From NCBI GenBank assembly GCA_947501625.1, contig CANMWN010000002.1:558001-622000 (forward strand): 64,000 nt of DNA, read 5' to 3'. The position numbers were made by a program, and so were the translations under genes. This stretch comes from an uncultured Flavobacteriaceae bacterium (GTDB lineage: Bacteria; Bacteroidota; Bacteroidia; Flavobacteriales; Flavobacteriaceae). A model generated the notes under the pieces. That model was not told the DNA's origin. It saw only the letters and a list, made by a program, of their open reading frames with translations, and searched no databases. Of this stretch, positions 1 through 64,000 are shown piece after piece (positions within the stretch are counted from its first letter, which is position 1; the number at the start of each line of letters is the position of its first letter).

Positions 1-1
1 A

Positions 2-229
2 ACAGCACTACTACTCAATAAAATATTTTCTAGTCCTGAAAACACTGCTGCATACAAAATCCAAAGTAAAATTCCCGAAAACTTTTCAGACTCAACTTTA
101 TTAATAACTTTAATTATTACAATGGTCATTTTTATTGGAGTTGTATTAATTGTCTATAGAATTATTTACGGAATATTACTAAGAAGATTAAAGAGGAATT
201 ACAAAGAACTTGAACAACTTGAAAAATAA
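2..229 (+). CDS. 3' end of a membrane protein gene (partial)
   Basis: Only the last 75 codons are present; the frame is open from base 2 to the TAA at 227-229. The translation has one strongly hydrophobic segment (about residues 34-60 of the visible part, rich in Ile, Leu, Val) followed by a charged tail rich in Arg, Lys and Glu, so the protein ends with a membrane helix and a probably cytoplasmic tail. The family cannot be told from this fragment. A small membrane-protein ORF follows after 7 bases and may be co-transcribed. Confidence 0.6.
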   Translation, partial: TALLLNKIFSSPENTAAYKIQSKIPENFSDSTLLITLIITMVIFIGVVLIVYRIIYGILLRRLKRNYKELEQLEK

Positions 230-236
230 TAATCAC

Positions 237-392
237 ATGAAATTAACTTCCAAAAATATAGACTCAAAAATCAATAACTTACCTAAAGATCAAAAGTTAT
301 TATTGTTTGTTGGTTTATTTATTTTTACAATAAGTTCAATTTACCAACTTGGTTTAGCAGTTGGTAAATTCTATTATTATATTACACATTAA
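237..392 (+). CDS. small single-span membrane protein, unknown
   Basis: 51 codons from ATG at 237. An in-frame ATG at 210 would overlap the preceding gene, so 237, which leaves a 7-base gap, is preferred. The N-terminal half is polar and lysine-rich (residues 1-23) and is followed by one hydrophobic helix (about 24-44) and a short tyrosine-rich end. I do not recognise the family. The tight spacing suggests it belongs with the preceding membrane gene. Its existence as a real gene is plausible, not proven. Confidence 0.45.
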   Translation: MKLTSKNIDSKINNLPKDQKLLLFVGLFIFTISSIYQLGLAVGKFYYYITH

Positions 393-395
393 TTT

Positions 396-423
396 TTTGG
401 TACACATCAAAATACTATCTTTG
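396..423 (+). promoter_or_regulatory. Bacteroidota-type promoter of the cyclophilin-FKBP gene
   Basis: TTTG at 396-399 and TATCTTTG (TAnnTTTG) at 416-423, spacing 16 bases, which is slightly short of the usual 17-20. The ATG at 447 lies 23 bases after the -7 box. Confidence 0.55.
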
Positions 424-446
424 CGCCTTATTAAAAAAGATAGAAA

Positions 447-1379
447 ATGAATAACGGAATCTACGCCAAATTTAATACTACTAAAGGCGAAATTTTAGTG
501 AACTTAGAGTTTGAAAAAACTCCTGGAACAGTTGGGAACTTTGTTGCACTTGCCGAAGGAAATTTAGAGAATGATGCAAAACCACAAGGAACTCCTTATT
601 ACAATGGTTTAAAATTCCATAGAGTTATACCAGACTTTATGATTCAAGGAGGATGCCCTCAAGGAACTGGAACTGGAAATCCTGGATATAGTTTTGACGA
701 TGAGTTTCATCCTGAATTAAAACATGATAGACCAGGAATTTTATCGATGGCAAACTCTGGCCCTGCTACAAATGGAAGTCAGTTTTTTATTACACATGTT
801 GAAACTCCTTGGTTGGACAACAAGCATACGGTTTTTGGTAATGTTGTGGAAGGGCAAGAAATTGTTGATACTGTTTCTCAAGGTGACACTATAGATTCAA
901 TTGAAATAGTAAGAGTTGGTGATGCAGCAAAGAATTTTAATGCTATTGAGGCTTTTAGAACTTTTGAAGGAGAGAGAGAAAAAAGAATTGCTGATGCTAT
1001 CAAAGCACAAGAAGAAATTTTAGATAAAGAATCTGCAGGTTTCGATAAAACTACTAGCGGATTGCGTTATAAAATATTACAAAACGGAAATGGTAAACAA
1101 GCCAATAAAGGTGATATGGTTTCTGTACATTATAAAGGTCAATTATTGGACGGAACCGTATTTGATTCTTCATACAAGCGCAAGCAGCCAATCGATTTTA
1201 ATGTTGGTATTGGTCAGGTAATTTCTGGTTGGGATGAAGGAATTCAGTTATTAAAAGTTGGTGATAAGGCGAGATTTGTAATACCTTCTGAATTGGCATA
1301 TGGCAGTCGTGGCGCTGGTGGAGTTATACCTCCTGATGCTCCATTAATTTTTGATGTAGAGTTAATGAATGTAAAATAA
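447..1379 (+). CDS. peptidylprolyl isomerase, cyclophilin-FKBP fusion
   Basis: Predicted cis-trans prolyl isomerase of 310 residues with two catalytic folds. Residues 1-155 form a cyclophilin domain ([13 protein letters not shown], then NGSQFFITH and HTVFGNV, with the catalytic Arg in FHR). A charged helical linker follows (about 160-195), then an FKBP domain at 200-310 ([51 protein letters not shown]). No signal peptide is visible, so it probably acts in the cytoplasm. It has its own promoter and a terminator directly downstream, so it looks monocistronic. Such fusions are known in Bacteroidota; the family assignment is firm and the clients are unknown. Confidence 0.93.
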
Positions 1380-1410
1380 TTTACATTTCTTGAAACATAA
1401 TTTAATTTAA

Positions 1411-1439
1411 AACGTCTCATATTTATGAGGCGTTTTTTT
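1411..1439 (+). terminator. rho-independent terminator after the cyclophilin-FKBP gene
   Basis: Ten-base-pair stem AACGTCTCAT / ATGAGGCGTT (one G-U pair), loop ATTT, followed by a T run to 1439. Confidence 0.85.
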
Positions 1440-1453
1440 ATGCCAACTTTTAT

Positions 1454-1461
1454 TATTTTTG
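1454..1461 (+). promoter_or_regulatory. -7 box for the TPR lipoprotein
   Basis: TATTTTTG matches TAnnTTTG, 21 bases before the ATG at 1483. No good TTTG -33 box was seen because the spacer runs into the upstream terminator. Confidence 0.4.
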
Positions 1462-1482
1462 AAACTACAAACTATTCGAACT

Positions 1483-2175
1483 ATGAAACTTAAGTATTCT
1501 ATATTCATTTTAATTATTTCTTTTTTTACAATTAGTTGTTCAAACAATACTGTTGATGAAGCATTTATCAATCAGACAACAGGACGATATCTTTTTAATC
1601 CTGATGAAATTGTAGAAGTTTATTATGCCGATAAAAATTTACAGATGAAATGGCGTGGTGCAGAAAAAATTTCTCCAATGGTACTTGGGGAAAACAAATT
1701 CTATGTGAAGGAGATGAATGAGAAAATTCAATTTTTAAAAAATCCTTCAGATAACAAATTTTATATATGCTTGGTTCCAAAAGAAAAAGGAAAATCAATT
1801 GAGTATAATTATAGGAAGTTAGGTGAAGGAGAAGAAATTCCAAGTGTTTATTTAAAAAACAAACAATATGACAAAGCGTTAGAAAGTTATAAATCATTAG
1901 TAAAAACAGATACTGCTCAAACTTACATTGATGAATACAAACTTAATAGATTAGGTTATCAAAAACTAAGAGATAAAGATTATCAAGAAGCAGTTGAAAT
2001 TTTTAAAATAAACGCAGCATTATATCCTGAGAGCGATAATGTATTTGATAGCCTTGCCGAAGGCTATTATAAAAATGGTGACACTATTAATGCAGTGAAA
2101 AATTATAAAAAAGCATTAGCTATAGACTCTGGGAATAGAAGAGCAAAAAGATTTGTTGAAAAATACGATAAATAA
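1483..2175 (+). CDS. TPR-containing lipoprotein
   Basis: 230 residues from ATG 1483. The open frame extends to a TTG at 1459, but that TTG is the end of a TAnnTTTG -7 box (1454-1461), so 1483 is the better start. The N-terminus is a lipoprotein signal peptide (hydrophobic stretch, then a Cys in FFTISCS). The middle is a basic and polar region without a clear family. The C-terminal 100 residues hold TPR-like repeats (YDKALESYKSLVKTD, YQEAVEIFKINAALYPES, NAVKNYKKALAIDSGN), which usually mediate protein contacts. It is followed without a gap by the DinB-like gene, so a three-gene operon to 3195 is likely. Function unknown. Confidence 0.75.
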   Translation: MKLKYSIFILIISFFTISCSNNTVDEAFINQTTGRYLFNPDEIVEVYYADKNLQMKWRGAEKISPMVLGENKFYVKEMNEKIQFLKNPSDNKFYICLVPKEKGKSIEYNYRKLGEGEEIPSVYLKNKQYDKALESYKSLVKTDTAQTYIDEYKLNRLGYQKLRDKDYQEAVEIFKINAALYPESDNVFDSLAEGYYKNGDTINAVKNYKKALAIDSGNRRAKRFVEKYDK

Positions 2176-2709
2176 ATGCTAGACAAACTTAAATATCCTA
2201 TAGGAAAAGTTCATTTACCTGAAGAAATAACTCAAGAAAATATTGATGATTGGATTTCAATAATTGAAAATCATCCAGAAAAACTTCAGGTGCTAGTAGA
2301 AAATTTATCGGCTGAACAGTTAGATACTCCTTATCGAGAAGGCGGATGGTCAATTAGACAAGTTGTTCATCATCTATCTGATAGTCATCACAATAGTTAT
2401 ACACGTTTTAAATGGACTTTAACCGAAGATAAGCCAGTCATTAAAGCTTATTATGAAGATCGTTGGGCTGAGTTATTTGACAGCAAAAGTGCCCCAATCC
2501 AACTATCTCTAAATACACTAAAAGCATTGCATAGCAAATGGGTATATTTCCTTAAAGGTTTGTCCAAAGAAGATTTAGAGCAGTTTTTTATTCATCCTGA
2601 TGGAAATGAAAAAGTAACGCTCAAAGAAAATATTGGAATCTATGCTTGGCATTGCGAACATCATTATGAACATATCAATCAATTATTAATACGAAAAGGT
2701 TGGAAATAA
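2176..2709 (+). CDS. DinB/YfiT-family metal-dependent protein
   Basis: 177 residues matching the YfiT branch of the DinB fold, a four-helix bundle that binds a metal through three histidines. Ligand candidates are in RQVVHHLSDSHHN (residues 61-73) and WHCEHHYEHI (about 158-167). In Bacillus, members such as YfiT/BstA transfer bacillithiol; Bacteroidota also make bacillithiol, so a thiol-transfer or detoxification role is possible, but the substrate here is inferred only from the family. It starts right after the stop of the TPR lipoprotein, and the acetyltransferase gene begins right after its own stop, so the three are probably translated from one message. Confidence 0.85.
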   Translation: MLDKLKYPIGKVHLPEEITQENIDDWISIIENHPEKLQVLVENLSAEQLDTPYREGGWSIRQVVHHLSDSHHNSYTRFKWTLTEDKPVIKAYYEDRWAELFDSKSAPIQLSLNTLKALHSKWVYFLKGLSKEDLEQFFIHPDGNEKVTLKENIGIYAWHCEHHYEHINQLLIRKGWK

Positions 2710-3195
2710 ATGATACGAAATGTTGACATAGGAGATGCTAAATCACTTGCTGATATTTACAATCATTATGTAATAAATACTATCATCACTTTTGATAGAA
2801 AGCCAAAAACAGTTCAAGAATTTGAAGAAAAAATCAATGAAATTACTTCAAAGTTTCCTTTCTTTATCTTTGAAGAAAATAATGAGATTTTAGGCTATAC
2901 ATATGGTAGTGTATGGAGAAAAAAACCATCCTATCAAAATACTGTTGAAACAACTATTTATTTAAAAAATGGTGTTCAAGGAAATGGAATAGGCTCACAA
3001 TTGTATAATCATTTAATTGATACCTTAAAAAGTAAAAACTATCATACTTTAATTGGAGTGATGACACTTCCAAATGATGCTAGCGTAAAACTACATGAAA
3101 AACTAGGTTTTAAAAAAGTAGCACATTTTCATGAAGTTGGAAGAAAATTTGACCAATGGCATGATGTTGGGTTTTGGCAACTAATTTTTGATTAA
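2710..3195 (+). CDS. GNAT N-acetyltransferase, phosphinothricin acetyltransferase-like
   Basis: 161 residues of the GNAT fold. The acetyl-CoA pyrophosphate-binding motif is QGNGIGSQLY (about residues 95-104), followed by the V-shaped beta strand and NDASVKLHEKLGF, typical of the Bar/PAT/YncA group. The N-terminal IRNVDIGDAKSLADIYNHYV is also typical. These enzymes acetylate small amines or herbicide-like amino acids; the substrate cannot be read from the sequence. It is the last gene of the run starting at 1483 and meets the opposite-strand thioredoxin-like gene with a 4-base overlap. Confidence 0.88.
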   Translation: MIRNVDIGDAKSLADIYNHYVINTIITFDRKPKTVQEFEEKINEITSKFPFFIFEENNEILGYTYGSVWRKKPSYQNTVETTIYLKNGVQGNGIGSQLYNHLIDTLKSKNYHTLIGVMTLPNDASVKLHEKLGFKKVAHFHEVGRKFDQWHDVGFWQLIFD

Positions 3196-3749
3196 TTTTT
3201 CCACTTAATATTACAACCAATACTTGGCTTTTGCAATCTTGTATTCTCTTTTTGCGCTACAATACAATTTAATGCATGTCTCAAATCTTCACCTGTTACT
3301 TCTACTCCATTTCCAGGTCTAGAATCATCTAATTGTCCTCTATACACCAATTGTTTATTAGCATCAAAAACATAAAAATCTGGTGTACATGCCGCATCAT
3401 ACAATCTTGCAACTTCTTGACTTTCATCATATAAGTAAGGAAAAGGATAATTTAATTCTTCAGCAACTTTTTGCATTAATTCTGGAGCATCTTGTGGATA
3501 ATGTTCAACATCATTAGAGGAAATTCCTACAAAAGAAATTCCTTTTGGACTATATTCATTTGCAATAGTTACCAATTCTTCATTTACATGAACTACAAAA
3601 GGGCAATGATTGCAAATAAAAAAAACAACTGTTGCCTTTTCTCCAACGACAGTATCAAGTGAAATCATTTTATCGGTAATCGTGTCTAACAATTCAAAAT
3701 CTGGTGCAATTGTTCCTAGTGGAATCATATTTGAGGGAGTTCTAGCCAT
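3192..3749 (-). CDS. thioredoxin-fold protein of the AhpC/TSA-Redoxin type
   Basis: 185 residues with a thioredoxin-like fold: N-terminal APDFELLDTITDKM (substrate-entry strand), then VVFFICNHCPFV (about residues 42-53) with a CNHC active-site pair, then YDESQEVARLYDAACTPDFYVFD, where the cis-Pro region contains a further Cys. No signal peptide is visible, so it is probably cytoplasmic. The CNHCPF motif defines a common family of redoxin-domain proteins whose physiological partner is unknown. A -7 box (TACTTTTG on the minus strand, 3787-3780) sits 31 bases before the start. Confidence 0.88.
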   Translation of the reverse strand: MARTPSNMIPLGTIAPDFELLDTITDKMISLDTVVGEKATVVFFICNHCPFVVHVNEELVTIANEYSPKGISFVGISSNDVEHYPQDAPELMQKVAEELNYPFPYLYDESQEVARLYDAACTPDFYVFDANKQLVYRGQLDDSRPGNGVEVTGEDLRHALNCIVAQKENTRLQKPSIGCNIKWKN

Positions 3750-3779
3750 TTCGTAGATAATTTCGTATGTTTATAACTT

Positions 3780-3787
3780 CAAAAGTA
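3780..3787 (-). promoter_or_regulatory. -7 box for the CNHC redoxin gene
   Basis: Minus-strand TACTTTTG (TAnnTTTG) 31 bases upstream of the start at 3749; no clear -33 box. Confidence 0.35.
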
Positions 3788-3800
3788 CAAAATAAAACAG

Positions 3801-4268
3801 ATGAAAACTTTAAATCAATGGTTTGATGAATATGCTGTGAGTCATCAAAATGAAACAAATCAGTTGATACATTATATATGCGTGCCAGCGATATTTTTTA
3901 GTATTGTAGGCATGTTTATGAGTATTCCTGCTACCTTAATAAGTAATACACTAAATCTAAATAATCCTTTTATAGAAAATTGGGCAACAATAGTTTTGAT
4001 ACTTCTTTTACTATTCTATTTAAGACTGTCATTTTCTATGTTTGTAAAAATGTTGCTATTTTCTATACTTTGTATAATTGGCAATTATTATTTAGGTCAA
4101 AATTTACCTTTATTTTATTCATCTTTAGTTATTTTTGTTGCTGCATGGATTGGACAATTCTATGGACATAAAATTGAAGGTAAAAAACCTTCTTTTCTTA
4201 AAGATTTACAGTTCTTATTGATTGGTCCTGCATGGGTAATTAAAAAAACAACATCTAAAACAAAATAG
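3801..4268 (+). CDS. Mpo1/DUF962-family membrane protein
   Basis: 155 residues matching the DUF962 (YGL010w/Mpo1) family. Diagnostic features are the N-terminal W-F-D-E-Y-A-V-S-H-Q-N and NQLIHYICVPAIFFS, four hydrophobic helices, and the C-terminal WIGQFYGHKIEGKKPSF followed by GPAWV. The conserved histidines (residues 15, 24 and about 122) are those thought to bind iron in yeast Mpo1, a dioxygenase acting on 2-hydroxy fatty acids. Whether the bacterial protein does the same is inference. It stands alone on the + strand, 17 bases before the OmpA-family gene, and may be co-transcribed with it. Confidence 0.85.
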   Translation: MKTLNQWFDEYAVSHQNETNQLIHYICVPAIFFSIVGMFMSIPATLISNTLNLNNPFIENWATIVLILLLLFYLRLSFSMFVKMLLFSILCIIGNYYLGQNLPLFYSSLVIFVAAWIGQFYGHKIEGKKPSFLKDLQFLLIGPAWVIKKTTSKTK

Positions 4269-4285
4269 TTTTAAAACAACATATT

Positions 4286-6133
4286 GTGAAAAAAAATATA
4301 CTCCTTTTATTAGCCTTTATTAGTTTTATTAACACTTACTCTCAAGATCCTGAGCGATTTATAAATATTCAAAACTTAGATGTAAATTCTGAATTTGCAG
4401 ATTTTGGGGTGTCTTTTTACAAATCAGATTTAGTGCTTTACGCATCTTCTCAAAAAGATAGATCGGTGAGAAGAAAAGATAGAAGTCATAATAGAATGGG
4501 GTATTTGGAATTTTATAAAGGACTTATTGGTAAAGATGGTCAAATAATTCCTGCAGGTCAATTTTCATTACAGAAATATAATTTATTTCATGAGTCTGAC
4601 ATTACTTTTACTCCTGATGGCAAAACCATTTATTTTACTTTAAACAATTATATTGATGATAATTACCAATATGAATTTGAAAAAGTAACGAACAAAAAAA
4701 ATATTTTGTCAATTTATAAAGCAAATATTGATGATGCCGGAATTGCAAGTAATATTGAACCTTTACCTTTTAATTCTAAGAAATACTCTGTAAGACATCC
4801 TGAGTTAAGTCCTGATGGAAAAACTTTATATTTTGTTTCCGATATGGATGGTGGATTTGGTAAAGATGATATTTATTCTGTTTCAGTAAATTCAGATGGA
4901 ACTTATAGTGAACCAAGAAATTTAGGTGACAAAATAAACACTAAATACAATGAACTTTTTCCATTTTTAAGTACCAACAATACGTTCTATTTCTCTTCTG
5001 ACGGTCATGGTGGCGGAGGTTTTTTGGATATTTTTAGTAGCCAATTGGAAAACGGAGTGTATGGAACTCCTCAAAATATTGATAAAGTAAACAGTGAATA
5101 TGATGATTTTGCATTTGTTATAAGTCCTGAAAGAGGTGTAGGGTATTTTTCTTCATCAAAAAAAGGAAAAGGAAATGCAGATATTTATTCATTTACCATT
5201 GAACCAATTTTATGTGATCAATTAATTACAGGAGTTGTTAAAAACAAAGTGACTAAAGAGATCATTCCAAATGTAACTGTTGAATTATTTAGTGAAGGTA
5301 AATTATTGGATGTTATTGTGACACAAGATGATGGTTCATTTAGATTCGATTCCAAATGTGAAACTGCATATCGAGTTAACGCCTCTAAAGAACTGCATAC
5401 TATTACAAGTAAAACTTTCACTTCTACAAATACACATGAAGATGTTATCAATACTGTTCTAGAAATTGAGCCATTGGTGTGCGAACAAAATGTTGCTGGT
5501 GTTGTGAGAAGTAAGAGGACAAATATTCCTCTTATTGATGTTCAATTAACATTAATGAAAAATGACAATGAAATTGAAACAGCAATTTCCAAAATTGGTG
5601 GAGTATTCAGTTTCAATACCAAACTTGACTGTAAGTCACCATATAAAGTAGTTGCTACAGCTAAAAACTATAAATCAAGAAATAAGAGTTTTACCACAAC
5701 CGCAAAAGTGAGTGATGAGAACTTCCTTGATATTGCCATGGATGAAACTGATGAGTTTACTACGTATAGAAATATTACCATGATTAAGACAAATCCTATC
5801 TATTTTGACCTAAATGAATCAACCGTTAGAGAAGATGCAGCAAGAGAATTGGATAAGGTTGTAGCTATCATGAAAAAATATCCTGAAATAAAAATTGAAT
5901 TAAATTCTCATACCGATAGCCGTGCTCCAGATGATTACAATATGCGTTTATCACAAGAAAGAGCAGCCGCATCTATTGCCTATATCATTTCTCAAGGTAT
6001 TGATGAAAGTAGAATATTTGGTCGTGGATATGGTGAAACTAGATTGAGAAACAAATGTTCAAACGGAGTTAAATGTACGGAAGCTGAACATCAAAAGAAT
6101 CGTAGAACAGAATTTATCGTAATCAATGAATAA
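4286..6133 (+). CDS. OmpA-family outer-membrane protein with PD40 and carboxypeptidase-like domains
   Basis: 615 residues from a GTG start, with a signal peptide ending near SFINTYSQ. Domain order: PD40/WD40-like beta-propeller repeats (FTPDGKTIYFTLN, LSPDGKTLYFVSDMDGGFG, STNNTFYFSSDGHGGGGF, ISPERGVGYFSS; about residues 100-300), two carboxypeptidase-regulatory-like beta domains (about 305-390 and 395-480), and a C-terminal OmpA peptidoglycan-binding domain (about 505-615, with HTDSRAPDDYNMRLSQERA). This layout resembles PorE-type proteins tied to type IX secretion, but the TPR part of PorE and a neighbouring porP/sprF gene are missing, so a link to secretion or gliding is inference. The next gene overlaps its end by 8 bases. 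Confidence 0.88.
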   Translation: MKKNILLLLAFISFINTYSQDPERFINIQNLDVNSEFADFGVSFYKSDLVLYASSQKDRSVRRKDRSHNRMGYLEFYKGLIGKDGQIIPAGQFSLQKYNLFHESDITFTPDGKTIYFTLNNYIDDNYQYEFEKVTNKKNILSIYKANIDDAGIASNIEPLPFNSKKYSVRHPELSPDGKTLYFVSDMDGGFGKDDIYSVSVNSDGTYSEPRNLGDKINTKYNELFPFLSTNNTFYFSSDGHGGGGFLDIFSSQLENGVYGTPQNIDKVNSEYDDFAFVISPERGVGYFSSSKKGKGNADIYSFTIEPILCDQLITGVVKNKVTKEIIPNVTVELFSEGKLLDVIVTQDDGSFRFDSKCETAYRVNASKELHTITSKTFTSTNTHEDVINTVLEIEPLVCEQNVAGVVRSKRTNIPLIDVQLTLMKNDNEIETAISKIGGVFSFNTKLDCKSPYKVVATAKNYKSRNKSFTTTAKVSDENFLDIAMDETDEFTTYRNITMIKTNPIYFDLNESTVREDAARELDKVVAIMKKYPEIKIELNSHTDSRAPDDYNMRLSQERAAASIAYIISQGIDESRIFGRGYGETRLRNKCSNGVKCTEAEHQKNRRTEFIVINE

Positions 6134-6473
6134 AATAAAACCAACTATTGATTTTGAAGACTTCACCAAAGTTGATATACGCGTTGGCACTATAATTGAA
6201 GCTAATGATTTTCCAAAGGCTCGAAAACCTGCCTATAAATTGGTCATAGATTTTGGTGATCTTGGAATTAAAAATTCAAGCGCTCAAATAACAAAATTAT
6301 ATTCCAAAGAAGATTTAGTAGGTAAGCAAGTAACTGCGGTAGTTAACTTTGAGGCTAAGCAAATTGCAAATTTTAAAAGCGAATGTTTAGTTTTAGGTAT
6401 TCAAAATGATGAGGAAGTAACTTTGCTACAAGCCTCAAACAAGAATATTAAAAACGGTGAACAAGTGTCTTAA
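6126..6473 (+). CDS. tRNA-binding domain protein, CsaA-like
   Basis: 115 residues, a stand-alone OB-fold tRNA-binding domain of the CsaA/EMAP II type. Typical elements are FTKVDIRVGTIIEA near the N-terminus, then KLVIDFGDLGIKNSSAQIT, and GKQVTAVVNFEAKQIANFKSE. The length equals that of CsaA-like proteins, which form dimers and were first described as export-related chaperones in Bacillus. The actual role here is unknown. It overlaps the OmpA-family gene by 8 bases and is followed 11 bases later by the PrcB-like gene, so translation is probably coupled. Confidence 0.88.
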   Translation: MNKIKPTIDFEDFTKVDIRVGTIIEANDFPKARKPAYKLVIDFGDLGIKNSSAQITKLYSKEDLVGKQVTAVVNFEAKQIANFKSECLVLGIQNDEEVTLLQASNKNIKNGEQVS

Positions 6474-6484
6474 TAAACCAACTT

Positions 6485-6910
6485 ATGAAAGCAATACAGT
6501 TATTATTTTTTATGGCTATTTTGAGTTGTAATTCTCAAGAAGATCTTAGCGTAACACTATTAGCCGAAGGTTCTCATGGAGGTTTTAATGATGCGCAAAC
6601 ATTGGTCATAAAAGATAAAAAAGGACTTCAAAAAATATACAATAAAATTAATATGACGCGTCGTCCAGGATTACCAATTCCAGAAATAGATTTTGAAAAA
6701 GAAATGGTAATTGCACTATTTATGGGCGAAAAAAATTCTGGTGGTTATTCTACTAAAGTTGAAAGCGTAAAAGAGAAAGGCAAAGAGTTTGAAGTTGTTA
6801 TTAAAGAGACAGTTCCTGAAGGTGTTGCTACCACAGTTATTTGTCAACCATTTTATTTCTGCAAAGTAAAACGTAGTTATGGTCAAGTAGTATTCAAAAA
6901 AACAGAATAA
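6485..6910 (+). CDS. PrcB C-terminal-like lipoprotein
   Basis: 141 residues. The N-terminus (KAIQLLFFMAILSCNSQ) is a short lipoprotein signal with a Cys at residue 15. The remainder fits the PrcB_C domain, named after a Treponema protease-complex subunit: GEKNSGGYSTKVESV in the middle and QPFYFCKVKRSYGQVVF at the end. No catalytic residues are expected, and a role in assembling or regulating an envelope protease is only a family-based suggestion. It sits between the tRNA-binding protein and the large oxidoreductase in a closely spaced + strand run. Confidence 0.72.
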   Translation: MKAIQLLFFMAILSCNSQEDLSVTLLAEGSHGGFNDAQTLVIKDKKGLQKIYNKINMTRRPGLPIPEIDFEKEMVIALFMGEKNSGGYSTKVESVKEKGKEFEVVIKETVPEGVATTVICQPFYFCKVKRSYGQVVFKKTE

Positions 6911-6921
6911 CTTTATAAAAA

Positions 6922-9861
6922 ATGCCAAATCATCAACAACTAGAATTGCTTTCCAATTCATTGAATGGAGCATTATTTTATGACGATTTGCATAAAAGTA
7001 TCTACGCAACCGATGCATCGGTTTATAGAAAAACACCATTAGCCGTAGCCTACCCAAAAAACGAAAAAGACTTACAGACACTTATTAATTATGCCAACGA
7101 AAACGCTGTAACTCTCATTCCAAGAGCAGCAGGAACTTCCCTTGCAGGACAGTGTGTTGGAGACGGAATTGTCGTTGATATTTCTAAATATTTTACCAAC
7201 ATTCTGGAGTTTGATAAAACAAACAAAACCATAACCGTTCAACCTGGAATTATTCGTGATGATTTAAACCGCTATTTAAAACCTCATGGATTGTTTTTTG
7301 GACCCAATACTTCTACTTCCAATCGTTGTATGATTGGTGGAATGGTAGGAAACAATTCTTCAGGAAGTACTTCTATTCGCTATGGAGTTACGCGTGACAA
7401 AGTACTAAGCATTCAAGGAATATTGAGTGATGGTTCTAAGGTCAATTTTTCAGAAATCACTTCTGAAGAGTTTACACAAAAAACTCAAGAAAATTCATTA
7501 GAAGGAAGTATTTACCAATCCATTTTTGAAGAACTATCAAACAAAGAACAACAGCAAGAAATTAAAAAAGAGTTTCCGAAAGAAAGTATTCATAGAAGAA
7601 ATACAGGTTATGCCGTTGACGAACTCTTAACTTCCAATCTATTTGGAGGAAATCAACCAACCATAAATCTATCTAAACTCTTATCAGGAAGTGAAGGAAC
7701 TTTGGCTTTCTCAACTGCCATTACTTTACAGTTAGATAACTTACCTCCTACGCATAGCATAATGGTTTGTCCTCATTTTGAAAGCATTAACGAAAGTTTA
7801 AAAGCCACCGTTATTGCTATGAAACATCAATTATATGCTTGTGAGTTGATGGATAAAGTAATTTTAGATTGTACCAAAAACAATAGAGAACAGGCAAAAA
7901 ATCGTTTCTTTTTACAAGATGATCCTAAAGCAATATTAATGCTAGAAGTTTCTGCAAATTCGCTTGAAGAAGCAGAAAAACTTGCCGATAATTTAATTAC
8001 CGATTTAAAGCAACACAATTTCGGTTACGCATTTCCAAAACTAATTGGAAATGATATTGATAAAGCATTTTCTTTACGAAAAGCAGGTTTAGGATTGTTA
8101 GGAAATATTGTAGGAGATAAAAAGGCCGTTGCCTGTATTGAAGATACGGCTGTTGCGCTTGAAGACTTGCCAGCATATATTGAAGAGTTTACTAAGATAA
8201 TGGATGCTTACCAACAAGATGCTGTGTATTATGCGCATGCAGGTGCAGGCGAAATTCACTTACGTCCAATATTAAATTTAAAGAAAAAAGAGGATGTCGT
8301 TTTGTTTAGAAAAATAACTACCGAAACGGCACAATTGGTAAAAAAATATCAAGGGTCTTTTAGTGGCGAACATGGAGATGGAATTGTTCGTGCCGAATTT
8401 ATTCCTATGATGATAGGCAACAAAAATTATCAATTGTTAAGACGTATCAAAAAAGCATTTGACCCAAACAATGTTTTCAACAAAGGAAAAATAACAGATG
8501 CTTTTCCTATGGATAAAAGTTTGCGCTATGAGATAGATAGAAATGAACCAGAGATCACCACACTTCAAGATTTTTCTGACAATGAAGGTGTGTTAAAATT
8601 GGCCGAAAAATGTAATGGTTCTGGTGATTGTAGAAAGTCTCCAGAGGCTGGAGGAACCTTATGTCCAAGTTATCGTGCTACAAAAAATGAGAAAGAGACA
8701 ACTCGTGCACGAGCAAATATGCTGCGTGAAGTTTTAACAAACAATACTGCTAAAAACAAATTTGATTCCGAAGAACTAAAGCAAGTTTTGGACTTATGCT
8801 TAAGTTGTAAAGCCTGTGCAACCGAATGTCCAAGTAATGTAGATATTGCTGCTATGAAAGCCGAATTTCTATATCAATATCAAGAAACAAATGGTTATTC
8901 TTTTAGAAGTAAGTTATTTGCAAAATCTACAAACTTTAACAAAGTTGCTTCACGAGTCCCAAAGTTTTACAACCTTATTTCACAGAATAGTTTTACATCT
9001 AGTATCATAAAAAAAATAACAGGAGTACATCAAAAAAGAACATTACCAAAAGTAAAAAAGAGTTTGAGTGCTTTTATCAATTTTTCTGATTGGTTAGATG
9101 ATGGAAAAATTTATGTAGAAAATCCTACAAAAACACTTTATTTATATATCGATGAGTTTACCAACTATTTGGATACCGAAGTTGGAAAAGATGCAATGCT
9201 ACTGCTAGAAAGTTTAAATTATTTGGTTATTCCTGTGCATCATTTGGAAAGTGGTAGAACCTATATTTCCAAAGGTTTTTTAAACGAAGCCAAAGCCATT
9301 GCCAATGAAAATGTGACTTTCTTTAAAGATTTAATTACTGATGAAATACCCTTAATTGGACTAGAACCTTCGGCAATTTTAACGTTTAGAGATGAATATT
9401 TACGACTTGCTGATGATAAAACTACTGCCAAAACTATTTCAAAAAACTGTTTTACTATTGAAGAATTTTTGGCAAGTGAGTACAAAAAAGGAACTATAAC
9501 TGCCGATAATTTTACCAATACATCTAAAATATTGAAAATTCACGGGCATTGCCATCAAAAAGCATTTTCGAGTACACATGCAACATTCTCAATGCTCAAT
9601 ATTCCAGAGAACTATAACGTAACCATTATGAATACTGGCTGTTGCGGAATGGCAGGTTCATTTGGCTACGAAAAAGAACACTACGAAGTAAGTATGAAAG
9701 TTGGTGAAGACACTTTGTTCCCCAAAATAAGAAACTGCGCTAGCGATACCGAGATTGCTGCTGCTGGAACTAGTTGTCGTCATCAAATATTTGATGGCAC
9801 CAAACGTATTGCAAAACATCCTGTAACCATTTTAAAAGAAGCCTTAAAAACCAAACCATGA
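6922..9861 (+). CDS. FAD-binding and Fe-S-binding oxidoreductase, YdiJ / D-2-hydroxyacid dehydrogenase type
   Basis: 979 residues. Domains in order: PCMH-type FAD domain (about 30-270; PRAAGTSLAGQCVGDG, MIGGMVGNNSSGS), FAD-oxidase C-terminal domain (about 280-535; ends with GEHGDGIVRAEF and FDPNNVFNKGK), a ferredoxin-like region with two cysteine clusters (CNGSGDCRK...LCPSYRAT and CLSCKACATECPSN), and a cysteine-rich CCG region near the C-terminus (GHCHQKAFSSTH, NTGCCGMAGSFGYE). This is the architecture of E. coli YdiJ, which oxidises D-2-hydroxyglutarate, and of D-lactate dehydrogenases with fused Fe-S subunits. The exact 2-hydroxyacid is unknown. The cyclophilin lipoprotein gene begins inside its last codons (4-base overlap). 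Confidence 0.92.
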   Translation: MPNHQQLELLSNSLNGALFYDDLHKSIYATDASVYRKTPLAVAYPKNEKDLQTLINYANENAVTLIPRAAGTSLAGQCVGDGIVVDISKYFTNILEFDKTNKTITVQPGIIRDDLNRYLKPHGLFFGPNTSTSNRCMIGGMVGNNSSGSTSIRYGVTRDKVLSIQGILSDGSKVNFSEITSEEFTQKTQENSLEGSIYQSIFEELSNKEQQQEIKKEFPKESIHRRNTGYAVDELLTSNLFGGNQPTINLSKLLSGSEGTLAFSTAITLQLDNLPPTHSIMVCPHFESINESLKATVIAMKHQLYACELMDKVILDCTKNNREQAKNRFFLQDDPKAILMLEVSANSLEEAEKLADNLITDLKQHNFGYAFPKLIGNDIDKAFSLRKAGLGLLGNIVGDKKAVACIEDTAVALEDLPAYIEEFTKIMDAYQQDAVYYAHAGAGEIHLRPILNLKKKEDVVLFRKITTETAQLVKKYQGSFSGEHGDGIVRAEFIPMMIGNKNYQLLRRIKKAFDPNNVFNKGKITDAFPMDKSLRYEIDRNEPEITTLQDFSDNEGVLKLAEKCNGSGDCRKSPEAGGTLCPSYRATKNEKETTRARANMLREVLTNNTAKNKFDSEELKQVLDLCLSCKACATECPSNVDIAAMKAEFLYQYQETNGYSFRSKLFAKSTNFNKVASRVPKFYNLISQNSFTSSIIKKITGVHQKRTLPKVKKSLSAFINFSDWLDDGKIYVENPTKTLYLYIDEFTNYLDTEVGKDAMLLLESLNYLVIPVHHLESGRTYISKGFLNEAKAIANENVTFFKDLITDEIPLIGLEPSAILTFRDEYLRLADDKTTAKTISKNCFTIEEFLASEYKKGTITADNFTNTSKILKIHGHCHQKAFSSTHATFSMLNIPENYNVTIMNTGCCGMAGSFGYEKEHYEVSMKVGEDTLFPKIRNCASDTEIAAAGTSCRHQIFDGTKRIAKHPVTILKEALKTKP

Positions 9862-10430
9862 AAAAAATTATAACGCTTATTATTGTATTAGTTGCATTTT
9901 CAAACTGCACTAAAAAAGACTATCCAACTTGCGAAATCAAAACCAGCGAAGGAAACATTATCATAGAATTATATGACGATAAAGCACCTATAACTGTGGC
10001 AAATTTCTTACGCTATGTTGATAGCAGTTATTATGAAAAAAGTGAGTTTTTTAGAGTGTGTACACCAGAAAATGAAAGCGACAGAGACATAAAAATTGAA
10101 GTGATACAAGGCGGAAAAAGAAGAGAATACAATGTCTTTGAACCAATTGAAATTGAAACTACCGAGCAAACTGGCATTAAGCATTTAGACGGAACCGTTT
10201 CTATGGCTCGTGACAAGCCAAACAGTGCTACACAGAGTTTCTTTATTTGTATTAACGACCAACCAGAACTAGACTATAACGGTAAGCGAAATCCTGACGG
10301 ACAAGGTTTTGCTGCCTTTGGAAAAGTGATACAAGGAATGGATGTGGTTAAAAAAATACAAGCACAAAAAAATAAGAACCAGTTTTTGATTAAACCAGTT
10401 CTTATTGAATCTATTAAAAGAGTAGAATAA
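9858..10430 (+). CDS. cyclophilin-type peptidylprolyl isomerase, lipoprotein
   Basis: 190 residues. The N-terminus (KKIITLIIVLVAFSNCTKK) is a lipoprotein signal with Cys 17, so the enzyme probably acts on the periplasmic side of an envelope membrane. The cyclophilin domain spans about 25-185: CEIKTSEGNIIIELYDDKAPITVANFLRYV, EFFRVC with the catalytic Arg, a longer inserted segment, then MARDKPNSATQSFFICIND and FAAFGKVIQGMDVV. It overlaps the oxidoreductase gene by 4 bases (ATGA) and ends right against the opposite-strand small membrane protein, with no intergenic base between stops. Confidence 0.9.
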   Translation: MKKIITLIIVLVAFSNCTKKDYPTCEIKTSEGNIIIELYDDKAPITVANFLRYVDSSYYEKSEFFRVCTPENESDRDIKIEVIQGGKRREYNVFEPIEIETTEQTGIKHLDGTVSMARDKPNSATQSFFICINDQPELDYNGKRNPDGQGFAAFGKVIQGMDVVKKIQAQKNKNQFLIKPVLIESIKRVE

Positions 10431-10637
10431 TTATTTTTTCTTAGACATCACTGAGCCTAACAGCGCAACAACACCCAAAGCGATTAATACAATGTTTTGA
10501 GTATTTAAACCCTCTTTACTTTTTACTTGTAGTGGACCAGCATCAACAACTGTTTGTGCGAAAAATGCTGAATACAAACCGTAGGCGATTAAAATAACAC
10601 CTACAACCATTAATACTGTTTTTAAAGAATTTTGCAT
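10431..10637 (-). CDS. small two-span membrane protein
   Basis: 68 residues with two hydrophobic helices (about 5-26 and 47-63) joined by a polar loop of about 20 residues, and a basic C-terminus ending in three lysines. The size and topology recall the DUF3185 group, but I cannot confirm that membership. The gene has a TATATTTG -7 box (minus strand, 10667-10660) 23 bases before the start and meets the cyclophilin lipoprotein gene stop to stop. Confidence 0.65.
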   Translation of the reverse strand: MQNSLKTVLMVVGVILIAYGLYSAFFAQTVVDAGPLQVKSKEGLNTQNIVLIALGVVALLGSVMSKKK

Positions 10638-10659
10638 AATTTAGTTTTTTCGTTATTCT

Positions 10660-10667
10660 CAAATATA
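10660..10667 (-). promoter_or_regulatory. -7 box for the small two-span membrane protein
   Basis: Minus-strand TATATTTG (TAnnTTTG) 23 bases before the start at 10637; no -33 box at the usual distance. Confidence 0.35.
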
Positions 10668-10716
10668 ACAATAAAATTTAACTTACTTTTATTCAACTGT
10701 TTAAACACTATGATTC

Positions 10717-11292
10717 ATGGATAAGCCACTACTCTATTTTCCTACCGATGCTGAATGGCGTGCTTGGTTGCACGAAAACCATGCGAACTATACTGGTGTT
10801 TATTTGATTTTTTATAAAGTCTCTTCCAATACTCCAAGTATGCGTTGGGAAGAAGCCGTAAAAGTGGCATTGTGTTTTGGTTGGATTGACTCTACAGTAA
10901 AGCGAATAAATGATGAAAAACGCAAGCAATATTTTACGCCACGCAAACCAAAAAGTGTATGGAGCAAATTGAACAAAACCTATATTGAACAATTATTGGC
11001 CGATGATTTAATGCATACTGCAGGTTTAAAATCTATTGAAATTGGCAAAGCAAATGGCTCTTGGGATGCATTAAACGATATAGACAATGAAGTCATTCCA
11101 AATGACTTAATGACTGCTTTTAAAGCCAACAAACAAGCCTTTGAAAATTATGAAAACTTTGCTACTTCTTACCGAAAAGGCTATTTGTATTGGTTATTTA
11201 ATGCCAAGCGTGAAGCCACACGCCAAAAGCGAATTACAGAAATCATACAATTATGCGCTGCCAATAAAAAACAGAAAGATGGGAGTTGGTAG
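10717..11292 (+). CDS. YdeI/OmpD-associated family protein
   Basis: 191 residues matching the YdeI/OmpD-associated (bacteriocin-protection) family: N-terminal WRAWLHENHANYTGVYLIFYK, then MRWEEAVKVALCFGWIDST, then KQYFTPRKPKSVWSKLN, and a C-terminal helical part with GYLYWLFNAKREATRQKRI. Members have been linked to resistance against peptides in a few bacteria, but the molecular activity is unknown. It has no close partner: the small membrane-protein gene upstream is divergent, and a long palindrome lies just downstream. Confidence 0.85.
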   Translation: MDKPLLYFPTDAEWRAWLHENHANYTGVYLIFYKVSSNTPSMRWEEAVKVALCFGWIDSTVKRINDEKRKQYFTPRKPKSVWSKLNKTYIEQLLADDLMHTAGLKSIEIGKANGSWDALNDIDNEVIPNDLMTAFKANKQAFENYENFATSYRKGYLYWLFNAKREATRQKRITEIIQLCAANKKQKDGSW

Positions 11293-11306
11293 AAAAATTT
11301 GAAGGT

Positions 11307-11363
11307 TTCGCTAATGGTTAAGATATCGTTCTGTTTTAAAGAACTATATCATCCGTTAGCGAA
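11307..11363. repeat. 57-base nested palindrome
   Basis: Outer arms TTCGCTAATGG (11307-11317) and CCGTTAGCGAA (11353-11363) pair with one G-U. Inner arms GATATCGTTCT (11322-11332) and AGAACTATATC (11340-11350) pair with one mismatch around a 7-base loop. No T run follows, so a plain terminator is not obvious. It lies between the convergent genes ending at 11292 and 11422. I saw no second copy in the window. Confidence 0.7.
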
Positions 11364-11421
11364 GTTAATTATTTAGAAAACCATAATCAAAGATTTTTAA
11401 TAACTATTAACAAATCATTTC

Positions 11422-11712
11422 TCAATCATACTTAATACGATCGCGTATGGTACCGTCTGCTCGGTGTATGATAACATCGGCTTTCTTTTTTTTGGCTATA
11501 GTCTTGGCTTTGTTAATTGCCGTACTTTGTTTTCGGTGTTTTGAAGTAATTCGTTTATTCCCTTCTCGGCGTACTGCCCAATCATCCTCATAAGGCACTA
11601 CATGTTGATGCCAAGTTCTTTTTCTATTGGCTTTAAGAGAAGTGTTAAAAAACTCTTCTACTAACTCCAATATAAATTTTAATCCTGTTTTTAATTTATT
11701 GTCTTTTGACAT
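11422..11712 (-). CDS. DUF2188 domain-containing protein
   Basis: 96 residues. The C-terminal half matches DUF2188: HVVPYEDDWAVRREGNKR, then a basic helix with repeated KAKTIAKKKKADV, and the final IIHRADGTIRDRIKYD. The N-terminal third is a helical, lysine-rich extension. The protein is very basic, which would suit nucleic-acid contact, but no function is established for the family. It is flanked by AT-rich intergenic DNA on both sides and appears monocistronic. Confidence 0.82.
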   Translation of the reverse strand: MSKDNKLKTGLKFILELVEEFFNTSLKANRKRTWHQHVVPYEDDWAVRREGNKRITSKHRKQSTAINKAKTIAKKKKADVIIHRADGTIRDRIKYD

Positions 11713-11826
11713 TGGTTATGCAGTATTTCATCATTAGTCAACGAAGATAGTTTTAAAAAAATTTAAAATCAAAAAAATGTAACATTCAGTAATACATGGT
11801 TTTGAAAATAATAGTAGTTTTAACCA

Positions 11827-12459
11827 ATGAATTTTAACGAATTTACTTCTCAACTAATAAACATACAAAAAGCACCTTTAGGTGGTTTAGAATCTCAGTT
11901 TCGGCTAGCGCCCAAAATGCGTCTAAAATATAGTCAAGATAAGATTGAGGCTGCACAACCCAAAGAAGCGGCTGTATTGGCACTTTTCTATCCAAATAAA
12001 AATAACGAAACACATTTTTTACTTACGTTGAGAGCAAGTTATAAAGGTACACACTCAGCACAAATAAGTTTTCCTGGAGGCAAAGCAGAACAAAGTGATA
12101 CCAACAAACAGCATACTGCCAAGCGAGAAGCCTTTGAAGAAGTAGGCATCAAACAAGAAGACATCAACATTGTAAAGCAAATGACTGATGCTTATATTCC
12201 GCCGAGTAACTTTTTAGTCACGCCTTTTATTGGAACATTAGACTACGCTCCTACGTTTACCAAAAACCATGAAGTGGAAGAAATAATTGAAGTAAAACTC
12301 TCAGATTTACTAAATGATAACAACATCATCATAAAAAATATGAGTACATCGTACATGAAAAGTATTGATATACCTTGCTTTAAATTAAACGATTACATTG
12401 TTTGGGGAGCAACTGCTATGATTCTAAGCGAAATCAAAGACTTGATAAAGTCGCTGTAA
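11827..12459 (+). CDS. NUDIX hydrolase, CoA pyrophosphatase (NudL/YeaB) type
   Basis: 210 residues. The Nudix box is complete: GGKAEQSDTNKQHTAKREAF then EEVGI (about residues 79-104), with the REUXEE core. Just before it is LTLRASYKGTHSAQISFPGG, the extra motif typical of CoA-diphosphate hydrolases (the UPF0035/NudL signature with HSxQISFPGG). The predicted reaction splits CoA or its derivatives into 4'-phosphopantetheine and 3',5'-ADP. It is followed 46 bases later by an acyltransferase gene on the same strand. Confidence 0.88.
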   Translation: MNFNEFTSQLINIQKAPLGGLESQFRLAPKMRLKYSQDKIEAAQPKEAAVLALFYPNKNNETHFLLTLRASYKGTHSAQISFPGGKAEQSDTNKQHTAKREAFEEVGIKQEDINIVKQMTDAYIPPSNFLVTPFIGTLDYAPTFTKNHEVEEIIEVKLSDLLNDNNIIIKNMSTSYMKSIDIPCFKLNDYIVWGATAMILSEIKDLIKSL

Positions 12460-12505
12460 TCCAAAGTTTTTGTAAGTTTGTATTTCCTATAATTTAACAA
12501 TCTGT

Positions 12506-13312
12506 ATGGCACTCTTCAAGAGAAATCCTTTTGGACATATTCTAATTATCAAGAAATGGATTATCAGAATTTTTGGAGTTATTTCACATGGTCGCTATCG
12601 TAGGTTTAACAATCTACAAATAGAAGGCTCGGAGATTATTCGTGATTTACCTCACAACAATGTGCTGTTTGTAGCCAATCACCAAACGTATTTTGCCGAT
12701 GTTGCTGCGATGTTTCATGTGTTCAATGCTGCCTTAAAAGGAAGAGTAGATAACATCAAAAACATTGGCTATATATGGCAGCCTAAATTGAATATCTATT
12801 ATATCGCTGCTTCTGAAACAATGAAGTCAGGATTGTTACCAAAAATATTTGCATATACAGGTTCAATATCAGTCGAAAGAACCTGGAGAAGTCAAGGAAA
12901 AGATGTAAACCGACAAGTGAAAATGTCTGATATTTCTAATATTGGTAAAGCACTTGATGATGGTTGGGTGATTACTTTTCCGCAAGGAACAACTACGCCT
13001 TTTAAACCTATACGAAGAGGAACGGCTCATATTATAAAAACATACAAGCCGATTGTAATTCCTATTGTTATTGATGGTTTCAGGCGATCGTTTGACAAGA
13101 AGGGATTGCAAATAAAAAAACGTGGTGTTTTACAATCATTTGTAGTCAAAGAACCTCTTGAAATAGATTATGAGAATGATAGTGTTGAAAAAATCGTTTC
13201 TCAAATTGAATTTTCTATTGAGCAACACAAGTCGTTCCTAAAAGTTGTTTCCGAAGAAGAATATCAAAAGCAACAGGAAGAATTGAATAAAAAACGTGAG
13301 TTCTGGTCTTAA
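12506..13312 (+). CDS. 1-acyl-sn-glycerol-3-phosphate acyltransferase-like protein
   Basis: 268 residues of the PlsC family. The catalytic NHX4D motif is NHQTYFAD (about residues 58-65), and the glycerophosphate-binding motif is FPQGTTT (about 159-165), a variant of FPEGTRS with Gln in place of Glu and Thr in place of Arg. The final part is charged and helical. It probably acylates a lipid precursor at the inner face of the cytoplasmic membrane; the variant motif makes the exact acceptor uncertain. A TAAGTTTG -7 box lies at 12473-12480. The gene overlaps the opposite-strand dps end by 4 bases. Confidence 0.85.
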   Translation: MALFKRNPFGHILIIKKWIIRIFGVISHGRYRRFNNLQIEGSEIIRDLPHNNVLFVANHQTYFADVAAMFHVFNAALKGRVDNIKNIGYIWQPKLNIYYIAASETMKSGLLPKIFAYTGSISVERTWRSQGKDVNRQVKMSDISNIGKALDDGWVITFPQGTTTPFKPIRRGTAHIIKTYKPIVIPIVIDGFRRSFDKKGLQIKKRGVLQSFVVKEPLEIDYENDSVEKIVSQIEFSIEQHKSFLKVVSEEEYQKQQEELNKKREFWS

Positions 13313-13779
13313 CCTAACCAAGCATTTAGCATCCACATTGTTTTCTCCTGCTCGGCAATAAAGTCACTCATCATCGAGTTTGTCCCTTCATCATTTGCTT
13401 CGTCCGACAAATCCAAAATTGTACGCTCAATCTTTAATAATTCTGATAAAGAATTCACGACCAAGTTTACTGCTTCTACATCATTTGACACATTCATTGC
13501 TACTGGCACTTTTGCCAAGTTACTGTAATCACTAAAAGTGTGTAGCGGAGTTCCTTCTAAAGTTAAAATACGCTCGGCGATCATATCTACTTTTTCTTGC
13601 GCGTCAGTATAAAACTCTTCAAACTTCACATGCAATTCAAAGAAGTTTTTTCCTTTGATATTCCAATGCAATCCTCTTAAACTCTGATAATAGACCTGAA
13701 AATTGGCTAAAAGTGTGTTCAATTCACTGCTTAATTCTTTAGTTTTTGCAGTATCTAACCCTAAAATTGTTGTATTCAT
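13309..13779 (-). CDS. dps: Dps-family DNA protection ferritin
   Basis: 156 residues of the Dps/miniferritin family, which forms a dodecamer, oxidises Fe(II) with hydrogen peroxide and shields DNA. The ferroxidase signature is visible: LRGLHWNIKGKNFFELHVKF then EEFYTDAQEKVDMIAERI (about residues 36-74), with the His, Asp and Glu ligands shared between subunits. The N-terminal tail is short and not strongly basic, so direct DNA binding is uncertain. It is divergent from oxyR with 115 bases between starts, which points to OxyR control. Its -7 box TAAATTTG (13822-13815) has no matching -33 box. Confidence 0.93.
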   Translation of the reverse strand: MNTTILGLDTAKTKELSSELNTLLANFQVYYQSLRGLHWNIKGKNFFELHVKFEEFYTDAQEKVDMIAERILTLEGTPLHTFSDYSNLAKVPVAMNVSNDVEAVNLVVNSLSELLKIERTILDLSDEANDEGTNSMMSDFIAEQEKTMWMLNAWLG

Positions 13780-13814
13780 ATCGTTGATTTTTAATGTTTT
13801 ACTTATTTATACTG

Positions 13815-13822
13815 CAAATTTA
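13815..13822 (-). promoter_or_regulatory. -7 box of dps without a -33 box
   Basis: Minus-strand TAAATTTG, 36 bases before the dps start. No TTG is found 17-22 bases further upstream, consistent with a promoter that needs an activator; OxyR, encoded divergently, is the obvious candidate. Confidence 0.45.
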
Positions 13823-13894
13823 TCTTTAATTTAACGTAATTTATTATAAATATAATTGATAATTTTTATATTTTTATAGCATTAATTTATACTT

Positions 13895-14845
13895 ATGACT
13901 ATATCACAATTAAAATATGTATTGGCAGTTGCCGAATATCAAAATTTCACAGTTGCTTCAGAGCATTGTTTTGTTACACAACCTACACTTAGTATGCAGA
14001 TTCAAAAACTGGAAGATGAGCTAGGAATCCAAATATTTAATAGAGGTAAAAAGCCTATTCAATTAACCGAAATTGGAAAAAAAATAGTAGAACAAGCCAA
14101 AACCATTGTTGATGAAAGTAATCGAATCAATGATATTGTGGATCAGCAAAAAGGCTTTATTGGTGGTGAATTTAAAGTTGGAATTATACCAACGATTGTT
14201 CCAACACTATTACCGATGTTTTTAAAAACGTTCTTAAAAAAATACCCAAAAGTAAATCTGATAATTGAAGAATTAACTACCGAAGAAATTGTCAAGAAAT
14301 TAACAGAAAGTCATATTGATGCCGCAATTGCAGCTACACCTCTTGAAAATGAGGCTATCAAAGAGCGTGTATTGTATTTTGAACCCTTTGTTGGTTTTAT
14401 TCCAGAGAATCATCGATTATACAATCAAAAAAATATTGATGTAGATGATTTGGAACTAAGTGATATTCTATTATTAGAAGATGGACATTGCTTTAAAGCC
14501 AGCGTTTTAAATCTATGCAAGGCTTATAAAAATGACTCTAGTTCTCCGTTTCAATTAGATAGTGGAAGTTTTAATACGCTTATAAAATTATCTAAAGAAA
14601 ATATGGGAATGACACTACTTCCCTATTTGCACACACTTGACCTAAATGAAATGGATCAAAAACATTTACGAGAATTTAATTCTCCTGCGCCTGCGCGTGA
14701 AGTAAGTTTAATTTATCACAAGTCGCAATTAAAAATGCAATTGATTGAGAGTCTAAAAAATACGATAGATGGAATAATACGAGGCGCTATTTCGTTCAAT
14801 GATATTAAAATAATAAGTCCTATATATAATAAAAAAGGAGCGTAA
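13895..14845 (+). CDS. oxyR: LysR-type hydrogen peroxide regulator OxyR
   Basis: 316 residues. The N-terminal winged helix (residues 1-60; VASEHCFVTQPTLSMQIQKL) is that of LysR regulators, and the effector domain follows. The redox cysteines of OxyR are present: EDGHCFKASVLNLCK puts them at residues 199 and 208, the same numbers and spacing as in E. coli OxyR, so direct peroxide sensing through a Cys199-Cys208 disulfide is well supported. It is divergent from dps, a classic target. Its stop codon lies inside a terminator hairpin. Likely targets elsewhere in the window are dps and the ahpC-type gene. Confidence 0.93.
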   Translation: MTISQLKYVLAVAEYQNFTVASEHCFVTQPTLSMQIQKLEDELGIQIFNRGKKPIQLTEIGKKIVEQAKTIVDESNRINDIVDQQKGFIGGEFKVGIIPTIVPTLLPMFLKTFLKKYPKVNLIIEELTTEEIVKKLTESHIDAAIAATPLENEAIKERVLYFEPFVGFIPENHRLYNQKNIDVDDLELSDILLLEDGHCFKASVLNLCKAYKNDSSSPFQLDSGSFNTLIKLSKENMGMTLLPYLHTLDLNEMDQKHLREFNSPAPAREVSLIYHKSQLKMQLIESLKNTIDGIIRGAISFNDIKIISPIYNKKGA

Positions 14846-14859
14846 AACGCTCCTTTTTT
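14837..14859. terminator. bidirectional terminator between oxyR and the 65-residue gene
   Basis: Perfect stem GGAGCGT / ACGCTCC with loop AAA, flanked by an A run on the left and a T run on the right. It contains the oxyR stop codon, and the stop codon of the minus-strand gene is at its right edge, so it can serve both. Confidence 0.85.
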
Positions 14860-15055
14860 ATTTATTTATGATTGACATACAAACATTTAATTCTGGTTTT
14901 TGCAATGTTAATTGCTGTAACCAAATACGTAGTTCATCAATTTCATAAGGTAATAACCTCTTAATAGCTTTTTCTAATTCTTTGCAAAATAATTCGGAGT
15001 TAAAACTCACTTTTTTGAGTACGGTTTTGGTGTACTCGAACATTGCTCTTGACAT
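14858..15055 (-). CDS. conserved small flavobacterial protein, unknown
   Basis: 65 residues. The N-terminal half, with MFEYTKTVLKKVSFNSELFC and then KAIKRLLPYE, matches a small protein I have seen widely in Flavobacteriaceae with no assigned function. No signal peptide or membrane helix; probably a small helical cytoplasmic protein. It has a good promoter of its own (15126-15096) and shares the oxyR terminator, so it is a real monocistronic gene. Confidence 0.75.
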   Translation of the reverse strand: MSRAMFEYTKTVLKKVSFNSELFCKELEKAIKRLLPYEIDELRIWLQQLTLQKPELNVCMSIINK

Positions 15056-15095
15056 AGAATACAGATTTGTTGTGGTTAATAAACTTGTAACGTAT

Positions 15096-15126
15096 CAAAA
15101 GTAGTTTTAGTATAAAAAAACTACAA
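15096..15126 (-). promoter_or_regulatory. promoter of the 65-residue conserved gene
   Basis: Minus strand: TTG at 15126-15124, 20-base spacer, TACTTTTG at 15103-15096, 41 bases before the ATG. Confidence 0.6.
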
Positions 15127-15387
15127 TTTGTTTACTTTGTCAAGTAATTTTCCTGCAACAGTCTCTAAATCAGTTTGTACCGCTTTATAATGAGCACTTT
15201 TTTTCTCAACTTTCTTATCATTTACACGCTCAATAAGGCTGTCAAAAGACTCAATTGCCTCATCAACAATAGCTTGTACTTTTTTAGAATCAACTTCAGG
15301 ATTCAACATTTCTTTCAAATAACATTCTTCAATTACGTCTCCTAAAACGTAGTTGATATCCTTTTTTAAATTTCTAACACTTGCCAT
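15121..15387 (-). CDS. small helical protein, conserved in Flavobacteriia, unknown
   Basis: 88 residues, predicted to be all helix, with alternating charged and hydrophobic residues (DVIEECYLKEMLNPEVDSKK, then AIVDEAIESFDSLIERVN) and no signal or membrane segment. No catalytic motif is seen. I recall similar unnamed proteins in related genomes but know no function. A -7 box TAAATTTG (minus, 15419-15412) with TTTTG 22 bases upstream (15446-15442) gives a plausible promoter. Confidence 0.7.
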   Translation of the reverse strand: MASVRNLKKDINYVLGDVIEECYLKEMLNPEVDSKKVQAIVDEAIESFDSLIERVNDKKVEKKSAHYKAVQTDLETVAGKLLDKVNKL

Positions 15388-15411
15388 AATTATATTTTAA
15401 TTTTAATAGTG

Positions 15412-15446
15412 CAAATTTACATATTCTTATTCTAATAGTGGCAAAA
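15412..15446 (-). promoter_or_regulatory. probable promoter of the 88-residue helical protein
   Basis: Minus strand: TTTTG at 15446-15442, 22-base spacer, TAAATTTG at 15419-15412. It lies inside the end of the upstream HAD gene. Confidence 0.45.
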
Positions 15447-16119
15447 TATCAACCAAACTATTCAAGGTTTTATATTCCTTTTCTTCGCTAGTATCATTCA
15501 CTTTTTCATGTTCCCAAGTTGTATGATATGGAATATGAATTGCTTGAGCACCTATGTCAATCAAAGGCAACACATCAGACTTTAAAGAATTACCAATCAT
15601 TAATAGTTCAGTTGGTTGAATATCCAAAGAATGAATCAATCTTTTATAATTTGCTCCTTTTTTATCACTCAACACTTCAATATGATCAAAATAATGCAAC
15701 AATCCAGATTTTTTTAATTTTCTTTCTTGATCCAATAAATCACCCTTGGTTGCCAATATGATTTTATAGTTGCCTTTTAATTTACTCAATACTTCTTCTA
15801 CTCCTTCTAACAATTCAATCGGTTTATTGAGCATTGTTTTACCAATTTCAATTATTTGCTCAATAGCATCGTTTGATAATTGATAGTTAGACAATTCTAA
15901 AGCACATTCTATCAAAGATAACATAAAGCCTTTTACGCCATATCCATATAACGGAAGGTTATCAATTTCCTTTTTATATAGCTCTTGATGAATCTTATTT
16001 TCTGTTTCATAAGCACTTAGTAATTTTGCAAATTCTTCTTCTGCTTCTCTAAAATAAGGCTCATTTACCCATAGCGTATCATCGGCATCAAAAGCTATTA
16101 CTTTAATTTTATTATACAT
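15427..16119 (-). CDS. HAD-family hydrolase
   Basis: 230 residues of the haloacid dehalogenase superfamily. Motif I is DADDTLW (residues 11-17, nucleophile Asp 11 and acid/base Asp 13), motif II is in ILATKGD (about 121-127), and motifs III/IV are around LSDKKG and MIGNSLKSDV (about 168-182). A helical cap lies between motifs I and II. It resembles phosphoglycolate phosphatase-like HADs, but the substrate is unknown. Upstream, its likely -7 box (TAATTTTG, minus, 16153-16146) lies almost next to the -7 box of the small ORF on the other strand. Confidence 0.88.
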   Translation of the reverse strand: MYNKIKVIAFDADDTLWVNEPYFREAEEEFAKLLSAYETENKIHQELYKKEIDNLPLYGYGVKGFMLSLIECALELSNYQLSNDAIEQIIEIGKTMLNKPIELLEGVEEVLSKLKGNYKIILATKGDLLDQERKLKKSGLLHYFDHIEVLSDKKGANYKRLIHSLDIQPTELLMIGNSLKSDVLPLIDIGAQAIHIPYHTTWEHEKVNDTSEEKEYKTLNSLVDILPLLE

Positions 16120-16134
16120 TTTGCGGTTAATTTG

Positions 16135-16165
16135 TTTGCAAGGAACAAAATTATTCCTACTTTTG
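16135..16165 (+). promoter_or_regulatory. promoter of the 46-codon ORF
   Basis: TTTG at 16135-16138, 19-base spacer, TACTTTTG at 16158-16165: a near-perfect Bacteroidota promoter 18 bases before the ATG at 16184. Confidence 0.65.
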
Positions 16166-16183
16166 AGTCAATAAATGACGTAA

Positions 16184-16324
16184 ATGAACACTATCATTAC
16201 AAATATTATCAGGTTTTTTACCACAATTATTCCTAATTCGTGGGCTTCAATTCGTATGCATAAGATGCAGAAGCAGCCTATATATGTAAAGAAAAGCACT
16301 GGTCATTTATTCAAAAAAAGATAA
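16184..16324 (+). CDS. short ORF, possible 46-residue small protein
   Basis: 46 codons from ATG 16184 to TAA 16322-16324. The first half is hydrophobic with Ile, Phe and Thr; the second half is basic (RMHKMQKQ, YVKKSTGHLFKKR). A near-ideal promoter lies just upstream and a strong rho-independent terminator 27 bases downstream, so a transcript of about 215 bases is well supported. Whether the product is this peptide or a small RNA is open. I do not recognise the sequence. Confidence 0.45.
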   Translation: MNTIITNIIRFFTTIIPNSWASIRMHKMQKQPIYVKKSTGHLFKKR

Positions 16325-16350
16325 ACCAAAAATTAACCAATAATTAACCT

Positions 16351-16387
16351 AAAAGGTGCTTTTCAAAACAGAAAAGCACCTTTTTTT
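16351..16387 (+). terminator. strong terminator after the 46-codon ORF
   Basis: Stem of at least 13 perfect pairs, AAAGGTGCTTTTC (16352-16364) with GAAAAGCACCTTT (16371-16383), loop AAAACA, ending in a T run to 16387. Confidence 0.88.
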
Positions 16388-16409
16388 ATATATCTAAATT
16401 TTAAACATT

Positions 16410-16517
16410 ATGAAAACAACAAAAACAATTCAACGAACAATGAAACAGGCAATGTCAAACATCCACAACAGCAAAGTATCAGTATTATTCTTGTATCTCT
16501 ATTATTTAAACACATAA
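16410..16517 (+). CDS. short ORF, possible 35-residue peptide
   Basis: 35 codons from ATG 16410 to TAA 16515-16517, ending 3 bases before the ATG of the 121-residue ORF. The N-terminal part is basic and polar, and the C-terminal part (VSVLFLYLYYLN) is hydrophobic. It begins 22 bases after a strong terminator and no TAnnTTTG box lies between, so it would depend on read-through. It could be a leader whose translation is coupled to the next ORF. Unrecognised; low confidence as a protein. Confidence 0.3.
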   Translation: MKTTKTIQRTMKQAMSNIHNSKVSVLFLYLYYLNT

Positions 16518-16520
16518 GTC

Positions 16521-16886
16521 ATGAAAAATTTAACTCACAACGAAAACAACTTCTCAAATTTTATTGTTAGTAACAATCAAGTCAACAATAACAATGTATT
16601 ACTTCCTGTAATACTCTATAAAAAAATGGAAACATTGGCTTTATATGCCGCAACTCCATTTAAAGAGTATATTTCTTCAAAGCCTTCAATCAAAAAATTA
16701 GACCTTTTAAAAAGTTCTTCTTTGAACGATCAATTGAGTTTAAAAAGTCATTTAAAAAAGTTTGGCGAAGGTGAATTACAATTTGCTATTGAAGTATTTA
16801 AAACAAATAACAACTCGAAAAATCTTATTTGCAAAACTACTTTTAGTTTTCAATTAAATCAAAATGCAATAAAAAAAGTTTCATAA
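16521..16886 (+). CDS. 121-residue protein, possibly hotdog-fold (thioesterase-like)
   Basis: The N-terminal 25 residues are very rich in Asn. From about residue 28 the pattern (ILYKKMETLALYAATPFK, then SLNDQLSLKSHLKKFGEGEL, then a final beta strand KTTFSFQLN) recalls the hotdog fold of acyl-CoA thioesterases, with a central helix and long strands, but the usual catalytic Asp or Glu and the HxF signature are not clear. This is a weak fold guess. It follows two short ORFs and a terminator and is followed by three stacked palindromes. Base use is as AT-rich as its neighbours. Confidence 0.5.
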   Translation: MKNLTHNENNFSNFIVSNNQVNNNNVLLPVILYKKMETLALYAATPFKEYISSKPSIKKLDLLKSSSLNDQLSLKSHLKKFGEGELQFAIEVFKTNNNSKNLICKTTFSFQLNQNAIKKVS

Positions 16887-16930
16887 AAGCATTTAATTGC
16901 CAAAAAGGGGAAAACATCCTCAAAAAAAGG

Positions 16931-16963
16931 GGAAAAACCCCCTATAAAAAAAGGGGTTTTTCC
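16931..16963 (+). terminator. palindrome, possible terminator of the 121-residue ORF
   Basis: Perfect 11-base arms GGAAAAACCCC (16931-16941) and GGGGTTTTTCC (16953-16963), loop of 11 bases. The T run lies inside the right arm, so termination is plausible but not canonical. Confidence 0.55.
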
Positions 16964-17012
16964 TGTATAATATTTTATATATATGTAAGATATTTGCTAT
17001 GTGAATTAATGT

Positions 17013-17058
17013 TATCAAAAAATATTGGTTATTGTGGGGGCCATAACCAATATTGATA
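17013..17058. repeat. palindrome with G-rich loop
   Basis: Arms TATTGGTTAT (17023-17032) and ATAACCAATA (17043-17052) enclose TGTGGGGGCC. Outside these, TATCAA (17013-17018) pairs with TTGATA (17053-17058). It shares its last base with the next hairpin. Function unknown. Confidence 0.6.
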
Positions 17059-17089
17059 AACAGGTCTTTGAGCAATCAAAGGCCTGTTT
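17058..17089. terminator. hairpin at the end of manA
   Basis: Fourteen-pair stem AAACAGGTCTTTGA (17058-17071) / TCAAAGGCCTGTTT (17076-17089) with one G-U and loop GCAA. It overlaps the manA stop codon (minus strand, 17090-17088); no long T run is present on the minus side. Confidence 0.6.
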
Positions 17090-18065
17090 ATTTTATATAG
17101 ACTTCTAATAATTCTGAATTTTCTAATGACGAAATAGTTAATTCTTTAAGAGCAGCAGGAATCAAAATAGTTTCTCCTTTGTTTAATTTAGTATTTTTTG
17201 AGTTAACTATTATATTTACAGCACCATTTACACACATGTAAATAACAAATGAATCCTTATCATTATGATTAATTTTTATTTCACCATTTATTGGTATGTA
17301 GCCTGTAGTAAAATAAGGGCAATCAACTACTGAATTGGTTTTATTTTTCTCTTTTTTATATTGAGTTGAATAATCTTTTTGACCATTATAATCAATCGCA
17401 TCTATAGCTTCATCGGTATGTAAATCTCTCGAATTCCCTTCAGCATCTATTCTATCCCAATCATAAACTCTATAAGTAATATCAGAAGTTTGTTGAATTT
17501 CAGCCAGCATAACTCCTGCTCCAATTGCATGAATTCTACCAGTTGGAATAAAATAAACATCTCCTCTTTTTACCTCATCGAAATTTAAAATTTCTACTAA
17601 AGTTTTATTTTCAAGATGGTGCAAATATTCCTCAGCAGTAGTATCTTCTTTAAATCCTACTATCAAATTTACTTTTTCATCAGCCTGCATCACATACCAC
17701 ATTTCAGTTTTTCCAAAAGAATTGTGTCGCTTTAATGCTAAATCATCATGTGGATGCAATTGAATGCTCAAAGGCGTTTTAGCATCAATAAACTTGATTA
17801 ATAAAGGGAACTTACTCCCGAATTCTTGATATACTTTTTCACCAACTAGCGCTCCTTTATATTCAGTAATTAATTCTTTTAAACTTTTACCTTTATGCTT
17901 TCCATTAACAACAACAGAAGTATCTCCTTCAACATCCGAAATTTCCCAACTTTCTCCAATATTTTCTTTATTAGAATCTTTGTTCAACAAACTTATAAGT
18001 TTATCGCCTCCCCAAATTTTTTCTTTTAATATTGGTTGAAATTTTATTGGATAATCTAAACTCAT
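17088..18065 (-). CDS. manA: mannose-6-phosphate isomerase, class I
   Basis: 325 residues, the short Bacillus-type ManA that interconverts fructose-6-phosphate and mannose-6-phosphate with zinc. Zinc ligands are in IQLHPHDDLA (Gln and His, about residues 101-110), KTEMWYV (Glu, about 119) and GRIHAIGAGV (His, about 176). The N-terminal EKIWGGDKL and the C-terminal cupin barrel are also typical. It supplies mannose for polysaccharide and glycoprotein synthesis. It is the last gene of the operon idi-queD-bcp-manA, one base after the bcp stop. Confidence 0.92.
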   Translation of the reverse strand: MSLDYPIKFQPILKEKIWGGDKLISLLNKDSNKENIGESWEISDVEGDTSVVVNGKHKGKSLKELITEYKGALVGEKVYQEFGSKFPLLIKFIDAKTPLSIQLHPHDDLALKRHNSFGKTEMWYVMQADEKVNLIVGFKEDTTAEEYLHHLENKTLVEILNFDEVKRGDVYFIPTGRIHAIGAGVMLAEIQQTSDITYRVYDWDRIDAEGNSRDLHTDEAIDAIDYNGQKDYSTQYKKEKNKTNSVVDCPYFTTGYIPINGEIKINHNDKDSFVIYMCVNGAVNIIVNSKNTKLNKGETILIPAALKELTISSLENSELLEVYIK

Positions 18066-18066
18066 T

Positions 18067-18519
18067 CTATAATTTATTAAGCGCCTTTAAAGATTCCACA
18101 ATATGTTTATCGGCTCCAAATTGATTGTTAAATCTCATAATTACAATACCTTTATCATCAATCACAAAAGTCATTCTTCCTGGAAGTAAACCGAAAAGAC
18201 TACTTGGAACGCCAAATTGCTTTCTTATTTTTCCGTTAGTATCAGACAACAGTGTAAATGGTAAATTATGCTTTTTCGCAAACTTTTCATGAGATTTATG
18301 TCCATCGGAACTAATTCCGACAACTTCTACACCTTTATCTTGAAAATCTTGATATTGATCTCTAAAAGCGCATACTTCCTTCACACATCCTGGAGTAAAG
18401 TCTTTGGGATAAAAGAAAATCACTAAAGGTTTTTTACCAAGAAACTGACCCATAGAAAAATCTTTATTATCCTGATCTTTTAAACTAAATACTGGTGCTT
18501 TGTCGCCTATTTTTATCAT
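18067..18519 (-). CDS. bcp: peroxiredoxin of the Bcp/PrxQ type
   Basis: 150 residues. The peroxidatic cysteine is in DFTPGCVKEVCAFRD (about residues 41-55), with the resolving cysteine five residues later, the PrxQ arrangement. The N-terminal GDKAPVFSLKDQDNKDFS and later FGVPSSLFGLLPGRMTFVID are typical. It reduces hydrogen peroxide and organic peroxides in the cytoplasm, using thioredoxin. It lies between queD (5-base gap) and manA (1-base gap), so all are probably one transcript. Confidence 0.92.
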   Translation of the reverse strand: MIKIGDKAPVFSLKDQDNKDFSMGQFLGKKPLVIFFYPKDFTPGCVKEVCAFRDQYQDFQDKGVEVVGISSDGHKSHEKFAKKHNLPFTLLSDTNGKIRKQFGVPSSLFGLLPGRMTFVIDDKGIVIMRFNNQFGADKHIVESLKALNKL

Positions 18520-18524
18520 GCTTT

Positions 18525-18938
18525 TTATTCTCCAGTATAAACTACAAAATTTCGAGGCGTTTCATACAATGTAACTGACAATTCTAATTGCTCTTCTATT
18601 TTAGTTCGTAATATATTCCATATCACCACAGCAATATTCTCAGCAGTTGGATTCAGCGTTTTAAATTCTTCAACTTCCTCATTTAAGTTTTTATGATCCA
18701 ATTTCTCTTCTATTTCAACTTCAATTAAATCTTTCAACACTTTCATATCCATCACAAAACCTGTCACTGGATTAATTTCACCTTTCACAGCAACAATCAA
18801 TTCGTAGTTATGACCATGATAGTGTGGATTTGCACATTTACCAAATACCGTAGCATTTCGTGCATCACTCCAATCACCATTGTGTAAGCGATGTGCAGCA
18901 TTAAAATGTGCTTTTCTATGTACAGTAACTTTTGGCAT
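18525..18938 (-). CDS. queD: 6-carboxy-5,6,7,8-tetrahydropterin synthase / 6-pyruvoyl tetrahydropterin synthase family
   Basis: 137 residues. The zinc-binding histidines are in FNAAHRLHN (His 16) and FGKCANPHYHGHNYEL (His near 39 and 41), and the catalytic Cys lies in the same FGKC motif. PTAENIAV and LYETPRNFVVY near the C-terminus complete the family pattern. In bacteria this fold mostly serves queuosine synthesis (QueD); no other queuosine genes are in the window, so a pterin role cannot be excluded. Its start overlaps the idi stop by one base. Confidence 0.88.
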   Translation of the reverse strand: MPKVTVHRKAHFNAAHRLHNGDWSDARNATVFGKCANPHYHGHNYELIVAVKGEINPVTGFVMDMKVLKDLIEVEIEEKLDHKNLNEEVEEFKTLNPTAENIAVVIWNILRTKIEEQLELSVTLYETPRNFVVYTGE

Positions 18939-19456
18939 TATGATTTTATAAAATTATAATATTTATCAAAAATGATTCGGAACCATGCTGTATAAATCTG
19001 AGGTTGTAACTCCATATCAACTTTTATTTCTTCCAAAGTCATCCATTTAAACGCTTCAACTTCCTCTTTATTAATCACAGGATTATCATTATACTTTCCT
19101 ATCATCACATGATCTAGTTCATGCTCGGTCAATCCATTATCAAAAGGTGCTTTGTAAATAAATGAAAATACTTCTTGTAATTCACATACAAAACCCATTT
19201 CTTCTTGTAATCTTCTTTTTCCAGCGTCTAAATTTGACTCTCCATCTCTCTGATGACTACAGCAGGTATTAGTCCATTGCAACGGTGAATGGTATTTTCC
19301 TGCAGCGCGCTGTTGCAACATCAATTCTCCCTTATCATTAAATACAAAAACAGAAAATGCACGATGCAATATTGCCTTTTCATGCGCTTCCATTTTGGGC
19401 ATCAACCCAACCTGATTATCATTTGTATCGACTAATATAACTTGCTCTTCTACCAT
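18938..19456 (-). CDS. idi: isopentenyl-diphosphate delta-isomerase, type I
   Basis: 172 residues of the Nudix-related type I isomerase, which converts isopentenyl diphosphate to dimethylallyl diphosphate for isoprenoid synthesis. The catalytic cysteine is in QWTNTCCSHQRDGE (about residues 60-73), and the Nudix-like helix is RRLQEEMGF. Other family marks are MLQQRAAGKYHSP and EVEAFKWM. It is the first gene of the minus-strand operon. A TACTTTTG -7 box (19469-19462) lies only 6 bases upstream of the start, which would give an almost leaderless message. Confidence 0.93.
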   Translation of the reverse strand: MVEEQVILVDTNDNQVGLMPKMEAHEKAILHRAFSVFVFNDKGELMLQQRAAGKYHSPLQWTNTCCSHQRDGESNLDAGKRRLQEEMGFVCELQEVFSFIYKAPFDNGLTEHELDHVMIGKYNDNPVINKEEVEAFKWMTLEEIKVDMELQPQIYTAWFRIIFDKYYNFIKS

Positions 19457-19487
19457 AAAAACAAAAGTAACAAATTACAACCTAAAA

Positions 19488-19517
19488 TTGTTTATTAAAA
19501 TGGGTGTTTTATATTTG
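19488..19517 (+). promoter_or_regulatory. promoter of the cyclophilin lipoprotein gene at 19540
   Basis: TTG at 19488-19490, 19-base spacer, TATATTTG at 19510-19517, 22 bases before the ATG. Confidence 0.6.
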
Positions 19518-19539
19518 CGACAATTATCATTGATTATAC

Positions 19540-20244
19540 ATGCGTTTTAGTAGAACTCTCACTTTAGTAATATTTATCTGTTTATTTATTGGTTGTAATC
19601 AAAAACCAAAAAAAACAATTGAAAAAGTAGTGCCCAAGCAAAAAGTTAAGCCAAAAACGATTATAAAAAAAGAAGAGGTTGTACAAAAGAGTTGGGATAG
19701 TCTAAATAGAAAAAATGTTAAGGCATTTTTTACCGAATATGGCAAGCAAAACAAAGAAACTATAGTAAATATTAAAACAGATTTTGGGCCTATTAAAATC
19801 AGGTTATATAAAGATACACCTATCCATAGAGCGAATTTTATTTTTCTATCCAAGATTGGTTATTTCGATACTACTGTATTTTATCGTGTTTCACCAAATT
19901 TTGTAATCCAAGCTGGAAATTCTGAAAAAATAGATGCTTATAACTTTCGTAGAAAATATCAATTTTACAAATTACCTCCAGAGTTTTTACCACACAGAAA
20001 ACATAAGTATGGTGCTATAGCCACTGCTAGAGATTATGATGATAATCCGTATAAATTTTCAACTCCATTTCAGTTCTATATCGTTCAAAGTAGAAATGGC
20101 GCTCATCATTTAAATAAAGAACATACTGTTTTTGGAGAAGTAATTTCAGGTTTTTCGGCTATTGATAAAATATCTAAACTAGAAACAACTCCTGATGAAT
20201 GGCCTAAAATTGAAGTACCTTTGAAAGTTGAAGTTATTCGTTGA
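19540..20244 (+). CDS. cyclophilin-type peptidylprolyl isomerase, lipoprotein
   Basis: 234 residues. A lipoprotein signal (LVIFICLFIGCNQ, Cys 19) is followed by a very lysine-rich linker (about residues 22-50), then a cyclophilin domain (about 65-230): VNIKTDFGPIKIRLYKDTPIH, VFYRVSPNFVIQAGN with the catalytic Arg, FQFYIVQS, and HTVFGEVISGFSAID. The basic linker would let the domain reach away from the membrane. It is the third cyclophilin-domain protein in the window and the second lipoprotein one. It has its own promoter and stands alone. Confidence 0.9.
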   Translation: MRFSRTLTLVIFICLFIGCNQKPKKTIEKVVPKQKVKPKTIIKKEEVVQKSWDSLNRKNVKAFFTEYGKQNKETIVNIKTDFGPIKIRLYKDTPIHRANFIFLSKIGYFDTTVFYRVSPNFVIQAGNSEKIDAYNFRRKYQFYKLPPEFLPHRKHKYGAIATARDYDDNPYKFSTPFQFYIVQSRNGAHHLNKEHTVFGEVISGFSAIDKISKLETTPDEWPKIEVPLKVEVIR

Positions 20245-20271
20245 TAATTGTATTACTTAACAGTATATTTG
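20241..20271 (+). promoter_or_regulatory. promoter of prfC
   Basis: TTG at 20241-20243 (overlapping the upstream stop codon), 20-base spacer, TATATTTG at 20264-20271, 28 bases before the ATG at 20300. Confidence 0.6.
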
Positions 20272-20299
20272 CACTCGAATTTTATTGAACAAATCTTTT

Positions 20300-21889
20300 A
20301 TGTCTTTTATTGAAGAATTAGAACGCAGACGTACTTTTGGTATTATTTCCCATCCAGATGCTGGTAAAACTACACTTACCGAAAAATTGTTACTTTTTGG
20401 AGGTGCTATACAAGAAGCAGGAGCTGTAAAAAATAACAAAATTAAAAAGGGAGCAACTTCCGATTTTATGGAAATTGAACGTCAGCGTGGAATTTCTGTT
20501 GCAACTTCAGTTTTAGCATTTATTTACAAAGACAAGAAAATTAATATTCTCGATACTCCTGGACACAAAGATTTTGCTGAAGATACTTTTAGAACTTTAA
20601 CTGCTGTTGATAGTGTAATTGTTGTTATTGATGTCGCCAAAGGTGTTGAAACACAAACTGAAAAGTTGGTTGAAGTATGTAGAATGCGTAATATTCCTAT
20701 GATTGTTTTTATCAACAAACTAGACAGAGAAGGAAAAGATGCCTTTGACTTGCTAGATGAAGTAGAACAAAAACTAGGATTGAGAGTTACTCCTTTGAGT
20801 TTTCCAATAGGAATGGGTTATGACTTTAAAGGAATTTATAATATATGGGAGAAAAAGTTGAATATTTTCTCAGGAGAAAATAAGCAAACTGTTTCTGAAG
20901 GTATAGAGTTTAGTGACTTAAATGATTCAAAACTTGATGAAGTTGTTGGAGAAGATGCGGCAAATACCCTAAGAGAAGAATTAGAATTGGTTTATGAAGT
21001 GTATCCTGAATTCAATAATGAAGAATACTTGAATGGTTCATTACAACCTGTGTTTTTTGGTTCGGCATTGAATAACTTTGGAGTAAAAGAATTGTTAGAT
21101 TGTTTTACTGAAATCGCTCCTACTCCGCAACCAAAAATGGCTGAAGAACGTTTAGTTGATTCTAAAGAAAAAACATTAACTGGATTCGTTTTTAAAATTC
21201 ATGCCAATATGGATCCTAAACATAGAGATAGATTGGCATTTATAAAAATTGTTTCTGGAACTTTTAAGCGTAACTCACCATACTTACACGTAAGAAACGG
21301 AAAGAAAATGAAGTTTTCAAGTCCCAATGCTTTTTTTGCCGAAAAGAAAGAAATTGTAGACGAATCTTTTCCTGGAGATATCGTTGGATTACACGATACT
21401 GGAAACTTTAAAATTGGAGACACACTAACAGAAGGTGAACAACTAAATTTTAAAGGAATACCTAGTTTTTCTCCTGAACACTTTAGGTATGTGAACAATG
21501 CAGATCCAATGAAGTCAAAGCAATTACAAAAAGGTTTGCTACAATTGATGGATGAAGGTGTTGCGCAATTATTTACATTAGAAATTAACGGACGAAAAGT
21601 AATTGGCACTGTTGGAGCACTACAATATGAAGTGATTCAATATCGTTTAGAACATGAGTATGGTGCAAAATGTACTTATGAGAACTTACCAATGCACAAA
21701 GTATGTTGGGTAGACCCTGAAGATCCAAAAAATGATGAATTTAAGGAGTTTAAAAGAGTAAAACAACGCTATTTAGCAAAAGACAAACAAGGGAAATTGG
21801 TTTTCTTTGCCGATTCTTCTTTTACTATTCAAATGACTCAAAGTAAGTTCCCAACTGTAAAACTTCACTTTACAAGTGAATTTGAGTAA
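20300..21889 (+). CDS. prfC: peptide chain release factor 3
   Basis: 529 residues from ATG 20300; a TTG at 20285 is in frame but close to the promoter, and RF3 proteins normally begin MSF-EE-E-RRTF as here. RF3 is a GTPase that recycles RF1 and RF2 from the ribosome after termination. G1 is HPDAGKTTLTEK, G3 is DTPGHKDFAEDTFRT, G4 is NKLDRE; EF-Tu-like domain II follows, then the RF3 C-terminal domain (about residues 380-520). Length matches the family. It has its own promoter and is followed 19 bases later by a MORN/TonB-like gene. Confidence 0.95.
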   Translation: MSFIEELERRRTFGIISHPDAGKTTLTEKLLLFGGAIQEAGAVKNNKIKKGATSDFMEIERQRGISVATSVLAFIYKDKKINILDTPGHKDFAEDTFRTLTAVDSVIVVIDVAKGVETQTEKLVEVCRMRNIPMIVFINKLDREGKDAFDLLDEVEQKLGLRVTPLSFPIGMGYDFKGIYNIWEKKLNIFSGENKQTVSEGIEFSDLNDSKLDEVVGEDAANTLREELELVYEVYPEFNNEEYLNGSLQPVFFGSALNNFGVKELLDCFTEIAPTPQPKMAEERLVDSKEKTLTGFVFKIHANMDPKHRDRLAFIKIVSGTFKRNSPYLHVRNGKKMKFSSPNAFFAEKKEIVDESFPGDIVGLHDTGNFKIGDTLTEGEQLNFKGIPSFSPEHFRYVNNADPMKSKQLQKGLLQLMDEGVAQLFTLEINGRKVIGTVGALQYEVIQYRLEHEYGAKCTYENLPMHKVCWVDPEDPKNDEFKEFKRVKQRYLAKDKQGKLVFFADSSFTIQMTQSKFPTVKLHFTSEFE

Positions 21890-21908
21890 ACTTTTTTATT
21901 TTTATTAA

Positions 21909-22658
21909 ATGAAATTAAATCAATTAACATTTTTATTATTAATTATTTCATTTTTCTCTTATAGCCAGACTTCTGAAACTGTATATTATGATGATGACAA
22001 GAATGTTGTTGATAGTATTAATGCGACAACTTATTTGGTAAAAACAATAAAAGATATAGAAAAGGTTTATCAAGTAATAAAACATTATACAATTGATGGT
22101 CGATTAATTGAAGTAAAAAATTATATAAATTGGGAAATTGAATATTATGATACGCAAATTTATGTACTGAATGGAATATCAAAAAAGTATCACAAAAATG
22201 GAGTATTAAAAGAATTCAGGTTATATAAAGCAGATAGATTGGATGGAAAATTACTAACATACTATGAAAATGGGCAATTAAAAAGAGAAGATTTATATAT
22301 AAAAGGAGAATTCATTTCTGGAAAATGTTATGATAAAGAAGGTAATGAAATTAAGCATTTTGATTATAAAATTGCGCCAATTTATAAAGGAGGTCAACAA
22401 GCAATTCAAGAGTTTTTTCGAAAAAACGCAAAAATTTTACCAAGGCATTTTAGGTTGGGAATTCGCAATAATGTTATTGTAGAGTTTACAGTATTAAAAA
22501 ACGGAAGCATCTCAGATATTAATATTGTTGCAAGTACAAATGATTATTATAGTAAGGAAGCTAAACGTTTAATTTTATTAATGAAAGATTGGATTCCAAC
22601 AATAATTGATGGAGAATATGTAGATTACACTTATCAACTACCAATGAACTTTAACTAA
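21909..22658 (+). CDS. MORN-repeat protein with TonB-like C-terminal domain
   Basis: 249 residues with a signal peptide (LTFLLLIISFFSYSQ). The middle carries MORN-like repeats (KYHKNGVLKEFRLYKADRLD, LLTYYENGQLKREDLYIKG; about residues 90-155), and the end resembles a TonB C-terminal domain (VEFTVLKNGSISDINIVAST, then a long helix and a final strand; about 190-249). Such combinations are common in flavobacterial envelope proteins. There is no N-terminal TonB membrane anchor beyond the signal, so a true energy-transducing role is doubtful. Confidence 0.72.
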   Translation: MKLNQLTFLLLIISFFSYSQTSETVYYDDDKNVVDSINATTYLVKTIKDIEKVYQVIKHYTIDGRLIEVKNYINWEIEYYDTQIYVLNGISKKYHKNGVLKEFRLYKADRLDGKLLTYYENGQLKREDLYIKGEFISGKCYDKEGNEIKHFDYKIAPIYKGGQQAIQEFFRKNAKILPRHFRLGIRNNVIVEFTVLKNGSISDINIVASTNDYYSKEAKRLILLMKDWIPTIIDGEYVDYTYQLPMNFN

Positions 22659-22810
22659 ATCAATATTCCATTAAACTATTGATTTTCTGACAATAAAGAC
22701 GTATATTAGCAGTGAAAATTTTAATCATTGCTATGAAATGCGCCTTTAAAATTATTCCTCCTTTTAAATAATTCTTGGTGAATTTCATCTAACTAAAAAC
22801 CTTTTACAAG

Positions 22811-24322
22811 ATGAAAACACGTTATATTTCTTCGGATACTGCAACGCTATATATTGGCGCTAAATACAAAATACAACTGCTTTGGGGAGACAGAATTAAA
22901 GTAGATGAAAATGATACTAAAGACGGAAGGGTAAAATGCAAAGGTCGTGGTAAAACAGGCTATATTTCTAAAGATGATTACGGTGAAGAATCGCTATTAG
23001 AAATTTATATTATAGATGTTGGTCAAGGAGATGGAGTTTTAGTAAAATGTCCAGATCCAAATAAAAGTACGCTAGGAAAACATTTATTAATTGATGGTGG
23101 CTATATGCGTACCAAACAACCTACCAAAAAAAATGCTGCAGATTTTGTGGATTGGAAATTTCATCGAGAATATGGTTTAGACAAAATTACTATTGACGAT
23201 ATGATTGTCTCACATTGTGATGCAGATCATTACGGTGGCTTGTGGGATTTGGTAAATAAAGAACCAGAAGTAAGACGAGAAATTGACTGTAACGAAGTTG
23301 AAGTAAAAAATTTCTATCATGCTGGAGTAGCTTGGTGGCGAATGGAAAAAGGTGGAAGAAGAGGATTGGGAATAGAAGAAAATAAAAGACTCAAGAGCAT
23401 CCTTACCAACAAGGCTAGTATTATAAATAATTTAGACACTTCGGTTTACCCTCAAATTCAGGGTGAATATCACGACTTTTTAGAAACATTTGTTAATTCA
23501 CAGCCAAACGCAAATATTAACTTTATAGGTTATGAATCAGGTACTACAGAAAACGTTTATTTACCAAGCTATGAATTAGGAAATTCTGATGTTGTGATTG
23601 AAGTTCTTGGGCCACTTTATCATAAAGAAAATGGAAAAATTGAAATGAATGATTTAGGAAGTCACTCTAAAAACACCAACGGAAATAGTAATGTAATTGC
23701 CCTTAAATATAAAAGTTTTAAAATTCTATTGACCGGTGATTTAAATGATAAAAGTCAAAAATTATTAATGGAACAACACCCTCCATTTAAATTTGCTTCA
23801 GATGTTACTAAGGCTTGTCATCATGGAAGTCATCATGTGTCTTTTAAATTTTTACAACAAGTAAATGCTGCTGCAACGGTAATTTCTTCAGGAGATAATG
23901 AAAAACATGCGCATCCAAGAGCAAACTTGTTGACCATGAGCGCTCTTTCAGGTTATAGAGTCGATGGTGATGATACAATTATTTCGCCACTTATCTACTC
24001 TACCGAAATTGCCAGAAGTGTGCGAATAGGTATCCCAAAATCTGGAAAGATTAATCTTCCTGCTGATAATGATCCTTCTAATGATACTGAAATAGAAAAT
24101 ATCAAAGATTTAAGAATTACTTATGAACGTGCTGATGCTGGAGATTTAAATCCGGAAACAAAAACAAAAAAGTTGGATCGACTCACGCTGGTTGACGGAA
24201 TTATTTACGGACTTATCAATATAAGAACCGATGGAAATCGTATTTTATTTGCAGTAAGAAATGAAAAAGGAAATGGTTGGGAAACTTCTGTATTACATTC
24301 GAGGTTTGACACAATTACTTAA
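22811..24322 (+). CDS. MBL-fold metallo-hydrolase, ComEC/Rec2-like, with N-terminal SH3-like domain
   Basis: 503 residues. Residues 1-58 look like a bacterial SH3 domain ending in RGKTGYISKDDYGE. The metallo-beta-lactamase fold follows: IYIIDVGQGDGVLVKCPDP, LLIDGG, the metal motif SHCDADHYGGL (His 135, Asp 139, His 140), later ILLTGDLNDK and the CHHGSHHVS helix. These marks match the ComEC/Rec2-type MBL domain. There is no signal peptide or membrane part, so this is not the full competence channel. The last 80 residues are not assigned. The substrate is unknown. It overlaps the opposite-strand VanX-like gene by 8 bases. Confidence 0.82.
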   Translation: MKTRYISSDTATLYIGAKYKIQLLWGDRIKVDENDTKDGRVKCKGRGKTGYISKDDYGEESLLEIYIIDVGQGDGVLVKCPDPNKSTLGKHLLIDGGYMRTKQPTKKNAADFVDWKFHREYGLDKITIDDMIVSHCDADHYGGLWDLVNKEPEVRREIDCNEVEVKNFYHAGVAWWRMEKGGRRGLGIEENKRLKSILTNKASIINNLDTSVYPQIQGEYHDFLETFVNSQPNANINFIGYESGTTENVYLPSYELGNSDVVIEVLGPLYHKENGKIEMNDLGSHSKNTNGNSNVIALKYKSFKILLTGDLNDKSQKLLMEQHPPFKFASDVTKACHHGSHHVSFKFLQQVNAAATVISSGDNEKHAHPRANLLTMSALSGYRVDGDDTIISPLIYSTEIARSVRIGIPKSGKINLPADNDPSNDTEIENIKDLRITYERADAGDLNPETKTKKLDRLTLVDGIIYGLINIRTDGNRILFAVRNEKGNGWETSVLHSRFDTIT

Positions 24323-24980
24323 TTACAAAATCAAAATACTGATTTTTAAATGGTTCGCCTCGTAAGGTAAAGTGCCACCATTCTTGTGGGTAATTTCTAA
24401 AGCCATGTTTACTCATGATAGATTGCAATTTCTGCCTATTTGCTTTTTGTTGCTCAGTGATTTTATCATAAGCAATCCAAGATTCTGGGCCAAAAAAGTC
24501 GTATGGAGTTCCCATGTCTAATTCTTTACATGTGTTCATATTCATCAACGTAATATCAAGTGTACTTCCACTACTATGTCGAGATTTCGTTGCTATATAT
24601 CCTTCTTTAAATAAATTCTTCTTTTTTACATTCGGATAAAACTGCTGTTTGGTCAAGGTATCATTTACGTCTTTTGCCCAACGCCAAAAATGATTTACTG
24701 CGCGTTGCGGTCTATACGCATCGTAAACTTTAAGAGACAAACCCTCTTTTAACAATTCATTTTGTACATTTTTAAGTTCCTTTGTTGCTTGCTTTGATAA
24801 GATAACAACATTCGCCTCATATCCATCTACTTGCTTCCCAACAAAGTTGTTTTCAGACAAGTACCGCAACTCAACTTGTATTGTTGGTATTTCTTCTTGT
24901 ACATACACAAAGCCTTTAGGTAATTGCCCAAAAGATTGAAAACAGGTTAAAAATAAAATTATTTTAAAAACGAATTTCAT
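24315..24980 (-). CDS. D-alanyl-D-alanine dipeptidase, VanX/DdpX (M15) family
   Basis: 221 residues with an N-terminal signal peptide (FKIILFLTCFQSFGQ), so periplasmic. The zinc site of the M15D family is complete: SRHSSGSTLDI (His 135, Asp 142) and PQEWWHF (Glu 200 as base, His 203). VYDAYRPQRAV near residue 90 is also typical. It cleaves the D-Ala-D-Ala dipeptide; without vanA/vanH neighbours it most likely recycles cell-wall dipeptide rather than confers vancomycin resistance. Confidence 0.92.
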   Translation of the reverse strand: MKFVFKIILFLTCFQSFGQLPKGFVYVQEEIPTIQVELRYLSENNFVGKQVDGYEANVVILSKQATKELKNVQNELLKEGLSLKVYDAYRPQRAVNHFWRWAKDVNDTLTKQQFYPNVKKKNLFKEGYIATKSRHSSGSTLDITLMNMNTCKELDMGTPYDFFGPESWIAYDKITEQQKANRQKLQSIMSKHGFRNYPQEWWHFTLRGEPFKNQYFDFVIK

Positions 24981-25029
24981 AACTGCAATTTAGTGATTTA
25001 AAATTATTAATAAATAGTAACTTCGCTTA

Positions 25030-25890
25030 ATGAATTTAAAATCTAGTATTCATATTATAATTTTTCTTCTGATTTTTTTATCATCATTTTTACTTACAAA
25101 AATCGGCTATAATTTAAATTTACCTTTTCTTATTCCGTTATTTTTTTGGAATAACCTATTTTTTAAAAGGGATATTCACAATAAGACATCCTTCATTTAT
25201 TTGGTTTAAATATTCTGCTATTGGAGTTCTTTATTGCTTAATGACAATAAAACTATTTTACGTTTATTATAATGTAATAATAAATATTTTTATAATAGTA
25301 TTGATATATATTTATTACAAAAAGATTAAATCTGACTTAAAGCAAAGAATAAAATATTTGTTTGTTTTTTTAATTACATTTAATTCAATCACTCTATTTA
25401 TTTCTGATGAATATATATTTAGCCAAATTTATACTCTATATTCAGAAAAAAAATGGGAGTCAAAAATATCTTGGGATGATTTTAAAGGTAAACCTATTGA
25501 CTCTTCAAATTATAGTGCTCAAATTTTTACTAGTATCGCTTATAAAAAAACAAAGTCTATAATTACCCTCCAGCACTTATCATTGCTAAAATGGATACCG
25601 AAATGTCTTGGAAAAAACCAACGCTAACTTTATCTAGTCACACAAGTGATATTCTTTTAAATCATGAACAAGGTCATTTTAACATAGCAGAATTGAAAGT
25701 TAGAATAGTAAAAGATAGTTTAAAAAAACTTTGGCTAAAAAATAATATAAATATTGACAGTATTCTTAGTTTCTATCCCAAATTAAAAGAATCTGGAGAT
25801 TTATATGATAGTTTTACCAAGCATGGATTAGATACTATAAAACAAAAAAAATTTGATAGTATTATGAATTTAGAGTTGTCAAAATATTGA
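25030..25890 (+). pseudogene. DUF922 membrane metalloprotease-like gene broken by two frameshifts
   Basis: Three overlapping reading frames join into one 861-base gene if two homopolymers change length. Frame 1 (25030-25209) gives hydrophobic segments up to the T7 run at 25141-25147; the frame then continues (in the +1 phase) with more membrane helices and a DUF922-like start (SWDDFKGKPID) to the A7 run at 25544-25550; the third frame continues with YNYPPALIIAKMDTEMSW and the HEQGH zinc motif (25663-25677). Restoring both (one T less, one A more) gives about 286 residues: several membrane helices, then a DUF922 domain. It may be a decayed gene, a phase-variable one, or two sequencing errors in homopolymers. 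The intact parts are still AT-rich and show no other stops. Confidence 0.7.
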
Positions 25891-25983
25891 CTTAAAGATT
25901 AACTCTATTTATATAAACGTGCTATTTTTATTGGCATCATAGTTGTAATCACTCAAGTAATATTAATAATTAAATATAATAAC

Positions 25984-26175
25984 ATGAGTACAGGAACAGT
26001 TAAATTTTTCAACGAATCAAAAGGATTTGGTTTTATAGTTGAAGAAGGTTCAAACAAAGAACATTTTGTTCACATTTCCGGATTGATTGATCAAATAAGT
26101 GAAGGTGATACGGTAGAGTTCGATTTACAAGAAGGAAGAAAAGGATTAAACGCAGTAAATGTAAAAGTAATTTAA
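25984..26175 (+). CDS. cold-shock domain protein, CspA family
   Basis: 63 residues, a single OB-fold cold-shock domain. RNP1 is KGFGFIV (residues 13-19) and RNP2 is EHFVHIS (about 26-32). It starts with TGTVKFFNESKGF as usual. Such proteins bind single-stranded RNA and DNA and melt RNA structures. A 93-base AT-rich gap precedes it; no clear TAnnTTTG box was found there. It ends before a bidirectional terminator. Confidence 0.93.
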   Translation: MSTGTVKFFNESKGFGFIVEEGSNKEHFVHISGLIDQISEGDTVEFDLQEGRKGLNAVNVKVI

Positions 26176-26199
26176 TATATACTACAATTTAGTTTTTAG

Positions 26200-26229
26200 A
26201 AAAAGCCCATCAAATTGATGGGCTTTTTT
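26200..26229. terminator. bidirectional terminator between csp and the phosphodiesterase gene
   Basis: Twelve-pair stem AAAAAGCCCATC / GATGGGCTTTTT, loop AAATT, with A and T runs on both sides. The stop codon of the minus-strand gene lies at its right edge. Confidence 0.88.
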
Positions 26230-27499
26230 ATTTCTTAATAATGCTTTCCAAAACCTCTTTCTTCCCATCAATTTTTAAATGAGAATAATCCAATTCTAAA
26301 ATTTCAGAAATTAACGGATAAACATGTACATTTTCAAAAGCATCAATTTGTTGATTTTTTTTAAACGCTGGTCCTGTAGCATAGAATATTGCTCCCATTT
26401 CTTCTGTGGTTGTTGGGTCATATCCATGAGTGCTATTTCCTTTTGAAAAAGTATAAGAGCGCTTTCCAAAAGTATAAGGTGCTTTCGGCATCACTATTAA
26501 ATCTCCTACACTATCATCATCAACTTTATAATGATAATGCTTTGGCATATTTGCTTTTTTATACACATTTACTCTTAATGAATCTTTCTTAAAATTGGTA
26601 TACAATGAATCAATCATCTTCGTATCATCAGAATACACCATCAGTGGAAAGCTATCTGAGTATATCACATTTTTAGGAATTACATCTTCGAAATAAATAA
26701 TATTATCAATATCAACTTCTTTCATTCCATGATCAGAAACCACAACAATATTAATTGGTAAATCCAACTTGTCGGTTTTTGATATTAAATCTCCAATTGT
26801 TGCATCTATTAATTTAACTGCTTTTTCAATTTCTGCGGAATTAGGGCCAAAACGATGTCCTACATCGTCAGTTAATGAGAAATAAAGTGTTATAAAATGC
26901 GGTCTCTTTTTCTCTGGCAATTTCAACCATTCAACAGTTTGGTTTACTCGTTGTTCGTTAGTCACTCGTCCATTATAATTAAAATAATATGTTGGATGTG
27001 TATCTTTTATTGGTGCTTCTGAACCTACCCAAAACATACTTGCCGTAACCATTTCTTGCTCTGATGCCAATACCCAAAGAGGAGTTCCTTTATAATATTC
27101 TTTATTTCTTACCGCACCTCTATCTCTTATTTTATAATGCTCTTTTAAGGTTGGAATGTAAAAAGAATTACTCACCAATCCATTATTTCCTGGATACAAA
27201 CCTGAAACAATAGCATAATGATTTGGGAAGGTTTTTGTTGGAAAAGATGAAATCATCTTATCGGCTTTCACATCGAAGTTCAATAAATTAGTTGCTCCAT
27301 AACGCTCAGCATAATCATATCGAAAACCATCTAAAGAAATTAAAATTACAAACGGTTTTTCAAGTGTTTCTTTACTATTTTCTTGAACTCTACTAATTTC
27401 ATTTTGCGGCAAATCAACAACTTCTGTAACAACTGCTTTTTTAGGTTTGCAACTAAACAATAAAATTAAACAGAAGATATATGCGAATTTAAATTTCAT
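26228..27499 (-). CDS. ectonucleotide pyrophosphatase/phosphodiesterase-like lipoprotein
   Basis: 423 residues. A lipoprotein signal (FCLILLFSCKPK, Cys 17) is followed by a short linker and an alkaline-phosphatase-superfamily domain of the NPP type. The metal ligand Asp 57 is in ISLDGFRYD; the nucleophile Thr 90 is in SFPTKTFPNHYAIVSG; further metal ligands are in SLTDDVGHRFGPNS, VVVSDHGM and STHGYDP. It probably sits on the periplasmic or outer face and hydrolyses phosphodiesters or pyrophosphates of nucleotides, supplying phosphate and nucleosides. Substrate range is inferred. Confidence 0.9.
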   Translation of the reverse strand: MKFKFAYIFCLILLFSCKPKKAVVTEVVDLPQNEISRVQENSKETLEKPFVILISLDGFRYDYAERYGATNLLNFDVKADKMISSFPTKTFPNHYAIVSGLYPGNNGLVSNSFYIPTLKEHYKIRDRGAVRNKEYYKGTPLWVLASEQEMVTASMFWVGSEAPIKDTHPTYYFNYNGRVTNEQRVNQTVEWLKLPEKKRPHFITLYFSLTDDVGHRFGPNSAEIEKAVKLIDATIGDLISKTDKLDLPINIVVVSDHGMKEVDIDNIIYFEDVIPKNVIYSDSFPLMVYSDDTKMIDSLYTNFKKDSLRVNVYKKANMPKHYHYKVDDDSVGDLIVMPKAPYTFGKRSYTFSKGNSTHGYDPTTTEEMGAIFYATGPAFKKNQQIDAFENVHVYPLISEILELDYSHLKIDGKKEVLESIIKK

Positions 27500-27537
27500 T
27501 TGAGAATATTTTTATAAAAATAATTATAATAAATTAA

Positions 27538-27545
27538 TATATTTG
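27538..27545 (+). promoter_or_regulatory. -7 box for the lipoprotein gene at 27575
   Basis: TATATTTG, 29 bases before the ATG; no TTG at the right distance upstream. Confidence 0.35.
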
Positions 27546-27574
27546 AATACTATCTCTAGTTTAAAAACCCTTCT

Positions 27575-28246
27575 ATGAAAAAGTTGATTTACTTAGTAAT
27601 TTTAATGTCTTTTTCCTTGTCTTGTGAAGAACCAAATATTTCTCATAATCCAATATCTGAAAAATATCAAGAAGCGTTAGATACATTGGTTAATTATGAT
27701 GATTATTTTATTGGAGAATTTAATGGTGAACTATTAGTTAGTAATGAAACTTTTTCAATTGGAAGAGTTGTTGGTAATACCGCACTAGACTCTGTGACAG
27801 TCCAATTTTCTTATTCATATAAAATATCTAATAGTGTAGAATTAAAAACTCCATTTATTAGTTTTCGAGCTTATGAAACTATAAACAAATTTGATTCAAG
27901 TAATTATTACAGATATAATGAATATAGTGATTTTTATACTTTTTTTAATAGAAGTGAACTAGAATATCATGAAGTTGACGATCCAAAAAATCTAACACCT
28001 GAAATCATAATAAGATTTATTGATTATACTCAATTGATAAATAATTCAGGTATAGAATATCAATCTACAGATTTTGGTAAACCGCCATTTATTGAAAATG
28101 TTTTTGATATAGAAAGTGTTAGAGAAATTGAAAGTCCAGAAAAAGGTATTCAATTAACATATTCATTCAATTGTACTATCTCTTCTGATTCAAATGATTT
28201 AATAGAAATTAAAAAAGGAAGAGGGAAATGTACATTTTGGTATTGA
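27575..28246 (+). CDS. lipoprotein of unknown function
   Basis: 223 residues. The N-terminus is a lipoprotein signal (LIYLVILMSFSLSCEEP, Cys 17). The rest is polar with many Tyr, Asn and Ser and an alternating pattern suggesting beta strands; no motif is recognised. Two cysteines near the end (FNCTIS and GKCTFWY) could form a disulfide in the periplasm. It is divergent from the phosphodiesterase lipoprotein gene and convergent with ung. Confidence 0.7.
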   Translation: MKKLIYLVILMSFSLSCEEPNISHNPISEKYQEALDTLVNYDDYFIGEFNGELLVSNETFSIGRVVGNTALDSVTVQFSYSYKISNSVELKTPFISFRAYETINKFDSSNYYRYNEYSDFYTFFNRSELEYHEVDDPKNLTPEIIIRFIDYTQLINNSGIEYQSTDFGKPPFIENVFDIESVREIESPEKGIQLTYSFNCTISSDSNDLIEIKKGRGKCTFWY

Positions 28247-28255
28247 AACAATAAC

Positions 28256-28912
28256 CTACCAATCAATCTTTCTAATCCCTAACAACTCATTGGCTTTAGA
28301 AAAATGCTTATTACCAAACCAATAACCTCTATTGGCACTCAACGGAGAAGGATGTCCGGATTCTAAAATAACGTGTTTTTTCTTATCAATCAACTTACTT
28401 TTCTTTCGTGCAAATCCTCCCCAAAGCAAGAAAATAACACCTTGCCTGTTATCAGAAATATATTGGATAATAGCATCGGTAAATTGCTCCCATCCTTTCT
28501 TTTGATGACTTCCTGCTTCGTGTGCTCTTACCGTTAAAGTTGCATTTAACAATAGTACTCCTTGTTTTGCCCAAGATTCTAAATTACCACTTTCAGGGAT
28601 GGGTTTTCCAATATCATCGTGCAATTCTTTGAATATATTTTTTAATGAAGGTGGATGTGGAATAGCATCATTTACCGAAAAGCACAAACCATTAGCTTGA
28701 CCAACATCATGATATGGATCTTGACCAATAATAACAACTTTCAAGTCATCAAATGAGCAATGCTCAAATGCAGCAAGAATGTGTTCTTCTTTAGGAAAAC
28801 ATTGATAATTCGCATATTCAGTCGAAACAAAATATTGCAGTTCTTTGAAATAAGCTTTCTCAAACTCTTGCTCAAATATTTCTTTCCAACTTTCTGGTAC
28901 TGGTATGTTCAT
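28256..28912 (-). CDS. ung: uracil-DNA glycosylase, family 1
   Basis: 218 residues. The water-activating loop is VIIGQDPYHDVGQANGLCFS (Asp 65 as general base) and the Leu-intercalation loop is SGHPSPLSANRGYWFG, both complete. It removes uracil from DNA as the first step of base excision repair. Length and motif spacing are normal for family 1. The start region lies next to a dispersed palindromic repeat (28938-29060), and the gene ends 9 bases from an opposite-strand lipoprotein gene. Confidence 0.95.
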   Translation of the reverse strand: MNIPVPESWKEIFEQEFEKAYFKELQYFVSTEYANYQCFPKEEHILAAFEHCSFDDLKVVIIGQDPYHDVGQANGLCFSVNDAIPHPPSLKNIFKELHDDIGKPIPESGNLESWAKQGVLLLNATLTVRAHEAGSHQKKGWEQFTDAIIQYISDNRQGVIFLLWGGFARKKSKLIDKKKHVILESGHPSPLSANRGYWFGNKHFSKANELLGIRKIDW

Positions 28913-28937
28913 TCTTAAATTATTTTCTACGAACTAT

Positions 28938-29060
28938 TGTCATTCCTGCGAAAGCAGGAATCTAAACAAACCTTTAAATCATTTATGGATTCCTGCTTTT
29001 ACTTCGATTCGTTTCGACACCGCTCAACGACCGCTACTCAGCAACCACGCAGGAATGACA
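28938..29060. repeat. dispersed palindromic repeat, copy 1 (with internal insertion)
   Basis: Left arm begins TGTCATTCCTGCGAAAGCAG (28938-28957) and ends in GAATC at 28962; the right arm is split: GATTCCTGC at 28988-28996 and GCAGGAATGACA at 29049-29060. Between the two right-arm halves is about 52 bases with CTTCGATTCGTTTCGACACC-like sequence, itself resembling another widespread repeat. The second, simple copy is at 47065-47133. The 60-codon ORF across this region is an artefact of the repeat. Confidence 0.85.
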
Positions 29061-29139
29061 CTAACTCATAATTACAAGAATTATTAAGAGTTCATTCTAA
29101 ATTTTCTATTATTTTTACAACCGATTCAAAGATACAATT

Positions 29140-31344
29140 TTGGCAATAACTATATCAGAAAAAACATTAAACGATTTAGAGTTTCAGGCTATTTTAGAGC
29201 GTGTGCAAGATTTCTGTGTTTCTGATTTAGGCAGAGAATTTACAACCAAAATTAGACCTTATAGTAGTAAGAATAAACTACTCAGCGAATTGAAAAAAGT
29301 AGATGAATATGCTACTTCATTTCAAAATGATAATAGAATACCAAATCATTTTTTTGACGACATCAACAAGGAAATAAATCTATTGAATATTGAAAATAGT
29401 TATTTAACTCCTGCTGGATTCTTAAAGGTGTTGAATGTCTCAGAAACTGTAAATGAACAATTAAAATTCTTTAAAAAATTTAAAGAAATATACCCTGTAT
29501 TACATCAATATAGTTCGGAAATTGAATATACTACCGAAATTGTTGACGCCATAAAAAAAATCATCACTTCATTTGCCGAAGTGGATGATAAAGCATCAAT
29601 AAACTTAAGATACATTAGAAAAGAAATTGCAAGTGTTCGCAGTCAAATAAATGAAAGTTTTAACAGAGCACTGAGCAAATCGCATAGTGCTGGATACTTA
29701 GATGATATCAGGGAATCTATTCTTGATAATCAGCGCGTATTGGCAGTAATACCAATGCATAAGAAAAAAGTAAAAGGTACTATGCTAGGTACTTCTAGAA
29801 CTGGAAGTATTGTCTTTATTGCTCCACAAGCAACTTTACAACACACAAGAAATCTTGAAAATTTAATTTTTGAAGAGAAGCAAGAAATTATCTTAATTCT
29901 CAAGTCATTAACGAATGATTTAAGACCTTTCACTGAATTATTAAAAGCCTATCAAGAATTTTTAACACAATTAGATTTAATTGGTGCAAAGGCAAAATAC
30001 GCACATCATATCAGTGCCTTACTTCCGAAGATTTCAAATGAGAAAAAAATCTATTTAAAAGAGGCTTATCATCCTATATTGCTTGAAAAAAATAGAGTGA
30101 GTAATTTAGATACTGTTCCTCAAACATTGGAATTAAATGAAAGTCAACAAATCATTGTAATTTCTGGTCCAAATGCAGGAGGAAAAAGTATCACATTAAA
30201 AACAATAGGACTGCTTCAAGTGATGCTTCAAAGCGGATTATTAATTCCTGTTGATGAGAAAAGTAGTGTTTCTATTTTTGACAAAATACTTACAGATATT
30301 GGAGATAATCAATCTATTGAAAATCAATTAAGTACCTACAGTTATAGACTGAAAAATATGCGTCAGTTTTTAAAAAAATGTAACGATAATACGCTCTTTT
30401 TAATTGATGAATTTGGAACTGGATCCGATCCTGAATTAGGTGGTGCATTGGCAGAAATATTTTTGGAAGAATTCTATAACAAAAAAGCCTTCGGAATCAT
30501 CACAACGCATTATGCAAATCTAAAAGTTTTGGCTGATGAATTAGAAAATGTTGTAAATGCTAATATGCAGTTTGACGAACGAACTTTAGAGCCACTTTTC
30601 AAGTTATACATTGGACAAGCAGGAAGTTCTTTTACTTTTGAAGTTGCTCAAAAAAATGGTATTCCGTTTAGTTTAATAAACAGAGCAAAGAAAAAAGTAG
30701 AAGGTGAAAAGATACGATTAGATAAAACTATTTCTAAACTTCAAAAAGAACGAAACAAATTACAAAAGAACTCTGAAAGTCTTGAAAAAGAGCAAAATAA
30801 AGCCAAAGAACATTCCGAAAGCCTGAATGAGAAGCATGATAAAATTCAGAAAAAATTAGAACTTTTTCAAGAATTATACGATACCAATCAAAAAATGTTG
30901 ATTACTGGTAGAAAAGTAAATGAGTTGGTAAATAAATACTTCCAAACCAATAACAAAAAAGAATTAATTGCCGAATTCACAAAATGGGCGACAATTGAAC
31001 GTACTAAATATTTAAAGAAGAATCCACCAAAAAAGAAAACAAAGGCTCAAAAGAAACAAGTAAAAAAAGTAGTGCAAGAAAAGAAAGAGCAATTTGAAAA
31101 GATTGAAAAAGAGATTTTGGTAAAAGTTGAAAAAGTAAGAGAAGTAAAAAAAGAAAAAGCCAAAAAAGAAGCCATTGCTAAGGCAAATTATGTTTTTAAA
31201 ATCAATGATAAAGTGCGTTTATTAGACGGAACTTCTACAGGAACTATAGAAAAAATAGAAAAGAAAATTGCTACAATTAACTACGGTTTTATAACAACCA
31301 AAGCAAATATAAGTAAACTAGAATTGGTACAAGCAGCGAAGTAA
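29140..31344 (+). CDS. mutS2: MutS2-family protein lacking the Smr domain
   Basis: 734 residues from a TTG start (no better ATG in frame). MutS2 lacks the mismatch-recognition domains of MutS and acts in suppressing recombination or rescuing ribosomes, depending on species. Walker A is SGPNAGGKSITLK (residues 342-354), Walker B is LFLIDEFGTGSDPELGG (about 415-431). After the ATPase there is a long charged coiled coil (about 510-680) and a final KOW-like beta segment (KINDKVRLLDGTSTG). The C-terminal Smr nuclease domain of Bacillus MutS2 is absent. It lies between a repeat and a convergent small gene. Confidence 0.9.
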   Translation: MAITISEKTLNDLEFQAILERVQDFCVSDLGREFTTKIRPYSSKNKLLSELKKVDEYATSFQNDNRIPNHFFDDINKEINLLNIENSYLTPAGFLKVLNVSETVNEQLKFFKKFKEIYPVLHQYSSEIEYTTEIVDAIKKIITSFAEVDDKASINLRYIRKEIASVRSQINESFNRALSKSHSAGYLDDIRESILDNQRVLAVIPMHKKKVKGTMLGTSRTGSIVFIAPQATLQHTRNLENLIFEEKQEIILILKSLTNDLRPFTELLKAYQEFLTQLDLIGAKAKYAHHISALLPKISNEKKIYLKEAYHPILLEKNRVSNLDTVPQTLELNESQQIIVISGPNAGGKSITLKTIGLLQVMLQSGLLIPVDEKSSVSIFDKILTDIGDNQSIENQLSTYSYRLKNMRQFLKKCNDNTLFLIDEFGTGSDPELGGALAEIFLEEFYNKKAFGIITTHYANLKVLADELENVVNANMQFDERTLEPLFKLYIGQAGSSFTFEVAQKNGIPFSLINRAKKKVEGEKIRLDKTISKLQKERNKLQKNSESLEKEQNKAKEHSESLNEKHDKIQKKLELFQELYDTNQKMLITGRKVNELVNKYFQTNNKKELIAEFTKWATIERTKYLKKNPPKKKTKAQKKQVKKVVQEKKEQFEKIEKEILVKVEKVREVKKEKAKKEAIAKANYVFKINDKVRLLDGTSTGTIEKIEKKIATINYGFITTKANISKLELVQAAK

Positions 31345-31348
31345 AAAA

Positions 31349-31576
31349 CTAATCTTCATAACGCTTCATTTCCCTATCATAAAAAGCACTCGCCTCCTCT
31401 ATTAAAGTTGCAACTTCAATAGCCAACTGCTCTTCATCTTTTCTTTCTAGTGATTCTAACCACTCAATTTCATCATCCACCAAATTAATAATAAACCTTG
31501 GATAATCGGTATGAATTACAAATATAGCTTCTTGATAATCGGTATTGTCTCCCAATAAAAATTTAGGTAGTTCCAT
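31349..31576 (-). CDS. small acidic conserved protein, unknown
   Basis: 75 residues, acidic, with a beta-strand-rich first half (AIFVIHTDYPRFIINLVDDE) and a helical second half (EEQLAIEVATLIEEASAFYD). I have seen such proteins in related genomes without assigned function. It overlaps the end of the MATE gene by 14 bases and is probably translated with it. It meets mutS2 with 4 bases between stops. Confidence 0.72.
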   Translation of the reverse strand: MELPKFLLGDNTDYQEAIFVIHTDYPRFIINLVDDEIEWLESLERKDEEQLAIEVATLIEEASAFYDREMKRYED

Positions 31577-32948
31577 GCTTTTGTTTTATTAATTTATTTG
31601 TCAAATAATTGAATCGTATTGATAATAAGATAGCTGCTGCTGTTAATCCTGCCAATAATCCTAACCAAATTCCAAAACTCGCATAACTATCTTCTTTTCC
31701 CAAATAATAACTTACAGGAAATCCTATCAACCAATAAGATACAAAGGTAATCAAAGTTGGAATCTTTACATCTTGTAAACCTCTTAATGCACCTAAAACT
31801 ACGACTTGTATTCCGTCAGAAATTTGAAAAACTGCTGCTGCTAATAATAATTTTGAGGCTATTGTGATTACTTCGGTGTTATCAATAAAATTTGTTGCAT
31901 CATTTAAATCTACATAAAAAGTAGGTAATGTTGCATTGAATACCCAGAACAATGCAGCAAAAACCACATCTAAAATCAATGTCAAGAAAAATATTGAAAA
32001 TGCTATTCTTCTCAATTCTCTAAAATTCCTCAATCCTTTTTGATTCCCTACTCTTACAGTTGCAGCAACACTTAATCCCATAGCAACCATAAAGGTCATC
32101 GAAGATAAATTTAAGGCAATTTGATTTGCAGCTTGAGGGTTTTTTCCTAGAGTACCGCTTAACCAAATTGCACTCGTAAAAATGGCAACTTCGAAAAACA
32201 TTTGCATGGCTCCTGGAAAACCAAGATTTAGGATTTTTTTAATCATGGTACTATCCAATATAAAAAACTTGATATTAGTTACCAATGCTTTTGACTTTTC
32301 TTTACCTCGGAGTAACCACCATAAATAAACAAACATCACAATTCTTGATGCAAGTGTTCCATATGCAGCACCAACAATTCCTAATTGAGGAAATCCAAAT
32401 TTCCCAAAGATTAAAACATAGTTTAAAACAATATTTACAACATTTGCAATTAAAGTTGCATACATTGGGTAACGTGTCATGGACAATCCATCTGCAAATT
32501 GTTTAAACCCTTGAAACACTACCAAAGGAAACAACGAAAAGGCTACTAAATTCAAATAAGGAATAGCCAATTGCACTACTTCATCTGGTTGATCCATAGA
32601 ATACATTAATGGCTTTGCTAACAAGACTGCAACAAACAAAGCAAGTCCTAATGCCGAACATAAAAAGAGTCCGTTTTTAAAAACCGATTTTGCCTTTACA
32701 GCATCATTTTCAGTGTCGGCTTCGGCAGTCAAAGAAGTTATTGCAGTTGAAAATCCAATTCCTAATGACATAGCTATAAACACAAAACTATTTCCTAGAG
32801 ATACTGCTGCTAAGTGTGCTGAACCCAATTGACCAACCATGATATTGTCAATCAACCCAACAAAAGTATGTCCCAACATTCCTAAAATAACAGGTGAAGA
32901 GAGTTTTAAGTTAGTTTTAAATTCCGATGTGTAACTGCGTAAATTCAT
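31563..32948 (-). CDS. MATE-family efflux transporter
   Basis: 461 residues with about 12 hydrophobic helices, matching NorM-type multidrug and toxin extrusion proteins. Typical stretches are LKLSSPVILGMLGHTFVGLI then DNIMVGQLGSAHLAAVSLGN near the N-terminus, a second half repeating this pattern (LNLGFPGAMQMFFEVAIF), and GALRGLQDVKIPTLI near the end. It exports cationic or organic compounds in exchange for Na+ or H+; the substrate is unknown. It stands upstream of the small acidic gene in a two-gene unit. Confidence 0.92.
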   Translation of the reverse strand: MNLRSYTSEFKTNLKLSSPVILGMLGHTFVGLIDNIMVGQLGSAHLAAVSLGNSFVFIAMSLGIGFSTAITSLTAEADTENDAVKAKSVFKNGLFLCSALGLALFVAVLLAKPLMYSMDQPDEVVQLAIPYLNLVAFSLFPLVVFQGFKQFADGLSMTRYPMYATLIANVVNIVLNYVLIFGKFGFPQLGIVGAAYGTLASRIVMFVYLWWLLRGKEKSKALVTNIKFFILDSTMIKKILNLGFPGAMQMFFEVAIFTSAIWLSGTLGKNPQAANQIALNLSSMTFMVAMGLSVAATVRVGNQKGLRNFRELRRIAFSIFFLTLILDVVFAALFWVFNATLPTFYVDLNDATNFIDNTEVITIASKLLLAAAVFQISDGIQVVVLGALRGLQDVKIPTLITFVSYWLIGFPVSYYLGKEDSYASFGIWLGLLAGLTAAAILLSIRFNYLTNKLIKQKHGTT

Positions 32949-33000
32949 TTGAATTGGCGAAGTTACAATTCTAAGACTATTTTATAATAAAAAAATTGGT

Positions 33001-33633
33001 TTATAATTTTTTTACAAAACGAATAATGTCATCCTTAACTTCAACATAATATTCAGAATCCTTGCTTTTCACGTAATTAGTTAAATCTTCAATTGTTGGA
33101 TAGTCATTAACTCCTACAAAGTGTCTAGCATCATCAATTAATAAAATATGATTGTAATTGTGATTAGCAAAAATTGCGTCAATCTCTTCATAAATTGGGC
33201 AATCTTTTTCTCCTCTTGCAGTAACACCTTCTGAATAATGTCCATCTAACCAGAATATTGCAGGCTCATTTATGTTTTTCATTATCGATGGCATAACTTT
33301 TCCGCTATCTCCTTGAACAATAGTTATATGCTTATAGTTTTTAAATTTTTTAACAGCCTTTTCGTATAGTTCTACACCAAGTTCTATAGAAATTATTTTC
33401 TTAAAATTATTCTTTTGAGCCTCAAGCATTGCGCCTAAATATGTCCCAGTTTCTATTAAAGTTTTATATCCAAATTTCTGCTGATAATAAGCAATCACTT
33501 TTTGTTTTACAATATGAGGAGGTGGAACTGGCATTCCATTTCTTTTCCATTTACTAAATAAATATTTATTAGCAATAAATGTTGGTACGAATGGAAAAAT
33601 TAGAGTGTTTACTTTGTGTTTTAATGTCTTCAT
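33001..33633 (-). CDS. class I SAM-dependent methyltransferase-like protein
   Basis: 210 residues from ATG 33633; the open frame reaches 33729, but that would overlap the cupin gene and the extra residues are unlike the family. The Rossmann part shows LIETGTYLGAMLEAQKNNF then KKIISIELGVELYEKAVKKF (about residues 60-105), then IFWLDGHYSEGVTARGEKDC, a pattern of methyltransferase-like proteins that may carry out sugar or glycan methylation. The N-terminus is basic and hydrophobic. It follows the cupin gene by 4 bases. Substrate unknown. Confidence 0.75.
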   Translation of the reverse strand: MKTLKHKVNTLIFPFVPTFIANKYLFSKWKRNGMPVPPPHIVKQKVIAYYQQKFGYKTLIETGTYLGAMLEAQKNNFKKIISIELGVELYEKAVKKFKNYKHITIVQGDSGKVMPSIMKNINEPAIFWLDGHYSEGVTARGEKDCPIYEEIDAIFANHNYNHILLIDDARHFVGVNDYPTIEDLTNYVKSKDSEYYVEVKDDIIRFVKKL

Positions 33634-33637
33634 CTTA

Positions 33638-34150
33638 TTATTTATAACCAAAAAGATTAGCAAATTTAGCACCAATATTAAACAATAACCTTTGAAATTT
33701 CCAAGGAACAATTGGGAAATAAGCATCAAAATCTTTCATCAATAGCATGCTATAAAACGGATTGTATGGAATATTATTTTTATTAATTTTTCCTAACTTC
33801 GAGAGTTCGTAGGTTTTTCTTATTCCTTTTTCAATATTTCTTGGAGGATAAATCTCGGCAATGAATTTCACTTCATTATTAGTAGCATTCCAAAAACTAT
33901 GAAGTGTAAATTTATCAACTGTAACTTTAGGGTCTTTTGATCTCAATATATACTTCTCTTTTCCAACTGATAAATTTAATTCTCCTTCAACTACTTCAAA
34001 TGTCTCTGTTTGATATGGGTGAAAATGTCTTGGGCTTTTTGCCCAAGAAGATTTAGGTGCCAAAGTCATGATAAATTTAGACATTTTACCATCACTCTCC
34101 TTTGCAGTTTGAATAAAATCAATTGAATCTCCTGTAGCAAAATTTTTCAT
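33638..34150 (-). CDS. cupin-domain protein
   Basis: 170 residues. The cupin barrel has motif 1 HFHPYQTETFEVVEGELNLS (about residues 42-61) with two histidines and Glu, and motif 2 FTLHSFWNATNNEVKFI (about 81-97) with a further His, so a metal site is likely. The C-terminal 50 residues are aromatic and amphipathic (YFPIVPWKFQRLLFNIG) and may contact a membrane. The reaction is unknown. It is paired with the methyltransferase-like gene downstream. Confidence 0.82.
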   Translation of the reverse strand: MKNFATGDSIDFIQTAKESDGKMSKFIMTLAPKSSWAKSPRHFHPYQTETFEVVEGELNLSVGKEKYILRSKDPKVTVDKFTLHSFWNATNNEVKFIAEIYPPRNIEKGIRKTYELSKLGKINKNNIPYNPFYSMLLMKDFDAYFPIVPWKFQRLLFNIGAKFANLFGYK

Positions 34151-34195
34151 TTAGTAAATCAAACAATTATTATTGACTAAAATACTAATAAAATA

Positions 34196-35056
34196 TTACA
34201 CCTCTATTTTTTCAATCATCACTGCGTTTGAATTAGGGGTGATTTTAATACCTAAAGAATCACTTAAAACTTTCACAAAAGATGCTCCTAAAAAAATAAT
34301 TTGAGATGTATAATAGACCCAAAGCATCAATAATGCTAAGACACTTGCCGAACCAAAAGTAGTAGTTATATGACTATGTGCAATATATTTTGCAATCCCA
34401 ATTTTACCAAAGATAAAAAGTAAGGCTGTAAATAATCCTCCCAAAAAAGCAACTTTCCAGTTTATTATTGCATCTCCTAAAAACTTAAACATTATAATGA
34501 ATATAAGTGACACCAGTAAAAAGGAAATTAAATGTTCATATAGATAAACAGAACTATAACTTGAGTGTAAACTTGAAGAATGCTTTACTAGAAAACTTTG
34601 TGTTGTTGTACTTATTAAAATTATAAAAAACAAAACAATCAATACAGAAAATGATAAAAAATGTTTTCTAAAATAATTTAATAGACTACTCTTAGGTTTT
34701 GCTTTTAAATTCCATAAGTTGTTAAAAGAGCTATGAATTTGACTAAACATTCCTGAAGCGCTCAATGCTAATGTTACAAATCCCAAAATAGTAGTTAAAG
34801 CATTATTATGATTTACATGTTGATTCTTGATTATATCTTGGATTTGTATTGCAGCGTCATTACCTAAAACATCTTTTAACTGATTAAATATTTCACCCGA
34901 CACTGCTTGTTTTCCAAAGAAAATTCCAAGTAATGAAATTATAATTACAATCATTGGCAGCAAAGAGAATACCGCATAATAAGCTAAGGCTGCCCCTTTT
35001 TGAAACGTGTTACTATTAAAAAAATGATTAAAAACGTTCTTGAAAAATTGCAGCAT
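34196..35056 (-). CDS. YihY/virulence factor BrkB family membrane protein
   Basis: 286 residues with about six hydrophobic helices. Family marks are KGAALAYYAVFSLLPMIVII (residues 20-39), the stretch GNDAAIQIQDIIKN, and the C-terminal LALLMLWVYYTSQIIFLGAS FVKV region. The family was once misnamed ribonuclease BN; its actual function is not settled, and an envelope or transport role is presumed. It lies 3 bases after the MscS-like gene. Confidence 0.88.
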   Translation of the reverse strand: MLQFFKNVFNHFFNSNTFQKGAALAYYAVFSLLPMIVIIISLLGIFFGKQAVSGEIFNQLKDVLGNDAAIQIQDIIKNQHVNHNNALTTILGFVTLALSASGMFSQIHSSFNNLWNLKAKPKSSLLNYFRKHFLSFSVLIVLFFIILISTTTQSFLVKHSSSLHSSYSSVYLYEHLISFLLVSLIFIIMFKFLGDAIINWKVAFLGGLFTALLFIFGKIGIAKYIAHSHITTTFGSASVLALLMLWVYYTSQIIFLGASFVKVLSDSLGIKITPNSNAVMIEKIEV

Positions 35057-35059
35057 CTT

Positions 35060-35953
35060 TTATTTTTTATTAGATGTAATTTCAATAGGATTATCAAATA
35101 AATTTACGCCTCCTTTAACTCCAAAATCAAGTGTAGTAACTGAGTAAGCAATAGAGATGTTTTCTTCTTCAAAACGTTTCTTTATTCGCATTATAATTTC
35201 ACTCATTGCTTTCAGATAATCTTTTTGATGTGTAAACTTTACCCAAAAACGCACTTCAAAATTATAAGTAGAATTTCCAATACTTGTAAAATAAAAATCT
35301 ACCTCTTCTTTTTGCAGCAAACTAGGAATCTTATTAACCTCATCAATTGATACTAACTTTACATGTTCTAGATCATCTCCATAAGAAACACCACTTTTTA
35401 AAATAACTCTACGCTTTTTGAAAGTTGAGTAATTGGTAAAGGTATTGTTATAAATCAATTGATTGGGCACAAATACTTCTTGTCCTTCTATTGTTTTAAT
35501 AGAAGTGGTTATCCAGCCTATATCTTTAATAGTTCCAAAATTTGAATCTATTGAAACCCAATCTCCATCTTTAAATGGACGTTGAACATTCAACAAAAGC
35601 CCTGCAAAAGCATTAGAAGCTATATCTTTAAATGCAAAACCTGCCACGATACCAATAATTCCGGCTCCAGCTAATAGTTTTGTTAATACACTTTCTAAAC
35701 CTAGTACTTCTAAAGCCAAGAATACTCCAGAAATTAATAAAAAGAAATAGATAACTACTGAAACAATCTTTGCAATGTCGGACTCTTTTTTAAATACTTT
35801 AGAATAAAACTTTCTACTTATTACTTTAAAAATTTTTGCAATAACATAAAAGGTAACAAGTACTACTAATGCCAATAAAATTTTAGGCAAAAAATCAATT
35901 ATAGATAACTGCCATTTTTTAAACAATTGCTCTACTTCTGTTACTTGATTCAT
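35060..35953 (-). CDS. small-conductance mechanosensitive channel, MscS family
   Basis: 297 residues. Three N-terminal helices end in the pore helix region AGIIGIVAGFAFKDIASNAF followed by AGLLLNVQRPFKDGDWV (about residues 90-130), then the beta domain (GTIKDIGWITTSIKTIEGQE) and a mixed C-terminal domain. It opens under membrane tension and lets solutes out during osmotic downshock. The start follows the permease stop directly, so it is likely in one operon with the permease and the YihY-family gene. Confidence 0.92.
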   Translation of the reverse strand: MNQVTEVEQLFKKWQLSIIDFLPKILLALVVLVTFYVIAKIFKVISRKFYSKVFKKESDIAKIVSVVIYFFLLISGVFLALEVLGLESVLTKLLAGAGIIGIVAGFAFKDIASNAFAGLLLNVQRPFKDGDWVSIDSNFGTIKDIGWITTSIKTIEGQEVFVPNQLIYNNTFTNYSTFKKRRVILKSGVSYGDDLEHVKLVSIDEVNKIPSLLQKEEVDFYFTSIGNSTYNFEVRFWVKFTHQKDYLKAMSEIIMRIKKRFEEENISIAYSVTTLDFGVKGGVNLFDNPIEITSNKK

Positions 35954-37237
35954 TTATTTATTTTTTGGTTCAATTTTTTTGTAAATATACTCCAATAAAA
36001 AACAAAATATAATTATCCCCAAAGCAATATAAACATCTGTTCTACTAACAGAAAAATGCTGAACTAATAAAGCAATCATTGCTACAAGACAAAATACAAA
36101 GCCAAATAATGGGATTACTTTTTTTCCATTTATCTCTCTTGAAAGTCTAAATCCTACAAAATTTACTACTGCAAATATTAATAAAAAACCAACACTTCCT
36201 GCAGTAGATATACTTTCAAGTTTCATAGTATTTACTATAATTATAGTCGCTAATGCAGTAATGAATAGTCCTATTGGTTGATTCCATAACTTTCGAGTAA
36301 ATTCTTTTGGCAATTCATCATCAACTGCAATTTCATAATTCACTCTACTTCCTCCATATAAAGAAGCATTAATAGCTGAAAAAGTAGAGATAAGCGCAGC
36401 AACTGTAATTATAGTAAATCCTATTTTTCCAAGCATAGGCTTAGCAGCTTCAGCCAAAACATAATCTTGGGCTGTTGCAATTTGACTAAACGCTAATGAT
36501 CCAACTGTTACTGTAGCAATAATTATATATAATAAAATCACGAAAAGGACTGACCAATAATAGGCTCTTGGAATGTTTTTGTTAGGATTTTCTATATCAG
36601 GAGCAGCATTTGCAATTAATTCAAAACCTTCATAAGCTACAAAAATGACCATTCCAGCAGTTAATAATTTAAATGGAGATTCCCAATGTTCTGGTGATAA
36701 TTGCTCTAAATGTGGATTTCCAAACAATCCGTAAACTCCAACTACAACAAAACTTAATAAAATTATTAATTTTATAACCACTGCATAAGATTCAATCTTG
36801 CCAACGACAGCAATACTATAATAGTTTATTGCTGTTGCAAAAATCACAATTGCTGTTGCATAAATGTGTGAATCAACTACTTTATCAGTTGTAAGTTCTA
36901 ACAAATTGGGTGCATAAGAGCCGAATGCCGATGCATAAAGTGCCAACATAATTATATAACTTACCCATAACAAATTATTTATTCCACCACTAAAAATTCC
37001 AATTCCAAAACCTTGATTTACAAACTTTACAGTTCCTCCTCTATCTGGATATTTAAGTGATAATTTTACATAACTATATGAAGTAATAAAAGCAATTAAA
37101 CCAGCAATCAAAAACGAAACTGGTGTTCCTCCTTTGGCGAGAGATGCGGCTAGACCTAGAACAGCAAAAATCCCACCACCAACCATTCCTCCAATTCCAA
37201 TTGACATAGCTTCTTTAAGCCCTATTTTTTTACTCAT
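35954..37237 (-). CDS. APC-family amino acid permease
   Basis: 427 residues with about 12 membrane helices. The N-terminal GIGGMVGGGIFAVLGLAASL is the glycine-rich first helix of the amino acid/polyamine/organocation superfamily. FVAYEGFELIANAAPDIENP in the middle is also typical. Substrate unknown. It is the first gene of the minus-strand run with MscS and YihY. A CAAATTTA (minus TAAATTTG) -7 box is at 37272-37265. Confidence 0.9.
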   Translation of the reverse strand: MSKKIGLKEAMSIGIGGMVGGGIFAVLGLAASLAKGGTPVSFLIAGLIAFITSYSYVKLSLKYPDRGGTVKFVNQGFGIGIFSGGINNLLWVSYIIMLALYASAFGSYAPNLLELTTDKVVDSHIYATAIVIFATAINYYSIAVVGKIESYAVVIKLIILLSFVVVGVYGLFGNPHLEQLSPEHWESPFKLLTAGMVIFVAYEGFELIANAAPDIENPNKNIPRAYYWSVLFVILLYIIIATVTVGSLAFSQIATAQDYVLAEAAKPMLGKIGFTIITVAALISTFSAINASLYGGSRVNYEIAVDDELPKEFTRKLWNQPIGLFITALATIIIVNTMKLESISTAGSVGFLLIFAVVNFVGFRLSREINGKKVIPLFGFVFCLVAMIALLVQHFSVSRTDVYIALGIIIFCFLLEYIYKKIEPKNK

Positions 37238-37305
37238 AATTTAACTATTGAAGAATATCAACATCAAATTTAATGATAAAAAATGATTTATAGTATTAGT
37301 ATTTG

Positions 37306-37890
37306 CTAATTCCTTTTTCTCAATATTTCCTCAATATCTGTCAATTTATAACCTTTGGCTTTTAGTAAAATTAAATAGTGATATAACAAATCTGCGGCTT
37401 CATTTTTAAATAAATTAGTATCGTTATCTTTTGCTTCTATCACCAATTCTACTGCTTCTTCCCCAACTTTTTGCGCTACTTTATTGATACCTTTTTTATA
37501 TAACTTATTGGTATAAGATGCTGAATCATTTTCATCTATTCGCTGGTGAATTATTTCTTCTAATTGGTATAAAAAACCTTTTGAAGTTTCTTCTTTAAAA
37601 CAACTAGTCGTTCCTGTATGACATGTCGGTCCTTTGGGAAGTGCTTTAATTAAAACAGTATCATTATCACAGTCAATTTGAATGTCTTTCACTTCCAAAA
37701 AGTTTCCTGACTCTTCACCTTTAGTCCATAACCTATTCTTGCTTCGGCTAAAAAAAGTAACTCTTTTTTCCTTGTTCGTTTTTTCTAATGCTTCTTCATT
37801 CATATAACCTAGCATCAATACTTGTAAAGTATAAACGCTTTGTATAATCACTGGAACTAATCCGTCTCCTTTTGTAAAATCTATTTTCAT
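37306..37890 (-). CDS. hisIE: phosphoribosyl-AMP cyclohydrolase / phosphoribosyl-ATP pyrophosphohydrolase
   Basis: 194 residues, two fused enzymes for steps 2 and 3 of histidine synthesis. HisI (residues 1-100) has GYMNEEALEKT and FFSRSKNRLWTKGEESGNFL, the metal site IDCDNDTV and the cysteines in PTCHTGTTSCF. HisE (about 110-194) has KVGEEAVELVIEAK and NEAADLLYHYLILL. It is the last gene of the his operon and overlaps hisF by 4 bases. Confidence 0.95.
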   Translation of the reverse strand: MKIDFTKGDGLVPVIIQSVYTLQVLMLGYMNEEALEKTNKEKRVTFFSRSKNRLWTKGEESGNFLEVKDIQIDCDNDTVLIKALPKGPTCHTGTTSCFKEETSKGFLYQLEEIIHQRIDENDSASYTNKLYKKGINKVAQKVGEEAVELVIEAKDNDTNLFKNEAADLLYHYLILLKAKGYKLTDIEEILRKRN

Positions 37891-38642
37891 AATCGTATTG
37901 GTATATTTTGTTCTAATAAATATTGTTTTAATTCTGGTATTGGTATTTCTCCATAATGAAAAATACTTGCTGCCAATCCTGCACTTATAGTGGTGTTTTT
38001 AAATAAATCAACAAAATGTTTTTTCAATCCTGCTCCGCCTGAAGCAATCACAGGAATATTAATTGAGTCACTCACTTTACTTGTTATATTTAGCGCAAAT
38101 CCACTTTTCGTTCCATCATTATTCATGGAAGTCAATAGAATTTCTCCTGCTCCTAATCGCTCAACTTCTTGCACCCATTCTATAGTTTTTAAAGGAGTAA
38201 TCGTTCTTCCTCCATGCATAAAAACCATCCATTCATCTTCTATCAACTTTGTATCTATTGCAACAACCATACATTGGGAACCAAATTTATCTGCAATATC
38301 TTTAATCAATTGTGGATTATTAATTGCACTCGAGTTTACACTTACTTTATCAGCTCCAGCTTTTATTAATCGTGCAGCATTTTCAAGCGAATTAATTCCT
38401 CCACCAACAGTAAATGGTATATTAATTTCTTGCGCAATTCTTTTAACCAATTCAATCAACGTTGCGCGCTTTTCAATTGTAGCAGTAATATCTAAAAAAA
38501 CCAATTCATCTGCACCTTGCTCAACATATTTTTTTGCCAATTCTATGGGATCTCCAGCATCTCGAATTCCTACAAAGTTGATTCCTTTTACAGTTCGTCC
38601 ATCCATAATATCTAGACATGGAATAATTCTCTTTTTTAGCAT
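37887..38642 (-). CDS. hisF: imidazole glycerol phosphate synthase, cyclase subunit
   Basis: 251 residues, a (beta/alpha)8 barrel that uses ammonia from HisH to form imidazole glycerol phosphate and AICAR. Catalytic Asp 11 is in [14 protein letters not shown], and the second Asp is in [10 protein letters not shown] (about residue 130). Phosphate-binding loops are FTVGGGINS and IASGGAG. It overlaps hisA by 7 bases. The antisense reading frame of 266 codons across it is a shadow. Confidence 0.96.
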
Positions 38643-39349
38643 AGTTCCTGTAGTTCTTTTAATGAAATATTTCCTTCATAAATTGCTTTACCAAGTATGG
38701 CTCCTTCACAACCCATTTCTTTTAACAATAATAAATCTTCCATACTTGAAACGCCTCCACTTGCTATCAAGTTTACATCCGTTTTTTTAAGTATTTCTTT
38801 ATACAACTCATTCGAAGTTCCTTGCAACATCCCATCTTTGGCAATATCAGTACAAATAACATATTGAATTCCTTTTTCTTCGTATGATTTTATAAAATCC
38901 AACACATCTAAATCAGATTTTTTCAACCAACCATTGGTAGCAATCTTCCTGTTATTACAATCTGCTCCTAAAATGATTTTTTGACTTCCATATTTTGAAA
39001 TCCACTGTTCAAATATTGTTGGATTATTAGCTGCAATACTTCCTCCAGTAATCTGAGAGGTTCCACATTCAAAGGCTATTTCTACATCTTTATCAGATTT
39101 TAATCCGCCTCCAAAATCAATTTTAAGATTCGTTTTAGATGCTATAGATTCTAATATTTTATGATTGATGATTTGCTTTGATTTTGCACCGTCCAAATCT
39201 ACCAAATGCAAATATTGAATTCCATTATCTTCAAATTCCTTCGCTACTTCTAGCGGATTTTCATTGTATATCTTCTTGGTGTTATAATCTCCTTTTGAGA
39301 GTCTTACACACTTTCCGTCTATAATATCTATTGCTGGTATTATTCTCAT
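38636..39349 (-). CDS. hisA: phosphoribosylformimino-5-aminoimidazole carboxamide ribotide isomerase
   Basis: 237 residues, an (beta/alpha)8 barrel related to HisF, catalysing the Amadori rearrangement of ProFAR. Catalytic Asp 8 is in [19 protein letters not shown], the second Asp in [14 protein letters not shown] (about residues 126-139), and the phosphate loops are IDFGGGLKS and IASGGVSS. It overlaps hisF by 7 bases and hisH by 4. Confidence 0.96.
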
Positions 39350-39924
39350 AACACTAAAAAGTTCTTCAATATTTGTTCACCAACTCCTGCCGATTTTTCT
39401 GGATGAAATTGCGTTGCATAAAAATTATCTTTTTGCAATGCTGCACTGAACGGAAAAATATAATCACAATTTGCACTTGTTTCTTCGCATAATTCCGCAT
39501 AAAAACTATGTACAAAATATACATCCTTTGGAGCGTTCATACTATTAAACAAATCTCCTTTTAATTCACTCAAACTATTCCATCCTATATGAGGTACTTT
39601 TTCTTTTGGCGGAAATAATTTCACATCCGAATTAAAAATACCTAAACAATCAACTGTACCTTCTTCACTAGAATTACACATCAATTGCATCCCCAAACAA
39701 ATGCCCAAAAAAGGCTGTTTTAACTCTTTTATAAATGCATCCAACTCATATTCTTTTAGATAACTCATTGCAGTGCTTGCTTCTCCAACTCCAGGTAAAA
39801 TCACTTTATCGGCACTCAAAATCTGTTCTTTATCTCGTGTGATAATAGACTCATAACCAAGCCTTTTTAGTGCGTTCTGAACCGAACTTATATTTCCTGC
39901 ATTATAATCTATAATCGCTATCAT
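39346..39924 (-). CDS. hisH: imidazole glycerol phosphate synthase, glutaminase subunit
   Basis: 192 residues, a class I glutamine amidotransferase that feeds ammonia to HisF. The nucleophile Cys is in [11 protein letters not shown] (about residue 76) and the His/Glu pair in [11 protein letters not shown] (about 175-185). The N-terminal [18 protein letters not shown] and PGVGEAS oxyanion loop are complete. It overlaps both neighbours by 4 bases. Confidence 0.96.
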
Positions 39925-41009
39925 ATGATTCCTTTTGTACTTGGTATTGAATAATTATCAGTCTTCTTAACTGCCATTTTAATCGCTTTCGCAAATGCTT
40001 TAAAAATAGATTCTATTTTGTGGTGTTCGTTTTCTCCTTCCGATTTTATATTCAAATTACTCTTTGAAGCATCTGTAAAAGATTTGAAAAAGTGCATGAA
40101 CATTTCGGTAGGCATCTCTCCTATCATTTCTCTTTTAAATTCCGTTTCCCAGACTAACCAAGGTCTTCCTCCAAAGTCAATGGCTACTTGCGTCAAGCAA
40201 TCATCCATAGGTAATAAAAATCCATATCGTTCAATTGCTTTTTTAGAACCTAATGCTTTACTAAATGCTTTACCTAAAGTAATGGCAACATCTTCAATTG
40301 TATGATGTTCATCTATTTCTAAATCTCCTTTTACACTGATTTTCAAGTCAATAGTTCCATGTTTTGAAATTTGTTCTAGCATGTGATCAAAGAAACCAAT
40401 GCCAGTAGAAATTTCACTTTTCCCATTTCCATCTAGATTAACCTCAACAGCAATTTCAGTTTCTTTCGTAACTCTCTTTGCATAACCAATTCTTGGCTTA
40501 GATTTTAAATACTGATAAATCTCGTTCCAATTGGTTGTAGAAACTACTACGTTTTCATTTTCATCACCAATAAAAATTCCTTGACATTTTAAGTTCATTG
40601 CCAATTCAATATCCGAATTTCTATCGCCTATCACAAATGAATTATTTAAATCATAATTCCCATAAATATACTTCTGTAACAATCCAGTTCTAGGTTTTCT
40701 TGTTGGCGCATTGTCTTCAGGAAAAGATTTATCTATTAATACCTCAGTAAATTCAATTCCTTCATTTTTAAATGCCTGAATAATTTTGTTTTGCGCTGGC
40801 CAAAAAGTGTCTTCTGGAAAGGAATCTGTTCCCAATCCATCTTGATTGGTTACCATAACCAACTCATAATCAAGTTCGTTGACAATTTTTGACAATCCTT
40901 GAAAAACTCCAGGATAAAACTCTAACTTTTCTAAACTATCTAACTGATAATCAATTGGTGGCTCAATAACCAAGGTTCCATCTCTATCTATAAATAATAC
41001 TTTTTTCAT
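39921..41009 (-). CDS. hisB: histidinol-phosphatase / imidazoleglycerol-phosphate dehydratase
   Basis: 362 residues from ATG 41009, which overlaps the hisC stop by 4 bases (ATGA). An upstream ATG at 41081 would add 24 residues without family likeness. The N-terminal domain is a HAD phosphatase ([13 protein letters not shown], then [12 protein letters not shown]); the C-terminal domain is the manganese-dependent dehydratase with [24 protein letters not shown] and [12 protein letters not shown]. It catalyses steps 6 and 8 of the pathway. Confidence 0.95.
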
Positions 41010-42037
41010 CTTGATATCTCGTTTAAAACATTCAATAATTTTTGATTTTCTTCTGCAGTTCCAATAGTGATTCTCAAGCAATTTTTAACTTGTGAATTTC
41101 GATTTCTAACAACAATTCCTTTGCCAATTAATTGAGTAAATATTGATTCAGAATCTTCAAATTCAACTAGTAAAAAATTGGCATCTGAAGGATAAATTTT
41201 TTGTACAAACAGCAAATTTAACAAGGCTATTCTTAGTCTTTTTCTTTCTATAATGATTTGCGCAATTTGTTCTTGGACATACTCTTTATTTTGTATTACT
41301 TCAAGTGCAGCTTTAATACTCAACGTATTGACATTATATGGCGGTTTTATCTTATTTAAAATCGTAATAATTTCTGGACTTGCAAATGCCATTCCTAGTC
41401 TTGCGCCTGCCAATCCGTAAGCTTTACTAAAAGTCTGCAACACCACTAAGTTTGGAATTTCTCCCAACAATGAAACTGCTCTTTTGTTAGGTGAAAAATC
41501 TATATAAGCCTCATCAATAACAACGATTCCTTTAAACTCGGCAGCAACTTGTCTGATACGTTCTAGTTCAATAGAATTTCCTGTAGGATTGTTGGGTGAA
41601 CAAATAAACAATAAGCCTCCTTCTTTTGTTTTAGAAGTTATGGTTTGTTGATTTGGCAATTCAAAAGTTTTGGTCAAAGGAATTTCAACCAACTCAACAT
41701 TATTGATTGCAGCTGACACTTTATACATTCCATAAGTTGGAGTAAAAATTGTCGCCTTATTTTTTCCAGGTTCACAGAATGCTCGGAATAATAAATCGAT
41801 GGCTTCATCACTTCCATTTCCTATAAATATTTGCTCTAAAGGAACATTCTTTAACTTTGAAATCTCTCCCTTCAATTGCAACTGCAATGGATCTGGATAT
41901 CGATTTAAGTTTGTTGTATTCGGATTTTCGTTTGCGTCCAACCAAACATCAGCCTTGCCTTTAAACTCACTTCTAGCAGAACTATACGCCTGCATATTGA
42001 GAATGTTTTTTCGAGTTATAGATTTTATATCAAACAT
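41006..42037 (-). CDS. hisC: histidinol-phosphate aminotransferase
   Basis: 343 residues, a fold-type I PLP enzyme that transfers an amino group from glutamate to imidazole acetol phosphate. The PLP lysine is in [15 protein letters not shown] (about residues 202-216), preceded by [10 protein letters not shown] and [25 protein letters not shown] is also typical. It overlaps hisB by 4 bases and hisD by 8. Confidence 0.95.
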
Positions 42038-43322
42038 TGTTTATCTCTTTTAATCTTAATGTAACTGCATTTTTATGTGCGAATAACTGCTCTGCTTCTG
42101 CCATCAATTCAATTGCTGGACCTATTGCTGTAATTCCCTCTTTATTCAATTTTTGAAAGGTGATTTTCTTTACAAAACTATCTAGTGAAACTCCACTATA
42201 ATTCTTTGCAAATCCATTGGTTGGTAATGTGTGATTGGTTCCACTTGCATAATCTCCAGCGCTTTCACAACTGTAATTCCCCAAAAATACAGAACCTACA
42301 TTTACAATTTTGTCAATAAAATTATCCGCGTTATTACTCGCAATAATCAAGTGTTCAGGAGCATATTGATTGCTAAAATCAATACAATCTTCCAAGTTTT
42401 TAAGCAAAATAGATTGACTGTTTTCTAATGCTTTTGTTGCCAATTCTTTTCTTGGCAATGCTGCTAATTGGATTTCTAATTCTTTCGTAACCTCAGCAAT
42501 AACTCGCTCATCATTTGACAATAAAATAACTTGACTGTCTGCTCCATGTTCGGCTTGGGATAATAAATCGGCTGCGACAAATGATGGATTGCAAGTTGCA
42601 TCAGCAATGATTAAAACTTCACTTGGTCCTGCAGGTAAATCAATCGCAATTCCTTCTTGTTGGATCAATTCTTTTGCCTTTGCTACAAACTGATTTCCTG
42701 GTCCAAAAACCTTATACACTTGCGGAATCGTTTCTGTTCCGTACGTCATTGCTCCTATTGCTTGTGCGCCACCAACTTTAAATATCTTTGTCACACCAAC
42801 CAATGATGCGGTATATAAAATTACTGGATTAACATTTCCGTTTGTATCTGGAGGTGTACACAATATAATTTCTTTACATCCTGCAATTTTCGCTGGAATT
42901 GCCAACATCAAAATCGTTGAAAATAACGGTGCAGTTCCTCCAGGAATATACAATCCAACTTTTTCTATAGCTACGCTTTTTCTCCAACATTTTACGCCTT
43001 TGGTAGTTTCAACTATCGGTTCTACTGTATTTTGAGAACTGTGAAACTTTTCAATATTTGATTTTGCTAATGCAATTGCATTTTTCAAGTCTTCAGAGAC
43101 TAAAGAATTCGCTTTGCTTATCTCATTTTTACTCACTTCCAATGAAGTAAACTCGACTTTATCAAATTGTTTGGTGAAATCTAACAATGCTTTATCACCT
43201 TTCTTCTTTACTTCACCTAAAATCTCAGAAACCGTTTTTGTAAACTGATTTCTTTCAAATTCTGGTCTTTTGGAAAGTGTTTCCCAATCTTTTCTCTTCG
43301 GATATTTAATTGTGTTCATCAT
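42030..43322 (-). CDS. hisD: histidinol dehydrogenase
   Basis: 430 residues, the NAD-dependent enzyme that turns L-histidinol into L-histidine with zinc. Marks are GLYIPGGTAPLFSTILM, the VFGPGNQFVAKAKEL loop, DLPAGPSEVLIIADA, SQAEHGADSQV (zinc ligands) and the catalytic His in YAPEHLIIA. Two adjacent ATG codons (43322 and 43319) exist; the first overlaps the hisG stop as ATGA and is preferred. Confidence 0.96.
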   Translation of the reverse strand: MMNTIKYPKRKDWETLSKRPEFERNQFTKTVSEILGEVKKKGDKALLDFTKQFDKVEFTSLEVSKNEISKANSLVSEDLKNAIALAKSNIEKFHSSQNTVEPIVETTKGVKCWRKSVAIEKVGLYIPGGTAPLFSTILMLAIPAKIAGCKEIILCTPPDTNGNVNPVILYTASLVGVTKIFKVGGAQAIGAMTYGTETIPQVYKVFGPGNQFVAKAKELIQQEGIAIDLPAGPSEVLIIADATCNPSFVAADLLSQAEHGADSQVILLSNDERVIAEVTKELEIQLAALPRKELATKALENSQSILLKNLEDCIDFSNQYAPEHLIIASNNADNFIDKIVNVGSVFLGNYSCESAGDYASGTNHTLPTNGFAKNYSGVSLDSFVKKITFQKLNKEGITAIGPAIELMAEAEQLFAHKNAVTLRLKEINNV

Positions 43323-44176
43323 ACTACCATTTTATCAATTGGAACCACTAAAATTCCTTCAGCACCAGCAGTTTTTAATTCGTCAATAACTTCCCAAAAC
43401 TCGTTTTCTTCAATTACACTGTGCAATGAACTCCAGCCTTCTTGCGCCAATGGCAAAATAGTTGGACTTTTTAAAACCGGTAAAATTGAAGTTATTTTTT
43501 CAATGTTTTCATTCGGCACATTCATTAAAATATATTTAGTGTTTTTGGCTCTCAATACTGCTTGAATTCTAAATAATAGTTTGGCTAAAATCTTCTCCTT
43601 TTCATTAGATAAGTTGATGCCTTTAGCAAGAACAGCCTGTGATTCTAAGATGACTTGTGTTTCTTTCAAGCCATTTTTAAAAAGGGTACTTCCTGAACTT
43701 ACGATATCACATATTCCATCGGCAAGACCAATATTTGGAGCAATTTCTACCGAACCAGAAATCACATGAATATCTGCTTTGATATTGTTTTTGTCAAGAT
43801 ATGCTTGAACAGTATTTGGATACGAAGTTGCTATCTTTTTTCCTTCAAAATAGTTTAACGATTCATTCGAAACTTCTTTGGGTACAGCCAATGAAACTCT
43901 ACATTTTGAGAAACCTAATTTCTCAACAATCTCTAGTTGCTTTTGTTTTTCTATCAATAAGTTCTCACCAACAATGGCAATATCTACAACTCCATCTTCT
44001 AAGTATTGAGGAATATCGGAGTTTCGAAGGTATAATAACTCTATTGGGAAATTGGGTACTTCAACTTTGAGTTGATCAATACCATTTTTAATGTTGATTC
44101 CGCAACTTTTTAAGAGTTTGATGGAATCTTCATTTAGTCTTCCACTTTTTTGAATGGCTATTTTAAGTTTACTCAT
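43319..44176 (-). CDS. hisG: ATP phosphoribosyltransferase, long form
   Basis: 285 residues, the first enzyme of histidine synthesis. The length shows the long, HisZ-independent form with a C-terminal regulatory domain for histidine feedback. Features are IAIQKSGRLNEDSIKLLKSC at the N-terminus, the PRPP-binding loop DGICDIVSSGSTLFKNGL (about residues 150-167) and the C-terminal LVVPIDKMVV. It is the first gene of the operon, 45 bases after the attenuator hairpin. Confidence 0.95.
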   Translation of the reverse strand: MSKLKIAIQKSGRLNEDSIKLLKSCGINIKNGIDQLKVEVPNFPIELLYLRNSDIPQYLEDGVVDIAIVGENLLIEKQKQLEIVEKLGFSKCRVSLAVPKEVSNESLNYFEGKKIATSYPNTVQAYLDKNNIKADIHVISGSVEIAPNIGLADGICDIVSSGSTLFKNGLKETQVILESQAVLAKGINLSNEKEKILAKLLFRIQAVLRAKNTKYILMNVPNENIEKITSILPVLKSPTILPLAQEGWSSLHSVIEENEFWEVIDELKTAGAEGILVVPIDKMVV

Positions 44177-44220
44177 TTTATTTTTTTTGATGTGCTTGAG
44201 TAAACCTTAGGAAGTGTATA

Positions 44221-44256
44221 AAAACAAAAAACCGTTTGATTTACTCAAACGGTTTT
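44221..44256 (-). terminator. his operon attenuator (rho-independent terminator)
   Basis: Minus strand: stem AAAACCGTTTGA / TCAAACGGTTTT, loop GTAAA, followed by a T-rich run. It lies between the leader peptide and hisG. Its 5' arm and loop contain TTGAGTAAA, which can pair instead with ACTCAA at the end of the leader ORF (plus coordinates 44299-44304) or with TTTACTCAA just downstream (44196-44204), giving alternative structures expected for attenuation. Confidence 0.85.
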
Positions 44257-44283
44257 AGAAATTTTATAGGTAGATTACATATA

Positions 44284-44346
44284 TCACTTTCTGCTCGCTT
44301 GAGTGCAAGTATGAAAATGATGATGATGTAATTGATTTGTGTTCAT
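44284..44346 (-). CDS. hisL: his operon leader peptide
   Basis: 20 codons, ATG at 44346 and TGA at 44286-44284. Residues 7-10 and 12 are histidine, all CAT (LHHHHFH). It starts 18 bases after the -7 box of a near-perfect promoter and ends 28 bases before the terminator hairpin. This is the layout of a translation-coupled attenuator: ribosomes stalling at His codons when charged tRNA-His is scarce should expose an alternative pairing and let transcription reach hisG. The peptide itself likely has no other role. Confidence 0.86.
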   Translation of the reverse strand: MNTNQLHHHHFHTCTQASRK

Positions 44347-44364
44347 TGTTTTTAAATATTGGTT

Positions 44365-44395
44365 CAAAGATATATTCTTTTTAAAAACCTGCAAA
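44365..44395 (-). promoter_or_regulatory. promoter of the his operon
   Basis: Minus strand: TTTG at 44395-44392, 19-base spacer, TATCTTTG at 44372-44365. The leader ATG follows after 18 bases. Confidence 0.78.
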
Positions 44396-44463
44396 TTCTT
44401 TTGGAAATATTTTTAATTAAAGTTGCGATAGCGGTTTCGTAGTTAAAGAATAATTATTAAATA

Positions 44464-46146
44464 TTATTTCATTTTCCAACAATTAATCGCATCATTTGCA
44501 AACTGATTCTGTCTGACGCTAATAGACTTCTTAGTCCATTGAGAATCTATAGAAATTTCTTTTGTAATAATAAATTCTGAATCGGTAAATATTGGTGATT
44601 TCTCTTCAAAACTTTTATTACCTATTCGAGAGTTCTTTCTAGAGTTTAAAATAGTCATATTACCTAACCTTTTGAAGTATAATTTATGTTCATCTTCATC
44701 AAATCCTGACCAATTTTCATTCATTTTTTTAGGAAGTATATGTTCCAAATTAACCACGGTCTCATCATTATTTGGTATTAATTCAGAACCTTGGTCGTTA
44801 CGTCTAAAATTTTCAATTGTTGAAAGAATATATTTTGCAATTGTTGAATTTGATATAGTAAATGTTTGAAACGCTTCTTTAAATCGCTCATCACTAGGAG
44901 TTAATGACTTTAAACCTTCAAGTAGATCATCTTGGTTTTTAATTTCTTCATTTCTAATCTTCATAGCTGTAATGGAGAAATGTCTTTCAAAAACACCACT
45001 GCTTAAAGTACCCGAAACAATTAACCTCACAATTAATGATACAATAGAATTTAGAGATTTTTCCGTTTCTTTTTTGTTAAACTTAGGTAACATCGAAAGT
45101 AATAACGGTCTGATTTGTACCATTCCTAAATCATTAATAGTGCGGATATTTTTCCTAGTCGATGTGCTAAATTCCGACCAATAGCGATGGTCTGAATACA
45201 GTAAAGCAGTGTAAAGGTTTGAATTGTCAGCAAGTTGATTAGAAAACTCAAGAGCTTTAGTTTTTGTTTTAACAGTATCTTTAATTTTATTATAGAGTTC
45301 TTTTTCTCTTACATTTCCATAATAAGAAGCCCATAAATATTTAATATAAGGTACGACAGTAGAGTTATTATCGGCAGACTCTAATACACTCACCATAGTA
45401 ATCCAATTTTGTTGCGCTTGTTTAATTGCACTAGCAGATTTATGGAAGAGATAATTTTTAAGTAAATCTGATATTGCTAAATCTAATCCTCTATCATTTA
45501 GAGTTTCAAATATTGTAAAAGCATTAGCATAATCTGGTACTTCAACCCAAATCACCTTTACTTTAGATTCAATATATTCAACCCAATCAATCAAAACATC
45601 AGAATTCTGATTATTAGCGTCTAAAATTTGAGTCAGTTTACTTTGAATTGCTTTTTTTGCATTGAGTAATTTTTGATGACTTAGTCGAAGATCTTTTTTT
45701 GTGCTTTGGTTTGGTTTGTCATTTAAAACATGAGAAAAGAAAAAATCATGGTCATTATCGTTTAAAATTAATCTCGGTACATCTTCTTCTGATCTTAACT
45801 CATGAGTCATAAGAAAATCATTAGAGATTTGAAAAGCTTTACGCTCGTTACCTTCTTTTTCAAAGATTGACTTAATACTGTTAATTATTATTGTAATTGT
45901 TGCTAACCTTTGTTGACCATCAACAACCTCAGACCTATCATTTTCATTATTCTTAACAACGATTGATCCGATAAAATACTCTTTTTCTTCATTCTTTAAA
46001 GCATTTGAAATGTCAATTAAAAGATCATTGACATGCTTTTCTTCCCATGCATAATCTCTTTGATATTTCGGAACAATAAGTCCTTTTAACTTTAAATATT
46101 GTCCTATCCCTTTTAATGAGATGTTAATTTTATCCAATTGACTCAT
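44464..46146 (-). CDS. DUF262-DUF1524 protein, GmrSD/BrxU-like candidate nuclease
   Basis: 560 residues. The N-terminal DUF262 domain (ParB/Srx fold) shows VPKYQRDYAWE (about residues 25-35), EYFIGSIVV and the DGQQR motif (residues 76-80) thought to bind and hydrolyse nucleotide. The middle is helical. The C-terminal DUF1524 domain carries an HNH-like site (NLEHILPKKMNENW with His 469, then YFKRLGNMTILNSRKNSRIGN; about residues 466-520). This is the fused GmrS-GmrD layout of type IV restriction enzymes that cut modified phage DNA, such as GmrSD and BrxU. Defence is inferred; no methylase, integrase or other defence gene is beside it. Confidence 0.85.
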   Translation of the reverse strand: MSQLDKINISLKGIGQYLKLKGLIVPKYQRDYAWEEKHVNDLLIDISNALKNEEKEYFIGSIVVKNNENDRSEVVDGQQRLATITIIINSIKSIFEKEGNERKAFQISNDFLMTHELRSEEDVPRLILNDNDHDFFFSHVLNDKPNQSTKKDLRLSHQKLLNAKKAIQSKLTQILDANNQNSDVLIDWVEYIESKVKVIWVEVPDYANAFTIFETLNDRGLDLAISDLLKNYLFHKSASAIKQAQQNWITMVSVLESADNNSTVVPYIKYLWASYYGNVREKELYNKIKDTVKTKTKALEFSNQLADNSNLYTALLYSDHRYWSEFSTSTRKNIRTINDLGMVQIRPLLLSMLPKFNKKETEKSLNSIVSLIVRLIVSGTLSSGVFERHFSITAMKIRNEEIKNQDDLLEGLKSLTPSDERFKEAFQTFTISNSTIAKYILSTIENFRRNDQGSELIPNNDETVVNLEHILPKKMNENWSGFDEDEHKLYFKRLGNMTILNSRKNSRIGNKSFEEKSPIFTDSEFIITKEISIDSQWTKKSISVRQNQFANDAINCWKMK

Positions 46147-46226
46147 AGCTTTTTTTTTAATTATTATAAATTCAGTTTTTAATTGCTTTATCTTAGGCTA
46201 AAGTTAAGTTTAATCCATATTATAAT

Positions 46227-46234
46227 CAAAATTA
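46227..46234 (-). promoter_or_regulatory. -7 box for the DUF262-DUF1524 gene
   Basis: Minus-strand TAATTTTG, 81 bases before the start; no -33 box within 22 bases. Weak. Confidence 0.25.
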
Positions 46235-46320
46235 ATTATCAACAATTATAACTATAAACAACCTCTATTAAGAAATAAAAAAATACAATTTGTAAAAAGG
46301 AAAATAGCAGTTTTAATGCG

Positions 46321-46328
46321 TAAATTTG
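46321..46328 (+). promoter_or_regulatory. -7 box of the ahpC-type gene without a -33 box
   Basis: TAAATTTG, 40 bases before the ATG at 46368. The nearest TTTG upstream is 28 bases away (46289-46292), too far, so an activator such as OxyR may be needed. Confidence 0.4.
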
Positions 46329-46367
46329 TATCAGAAAAAAATATAAACTTTATAAATAATTACAATT

Positions 46368-47006
46368 ATGGCATTAGTAGGAAAAAAATTTCCAAGCATT
46401 GAAGTAGACGCAATCTCAGACATGGGAGACAACTTAAGAATCAACGTATTCGAAGAAGCAGTAAACAACAAGAAAAAAGTATTATTGTTCTGGTACCCAA
46501 AAGATTTTACATTCGTTTGTCCAACCGAATTACACGCTTTTCAAGCAGCATTAGGTGAGTTTGAAAAAAGAAACACAACTGTAATTGGTGCTTCTTGTGA
46601 TACCAACGAAGTACATTTTGCGTGGTTAAACACTGCAAAAGACAACGGAGGAATTGAAGGTGTAACGTATCCCTTATTGGCTGATACTACAAGAAACTTA
46701 TCAAGTGTTTTAGGAATTTTGGATATTGACGCTGAAGTATATAACGAAGATTATGACTCGGTAGAAATTGAAGGTTCTAACGTAACTTTTAGAGCAACAT
46801 ACCTTATTGACGAAGAAGGAAAAGTATTCCACGAAAGTGTAAACGATATGCCTCTTGGAAGAAATGTAAATGAGTACTTACGTTTGATTGATGCGTATAC
46901 ACACGTACAAGAAAAAGGTGAAGTATGTCCTGCAAACTGGGAAGAAGGAAAAGATGCAATGAATGCTGATAGAAACAGTACTGCTGAATACCTTGCAAGT
47001 CATTAA
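46368..47006 (+). CDS. ahpC: typical 2-Cys peroxiredoxin, AhpC/TSA type
   Basis: 212 residues. The peroxidatic cysteine is in KDFTFVCPTELHAFQ (about residues 44-58) and the resolving cysteine in GEVCPANWEEGKDAM near the C-terminus, the arrangement of obligate 2-Cys AhpC/Prx1 enzymes. It reduces hydrogen peroxide and organic hydroperoxides. There is no ahpF beside it; a thioredoxin gene follows after a repeat element, which may be its reductant. Gene symbol by family only. Confidence 0.9.
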   Translation: MALVGKKFPSIEVDAISDMGDNLRINVFEEAVNNKKKVLLFWYPKDFTFVCPTELHAFQAALGEFEKRNTTVIGASCDTNEVHFAWLNTAKDNGGIEGVTYPLLADTTRNLSSVLGILDIDAEVYNEDYDSVEIEGSNVTFRATYLIDEEGKVFHESVNDMPLGRNVNEYLRLIDAYTHVQEKGEVCPANWEEGKDAMNADRNSTAEYLASH

Positions 47007-47064
47007 TAATAAGTTTTTAGAGCTTAGTCTTTAGTTTTTATTACTGAAGACTAAGGATTCTAAA

Positions 47065-47133
47065 TGTCATTCCTGCGAAAGCAGGAATCCAAACATTATC
47101 TTGGTCTAGATTCCTGCCTTCGCAGGAATGACA
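47065..47133. repeat. dispersed palindromic repeat, copy 2
   Basis: A 25-base inverted repeat: left arm 47065-47089 (starts TGTCATTCCTGCGAAAGCAG), right arm 47109-47133 (ends TTCGCAGGAATGACA), one mismatch, 19-base centre. Each arm is itself a small hairpin (ATTCCTGC-GAAA-GCAGGAAT on the left). Copy 1 is at 28938-29060. Confidence 0.88.
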
Positions 47134-47174
47134 AAGGAATTGTGTTGCGACAAAATTAATAAATATATAAAACT

Positions 47175-47483
47175 ATGTTAACTGAATTAAACGAAGATAA
47201 CTTAGCACAATTGGTTGCCGATAATGAAACTGTGATTGTACAGTATTCTGCAACTTGGTGTGGTAACTGTAGAATTATGAAGCCTAAGTTCAAGAAACTA
47301 GCAAGTGAAAACGAAAACGTCACTTTTGTGATTGTGGATGCTGAGAAATTTCCTGAATCTAGAAAAATGGCAACTGTAGATAATTTACCAACATTTGCTA
47401 CGTTTAAAAATGGAGCGAAAGTAAATCAAACACAAACTAACAAGTTTGATGTGTTGAAAGATTTAGTTGCCGAAGTAATTTAA
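47175..47483 (+). CDS. thioredoxin-family protein
   Basis: 102 residues, a single thioredoxin fold without signal peptide. The active site is SATWCGNCRIMKPKF (Cys 28 and 31 approximately) with CGNC in place of the classical CGPC, which should shift the redox potential. Cis-Pro is in VDNLPTFATFKNG. It lies after the ahpC-type gene and repeat, 8 bases before a small gene; a role in reducing the peroxiredoxin is plausible, not shown. Confidence 0.9.
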   Translation: MLTELNEDNLAQLVADNETVIVQYSATWCGNCRIMKPKFKKLASENENVTFVIVDAEKFPESRKMATVDNLPTFATFKNGAKVNQTQTNKFDVLKDLVAEVI

Positions 47484-47491
47484 ATACAACA

Positions 47492-47749
47492 ATGAAAATA
47501 CCTATCATAAAACAATTGACAAACTTCATTGAGAATAATGATGAAGATTATATCAACGAAGCCTTAGAGGTTTTGGAAGATTTAACAGAAGTTTCTTCAC
47601 TAAAAGATGAGGAACTAGATGTAATTGGCGAACTTATTTCAAATATGTATGGCGCACTAGAAGTGCACAAAGAAATTAAAAATGGGACACCAAAGAAAGA
47701 AGCAATGAATGGTTTTATGAAACGTGTTTTAGGTTCTATAGACCAATAA
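47492..47749 (+). CDS. small conserved protein (DUF6952-like)
   Basis: 85 residues, acidic and helical (NNDEDYINEALEVLEDLTEV, LDVIGELISNMYGALEVHKE, NGFMKRVLGSID). I recall the same pattern as DUF6952 in flavobacteria, where it follows a thioredoxin gene as here, but cannot check it. No catalytic motif. The constant pairing suggests a partner of the thioredoxin or peroxiredoxin. A terminator follows. Confidence 0.75.
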   Translation: MKIPIIKQLTNFIENNDEDYINEALEVLEDLTEVSSLKDEELDVIGELISNMYGALEVHKEIKNGTPKKEAMNGFMKRVLGSIDQ

Positions 47750-47771
47750 AATATTGTTAACAAACTACCTT

Positions 47772-47807
47772 AAAAACTCTCGAAGAAATTCGGGAGTTTT
47801 TCTTTTT
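47772..47807 (+). terminator. terminator after the thioredoxin unit
   Basis: Stem AAAAACTCTCGAA / TTCGGGAGTTTTT (one G-U), loop GAAA, then a T-rich run. Confidence 0.85.
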
Positions 47808-47812
47808 TATGT

Positions 47813-47820
47813 TATTTTTG
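47813..47820 (+). promoter_or_regulatory. -7 box of the lipoprotein-tpx unit
   Basis: TATTTTTG, 14 bases before ATG 47835; the GTG at 47826 would fall at the likely transcription start. No clear -33 box. Confidence 0.4.
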
Positions 47821-47834
47821 ATTAAGTGATTTTT

Positions 47835-48500
47835 ATGAGAAAAATACTTTTTCTTTTTTGTTTAATTTTAATAACCTCTTGTACTTCAAAAAAAGATTTT
47901 GAAGGGTTTTGGCTATCAGATTATCAATATAGTTTAGATTCTACGAATAAATTGATATATGGATCAAGTATTTTAAACCCTAAAAAAGCAATTATTTTTA
48001 AAAGAGATTCAATTATTGAAGGTGATTTTGGCTATTCAAGAAAAGGAGAAATAACTAGAAACACATATTTTCTTTGGGTAAATAATATTAAAATTAATGA
48101 TGTAAATAGAAGTTCTATCCAACCAATTTTCATAAGTAAAGATAGTTTGGTTTTAAATAACAGTTTAATATATAATTCATTAAATGAATATTGTGTCTAT
48201 CGCAAATTACATGATTCTTTGAAAGTTCAAAATAAAATAAATCTTACTAATAAAGCATTTCTTTTAAGAGCTGAAAAAGCAATTGACACTTTAAAATTTG
48301 AAAATGACTCTACACTTTACGTGAATCAAACACCATTTTCAATATTACGAATTGAGCAAAAAGGATTTGATGTATTATTAGTTAATATGGGAATGGTTCC
48401 TCCACTTATCTTAAAAGAGGAAATCAATAATAAATTAAAAATATCACAAATACATAAAGGAAAATACAATACATTTGAATTAGAACAAATAAATAATTGA
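47835..48500 (+). CDS. lipoprotein of unknown function
   Basis: 221 residues from ATG 47835. An in-frame GTG at 47826 lies too near the -7 box. The N-terminus is a lipoprotein signal (ILFLFCLILITSCTSKK). The rest is beta-rich and polar (FEGFWLSDYQYSL, then alternating hydrophobic residues), recalling lipocalin-like or META-like lipoproteins without a firm match. It ends 2 bases before tpx, so the two are co-transcribed. Confidence 0.68.
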   Translation: MRKILFLFCLILITSCTSKKDFEGFWLSDYQYSLDSTNKLIYGSSILNPKKAIIFKRDSIIEGDFGYSRKGEITRNTYFLWVNNIKINDVNRSSIQPIFISKDSLVLNNSLIYNSLNEYCVYRKLHDSLKVQNKINLTNKAFLLRAEKAIDTLKFENDSTLYVNQTPFSILRIEQKGFDVLLVNMGMVPPLILKEEINNKLKISQIHKGKYNTFELEQINN

Positions 48501-48502
48501 AC

Positions 48503-49003
48503 ATGGCTACAATAACACTCAAAGGAAACGAAATACATACCAATGGAAACTTACCAGCAATAGGATCAAAAGCAGCAAATTTTACATTGGTTGCCAATGA
48601 CTTATCTAGAAAATCATTAACTGATTTTGAAGGCTCAAGAGTAATCCTTAATATTTTTCCAAGTGTTGACACAGGAACTTGTGCAACATCGGTACGAACT
48701 TTTAATAAAACTGCAGCAGAATTAGAAAACACCAATGTATTGTGTATTTCTAGAGATTTGCCTTTTGCGCAAGCGCGTTTTTGTGGCGCCGAAGGAATTG
48801 AGAATGTTATAATGCTTTCCGATTTTGTTTCAGGAAGTTTTGGAGATACTTATGGTTTAAATATCATTGATGGTCCACTTGAAGGATTGAATTCTCGTTG
48901 TATTGTTGTTCTTGATACTGATGGAACCATTATTCATACCGAGCAAGTTTCTGAAACGGTAGATGAACCAAATTACGAAGCAGCATTAAACGCTTTAAAA
49001 TAA
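48503..49003 (+). CDS. tpx: thiol peroxidase
   Basis: 167 codons from ATG 48503 (a TTG at 48497 overlaps the upstream stop). Tpx is an atypical 2-Cys peroxiredoxin. The peroxidatic Cys is in FPSVDTGTCATSVRTFN (about residue 59) and the resolving Cys in DLPFAQARFCGAEGI (about 93). It prefers lipid-like hydroperoxides and is reduced by thioredoxin. It follows a lipoprotein gene and precedes dgkA by 4 bases. Confidence 0.94.
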   Translation: MATITLKGNEIHTNGNLPAIGSKAANFTLVANDLSRKSLTDFEGSRVILNIFPSVDTGTCATSVRTFNKTAAELENTNVLCISRDLPFAQARFCGAEGIENVIMLSDFVSGSFGDTYGLNIIDGPLEGLNSRCIVVLDTDGTIIHTEQVSETVDEPNYEAALNALK

Positions 49004-49007
49004 TTAA

Positions 49008-49379
49008 ATGAAATCGGACGATAATTTTATTGTTGGCAGATTAAAAAGTATCAAATACGCTGCAAAAGGTGCTTGGTTACTTGTAACTACTGAACATAGT
49101 ATCATTGTGCAAATTGTCATTGCAATAATAATGACAATCATTGGTTTTTACATGGAACTAACAGCAACCGAATGGCTATTTCAAATCTTTGCGATTGGAT
49201 TAATTTTAGTTGCCGAAGCAGCAAATACGGCCATTGAATATTTGTGTGATTTTGTTCATCCAGAGTTTCATAAAAAAATTGGTTTTATTAAAGATATTGC
49301 TGCCGGAATTCCTTTTATTGCTGCAATAATTGCAGTAATTATTGGTTTGATACTATATGTTCCAAAATTTATAATCTAA
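49008..49379 (+). CDS. dgkA: diacylglycerol/undecaprenol kinase, DgkA family
   Basis: 123 residues with three membrane helices. The active-site signature is EAANTAIEYLCDF (about residues 65-77), and the N-terminal amphipathic part contains RLKSIKYAAKGAWLLVTTEHS. It phosphorylates diacylglycerol or undecaprenol in the inner membrane; which of the two is unclear without biochemical data. It lies 4 bases after tpx. Confidence 0.92.
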   Translation: MKSDDNFIVGRLKSIKYAAKGAWLLVTTEHSIIVQIVIAIIMTIIGFYMELTATEWLFQIFAIGLILVAEAANTAIEYLCDFVHPEFHKKIGFIKDIAAGIPFIAAIIAVIIGLILYVPKFII

Positions 49380-49404
49380 TACCTTTAAATATTTTAAGAA
49401 TTCC

Positions 49405-49412
49405 TATTTTTG
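49405..49412 (+). promoter_or_regulatory. -7 box of ftsK
   Basis: TATTTTTG, 17 bases before the ftsK ATG; no good -33 box upstream. Confidence 0.35.
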
Positions 49413-49429
49413 TAAGTATAGCATAACGA

Positions 49430-51841
49430 ATGGCAAAGAAGAAAAAATCAACACCGAAAAAACCAAAAACTCCACGTTTTGCTGGTATTAAAGCGTTTTT
49501 TCAAAACAGACAAACTCAAACAGTACTTGGTTCTTTCCTTGTATTATTTGCCATATTTTTATTTGTAGCATTCATCTCATTTTTATTTACTTGGGATATT
49601 GATCAAAGTGAGTTATCTGAGTTTGCAAATAAAAAAGCAACAGTTAAAAACTTACTTGGAAAAATTGGGCATACTCTAAGTCATACTTTTATTTACAAAG
49701 GCTTTGGAATTGCTGCCTTAATTGTTCCTGTATTGTTATTCTTCAGCGGTTTATTTATTCTGTTCCAAATAAGCCTAAAAAAATTAAACAAATTTTGGGG
49801 TTGGGGAATTCTTGGAATGATTTGGTTTGCAGTATTGTTTGGTTTTTTCAATTCCAATGATTCTATTATTTCTGGTATTGTTGGTTATGAATTGAATGAT
49901 TATCTGCAACAATTTTTAGGAAAAACTGGTGTAGGTATATTATTACTTTTTACACTACTCTCCTATTTGGCTATTAGATTTGGACTAAATGCACATCATA
50001 TAAGTTCATTATTTAAAAAGAAAAAAATTGAATCAACTACTACTGATACTATTATAGAACAAGAATTGTCGGTTGAAACGACTACTAAAAAAGAAATCTC
50101 AAATACTGATGATAAATCAGAATTTGAATTATCAGTTGAGAATTTAGAGCCTACTATCGAAAACTATCTTGGAAAAGATAAAAAAGCGGCAAAAGAAGAA
50201 AAGGATATTTCTCTTGACATTAAAATAAAGCAACCAAAAGAGACTGATGATGATGTAGAAATTGCAATTGAAAAGATCGTTGAAGAAAAAACCGTTGAAG
50301 AAAACTTATCGGACAAATTGGTAAAGGATTTTGGTGAGTTTGATCCAACTTTGGAATTGGGTAATTATAAATTCCCTACACTCAACCTTTTAAGAGCATT
50401 TAACGAGAACATTTCTATTGATCAAGAAGAATTGGAAGCCAATAAAAATAGAATTGTTGAAACGCTCAATAATTACAAAATTGGAATTTCAAAAATTAAA
50501 GCAACAGTTGGACCAACAGTTACTTTATATGAAATCGTTCCTGAGGCTGGAGTTCGTATTTCAAAAATTAAAAACCTAGAGGATGATATTGCATTATCTC
50601 TTTCAGCACTTGGTATTCGTATCATTGCACCTATTCCTGGAAAAGGAACCATAGGTATTGAGGTTCCAAATAAAAATGCTACGATGGTTTCGATGAAATC
50701 TATGATTTCGTCTAAGAAGTATCAAGAAGCACAAATGGAATTACCAATTGCATTTGGTAAAACTATCTCTAACGAAAGTTTCGTTGTTGACCTTGCTAAA
50801 ATGCCTCACCTTTTAATGGCTGGTGCAACAGGACAAGGTAAATCTGTTGGTTTAAATGTCGTGCTTACCTCTCTTTTATACAAAAAACATCCTGCAGAAG
50901 TTAAGTTTGTATTGGTTGACCCTAAAAAAGTAGAATTAACACTATTCAATAAAATAGAACGTCATTATTTAGCAAAACTTCCAGATTCTGAAGATGCCAT
51001 TATTACCGACACCACTAAAGTTGTAAATACATTAAATTCATTGTGTATTGAAATGGATGCAAGATATGACTTGTTGAAAGCGGCAATGGTAAGAAATATC
51101 AAAGAGTATAACGAGAAGTTCAAAACAAGAAAACTAAATCCGGAAAATGGACATAAGTTCTTACCTTATATTGTTTTAGTTATTGATGAGTTTGCCGATT
51201 TGATTATGACTGCTGGAAAAGAAGTTGAAACTCCTATTGCACGATTAGCGCAATTAGCGCGTGCTATTGGAATACATTTAATTGTTGCAACACAACGACC
51301 ATCAGTAAATGTAATTACTGGTATTATAAAAGCAAACTTTCCGGCAAGAGTTGCTTTTAGAGTAACTTCTAAAATAGATTCTAGAACGATATTAGACAAT
51401 TCAGGAGCCGACCAATTGATTGGTAAAGGTGATATGCTTTTTTCTGGCGGAAATGATTTGACACGTATTCAATGTGCATTTGTTGATACGCCAGAAATAG
51501 AAAAAATAACAGATTTCATAGGTTCTCAGAGAGCTTATCCTGAGGCGCATTTATTACCAGAATATTCAGGCGAGGAAAGTGGCACAAGTCTTGATATAGA
51601 TATAAACGATAGAGATTCACTGTTTAAAGATGCTGCTCTTGTGATTGTAAATGCACAACAAGGATCTGCCTCTTTATTACAACGAAAATTGAAACTTGGA
51701 TATAACCGTGCTGGAAGAATTATTGATCAATTAGAAGCAGCAGGAATTGTTGGTCCTTTTGAAGGTAGTAAAGCAAGACAAGTTTATATTCCAGATGAAA
51801 TGGCTCTTAATCAATTATTGGAAAACGAAAAAAATAATTAA
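49430..51841 (+). CDS. ftsK: DNA translocase FtsK
   Basis: 803 residues. Four N-terminal membrane helices (about residues 32-190) are followed by an acidic linker (200-300), the alpha and beta motor domains, and a C-terminal winged-helix gamma domain (about 735-795; QQGSASLLQRKLKLGYNRAG). Walker A is GATGQGKSVG (from residue 465), Walker B is VLVIDEFADLIM. It pumps DNA at the division septum to finish chromosome segregation and dimer resolution. It begins a + strand run with LolA- and LptF-like genes. Confidence 0.95.
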   Translation: MAKKKKSTPKKPKTPRFAGIKAFFQNRQTQTVLGSFLVLFAIFLFVAFISFLFTWDIDQSELSEFANKKATVKNLLGKIGHTLSHTFIYKGFGIAALIVPVLLFFSGLFILFQISLKKLNKFWGWGILGMIWFAVLFGFFNSNDSIISGIVGYELNDYLQQFLGKTGVGILLLFTLLSYLAIRFGLNAHHISSLFKKKKIESTTTDTIIEQELSVETTTKKEISNTDDKSEFELSVENLEPTIENYLGKDKKAAKEEKDISLDIKIKQPKETDDDVEIAIEKIVEEKTVEENLSDKLVKDFGEFDPTLELGNYKFPTLNLLRAFNENISIDQEELEANKNRIVETLNNYKIGISKIKATVGPTVTLYEIVPEAGVRISKIKNLEDDIALSLSALGIRIIAPIPGKGTIGIEVPNKNATMVSMKSMISSKKYQEAQMELPIAFGKTISNESFVVDLAKMPHLLMAGATGQGKSVGLNVVLTSLLYKKHPAEVKFVLVDPKKVELTLFNKIERHYLAKLPDSEDAIITDTTKVVNTLNSLCIEMDARYDLLKAAMVRNIKEYNEKFKTRKLNPENGHKFLPYIVLVIDEFADLIMTAGKEVETPIARLAQLARAIGIHLIVATQRPSVNVITGIIKANFPARVAFRVTSKIDSRTILDNSGADQLIGKGDMLFSGGNDLTRIQCAFVDTPEIEKITDFIGSQRAYPEAHLLPEYSGEESGTSLDIDINDRDSLFKDAALVIVNAQQGSASLLQRKLKLGYNRAGRIIDQLEAAGIVGPFEGSKARQVYIPDEMALNQLLENEKNN

Positions 51842-51849
51842 GTAAAGAA

Positions 51850-52491
51850 ATGAAAAAAGTATCAGTAGTAATTGCATTATTAATCTCAACTTTAGGATTT
51901 AGTCAAGACGGAAAAAAATTATTAGATGAGGTGGCTAAAAAAGTAAATTCATATCATAATATTTATGTAGAATTTGACCATAAATTAAAAAATGAAGCTG
52001 CTAAACTGGATCGTACTTCAAGAGGTAACGCTACTTTAAAAAAAGACCTATATCACTTTAATTATATGGGTGTTGAGCAATTATTTGATGGGCAAAAAGT
52101 ATATTTAATCATCCACGAAGATGAAGAAGTGATTATAAAAAAGCCTAACAACAACGAAGATGTAACGACTTTGTCACCATCAAAAATGTTAACATTCTAC
52201 GAAAAAGGATTTACATACGAAATGGATATTTTACAGAATGTGAAAGGTAGAAAAATTCAATATGTAAAATTGACGCCTATCAATAGTGATTCTGATTTAA
52301 AACAAATTCTTGTAGGAGTAGATAATAGAACTAAACATATCTATAAAATTATTGAAACTGGTATAGATGATACTGTCACAACTTATACCATATCAAAATT
52401 CGATACAAACCAATCTATTTCGGATAAGTTATTTACCTTTGACAAAGATAAATTTGAATCAAAAGGGTATGATATTACCGAACCAAAATAG
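51850..52491 (+). CDS. LolA-like outer-membrane lipoprotein carrier protein
   Basis: 213 residues with a signal peptide (SVVIALLISTLGFSQD). The rest fits the LolA half-barrel: LLDEVAKKVNSYHNIYVEFD, then strands ending in KILQVG-like ILVGVDNRTKHIYKI and FTFDKDKFESKGYDI. LolA carries lipoproteins across the periplasm. It lies between ftsK (8 bases) and the LptF/G-like gene (6 bases), an order common in flavobacteria. Confidence 0.88.
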   Translation: MKKVSVVIALLISTLGFSQDGKKLLDEVAKKVNSYHNIYVEFDHKLKNEAAKLDRTSRGNATLKKDLYHFNYMGVEQLFDGQKVYLIIHEDEEVIIKKPNNNEDVTTLSPSKMLTFYEKGFTYEMDILQNVKGRKIQYVKLTPINSDSDLKQILVGVDNRTKHIYKIIETGIDDTVTTYTISKFDTNQSISDKLFTFDKDKFESKGYDITEPK

Positions 52492-52497
52492 GTACAC

Positions 52498-53940
52498 TTG
52501 AAAAAACTAGATTTATATATATTAAAAAGTTTTTTAAAGCCATTTTTCGCCACATTTTTTGTCATTCTATTTGTTCTAGTAATGCAAATTATTTGGGTTG
52601 GCTTTGATGAACTTTCCGGAAAAGGTGTAGATCTTAGTTTTATAGGTAAATTTATTTTTTACACAGCACTTACAGTAGTTCCTATGGCAATGCCTATAGG
52701 AATTTTGCTTTCTTCTATCATGGCGTTAGGTAATTTTGGTGAAAATTACGAGTTCGCTGCTGTAAAATCTGCAGGTATTTCTTTAAGGCGTTTCATAATG
52801 CCAATTATGGTATTGACTATATTTTTAAGTGGTATAGATTTCTTATTTCTAAATTATGTTTTTCCTCATGCTACATTGAAACAGAAAAATATGTATAACA
52901 ATGTGAAAAAGAAGCAACCTGCACTTGCCTTGGTTCCTGGAACTTTTAATACTGAGATTCCTGGATATACTATAAAATTTGATGAAAAATATGGAGAAAA
53001 CGATAATTTACTTAAAAATGTACAAATTGCTGATTTAAGTTCCAATTTTGGAAAAATAAAAGTAATAACTGCAAAAGAAGGAGAGATAACTACCGAAGAA
53101 GGAAGTAAATACATGGCACTAGTTCTTAAAGATGGTAATTACTATGAAGAATATTCCAATAAACGAGACACTAAAAAAGATCGTGAAAAAATGCCTGCAT
53201 CCAAAGCTACATTTAACACTTATACGATAAACATTGACATCTCTTCTTTTAGCACTGATGATGAGAAAATTACTATTGAACAACATCATCAAATGTTGAG
53301 TATAAATCAGATAAAAAAAAGGTCTGATACTTTAAAAATAAATTATGATACATATCAAAAAAATAGAGCACTAAGTTTTTTTAATGCTAGTGGAGCAAAT
53401 ATTATGAAACCTCTTAAAGATAGTATTTCAAAAACAACATTGAAACCGTCAATTATTGAAAACTTTGATTTAGAAGGAAAAATTAAAGTTTTAGATAATG
53501 CTACTCAATTAATAAATAGGCAAGTAAATAATTCAAACAAATCAACTAAAGTCTTTAAAGATAGACGTAAATACTTAAACCTTTATGACCATGAATATCA
53601 TAATCGTATAGCTTTTTCATTGGCATGCTTGGTCCTGTTTTTTATTGGCGCACCGTTAGGTTCTATAATAAGAAAAGGAGGCTTTGGTTTCCCTATGATA
53701 ATTGCTATTGTTATATTTGTCATCTATTTCTTCATTTCTCAATTTGGTAAAAATTTGGCTGAAGAAAGTGCAATTTCATCTTCTCTAGGAGGATGGTTGT
53801 CAACACTAATATTACTACCATTTGGAATAATATTAACCAGAAGAGCAGCTAAGGATAAAGGAATCTTTAATCTATCAAATTTTTTGGGCTCTATCAAAAA
53901 TTTCTTCAATCGATTTAGATTGAAAAAACAAACTAAATAA
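52498..53940 (+). CDS. LptF/LptG-family lipopolysaccharide export permease
   Basis: 480 residues from a TTG start 6 bases after the LolA-like gene. Two blocks of three membrane helices (about 15-120 and 370-460) flank a periplasmic beta-jellyroll domain, the LptF/G layout. The N-terminal LDLYILKSFLKPFFATFFVI is typical. It forms the membrane part of the LptB2FG exporter; only one LptF/G-type gene lies in the window. The ribB start codon overlaps its stop by one base (TAATG). Confidence 0.9.
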   Translation: MKKLDLYILKSFLKPFFATFFVILFVLVMQIIWVGFDELSGKGVDLSFIGKFIFYTALTVVPMAMPIGILLSSIMALGNFGENYEFAAVKSAGISLRRFIMPIMVLTIFLSGIDFLFLNYVFPHATLKQKNMYNNVKKKQPALALVPGTFNTEIPGYTIKFDEKYGENDNLLKNVQIADLSSNFGKIKVITAKEGEITTEEGSKYMALVLKDGNYYEEYSNKRDTKKDREKMPASKATFNTYTINIDISSFSTDDEKITIEQHHQMLSINQIKKRSDTLKINYDTYQKNRALSFFNASGANIMKPLKDSISKTTLKPSIIENFDLEGKIKVLDNATQLINRQVNNSNKSTKVFKDRRKYLNLYDHEYHNRIAFSLACLVLFFIGAPLGSIIRKGGFGFPMIIAIVIFVIYFFISQFGKNLAEESAISSSLGGWLSTLILLPFGIILTRRAAKDKGIFNLSNFLGSIKNFFNRFRLKKQTK

Positions 53941-55064
53941 TGGAAACAGTTACAAAAAAAATAGAATTAGACACCATAGAAGAAGCTATTGCTGATATCA
54001 AAGCAGGAAAAGTAGTTATTGTTGTTGATGATGAAAATAGAGAAAACGAAGGAGACTTTATAGCAGCTGCTGAAATGGTAACTCCTGAAATGATTAATTT
54101 TATGGCTACTCACGGTCGCGGGTTAATTTGTGCTCCTATAACTGAAGATAGAAGAAAAGAATTGGACCTAGAAATGATGGTTAAAAACAATACAGTGATG
54201 CATCACACGCAATTTACTGTGTCGGTTGATTTGATTGGTCATGGATGTACTACTGGAATTTCTGTTCACGATAGAGCCAAAACAATTAAATCTCTTGTAA
54301 ATGATAATACAAAAGGTTATGATTTAGGTAGACCTGGACATATTTTCCCTCTTAGAGCCAAGAATGGCGGTGTGCTAAGAAGAACAGGACACACTGAGGC
54401 TGCAGTTGATTTGGCAAGATTAGCTGGTTTCAAACCAGCTGGAATTCTAGTTGAGATTTTAAATGAAGATGGAACTATGGCTCGTTTACCACAACTAGTC
54501 AAAGTTGCTAAAGAATTTGATTTAAAACTTATATCTATAGAAGATCTTGTTGCTTATAGAATGCAACATGATTCATTGATTGAAAAAATTGATGATTTTG
54601 ATGTTACTACTCGCTTCGGTGATTTTAGATTAAGAGCCTATAAACAAACTACCAATAATCAAGTACACATAGCACTTACTAAAGGCTCATGGAAATTGAA
54701 TGATGAAGTTGTAGTAAAAGTTAATTCAACATTGATTAATAATGCTTTAGGGTTTTTAACACAAAACTCAGATGAGAAATTTGAACGAATCTTTAAAATA
54801 ATTGATCAAGAAAATGCTGCAGCAATGGTTTTTATCAATCAAGAAAATCAGCCTCAAAATGTTATGAGCCAACTTAACTTATTGAAAAAGGATGAAAACC
54901 AAACAAAAACTAATATGGATAAAAAAGATTTTGGAATAGGTGCTCAAATCCTGCATGATTTAGGTATTTCAAAATTAAAAGTAATTACAAATGCTAAAAA
55001 CACTCCTAAGCGTGTTGGAATGACTGGCTACGGGCTTGAAATTATTGATTATATAAATTACTAA
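53940..55064 (+). CDS. ribB: 3,4-dihydroxy-2-butanone-4-phosphate synthase with degenerate GTP cyclohydrolase II-like half
   Basis: 374 residues. Residues 8-205 are a complete RibB domain: DDENRENEGDFIAAAE, GRGLICAPI, HTQFTVSVD, RPGHIFPLRAK and RTGHTEAAVDLARLAG. It turns ribulose-5-phosphate into the four-carbon unit of riboflavin. Residues 210-374 keep the shape of GTP cyclohydrolase II (RFGDFRLRAYK start, ILHDLGISKLKVITNAKNTP then GYGLEIIDYI end) but contain no cysteine at all, so the zinc site is gone and cyclohydrolase activity is not expected. Another ribA must exist elsewhere. Confidence 0.93.
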   Translation: METVTKKIELDTIEEAIADIKAGKVVIVVDDENRENEGDFIAAAEMVTPEMINFMATHGRGLICAPITEDRRKELDLEMMVKNNTVMHHTQFTVSVDLIGHGCTTGISVHDRAKTIKSLVNDNTKGYDLGRPGHIFPLRAKNGGVLRRTGHTEAAVDLARLAGFKPAGILVEILNEDGTMARLPQLVKVAKEFDLKLISIEDLVAYRMQHDSLIEKIDDFDVTTRFGDFRLRAYKQTTNNQVHIALTKGSWKLNDEVVVKVNSTLINNALGFLTQNSDEKFERIFKIIDQENAAAMVFINQENQPQNVMSQLNLLKKDENQTKTNMDKKDFGIGAQILHDLGISKLKVITNAKNTPKRVGMTGYGLEIIDYINY

Positions 55065-55067
55065 AAA

Positions 55068-55766
55068 ATGTCTAAGAAATTTTATGTTTCTATTCTTTCA
55101 TTATTCTTTATAATCTCTTGTAAAAAAGATTCAAAAGATAATAATAGCAACAATAATTCATATGTCTTAACTATTAATATTGATAATCAAACTAATAAAT
55201 TAGCTGTTATTCAAAATTTGAATAATCCAACTTTTAAAGACTCAGCAAGAATAAATAATAATATTGCCGTGTTTAATGGCAAAATAGATTATCCCGAACG
55301 TTATATTTTAACTATAGAAAACATGTTTGGCGGTAAAATGTTTATTTTAGAAAATGATAGTATAAACATTTCAATAACTAATAATGACCTTATAAACGCT
55401 CAAGTAACTAATTCAATAATTAATAATGAATTATTACAGGTTCAAAAATCTTCTGAAGATATATATAATAAAATAGATTTATTATTCCCAGATTTACAAA
55501 GAGCAAGACTTGAAAATGATGCTGAAAAATTGAGTGAGATTTCAAAAAAAATGTCTTTGATTGAAAAAGAAAATATTGATTTTAATTTTAGTTATGCAAC
55601 TAATAATCCAACTTCATTTATTTCGGCAATGATTTTATATGATTTATCTAAAAGAGATTCTATTGATGTTAATAGAATTAAATCTACTTACGATAAACTT
55701 TCCGACATAGTTAAAAAGAATTCGGATGCTTTAAAGGTTAATCAATTTTTAGAACAATTACATTAA
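55068..55766 (+). CDS. DUF4369-containing lipoprotein without a thioredoxin domain
   Basis: 232 residues. The lipoprotein signal (SILSLFFIISCKKD) is followed by a low-complexity Asn/Ser stretch and a DUF4369 beta domain (about residues 32-110; VLTINIDNQTNKLAVIQNLN, GKIDYPERYILTIENMFGGK), then helices. In most flavobacterial proteins this is followed by a TlpA-like thioredoxin domain, which is absent: the protein stops where it would begin. It lies 3 bases after ribB and overlaps pepE by 9 bases at its end. Confidence 0.75.
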   Translation: MSKKFYVSILSLFFIISCKKDSKDNNSNNNSYVLTINIDNQTNKLAVIQNLNNPTFKDSARINNNIAVFNGKIDYPERYILTIENMFGGKMFILENDSINISITNNDLINAQVTNSIINNELLQVQKSSEDIYNKIDLLFPDLQRARLENDAEKLSEISKKMSLIEKENIDFNFSYATNNPTSFISAMILYDLSKRDSIDVNRIKSTYDKLSDIVKKNSDALKVNQFLEQLH

Positions 55767-56465
55767 AAAACTAAGGTCACTATTAGTAGTAAGTTCTCTC
55801 GGCTTTTTATTTACTTCAAATAACCTAGCTTTGAGTTCACCTTTTAAAACTACACGATTACCAAGAACTTCTAACCAACTACCTTCTCTTAAACCTACTA
55901 CAGGTGTATCATTAAATTTATGAAATTCCTTAATACGTGTTTCTCTAGTCTCTCCCATGTGAGTAGAATTCACATCAGGATCCAAATAATGAGGGTTAAT
56001 GTTAAAATTAATTAAATTAAGAGTATCAAAACTTGGAGGATAAACTATAGGCATATCATTAGTGGTCTTCATAGACACACCAGTTATATTGCTTCCAGCA
56101 CTTGTACCAAAATATGGTGTGCCATTTTCAACAACTTCTTTTATTACATCAACTAAATTATGTTTATACAATTTAGATACTAGTTCAAATGTATTTCCAC
56201 CACCTGTAAAAATACCCTGAGATTTTTCTATTGCATTTTTTTGATCATCAAATTCATGAATACCTTTTACTTCAATATCAATTTTTTCAAATCCTTTTTT
56301 TGCAACAGTTGTATATTCATCATAAGACAAACCGCCAGGACGTGCAAATGGAATAAAAATTAACTGTTTTACACCTGCAAAAAAAACCCTTAATTCAGGT
56401 AAAATATATTCTAAATATCCTTTACCGTGTACAGTAGATGTGCTTGCAATAATTAATTTTTTCAT
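55758..56465 (-). CDS. pepE: peptidase E, alpha-aspartyl dipeptidase (S51 family)
   Basis: 235 residues. The nucleophile Ser is in PYFGTSAGSNITG (about residue 123), with the His and Glu/Asp partners expected in FNINPHYLDPDVNSTHMGETRE and nearby. GIFTGGGNTFELVSKLY is also characteristic. It hydrolyses dipeptides with N-terminal aspartate in the cytoplasm. It is a single gene, divergent from the carboxypeptidase-like gene. Confidence 0.92.
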   Translation of the reverse strand: MKKLIIASTSTVHGKGYLEYILPELRVFFAGVKQLIFIPFARPGGLSYDEYTTVAKKGFEKIDIEVKGIHEFDDQKNAIEKSQGIFTGGGNTFELVSKLYKHNLVDVIKEVVENGTPYFGTSAGSNITGVSMKTTNDMPIVYPPSFDTLNLINFNINPHYLDPDVNSTHMGETRETRIKEFHKFNDTPVVGLREGSWLEVLGNRVVLKGELKARLFEVNKKPRELTTNSDLSFLM

Positions 56466-56563
56466 ATAAATGCTTTAATTCAAAAATAACTAAAATTACG
56501 GTTTAACAAAAATTTAGGTTTGCTTTAATACTATTTTAATAACTCTACTATTTCCTTTGTAAA

Positions 56564-57337
56564 ATGAGGATAAAATTACTTTTCATTTTTTTATTTTACT
56601 ATACTTTATCCTATACGCAAATAGAAAGTTCAACTATTAGTGGTGAAATTACATTTCATCACTTACCTATAGAAAATGTACATATCTATAATATAGATAC
56701 AAAAAAAGGTACTATAACAAATTCGAATGGTTTTTTTGAAATAGACGGGCAACTAAATAATGTGCTAAAAATATCTCATATAGAATATAGAGAGATTAAA
56801 ATTACAGTAACTGAAAAAATTATTAGAAATGGAATTATCATTAATTTAAAGAAAGTAATTAATCAACTTCCAGAAGTAATAATTAAGAAGCATCAGTTGA
56901 CTGGAAGTATTTCAATAGATTCACAAAACAATAAAAATAAATTAATAACCAAAAAACATAATTTAATTGAACAAATGAAAGTTTTAGCAAAATTACCTAG
57001 TAAAAGTGATGGAGCAATAAATCTAGAATCGCCTCATGTAAACGATGTAAGTCCAATAAAAGTTGGTAGTACAAAAATTGGAATTCCTATTAAAGATAAA
57101 GAAAATGATTTGAGAAAGAACTTAAGAAAACAAAAAAATATTCCAAATGAAATAATTAATGAATTTGGTAAAGAGTATTTTACAAATGGTTTAAAATTAC
57201 CAGAAGAAGAAATTTATAATTTTCTTACCTATTGTAATTATAAAAATATATTTCAACTATTTAGTCAAGGTAAAACTTTAGAGTTAATCTCAATTCTAGA
57301 AAATGAGAGTAAAGAATATAATAAAAAAAGCCGCTGA
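56564..57337 (+). CDS. carboxypeptidase-like regulatory domain protein
   Basis: 257 residues with a signal peptide (LLFIFLFYYTLSYTQ). Residues 20-105 form a carboxypeptidase D regulatory-like beta domain (STISGEITFHHLPIENVHIY, GTITNSNGFFEIDG, LKISHIEYREIKI). The remainder is basic, helical and unassigned. Such proteins are common in flavobacterial envelopes next to TonB-dependent receptors. Its stop lies inside a bidirectional terminator. Confidence 0.8.
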   Translation: MRIKLLFIFLFYYTLSYTQIESSTISGEITFHHLPIENVHIYNIDTKKGTITNSNGFFEIDGQLNNVLKISHIEYREIKITVTEKIIRNGIIINLKKVINQLPEVIIKKHQLTGSISIDSQNNKNKLITKKHNLIEQMKVLAKLPSKSDGAINLESPHVNDVSPIKVGSTKIGIPIKDKENDLRKNLRKQKNIPNEIINEFGKEYFTNGLKLPEEEIYNFLTYCNYKNIFQLFSQGKTLELISILENESKEYNKKSR

Positions 57338-57354
57338 AATCAGCGGCTTTTTTT
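57323..57354. terminator. bidirectional terminator at the end of the carboxypeptidase-like gene
   Basis: Stem GCCGCTGA / TCAGCGGC, loop AA, with an A run before and a T run after. It contains the gene's stop codon and lies 20 bases past the stop of the minus-strand lipoprotein gene. Confidence 0.87.
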
Positions 57355-57373
57355 ATACTATTTAAATATTGTA

Positions 57374-58246
57374 TTATTGATATAAAGTATAATCACTTCC
57401 TAGTTTATCAATATTTACCAATACAACTTCTTCTGAAACACCACCAGCAACTATACCAGTTAAGTCAGTTTCAAAAACTTCTAAAGTTCCATCGGCATGC
57501 ATTGCAAATAATATTCCATCAATAGTTCCACCAATAGTTGACCAAGCATCCGCTTTTACCTGATACATACCATCAGTCATACCGTCATTAATTGCAGTAT
57601 CCTCATAATTAGTAACAGATCCAGAGTAATCAATACCTACATCTCCAGGCATCATTCTTAATCTAAGATCTAAATCATTACCAGCACTGTCATTTGGATT
57701 CCAATCAAATAAGAAATTAATCCCATTTGCCGGTACTGGAGGTAACTGCCCATAAACAACTGAATTAACTTGTAAAGCTCCACCCTTCAAAACAACTAAA
57801 TCACTTGGTCTATTATCAACCGAAATATCAAAACGATCATTAAATTCAATATTTGAAGTTGAGACAGCTCCATTAAATGGAACAGAACCTTGAGGTGCTA
57901 TTTCAAAATCTACCATTGTTGGTCCTACAACTACTTGAGTACTGGCAGGAATAACATTTCCATCAGAGTCTAGTTCTGGGCTAATAGTATATGTATTCCC
58001 ATCATACATTATATTAACATCAGAACCAAAATAAGAGGTTGAGAATTCAGTAAGTCTAAATCCTAAATCTATTGAAGCAGTATTCATACCTACTTGTCCA
58101 ATAATATTTACTGCCGAAGCAGAAAATGGTTCAACAACTATTTGAATATTACTTGATTGTGCAGCTACAGCAACTTCATCATCTTGTTCACAAGAAACAA
58201 AGAATAATGTTAATGCTAAAACTGCTAAATATTTATTTATTTTCAT
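57374..58246 (-). CDS. lipoprotein, twin of the neighbour, in receptor locus
   Basis: 290 residues. Lipoprotein signal (LALTLFFVSCEQDD, Cys 19). The N-terminal two thirds is beta-rich without a known domain. The last 110 residues (from NDLDLRLRM, through DGMYQVKADAW and GILFAMHADGTLEVFETDLT, to LVNIDKLGSDYTLYQ) parallel the end of the neighbouring lipoprotein, so they are distant paralogues. It is the last of three minus-strand genes led by the TonB-dependent receptor, 26 bases after its neighbour. It may bind the receptor's ligand at the cell surface. Unrecognised. Confidence 0.78.
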   Translation of the reverse strand: MKINKYLAVLALTLFFVSCEQDDEVAVAAQSSNIQIVVEPFSASAVNIIGQVGMNTASIDLGFRLTEFSTSYFGSDVNIMYDGNTYTISPELDSDGNVIPASTQVVVGPTMVDFEIAPQGSVPFNGAVSTSNIEFNDRFDISVDNRPSDLVVLKGGALQVNSVVYGQLPPVPANGINFLFDWNPNDSAGNDLDLRLRMMPGDVGIDYSGSVTNYEDTAINDGMTDGMYQVKADAWSTIGGTIDGILFAMHADGTLEVFETDLTGIVAGGVSEEVVLVNIDKLGSDYTLYQ

Positions 58247-58272
58247 TTTTTTTTATTTTAAATTAACATTAA

Positions 58273-59055
58273 TTAAAATACTGGAGTTGCCGGTACTTGA
58301 GTTAACATATAGTTAGTCCCAACTTTTTCCATATCAACCATATAATAGAAATCACCACCGCTAGTAATTGCTTCAGTAAAAGTTTCTACAGTTCCATCAG
58401 GATGAACAGCAACCATTAAAACATTTACAACTGCATCGGCAGAAAACCAATCTCTAGGCAAAATATGGTAAGAACCATCTGGATTAAAATTAGAGAAAGA
58501 TACTTGCTCTAATGGAGTTACTGATTGACTTGCAACGATACCTACGGTAGGAGGTGAATCTGTAATCCATAGATCCCAGTCATTTTGAGTTGGATTGTCC
58601 CAAGTCATAACTACTTGTAGTGCATTCGGGTCTGCATCAGGAACTGTTAATACAATAACTTTTACAGTCTTTCTTGATTGATCAATAACTGCATCTACAT
58701 TATCAGGTTTTTCTAACACTGATATATCAGTCATTGTAACCTCATATATTAATCCTTCTTCTGATACATCAAGTGGTAAACCTCCAGTGACATTTCCGTA
58801 AGGAATAGTTGCTCCTGCAGAAACACCGTTAACAGTATATTCAATCAAAGCATTCGTTCCAAATGCTTCAGATACTAATACTGCAGCATTATAAGGTGTA
58901 GAACTAGCTGGTACAATTACTTCTTCATCAGCAAAAGAAACTGTTTTTGTTATAATTGTTTCACCAACTATTGGATCGTCATCATCAATAGCACATGATG
59001 AAACTATCAATGATAGTGCTATTAAAAATAATGGTATTAATTTTATGTTTTTCAT
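58273..59055 (-). CDS. lipoprotein with C-terminal beta domain, in receptor locus
   Basis: 260 residues. Lipoprotein signal (LFLIALSLIVSSCAIDDDD). Two possible beta domains: an N-terminal one (about 35-130) and the C-terminal domain shared with the neighbouring lipoprotein: NDWDLWITDS, DGSYHILPRDWFSADA, VLMVAVHPDGTVETFTEAIT and MEKVGTNYMLTQ. The Asp-rich NDWDLW stretch could bind calcium or carbohydrate. It follows the receptor by 19 bases, so it is probably part of one uptake system with it. Family unknown. Confidence 0.78.
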   Translation of the reverse strand: MKNIKLIPLFLIALSLIVSSCAIDDDDPIVGETIITKTVSFADEEVIVPASSTPYNAAVLVSEAFGTNALIEYTVNGVSAGATIPYGNVTGGLPLDVSEEGLIYEVTMTDISVLEKPDNVDAVIDQSRKTVKVIVLTVPDADPNALQVVMTWDNPTQNDWDLWITDSPPTVGIVASQSVTPLEQVSFSNFNPDGSYHILPRDWFSADAVVNVLMVAVHPDGTVETFTEAITSGGDFYYMVDMEKVGTNYMLTQVPATPVF

Positions 59056-59074
59056 AATTTATCTTTTAATAATT

Positions 59075-61903
59075 TTATTTTAAATTGAAACTTAATCTTG
59101 CAAAAAGGAATCTACCATTAGTTCCAAATTGTTGAGCTCTACGTGAATAGATAAATCTTCCACTACTAGTATTTCCAGATAAGTTTTCATCTGGATAAAC
59201 ATCCATTAAATTATTTGCTCCAATTGTAAATGTTAAGTTATCATTATAATCATATGCAGCAGATAAATCTGTTACTACTCTTGGACTAAAAATTTGTCCT
59301 GTAGTACTAGTTACGTTTCCAAAATAAACATTTCTGAAGAAGATGTTCCATTTATCAAAAGAAATAGTATTAGATAAATTTATTTTAGTTCTTACAACTG
59401 CTTCTTCTAAATAAATTCTTGAACTATTACTAAAAAATCTATCAATTTGACCACCATCAGCTAAAATTTGCGAACTGTGGATATCATCTACTTGCTTTGT
59501 TTGAGCAAAAGTAGCTGACAAATCAGTTTTAACATTTACATCATTTACAGATCCTTTATGTGTAATTACTATATCTAAACCTCTAGATTCTGTATCAATT
59601 GCATTAGAGAAGAATGATGCTCTACCTGCTCCTGCTCTTGCAAATGCTTCTTCCAATTCTGGAGTAGTTGCTTCAAAAGTATCTGTAAGTGTTACTCTAT
59701 CTTCAATAGCAATGAAATATCCATCTACAGCAATCTTAATATTAGATTCTGGTAAATTAGCTGTGAAACCTAAACTAGCACTTGCAGACTCTTCTTGCTT
59801 TAATTGAGGAATCCCTAATTCAGCAGCAACTCTACTATCGTTAGAGAATGTACCTACTTCTTGAGGAATTCCAGCGTCATTAAATTGAGTAGCCGTAGCA
59901 TTAAAATATAATTGTTGTAATGAAGGTGCTCTAAATCCTGTGCTTACAGCTCCACGTAAATTAAAATTATCACTTACTTTATACCTTGAAGCTACTTTAT
60001 AATTTAAAGTTCCACCAAAGTCACTATAATTTTCATATCTCAAAGCAGCACCCATCATAAACTTATCAGTGAAGTCTGCTTCAAAGTCTAAATAAGCAGC
60101 AAAACTACTTCTAGATTTAGATAATTCATTTTCTGGTCTAAATCCTGGGAATACTTGTGCTCCTCCTGGATAAGATCTTCCAAAGAAATCAGGCGCATGA
60201 TCATAATTAGTATATGATGCCTCTTCACCAGCAACAATATTGTAATTTTCTAATCTATACTCAGCTCCCATCGCTACGTTCAATCCATTCCACTTATCAT
60301 CATAAAACTTTGTCAAATCAAAATTTGTCGTATTTTCTCCATATGAATATCCTCCTGAATTAAATGTTGTTCTCGAAGCAGTTCCTTGAGAAGCATTAAA
60401 AGAATTTGATATTGTATAATCAAAACTATTTTTACCCCAAGTATTACTAAAATCAACATCCCAATCTCCTAACTTTCCTTTAATACCAACTGCAACAGAC
60501 TTGTCTTTAATATCAGAATTTATATTTGGTAAAAATCCATTTAAGTTAACATTCGAATAAGATCTTGATTGATGTGGTAATCTATAAAAACCTGCAGCGT
60601 TACCATTTCTAAAACTTAAACCACCAAAGGCATAAAATTCTGTACCATTATCATTAATTGGTAATGACATATTTGCTAAGAAACGTCCAGATCTTAATTT
60701 AGACTGACCAACTCTCATGTTGTAATCTTCTCTAGTTTGACCTCTAGCTGAAAGTTCAGCTTCAGTAAAATCAATTGGAGAACCATTGTTTGATAACAAA
60801 GCAACTATTTGATCTTGAGAAGTTGTTGCTTGAATAGCTTGTTTTAATTCTGTTGTAAAGTGATTAACACCTTGAGCGAAAAATTTAATTTGCTCAAAAG
60901 ATAAGTTATCAACATCTACATCACTCTCTGCAGCTACTCTTTGTATTGCATTATATCCATGGAATATCATTCCTGTAAATGATCCCATTCTGTTAGTAGG
61001 CTCACGAGTATCAAAATCTCCTGTGAAATTAATATACCCTCCTTTTTCTCCTAAGTCAATACCGTAATTAATACTTGTATTTACAGTTTCACCATCTACT
61101 CCACCTTTCAATGAATTAGCATTTGAAGAGAAATTAGCACCTGTAGTAACATTAGCAGTTAACTCGTTTGTTGCTTTTTTCAATACTATATTGATAACAC
61201 CAGCAATAGCATCTGAACCATATTGTGCAGCGGCTCCATCTCTTAAAACTTCTACACGTTCAATTGCAGCACTTGGTATAGAATTTAAATCAGTTCCTAC
61301 AGAACCTCTACCAAATGTACCATTAACATTAACTAAAGATGACTTATGTCTTCTTTTTCCGTTTACCAATACCAATACTTGATCAGGACCAAGACCTCTT
61401 AATGATGCTGGATCAACATGATCTGTACCATCAGAAATTGTTTGCGTATTCGATGAAAATGAAGGTGCAACATAATTCAATATTTGATTTAAGTTTACTT
61501 GTGGTCCAGCAGAAATCAATTCAGTAATATCAATTACATCAACTGGCACTGGAGTATCTACAGCTGTTCTGTTAGCGTTTCTTGTTCCAACTACAACAAT
61601 TTCATCTAAAGCCACACCTGAAGTAAGTACAGCATCTACAGTGGCTGAGCCATCCATAGTAACTTCTTTGTTATTGAAACCCACAAAAGAAAAAACTAAA
61701 ACATCTCCTTCAGATACTGTCAATGTATACTTACCATCGAAGTCGGTGGATGTTCCGTTTGTAGTCCCTTTAACAATCACAGAAACTGCGGGTAAAGGGT
61801 CATTGCCATCATCTGTAACTGTTCCACTTACTTGGTACGACTGTGCCAAGGCAGATAAAGAAACAAAAAACAACATAGTTAAAAAGTAAATTTTTAATTT
61901 CAT
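59075..61903 (-). CDS. TonB-dependent outer-membrane receptor
   Basis: 942 residues. Signal peptide ([14 protein letters not shown]), then a carboxypeptidase-regulatory-like domain (residues 22-105; [38 protein letters not shown]), the plug (about 110-245; [37 protein letters not shown]) and a 22-strand barrel ending in [10 protein letters not shown]. It imports a substrate with TonB energy. There is no SusD gene, but two paralogous lipoproteins follow on the same strand and may act as ligand-capturing partners. Substrate unknown. Confidence 0.93.
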
Positions 61904-61933
61904 AATTTTTTAAGTATTTAAATTAGTATTTAG

Positions 61934-61941
61934 CAAAAGTA
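61934..61941 (-). promoter_or_regulatory. -7 box of the TonB-dependent receptor gene
   Basis: Minus-strand TACTTTTG, 30 bases before the start; no -33 box at the expected distance. Confidence 0.4.
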
Positions 61942-62012
61942 TGTTTTTTATACTAATTCTACTAAAATTTTTACAAAAAAAACTATATAGGAATTATCCC
62001 AATGATAACCTT

Positions 62013-62037
62013 ACTAACTATTTAGAATTTAGTTAGT
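62013..62037. repeat. short palindrome after lgt
   Basis: Perfect 8-base arms ACTAACTA (62013-62020) and TAGTTAGT (62030-62037), 9-base loop. It lies 4 bases past the lgt stop; with no T run it is only a possible terminator. Confidence 0.4.
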
Positions 62038-62041
62038 TAAA

Positions 62042-62995
62042 TTAACTTGCAGTTTTTACTTTACGAAACATAAAAAACAGTCCAACTAAAATCATTGGAA
62101 TACTAAGCAATTGCCCTGTATTTAAGACTGATACCCAATCTTCTCTTTCAGCAATTTGAGCCTCTTTAAAAAACTCAACTACTAAACGAATAGACCATAA
62201 TAAAACCATAAATAATCCAAATAAATATCCAGATTTATTCTTCTTATCAGTTTTCCAATACACAAACCATAAAATGAAAAATACACAAACGTAACTCAAC
62301 GATTCATAAATTTGAGTGGGATGCCTAAACGGCACGCTTTCAAGCACATGCTTGTAGTTTAAACTATCAGTAATTAAATTATATCCTGTTTCATAATTGT
62401 TAGAATTCGTTAATTGCATCGCTTCGCTCTTCGAAATATCATTTCTAATAAATCTAAAGCCAAAATTTGAATTAGTAACCTTTCCAACTATTTCTGAATT
62501 CATTAAATTTCCAATCCTTACAAATGCTGCTCCAGAAGCAACAGGAATCACAATTCTATCCAAAATCCACATTAAACTTTTATACTTATGCTTTCTTCGA
62601 TATAAAATCATTGCTACAATAATCCCAATAGCAGCACCATGACTTGCCAAACCTGTAAATCCAGTAAAAGAATAACCTTTAATAATTCCAAATATTGAAC
62701 CATTTGGGTCTTCTGCTATCGGCAAGAATATTTCTAATAAATTATCTTTATAACTATCCCAACTATAAAAGAAAACTTCTCCAAGCCTTGCTCCAATTAA
62801 TGTAGCTAATACCACATACATAAATAGCGAATCCACTTTTTCAACATCTACACCTTCATTTTTATAAATTCGCTTCATTATTTGAATACCTAATAAAAAG
62901 GCTAAAACAAACATTAACCCATAATACCTAATTGGTAATGAACCTATTCTGAAAATTTCTGGTGATGGATTCCAATCTATTCCTAATTGTAACAT
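62042..62995 (-). CDS. lgt: prolipoprotein diacylglyceryl transferase
   Basis: 317 residues with about seven membrane helices. The signature GLASHGAAIGIIVAMILYRRK (about residues 115-135) with the essential His and Gly, and RIGNLMNSEIVGKVTN (about 160-176) with the essential Arg and Asn, is complete. YGLMFVLAFLLG is near the N-terminus. It attaches diacylglycerol to the lipobox Cys of lipoproteins, of which this window encodes many. It follows yidD by 29 bases and is last in the unit cysS-yidD-lgt. Confidence 0.95.
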   Translation of the reverse strand: MLQLGIDWNPSPEIFRIGSLPIRYYGLMFVLAFLLGIQIMKRIYKNEGVDVEKVDSLFMYVVLATLIGARLGEVFFYSWDSYKDNLLEIFLPIAEDPNGSIFGIIKGYSFTGFTGLASHGAAIGIIVAMILYRRKHKYKSLMWILDRIVIPVASGAAFVRIGNLMNSEIVGKVTNSNFGFRFIRNDISKSEAMQLTNSNNYETGYNLITDSLNYKHVLESVPFRHPTQIYESLSYVCVFFILWFVYWKTDKKNKSGYLFGLFMVLLWSIRLVVEFFKEAQIAEREDWVSVLNTGQLLSIPMILVGLFFMFRKVKTAS

Positions 62996-63024
62996 AAATG
63001 AGTTTATTTTTTACTTATTAATTA

Positions 63025-63273
63025 TTATTTTTTCTTTTTTGGTGGAACAGGATCATAGCCACTTTTCCCCCATGGATGACAACTAAAAATACGTTTAATT
63101 GCCAAATAACCTCCTCTAAAAACACCATAGATTTTTAAGGCCTCTACAGTATAATGTGAACATGTAGGTGTAAATCTACAGGTTGCCGGCGTATACGGTG
63201 AAATGGCAACTTGATAAAATCTCACCAACCACACAAATGGAATTGCGATAATCTTTGTCAACCTACTCAACAT
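63025..63273 (-). CDS. yidD: membrane protein insertion efficiency factor YidD
   Basis: 82 residues with the full family signature [20 protein letters not shown] then [27 protein letters not shown] short hydrophobic or amphipathic helix at the N-terminus attaches it to the inner membrane, where it assists YidC. It starts directly after the cysS stop. Confidence 0.95.
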
Positions 63274-64000
63274 TTAATTTATTGAAAAAGTTGTTCCGTC
63301 TTTACCATCTTTCAATTGAATTCCCAATTCTAACAGTTCGTCTCTAATCTTATCAGAAAGTGCCCAATTTTTATTTTCACGTGCATCATTTCGCATACCA
63401 ATCAGCATTTCAACAACCGATTTTAATTTGTCACTTCCATTATCACTTCCTGATGGCTTTTCAAGCCCCAAAACATCAAAAACAAAACTATTTATTGTCG
63501 ATTTTAATATTTCATAATCTTTGTCATCTATACTTTCGTTACCTTCCTTGATTTGGTTGATATACTTGATTCCTTCAAACAAATTGGCAATTAAAACAGG
63601 TGTGTTAAAATCATCATTCATTGCTGAATAACATTTAGCCTTCCATGATTCAACGTCTACAGTAGAAGCATTAGAAACATCCAATTTATCTAACAAGTCA
63701 ATCGCATCCATTAACTTAAAATATCCTTTTTCGGAAGCCAACAAGGCAGCATCTGAAAAATCTAAAATACTCTTGTAATTTGCTTGTAACATAAAAAACC
63801 TCACTACACTTGGTAAATATGCCTTACTTAAGTGTTTGCTTTGACCAGTAAAAAAATCATTTGGCAAAATATAGTTACCTGTAGACTTTGCCATTTTTTG
63901 ACCATTCAAAGTCAACATATTTGTGTGTAACCAATAATTTACTGGCTTCACATTATTTCGAGTTTGTGATTGCGCAATTTCACATTCATGATGTGGAAAT
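63274..64000 (-). CDS. cysS: cysteinyl-tRNA synthetase, C-terminal part (cut by the window end)
   Basis: About 242 C-terminal residues; the frame stays open past base 64000, so the N-terminal part with the HIGH motif lies outside. Visible are FPHHECEIAQS, NYWLHTNMLTLNGQKMAKST (KMAKS as a variant of KMSKS, which binds the ATP-activated intermediate) and the helical DALR-like anticodon domain near MNDDFNTPVLIANLFE. The enzyme charges tRNA-Cys. Downstream yidD abuts its stop. Confidence 0.94.
   Translation of the reverse strand, partial: FPHHECEIAQSQTRNNVKPVNYWLHTNMLTLNGQKMAKSTGNYILPNDFFTGQSKHLSKAYLPSVVRFFMLQANYKSILDFSDAALLASEKGYFKLMDAIDLLDKLDVSNASTVDVESWKAKCYSAMNDDFNTPVLIANLFEGIKYINQIKEGNESIDDKDYEILKSTINSFVFDVLGLEKPSGSDNGSDKLKSVVEMLIGMRNDARENKNWALSDKIRDELLELGIQLKDGKDGTTFSIN

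Follow-up and report, generated by a model that had tools for sequence, protein, structure and literature searches.

The his operon of this uncultured flavobacterium raises two questions, namely whether its transcription is governed by a histidine leader peptide, and what is contributed by a strand, here called element 5, that lies beyond the terminator and can pair both with the 5' arm and loop of the terminator and with the hisG start codon. Classical attenuation schemes usually end at the terminator, and we know of no counterpart of element 5 in the scheme of the enteric his attenuator. We analyzed the locus within the window, that is, the whole stretch of 64,000 nucleotides, and compared it with regions upstream of hisG in other genomes.

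The source assembly comprises 2.66 Mb in 11 contigs. On the minus strand the locus reads promoter, leader ORF, terminator, spacer, hisG and the remaining his genes (Table 1). The preliminary description of this DNA had claimed a 20-codon leader ORF with five His codons, a terminator and a his operon, all of which were confirmed in the sequence, with Pfam backing the operon genes. As read from its ORFs, the his operon downstream of the attenuator is complete; for hisC, hisN, hisH, hisA and hisF we use the names that we take to apply from gene order and general knowledge. The terminator core with its T tract is the sole terminator-like site in 43900-44700 (0.3 expected from shuffles), and 44 nt of spacer separate the T tract from the hisG start. 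The promoter that had been claimed is likewise present, and TAnnTTTG, the Bacteroidetes-specific promoter sequence according to the available text of PMC6414381, was found at most 45 nt upstream of the leader start at 122 of the 217 loci for which a leader was called, where shuffles predict 5.7. An E. coli-type promoter scan missed the his promoter.

Table 1. Features of the his leader and operon, with positions in the window.
Feature	Position	Strand	Description and basis
Promoter	44365..44395	-	TTTG 44395-44392, 19-nt spacer, TATCTTTG 44372-44365; sequence
Leader ORF	44284..44346	-	20 codons, MNTNQLHHHHFHTCTQASRK; CAT = codons 7-10 and 12
Region 1	44313..44332	-	His-codon stretch, pairs with region 1'; window RNA fold, swap test
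Region 2	44296..44304	-	ACUCAAGCG, antiterminator strand within leader ORF; 2:3 covariation, swap test
Region 1'	44274..44291	-	Around and after leader stop codon, partner of region 1; fold, swap test
Intrinsic terminator 3:4	44221..44256	-	12-bp hairpin and T tract; hairpin core 44256-44228
Region 3	44238..44256	-	5' arm and loop of the terminator plus the first two 3'-arm bases; common to 2, 4 and 5
Element 5	44194..44206	-	GGUUUACUCAAGC, post-terminator; 13 positions with region 3, two of them G-U
hisG	43319..44176	-	Pfam HisG and HisG_C
hisG start	44167..44176	-	AUGAGUAAAC, second possible partner of element 5; window fold, synonymous test, weak covariation
hisD, hisC, hisNB, hisH, hisA, hisF, hisIE	37306..43322	-	ORFs and Pfam

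Regions upstream of hisG were pooled from a family sample (the 110 best-scoring of 166 family genomes with a hisG match), a named sample (54 contigs, one without a gene start) and a phylum sample (67 new places out of 252, picked by score and choice), which gave 230 usable and 222 unique loci. From an early set of 81 loci, nine had been left out (L068 and L082 were misparsed, five had no suitable terminator or spacer and two were duplicates). A His-cluster ORF, defined as being up to 45 codons long and having three or more His in a stretch of seven, was found at 212 of the 222 unique loci, as compared with about 2 expected from shuffles and 3/222 on the opposite strand. Such ORFs occurred at 107/110 loci of the family sample, 51/51 unique named loci, 16/16 loci mostly from one genus of the same family (L171-L192) and 38/45 loci of other families (L167-L170 and L193-L233). 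They were accompanied by a terminator of score 27 or higher at 194/222 unique loci, and the absence of both features from orthologous loci, which had been named as counter-evidence, did not occur. By these comparisons of sequence, the his attenuator is real and spread over many families of the phylum.

Candidate attenuators in Bacteroidetes/Chlorobi were reportedly described by Vitreschak in 2004. Strong clues for leader-peptide attenuation at amino acid operons of Flavobacterium psychrophilum are given in the accessible sections of PMC9723704, which deal with an element of this kind from the same phylum and mention, in those sections, neither histidine nor a pairing past the terminator. We regard the attenuator core as being of a known kind because leader-peptide attenuation has already been published for flavobacteria in that paper, and the earlier view that attenuation here is inferred from Proteobacteria alone no longer holds. 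The available part of PMC9413887 covers his attenuators of Proteobacteria and Firmicutes and does not contain the string 'Bacteroid'. The enterobacterial his leader (Rfam RF00514; same part of PMC9413887) shares tandem His codons, terminator, antiterminator and a complete operon with the present locus, which differs from it by a Bacteroidota promoter and the extra post-terminator element 5. An Rfam scan of the window found no family at gathering score, including RF00514 His_leader and RF01692. RF00514 gave no match in 44100-44420 at E values up to 10, RF01692 (Bacteroid-trp) none in the window or in 44100-44420, and sub-threshold Rfam matches on the minus strand were centred on the terminator hairpin. 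Bacteroid-trp RNA, listed in the available text of PMC2864571 (see also the corresponding part of PMC6414381), is likewise a candidate amino acid attenuator of Bacteroidetes, but for trp. Short Bacteroides ORFs reminiscent of attenuation leaders appear in the consulted portion of PMC7366714, and that of PMC8305728, on his genes across the superphylum, refers to attenuation only in general terms. The portions of PMC4833913 and PMC1262725 that we consulted hold nothing on his attenuation in this phylum. In the parts consulted of the open-access literature we found no description of a conserved post-terminator strand, and as far as these searches reach, element 5 is new.

Pairings were tested at 161 loci with a CCGTYTG-type terminator core and a spacer of at least 25 nt. 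In the swap test, native partners were compared with partners exchanged between loci over 2000 permutations. Native partners were stronger for 1:1' (-10.56 versus -8.23 kcal/mol) and for 2:3 (-12.01 versus -10.88 kcal/mol), and none of the 2000 permutations was as good in either case; a made-up control pairing, 2:1', showed no difference (-5.05 native versus -5.11 swapped). Compensatory changes, which the preliminary description had proposed to look for, were counted in an alignment of 75 loci less than 86% alike (A1). Both sides had changed at 6/12 pairs of 3:4, 4/9 pairs of 2:3 and 10/13 pairs of 3:5, and for each of the three the count of two-sided changes was reached by 0/500 shuffles; for 2:3 both sides had changed in 40 cells, compared with 7.9 after shuffling. 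The proportion of paired cells was 98.0% for 3:4, and across the three pairings it dropped from 92-98% to 18-55% when the partner was slid by one to three columns, the paired percentage in A1 being inflated because all of its loci were chosen for having element 5.

The comparison makes it highly probable that 1:1', 2:3, 3:4 and 3:5 are true competing pairings. The hairpin across the regulatory His codons, 1:1', is present in both swap test and fold, and one fold suggests that it would hide region 2. The antiterminator 2:3, seen in swap test and covariation, excludes the terminator, and its first strand follows closely on the regulatory codons. Region 3 is used differently by its partners, since 2:3 takes 44251-44243 in a pairing of 9 positions and 3:5 takes 44250-44238 in one of 13. 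Within these stretches, TTGAGTAAA of region 3 pairs with ACTCAA (44304-44299) in 2:3 and with TTTACTCAA in 3:5, and the double pairing proposed at the outset is thus possible on both sides. The textbook attenuator that had been recognized stands as regards His codons, terminator and antiterminator, but has to be extended by element 5, which is conserved and covaries after the terminator. Its sequence TTTACTCAA had been read as an alternative partner of the terminator arm, and this is borne out by conservation and covariation. A role of element 5 as antiterminator was ruled out, as it is transcribed only past the termination point.

The evidence for 3:5 does not depend on the choice of loci in A1, since the swap test, the pair-count test and the one-per-loop test were run without selection for pairing. 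Native partners gave -12.47 versus -9.04 kcal/mol for swapped ones (161 loci; 0/2000 permutations as good), and at least 11 of 12 pairs were present at 107/161 loci, as compared with 4.0 expected from shuffled and 36.7 from swapped spacers. Relatedness was handled by taking one locus per distinct loop. There are 48 distinct loops at the 161 loci, and 33 of these occur where element 5 is present. With one locus for each of the 48, the values were 10.12 versus 9.25 pairs, no permutation being as high (20 draws of 500). The loop bases of region 3 lie outside 3:4 and mostly outside 2:3, yet they change together with element 5, as in the loop/element 5 combinations GACAA/TTGTTTC, GTACA/TGTAC, GTCAT/ATGGC, GCAATT/AATTGC and GTGAA/TTCAT. 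It is well supported by these sequence comparisons that element 5 is under selection for pairing with region 3.

Under a strict rule (at least 75% of region 3 paired, with 8 Watson-Crick pairs), element 5 was present at 121 of the 161 tested loci and is dispensable, because the other 40 do without it. It was found at 64/98 tested loci of the family sample, 42/45 of the named sample, 11/14 of L171-L192 and 4/4 from other families, where 41/45 loci have other terminators and were unscored. The 61 of 222 loci unscored for element 5 consist of 53 without the CCGTYTG terminator pattern and 8 (of 169 with the pattern) whose spacer of less than 25 nt leaves no room for it; by duplex energy alone (-13.2 to -15.9), the pattern-unmatched L172, L194 and L197 are element 5-like. 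Named isolates with element 5 include Crocinitomix catalasitica, Lutimonas halocynthiae, Myroides sp. and Reichenbachiella faecimaris. Across the 121 loci, mean duplex or hairpin energies were -16.8 for 3:4, -15.4 for 3:5, -12.6 for 2:3 and -8.9 for element 5 with the start; 3:5 was stronger than 2:3 in 106/121 loci, and 3:4 stronger than 3:5 in 79/121.

How these pairings might work together can be set out stepwise. With histidine plentiful, a ribosome at the leader stop codon would mask region 2, so that 3:4 would form and transcription terminate; with histidine scarce, a ribosome stalled on the CAT codons would allow 2:3 to form and RNA polymerase to continue. By analogy with known attenuators, such histidine-dependent masking and stalling very likely decides between 3:4 and 2:3. 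Element 5 lies beyond the termination point and can therefore act solely in read-through RNA. There it would enter region 3 through the loop bases that region 2 leaves unused; we infer that this loop part, free in 2:3, could serve as a toehold before the hisG start is made. Element 5 would then displace region 2 from region 3, become unavailable to the hisG start and leave hisG open. In leaky read-through RNA, region 3 would be locked in 3:4, and the free element 5 would pair with the hisG start and close it. The decision of the stalled ribosome would thereby be checked twice, at transcription and then at translation initiation. Taken as a whole, a ribosome-mediated his transcription attenuator with an added post-terminator switch strand has, from the sequences compared, an even chance of being the right description.

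Since element 5 is also able to pair with the start codon of hisG, our best guess is that its role lies in the translation of this gene. The complementarity of the two (GUUUACUC with GAGUAAAC) is shared by many relatives with the window, whose RNA fold places the start codon inside a hairpin with element 5. At the 97 element 5 loci whose hisG begins with NUGAG, the native codons paired with the spacer at -10.04 versus -5.05 for synonymous recodings, and were stronger in 93/97. The end of element 5 lies 12-26 nt from the hisG start in 112/121 loci; between terminator core and element 5 there are 5 to 110 nt, with half of the loci at 20-26. The A content of the 12 nt that precede the start is 68% (121 element 5 loci). 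At each of the four loci with AGC as second codon, the element facing it carries the matching G (TGCTC), two of these four loci being relatives and one, L069, failing the strict rule, and AGC occurred at 0/77 AUGAGY loci with ACTCA in the spacer. These data are suggestive only, and element 5 may possibly pass the decision of the attenuator on to hisG translation. More tentatively, the system could be a protein-free two-stage attenuator, in which the ribosome sets termination and the post-terminator strand relays the state of region 3 to hisG translation. TRAP exerts dual control over trp of Bacillus subtilis, which combines attenuation with sequestration of a start in read-through RNA, as proposed here; there the protein TRAP binds the RNA, whereas here the only agents would be a stalled ribosome and RNA pairing. 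In Bacteroidota, translation of most genes is said to begin without Shine-Dalgarno pairing.

Folding energies bear on how such a relay would have to operate. With a stalled ribosome, the equilibrium energies of the window RNA were -44.5 for 3:4, -35.2 for 2:3 with a closed start and -32.8 for 3:5, and the free window RNA also preferred 3:4 (-53.1 versus -42.3). Because equilibrium favours the closed start and 3:4, the translational step needs kinetic, co-transcriptional folding. Forcing 3:5 in place of 3:4 raised start accessibility from 0.39 to 0.58 at the 97 NUGAG loci (gain above 0.2 in 44, loss in 1) and from 0.56 to 0.70 at the 24 element 5 loci with other starts (gain in 11, loss in 2), a weak test because removing any partner raises accessibility.

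The alternative that survives best holds that element 5 acts in cis without the start codon, by blocking the re-forming of the terminator or by shaping or protecting the 5' end, and that conserved MSKL codons explain why it happens to match the hisG start. We consider it unlikely, less so than the explanations that follow. Several observations agree with it. The pairing 3:5 persists where hisG has a start other than NUGAG (24 of 121 loci), and these loci show no excess of start pairing (-4.26 versus -4.64; 8/24). Part of the excess is untied to element 5, because some of it is also seen at the 10 NUGAG loci that lack this element (-7.26 versus -5.18; 7/10), and part reflects common usage and descent, because the codon-2 Ser of other genes is often AGY (15/26) and AGY is inherited. 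Covariation between element 5 and start is weak (score 0.188 versus 0.161, 7/500; pairs changed on both sides, 89/500), and hisG codon 3 gave p=0.02. Twenty loci have GACAA or GATAA loops, and therefore an element 5 that no longer matches an AUGAGU start; all 20 kept AUGAGU. In favour of a role for the start codon, 17 of the 20 carry ACTCAT in the spacer, complementary to their own AUGAGU, these loci being one related group. The preference of native over synonymous start codons and the steady distance of element 5 from the start also argue against this alternative, and we know of no harm done by a terminator hairpin within an mRNA, which counts against a need to keep the terminator from re-forming.

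An action in trans is improbable. Under this explanation, region 3 and the loop of the terminated leader, an RNA that would be abundant when histidine is plentiful, would pair with element 5 of full his mRNAs and affect hisG translation or mRNA decay. The rnTrpL RNA of Sinorhizobium is a precedent for trans-acting attenuator RNA, and another is a Listeria attenuating leader that doubles as a trans sRNA, according to the available text of PMC11394854. The complementarity of element 5 to the loop as well as to the arm would fit. However, a 12-bp hairpin whose loop is short ties up region 3 in the terminated RNA, and a leader pairing with element 5 would open the hisG start, which is the wrong sign for feedback.

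It is very improbable that the locus is an ordinary attenuator in which element 5 is a functionless relic or a chance repeat. The quarter of tested loci that lack element 5 would agree with such a relic, as would its apparent absence from the trp and ilv leaders of relatives, where pairing between arm and spacer was mostly near that of shuffled sequences. These comprised 20 trp loci, 19 with a terminator call (none in L300) and at least L287, L288 and L291 with a wrong, pre-leader hairpin, and 20 ilv loci given, of which 2 were not found. In L271, L305 and L324 the pairing between arm and spacer was about 3-5 kcal/mol stronger than shuffled, which we judged to be chance, and the 12 thr leaders given are no fair test because a good T tract was absent from most of the hairpins picked. 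Against a relic stand the many distinct loops with matched changes in element 5 and the two-sided changes along 3:5. It is scarcely credible that a repressor binds arm 3 and element 5 as an inverted repeat in DNA. An inverted repeat does lie upstream of a biosynthetic operon, but a protein site would conserve sequence, whereas here sequence varies while complementarity stays, and the distance between terminator core and element 5 is far from fixed, though half of the loci cluster.

Returning to the switch strand proposed above, a covarying strand past the terminator indicates that selection acts on the refolding of read-through RNA across many Flavobacteriales and also in certain other Bacteroidota. 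Should element 5 control hisG translation, it would follow that an amino acid attenuator is able to proofread leaky read-through, and the locus would offer a clean RNA system for the opening and closing of a start codon where Shine-Dalgarno pairing is rare and transcription-translation coupling uncertain.

The leaders of other operons showed features of their own. Those of trpE (L287-L306) carry WWW, and their terminator is GGCTTATC-TCAC-GATAAGCC in 12 of the 19 with a terminator call; in 7/19 it lies only 11-13 nt before trpE. Several Thr/Ile-rich thrA leaders (L317-L328) end in TL or MTL and have a hairpin like ACCCTTTAGGGGT, with the stop codon inside and lacking a clear T tract, and a different mechanism may apply to them.

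Directly upstream of the his promoter lies a gene for a GmrSD-type restriction enzyme (44464-46146, minus strand). Just behind hisIE, an amino acid permease gene (35954-37237, minus strand) follows, whose link to histidine is a guess. The closest named relatives of hisG, at 91-92%, are those of a MAG called Lutibacter sp. and of an uncultured Flavobacteriaceae MAG. Within the genus, hisG is 91-92% like that of two members and 65-68% like that of the other eight with a match; outside it, values of 77-80% occur in several genera of the family and one of 87% in a Flavobacteriales MAG. From these values, the his operon (37306-44176) looks as if it had been transferred into part of its genus.
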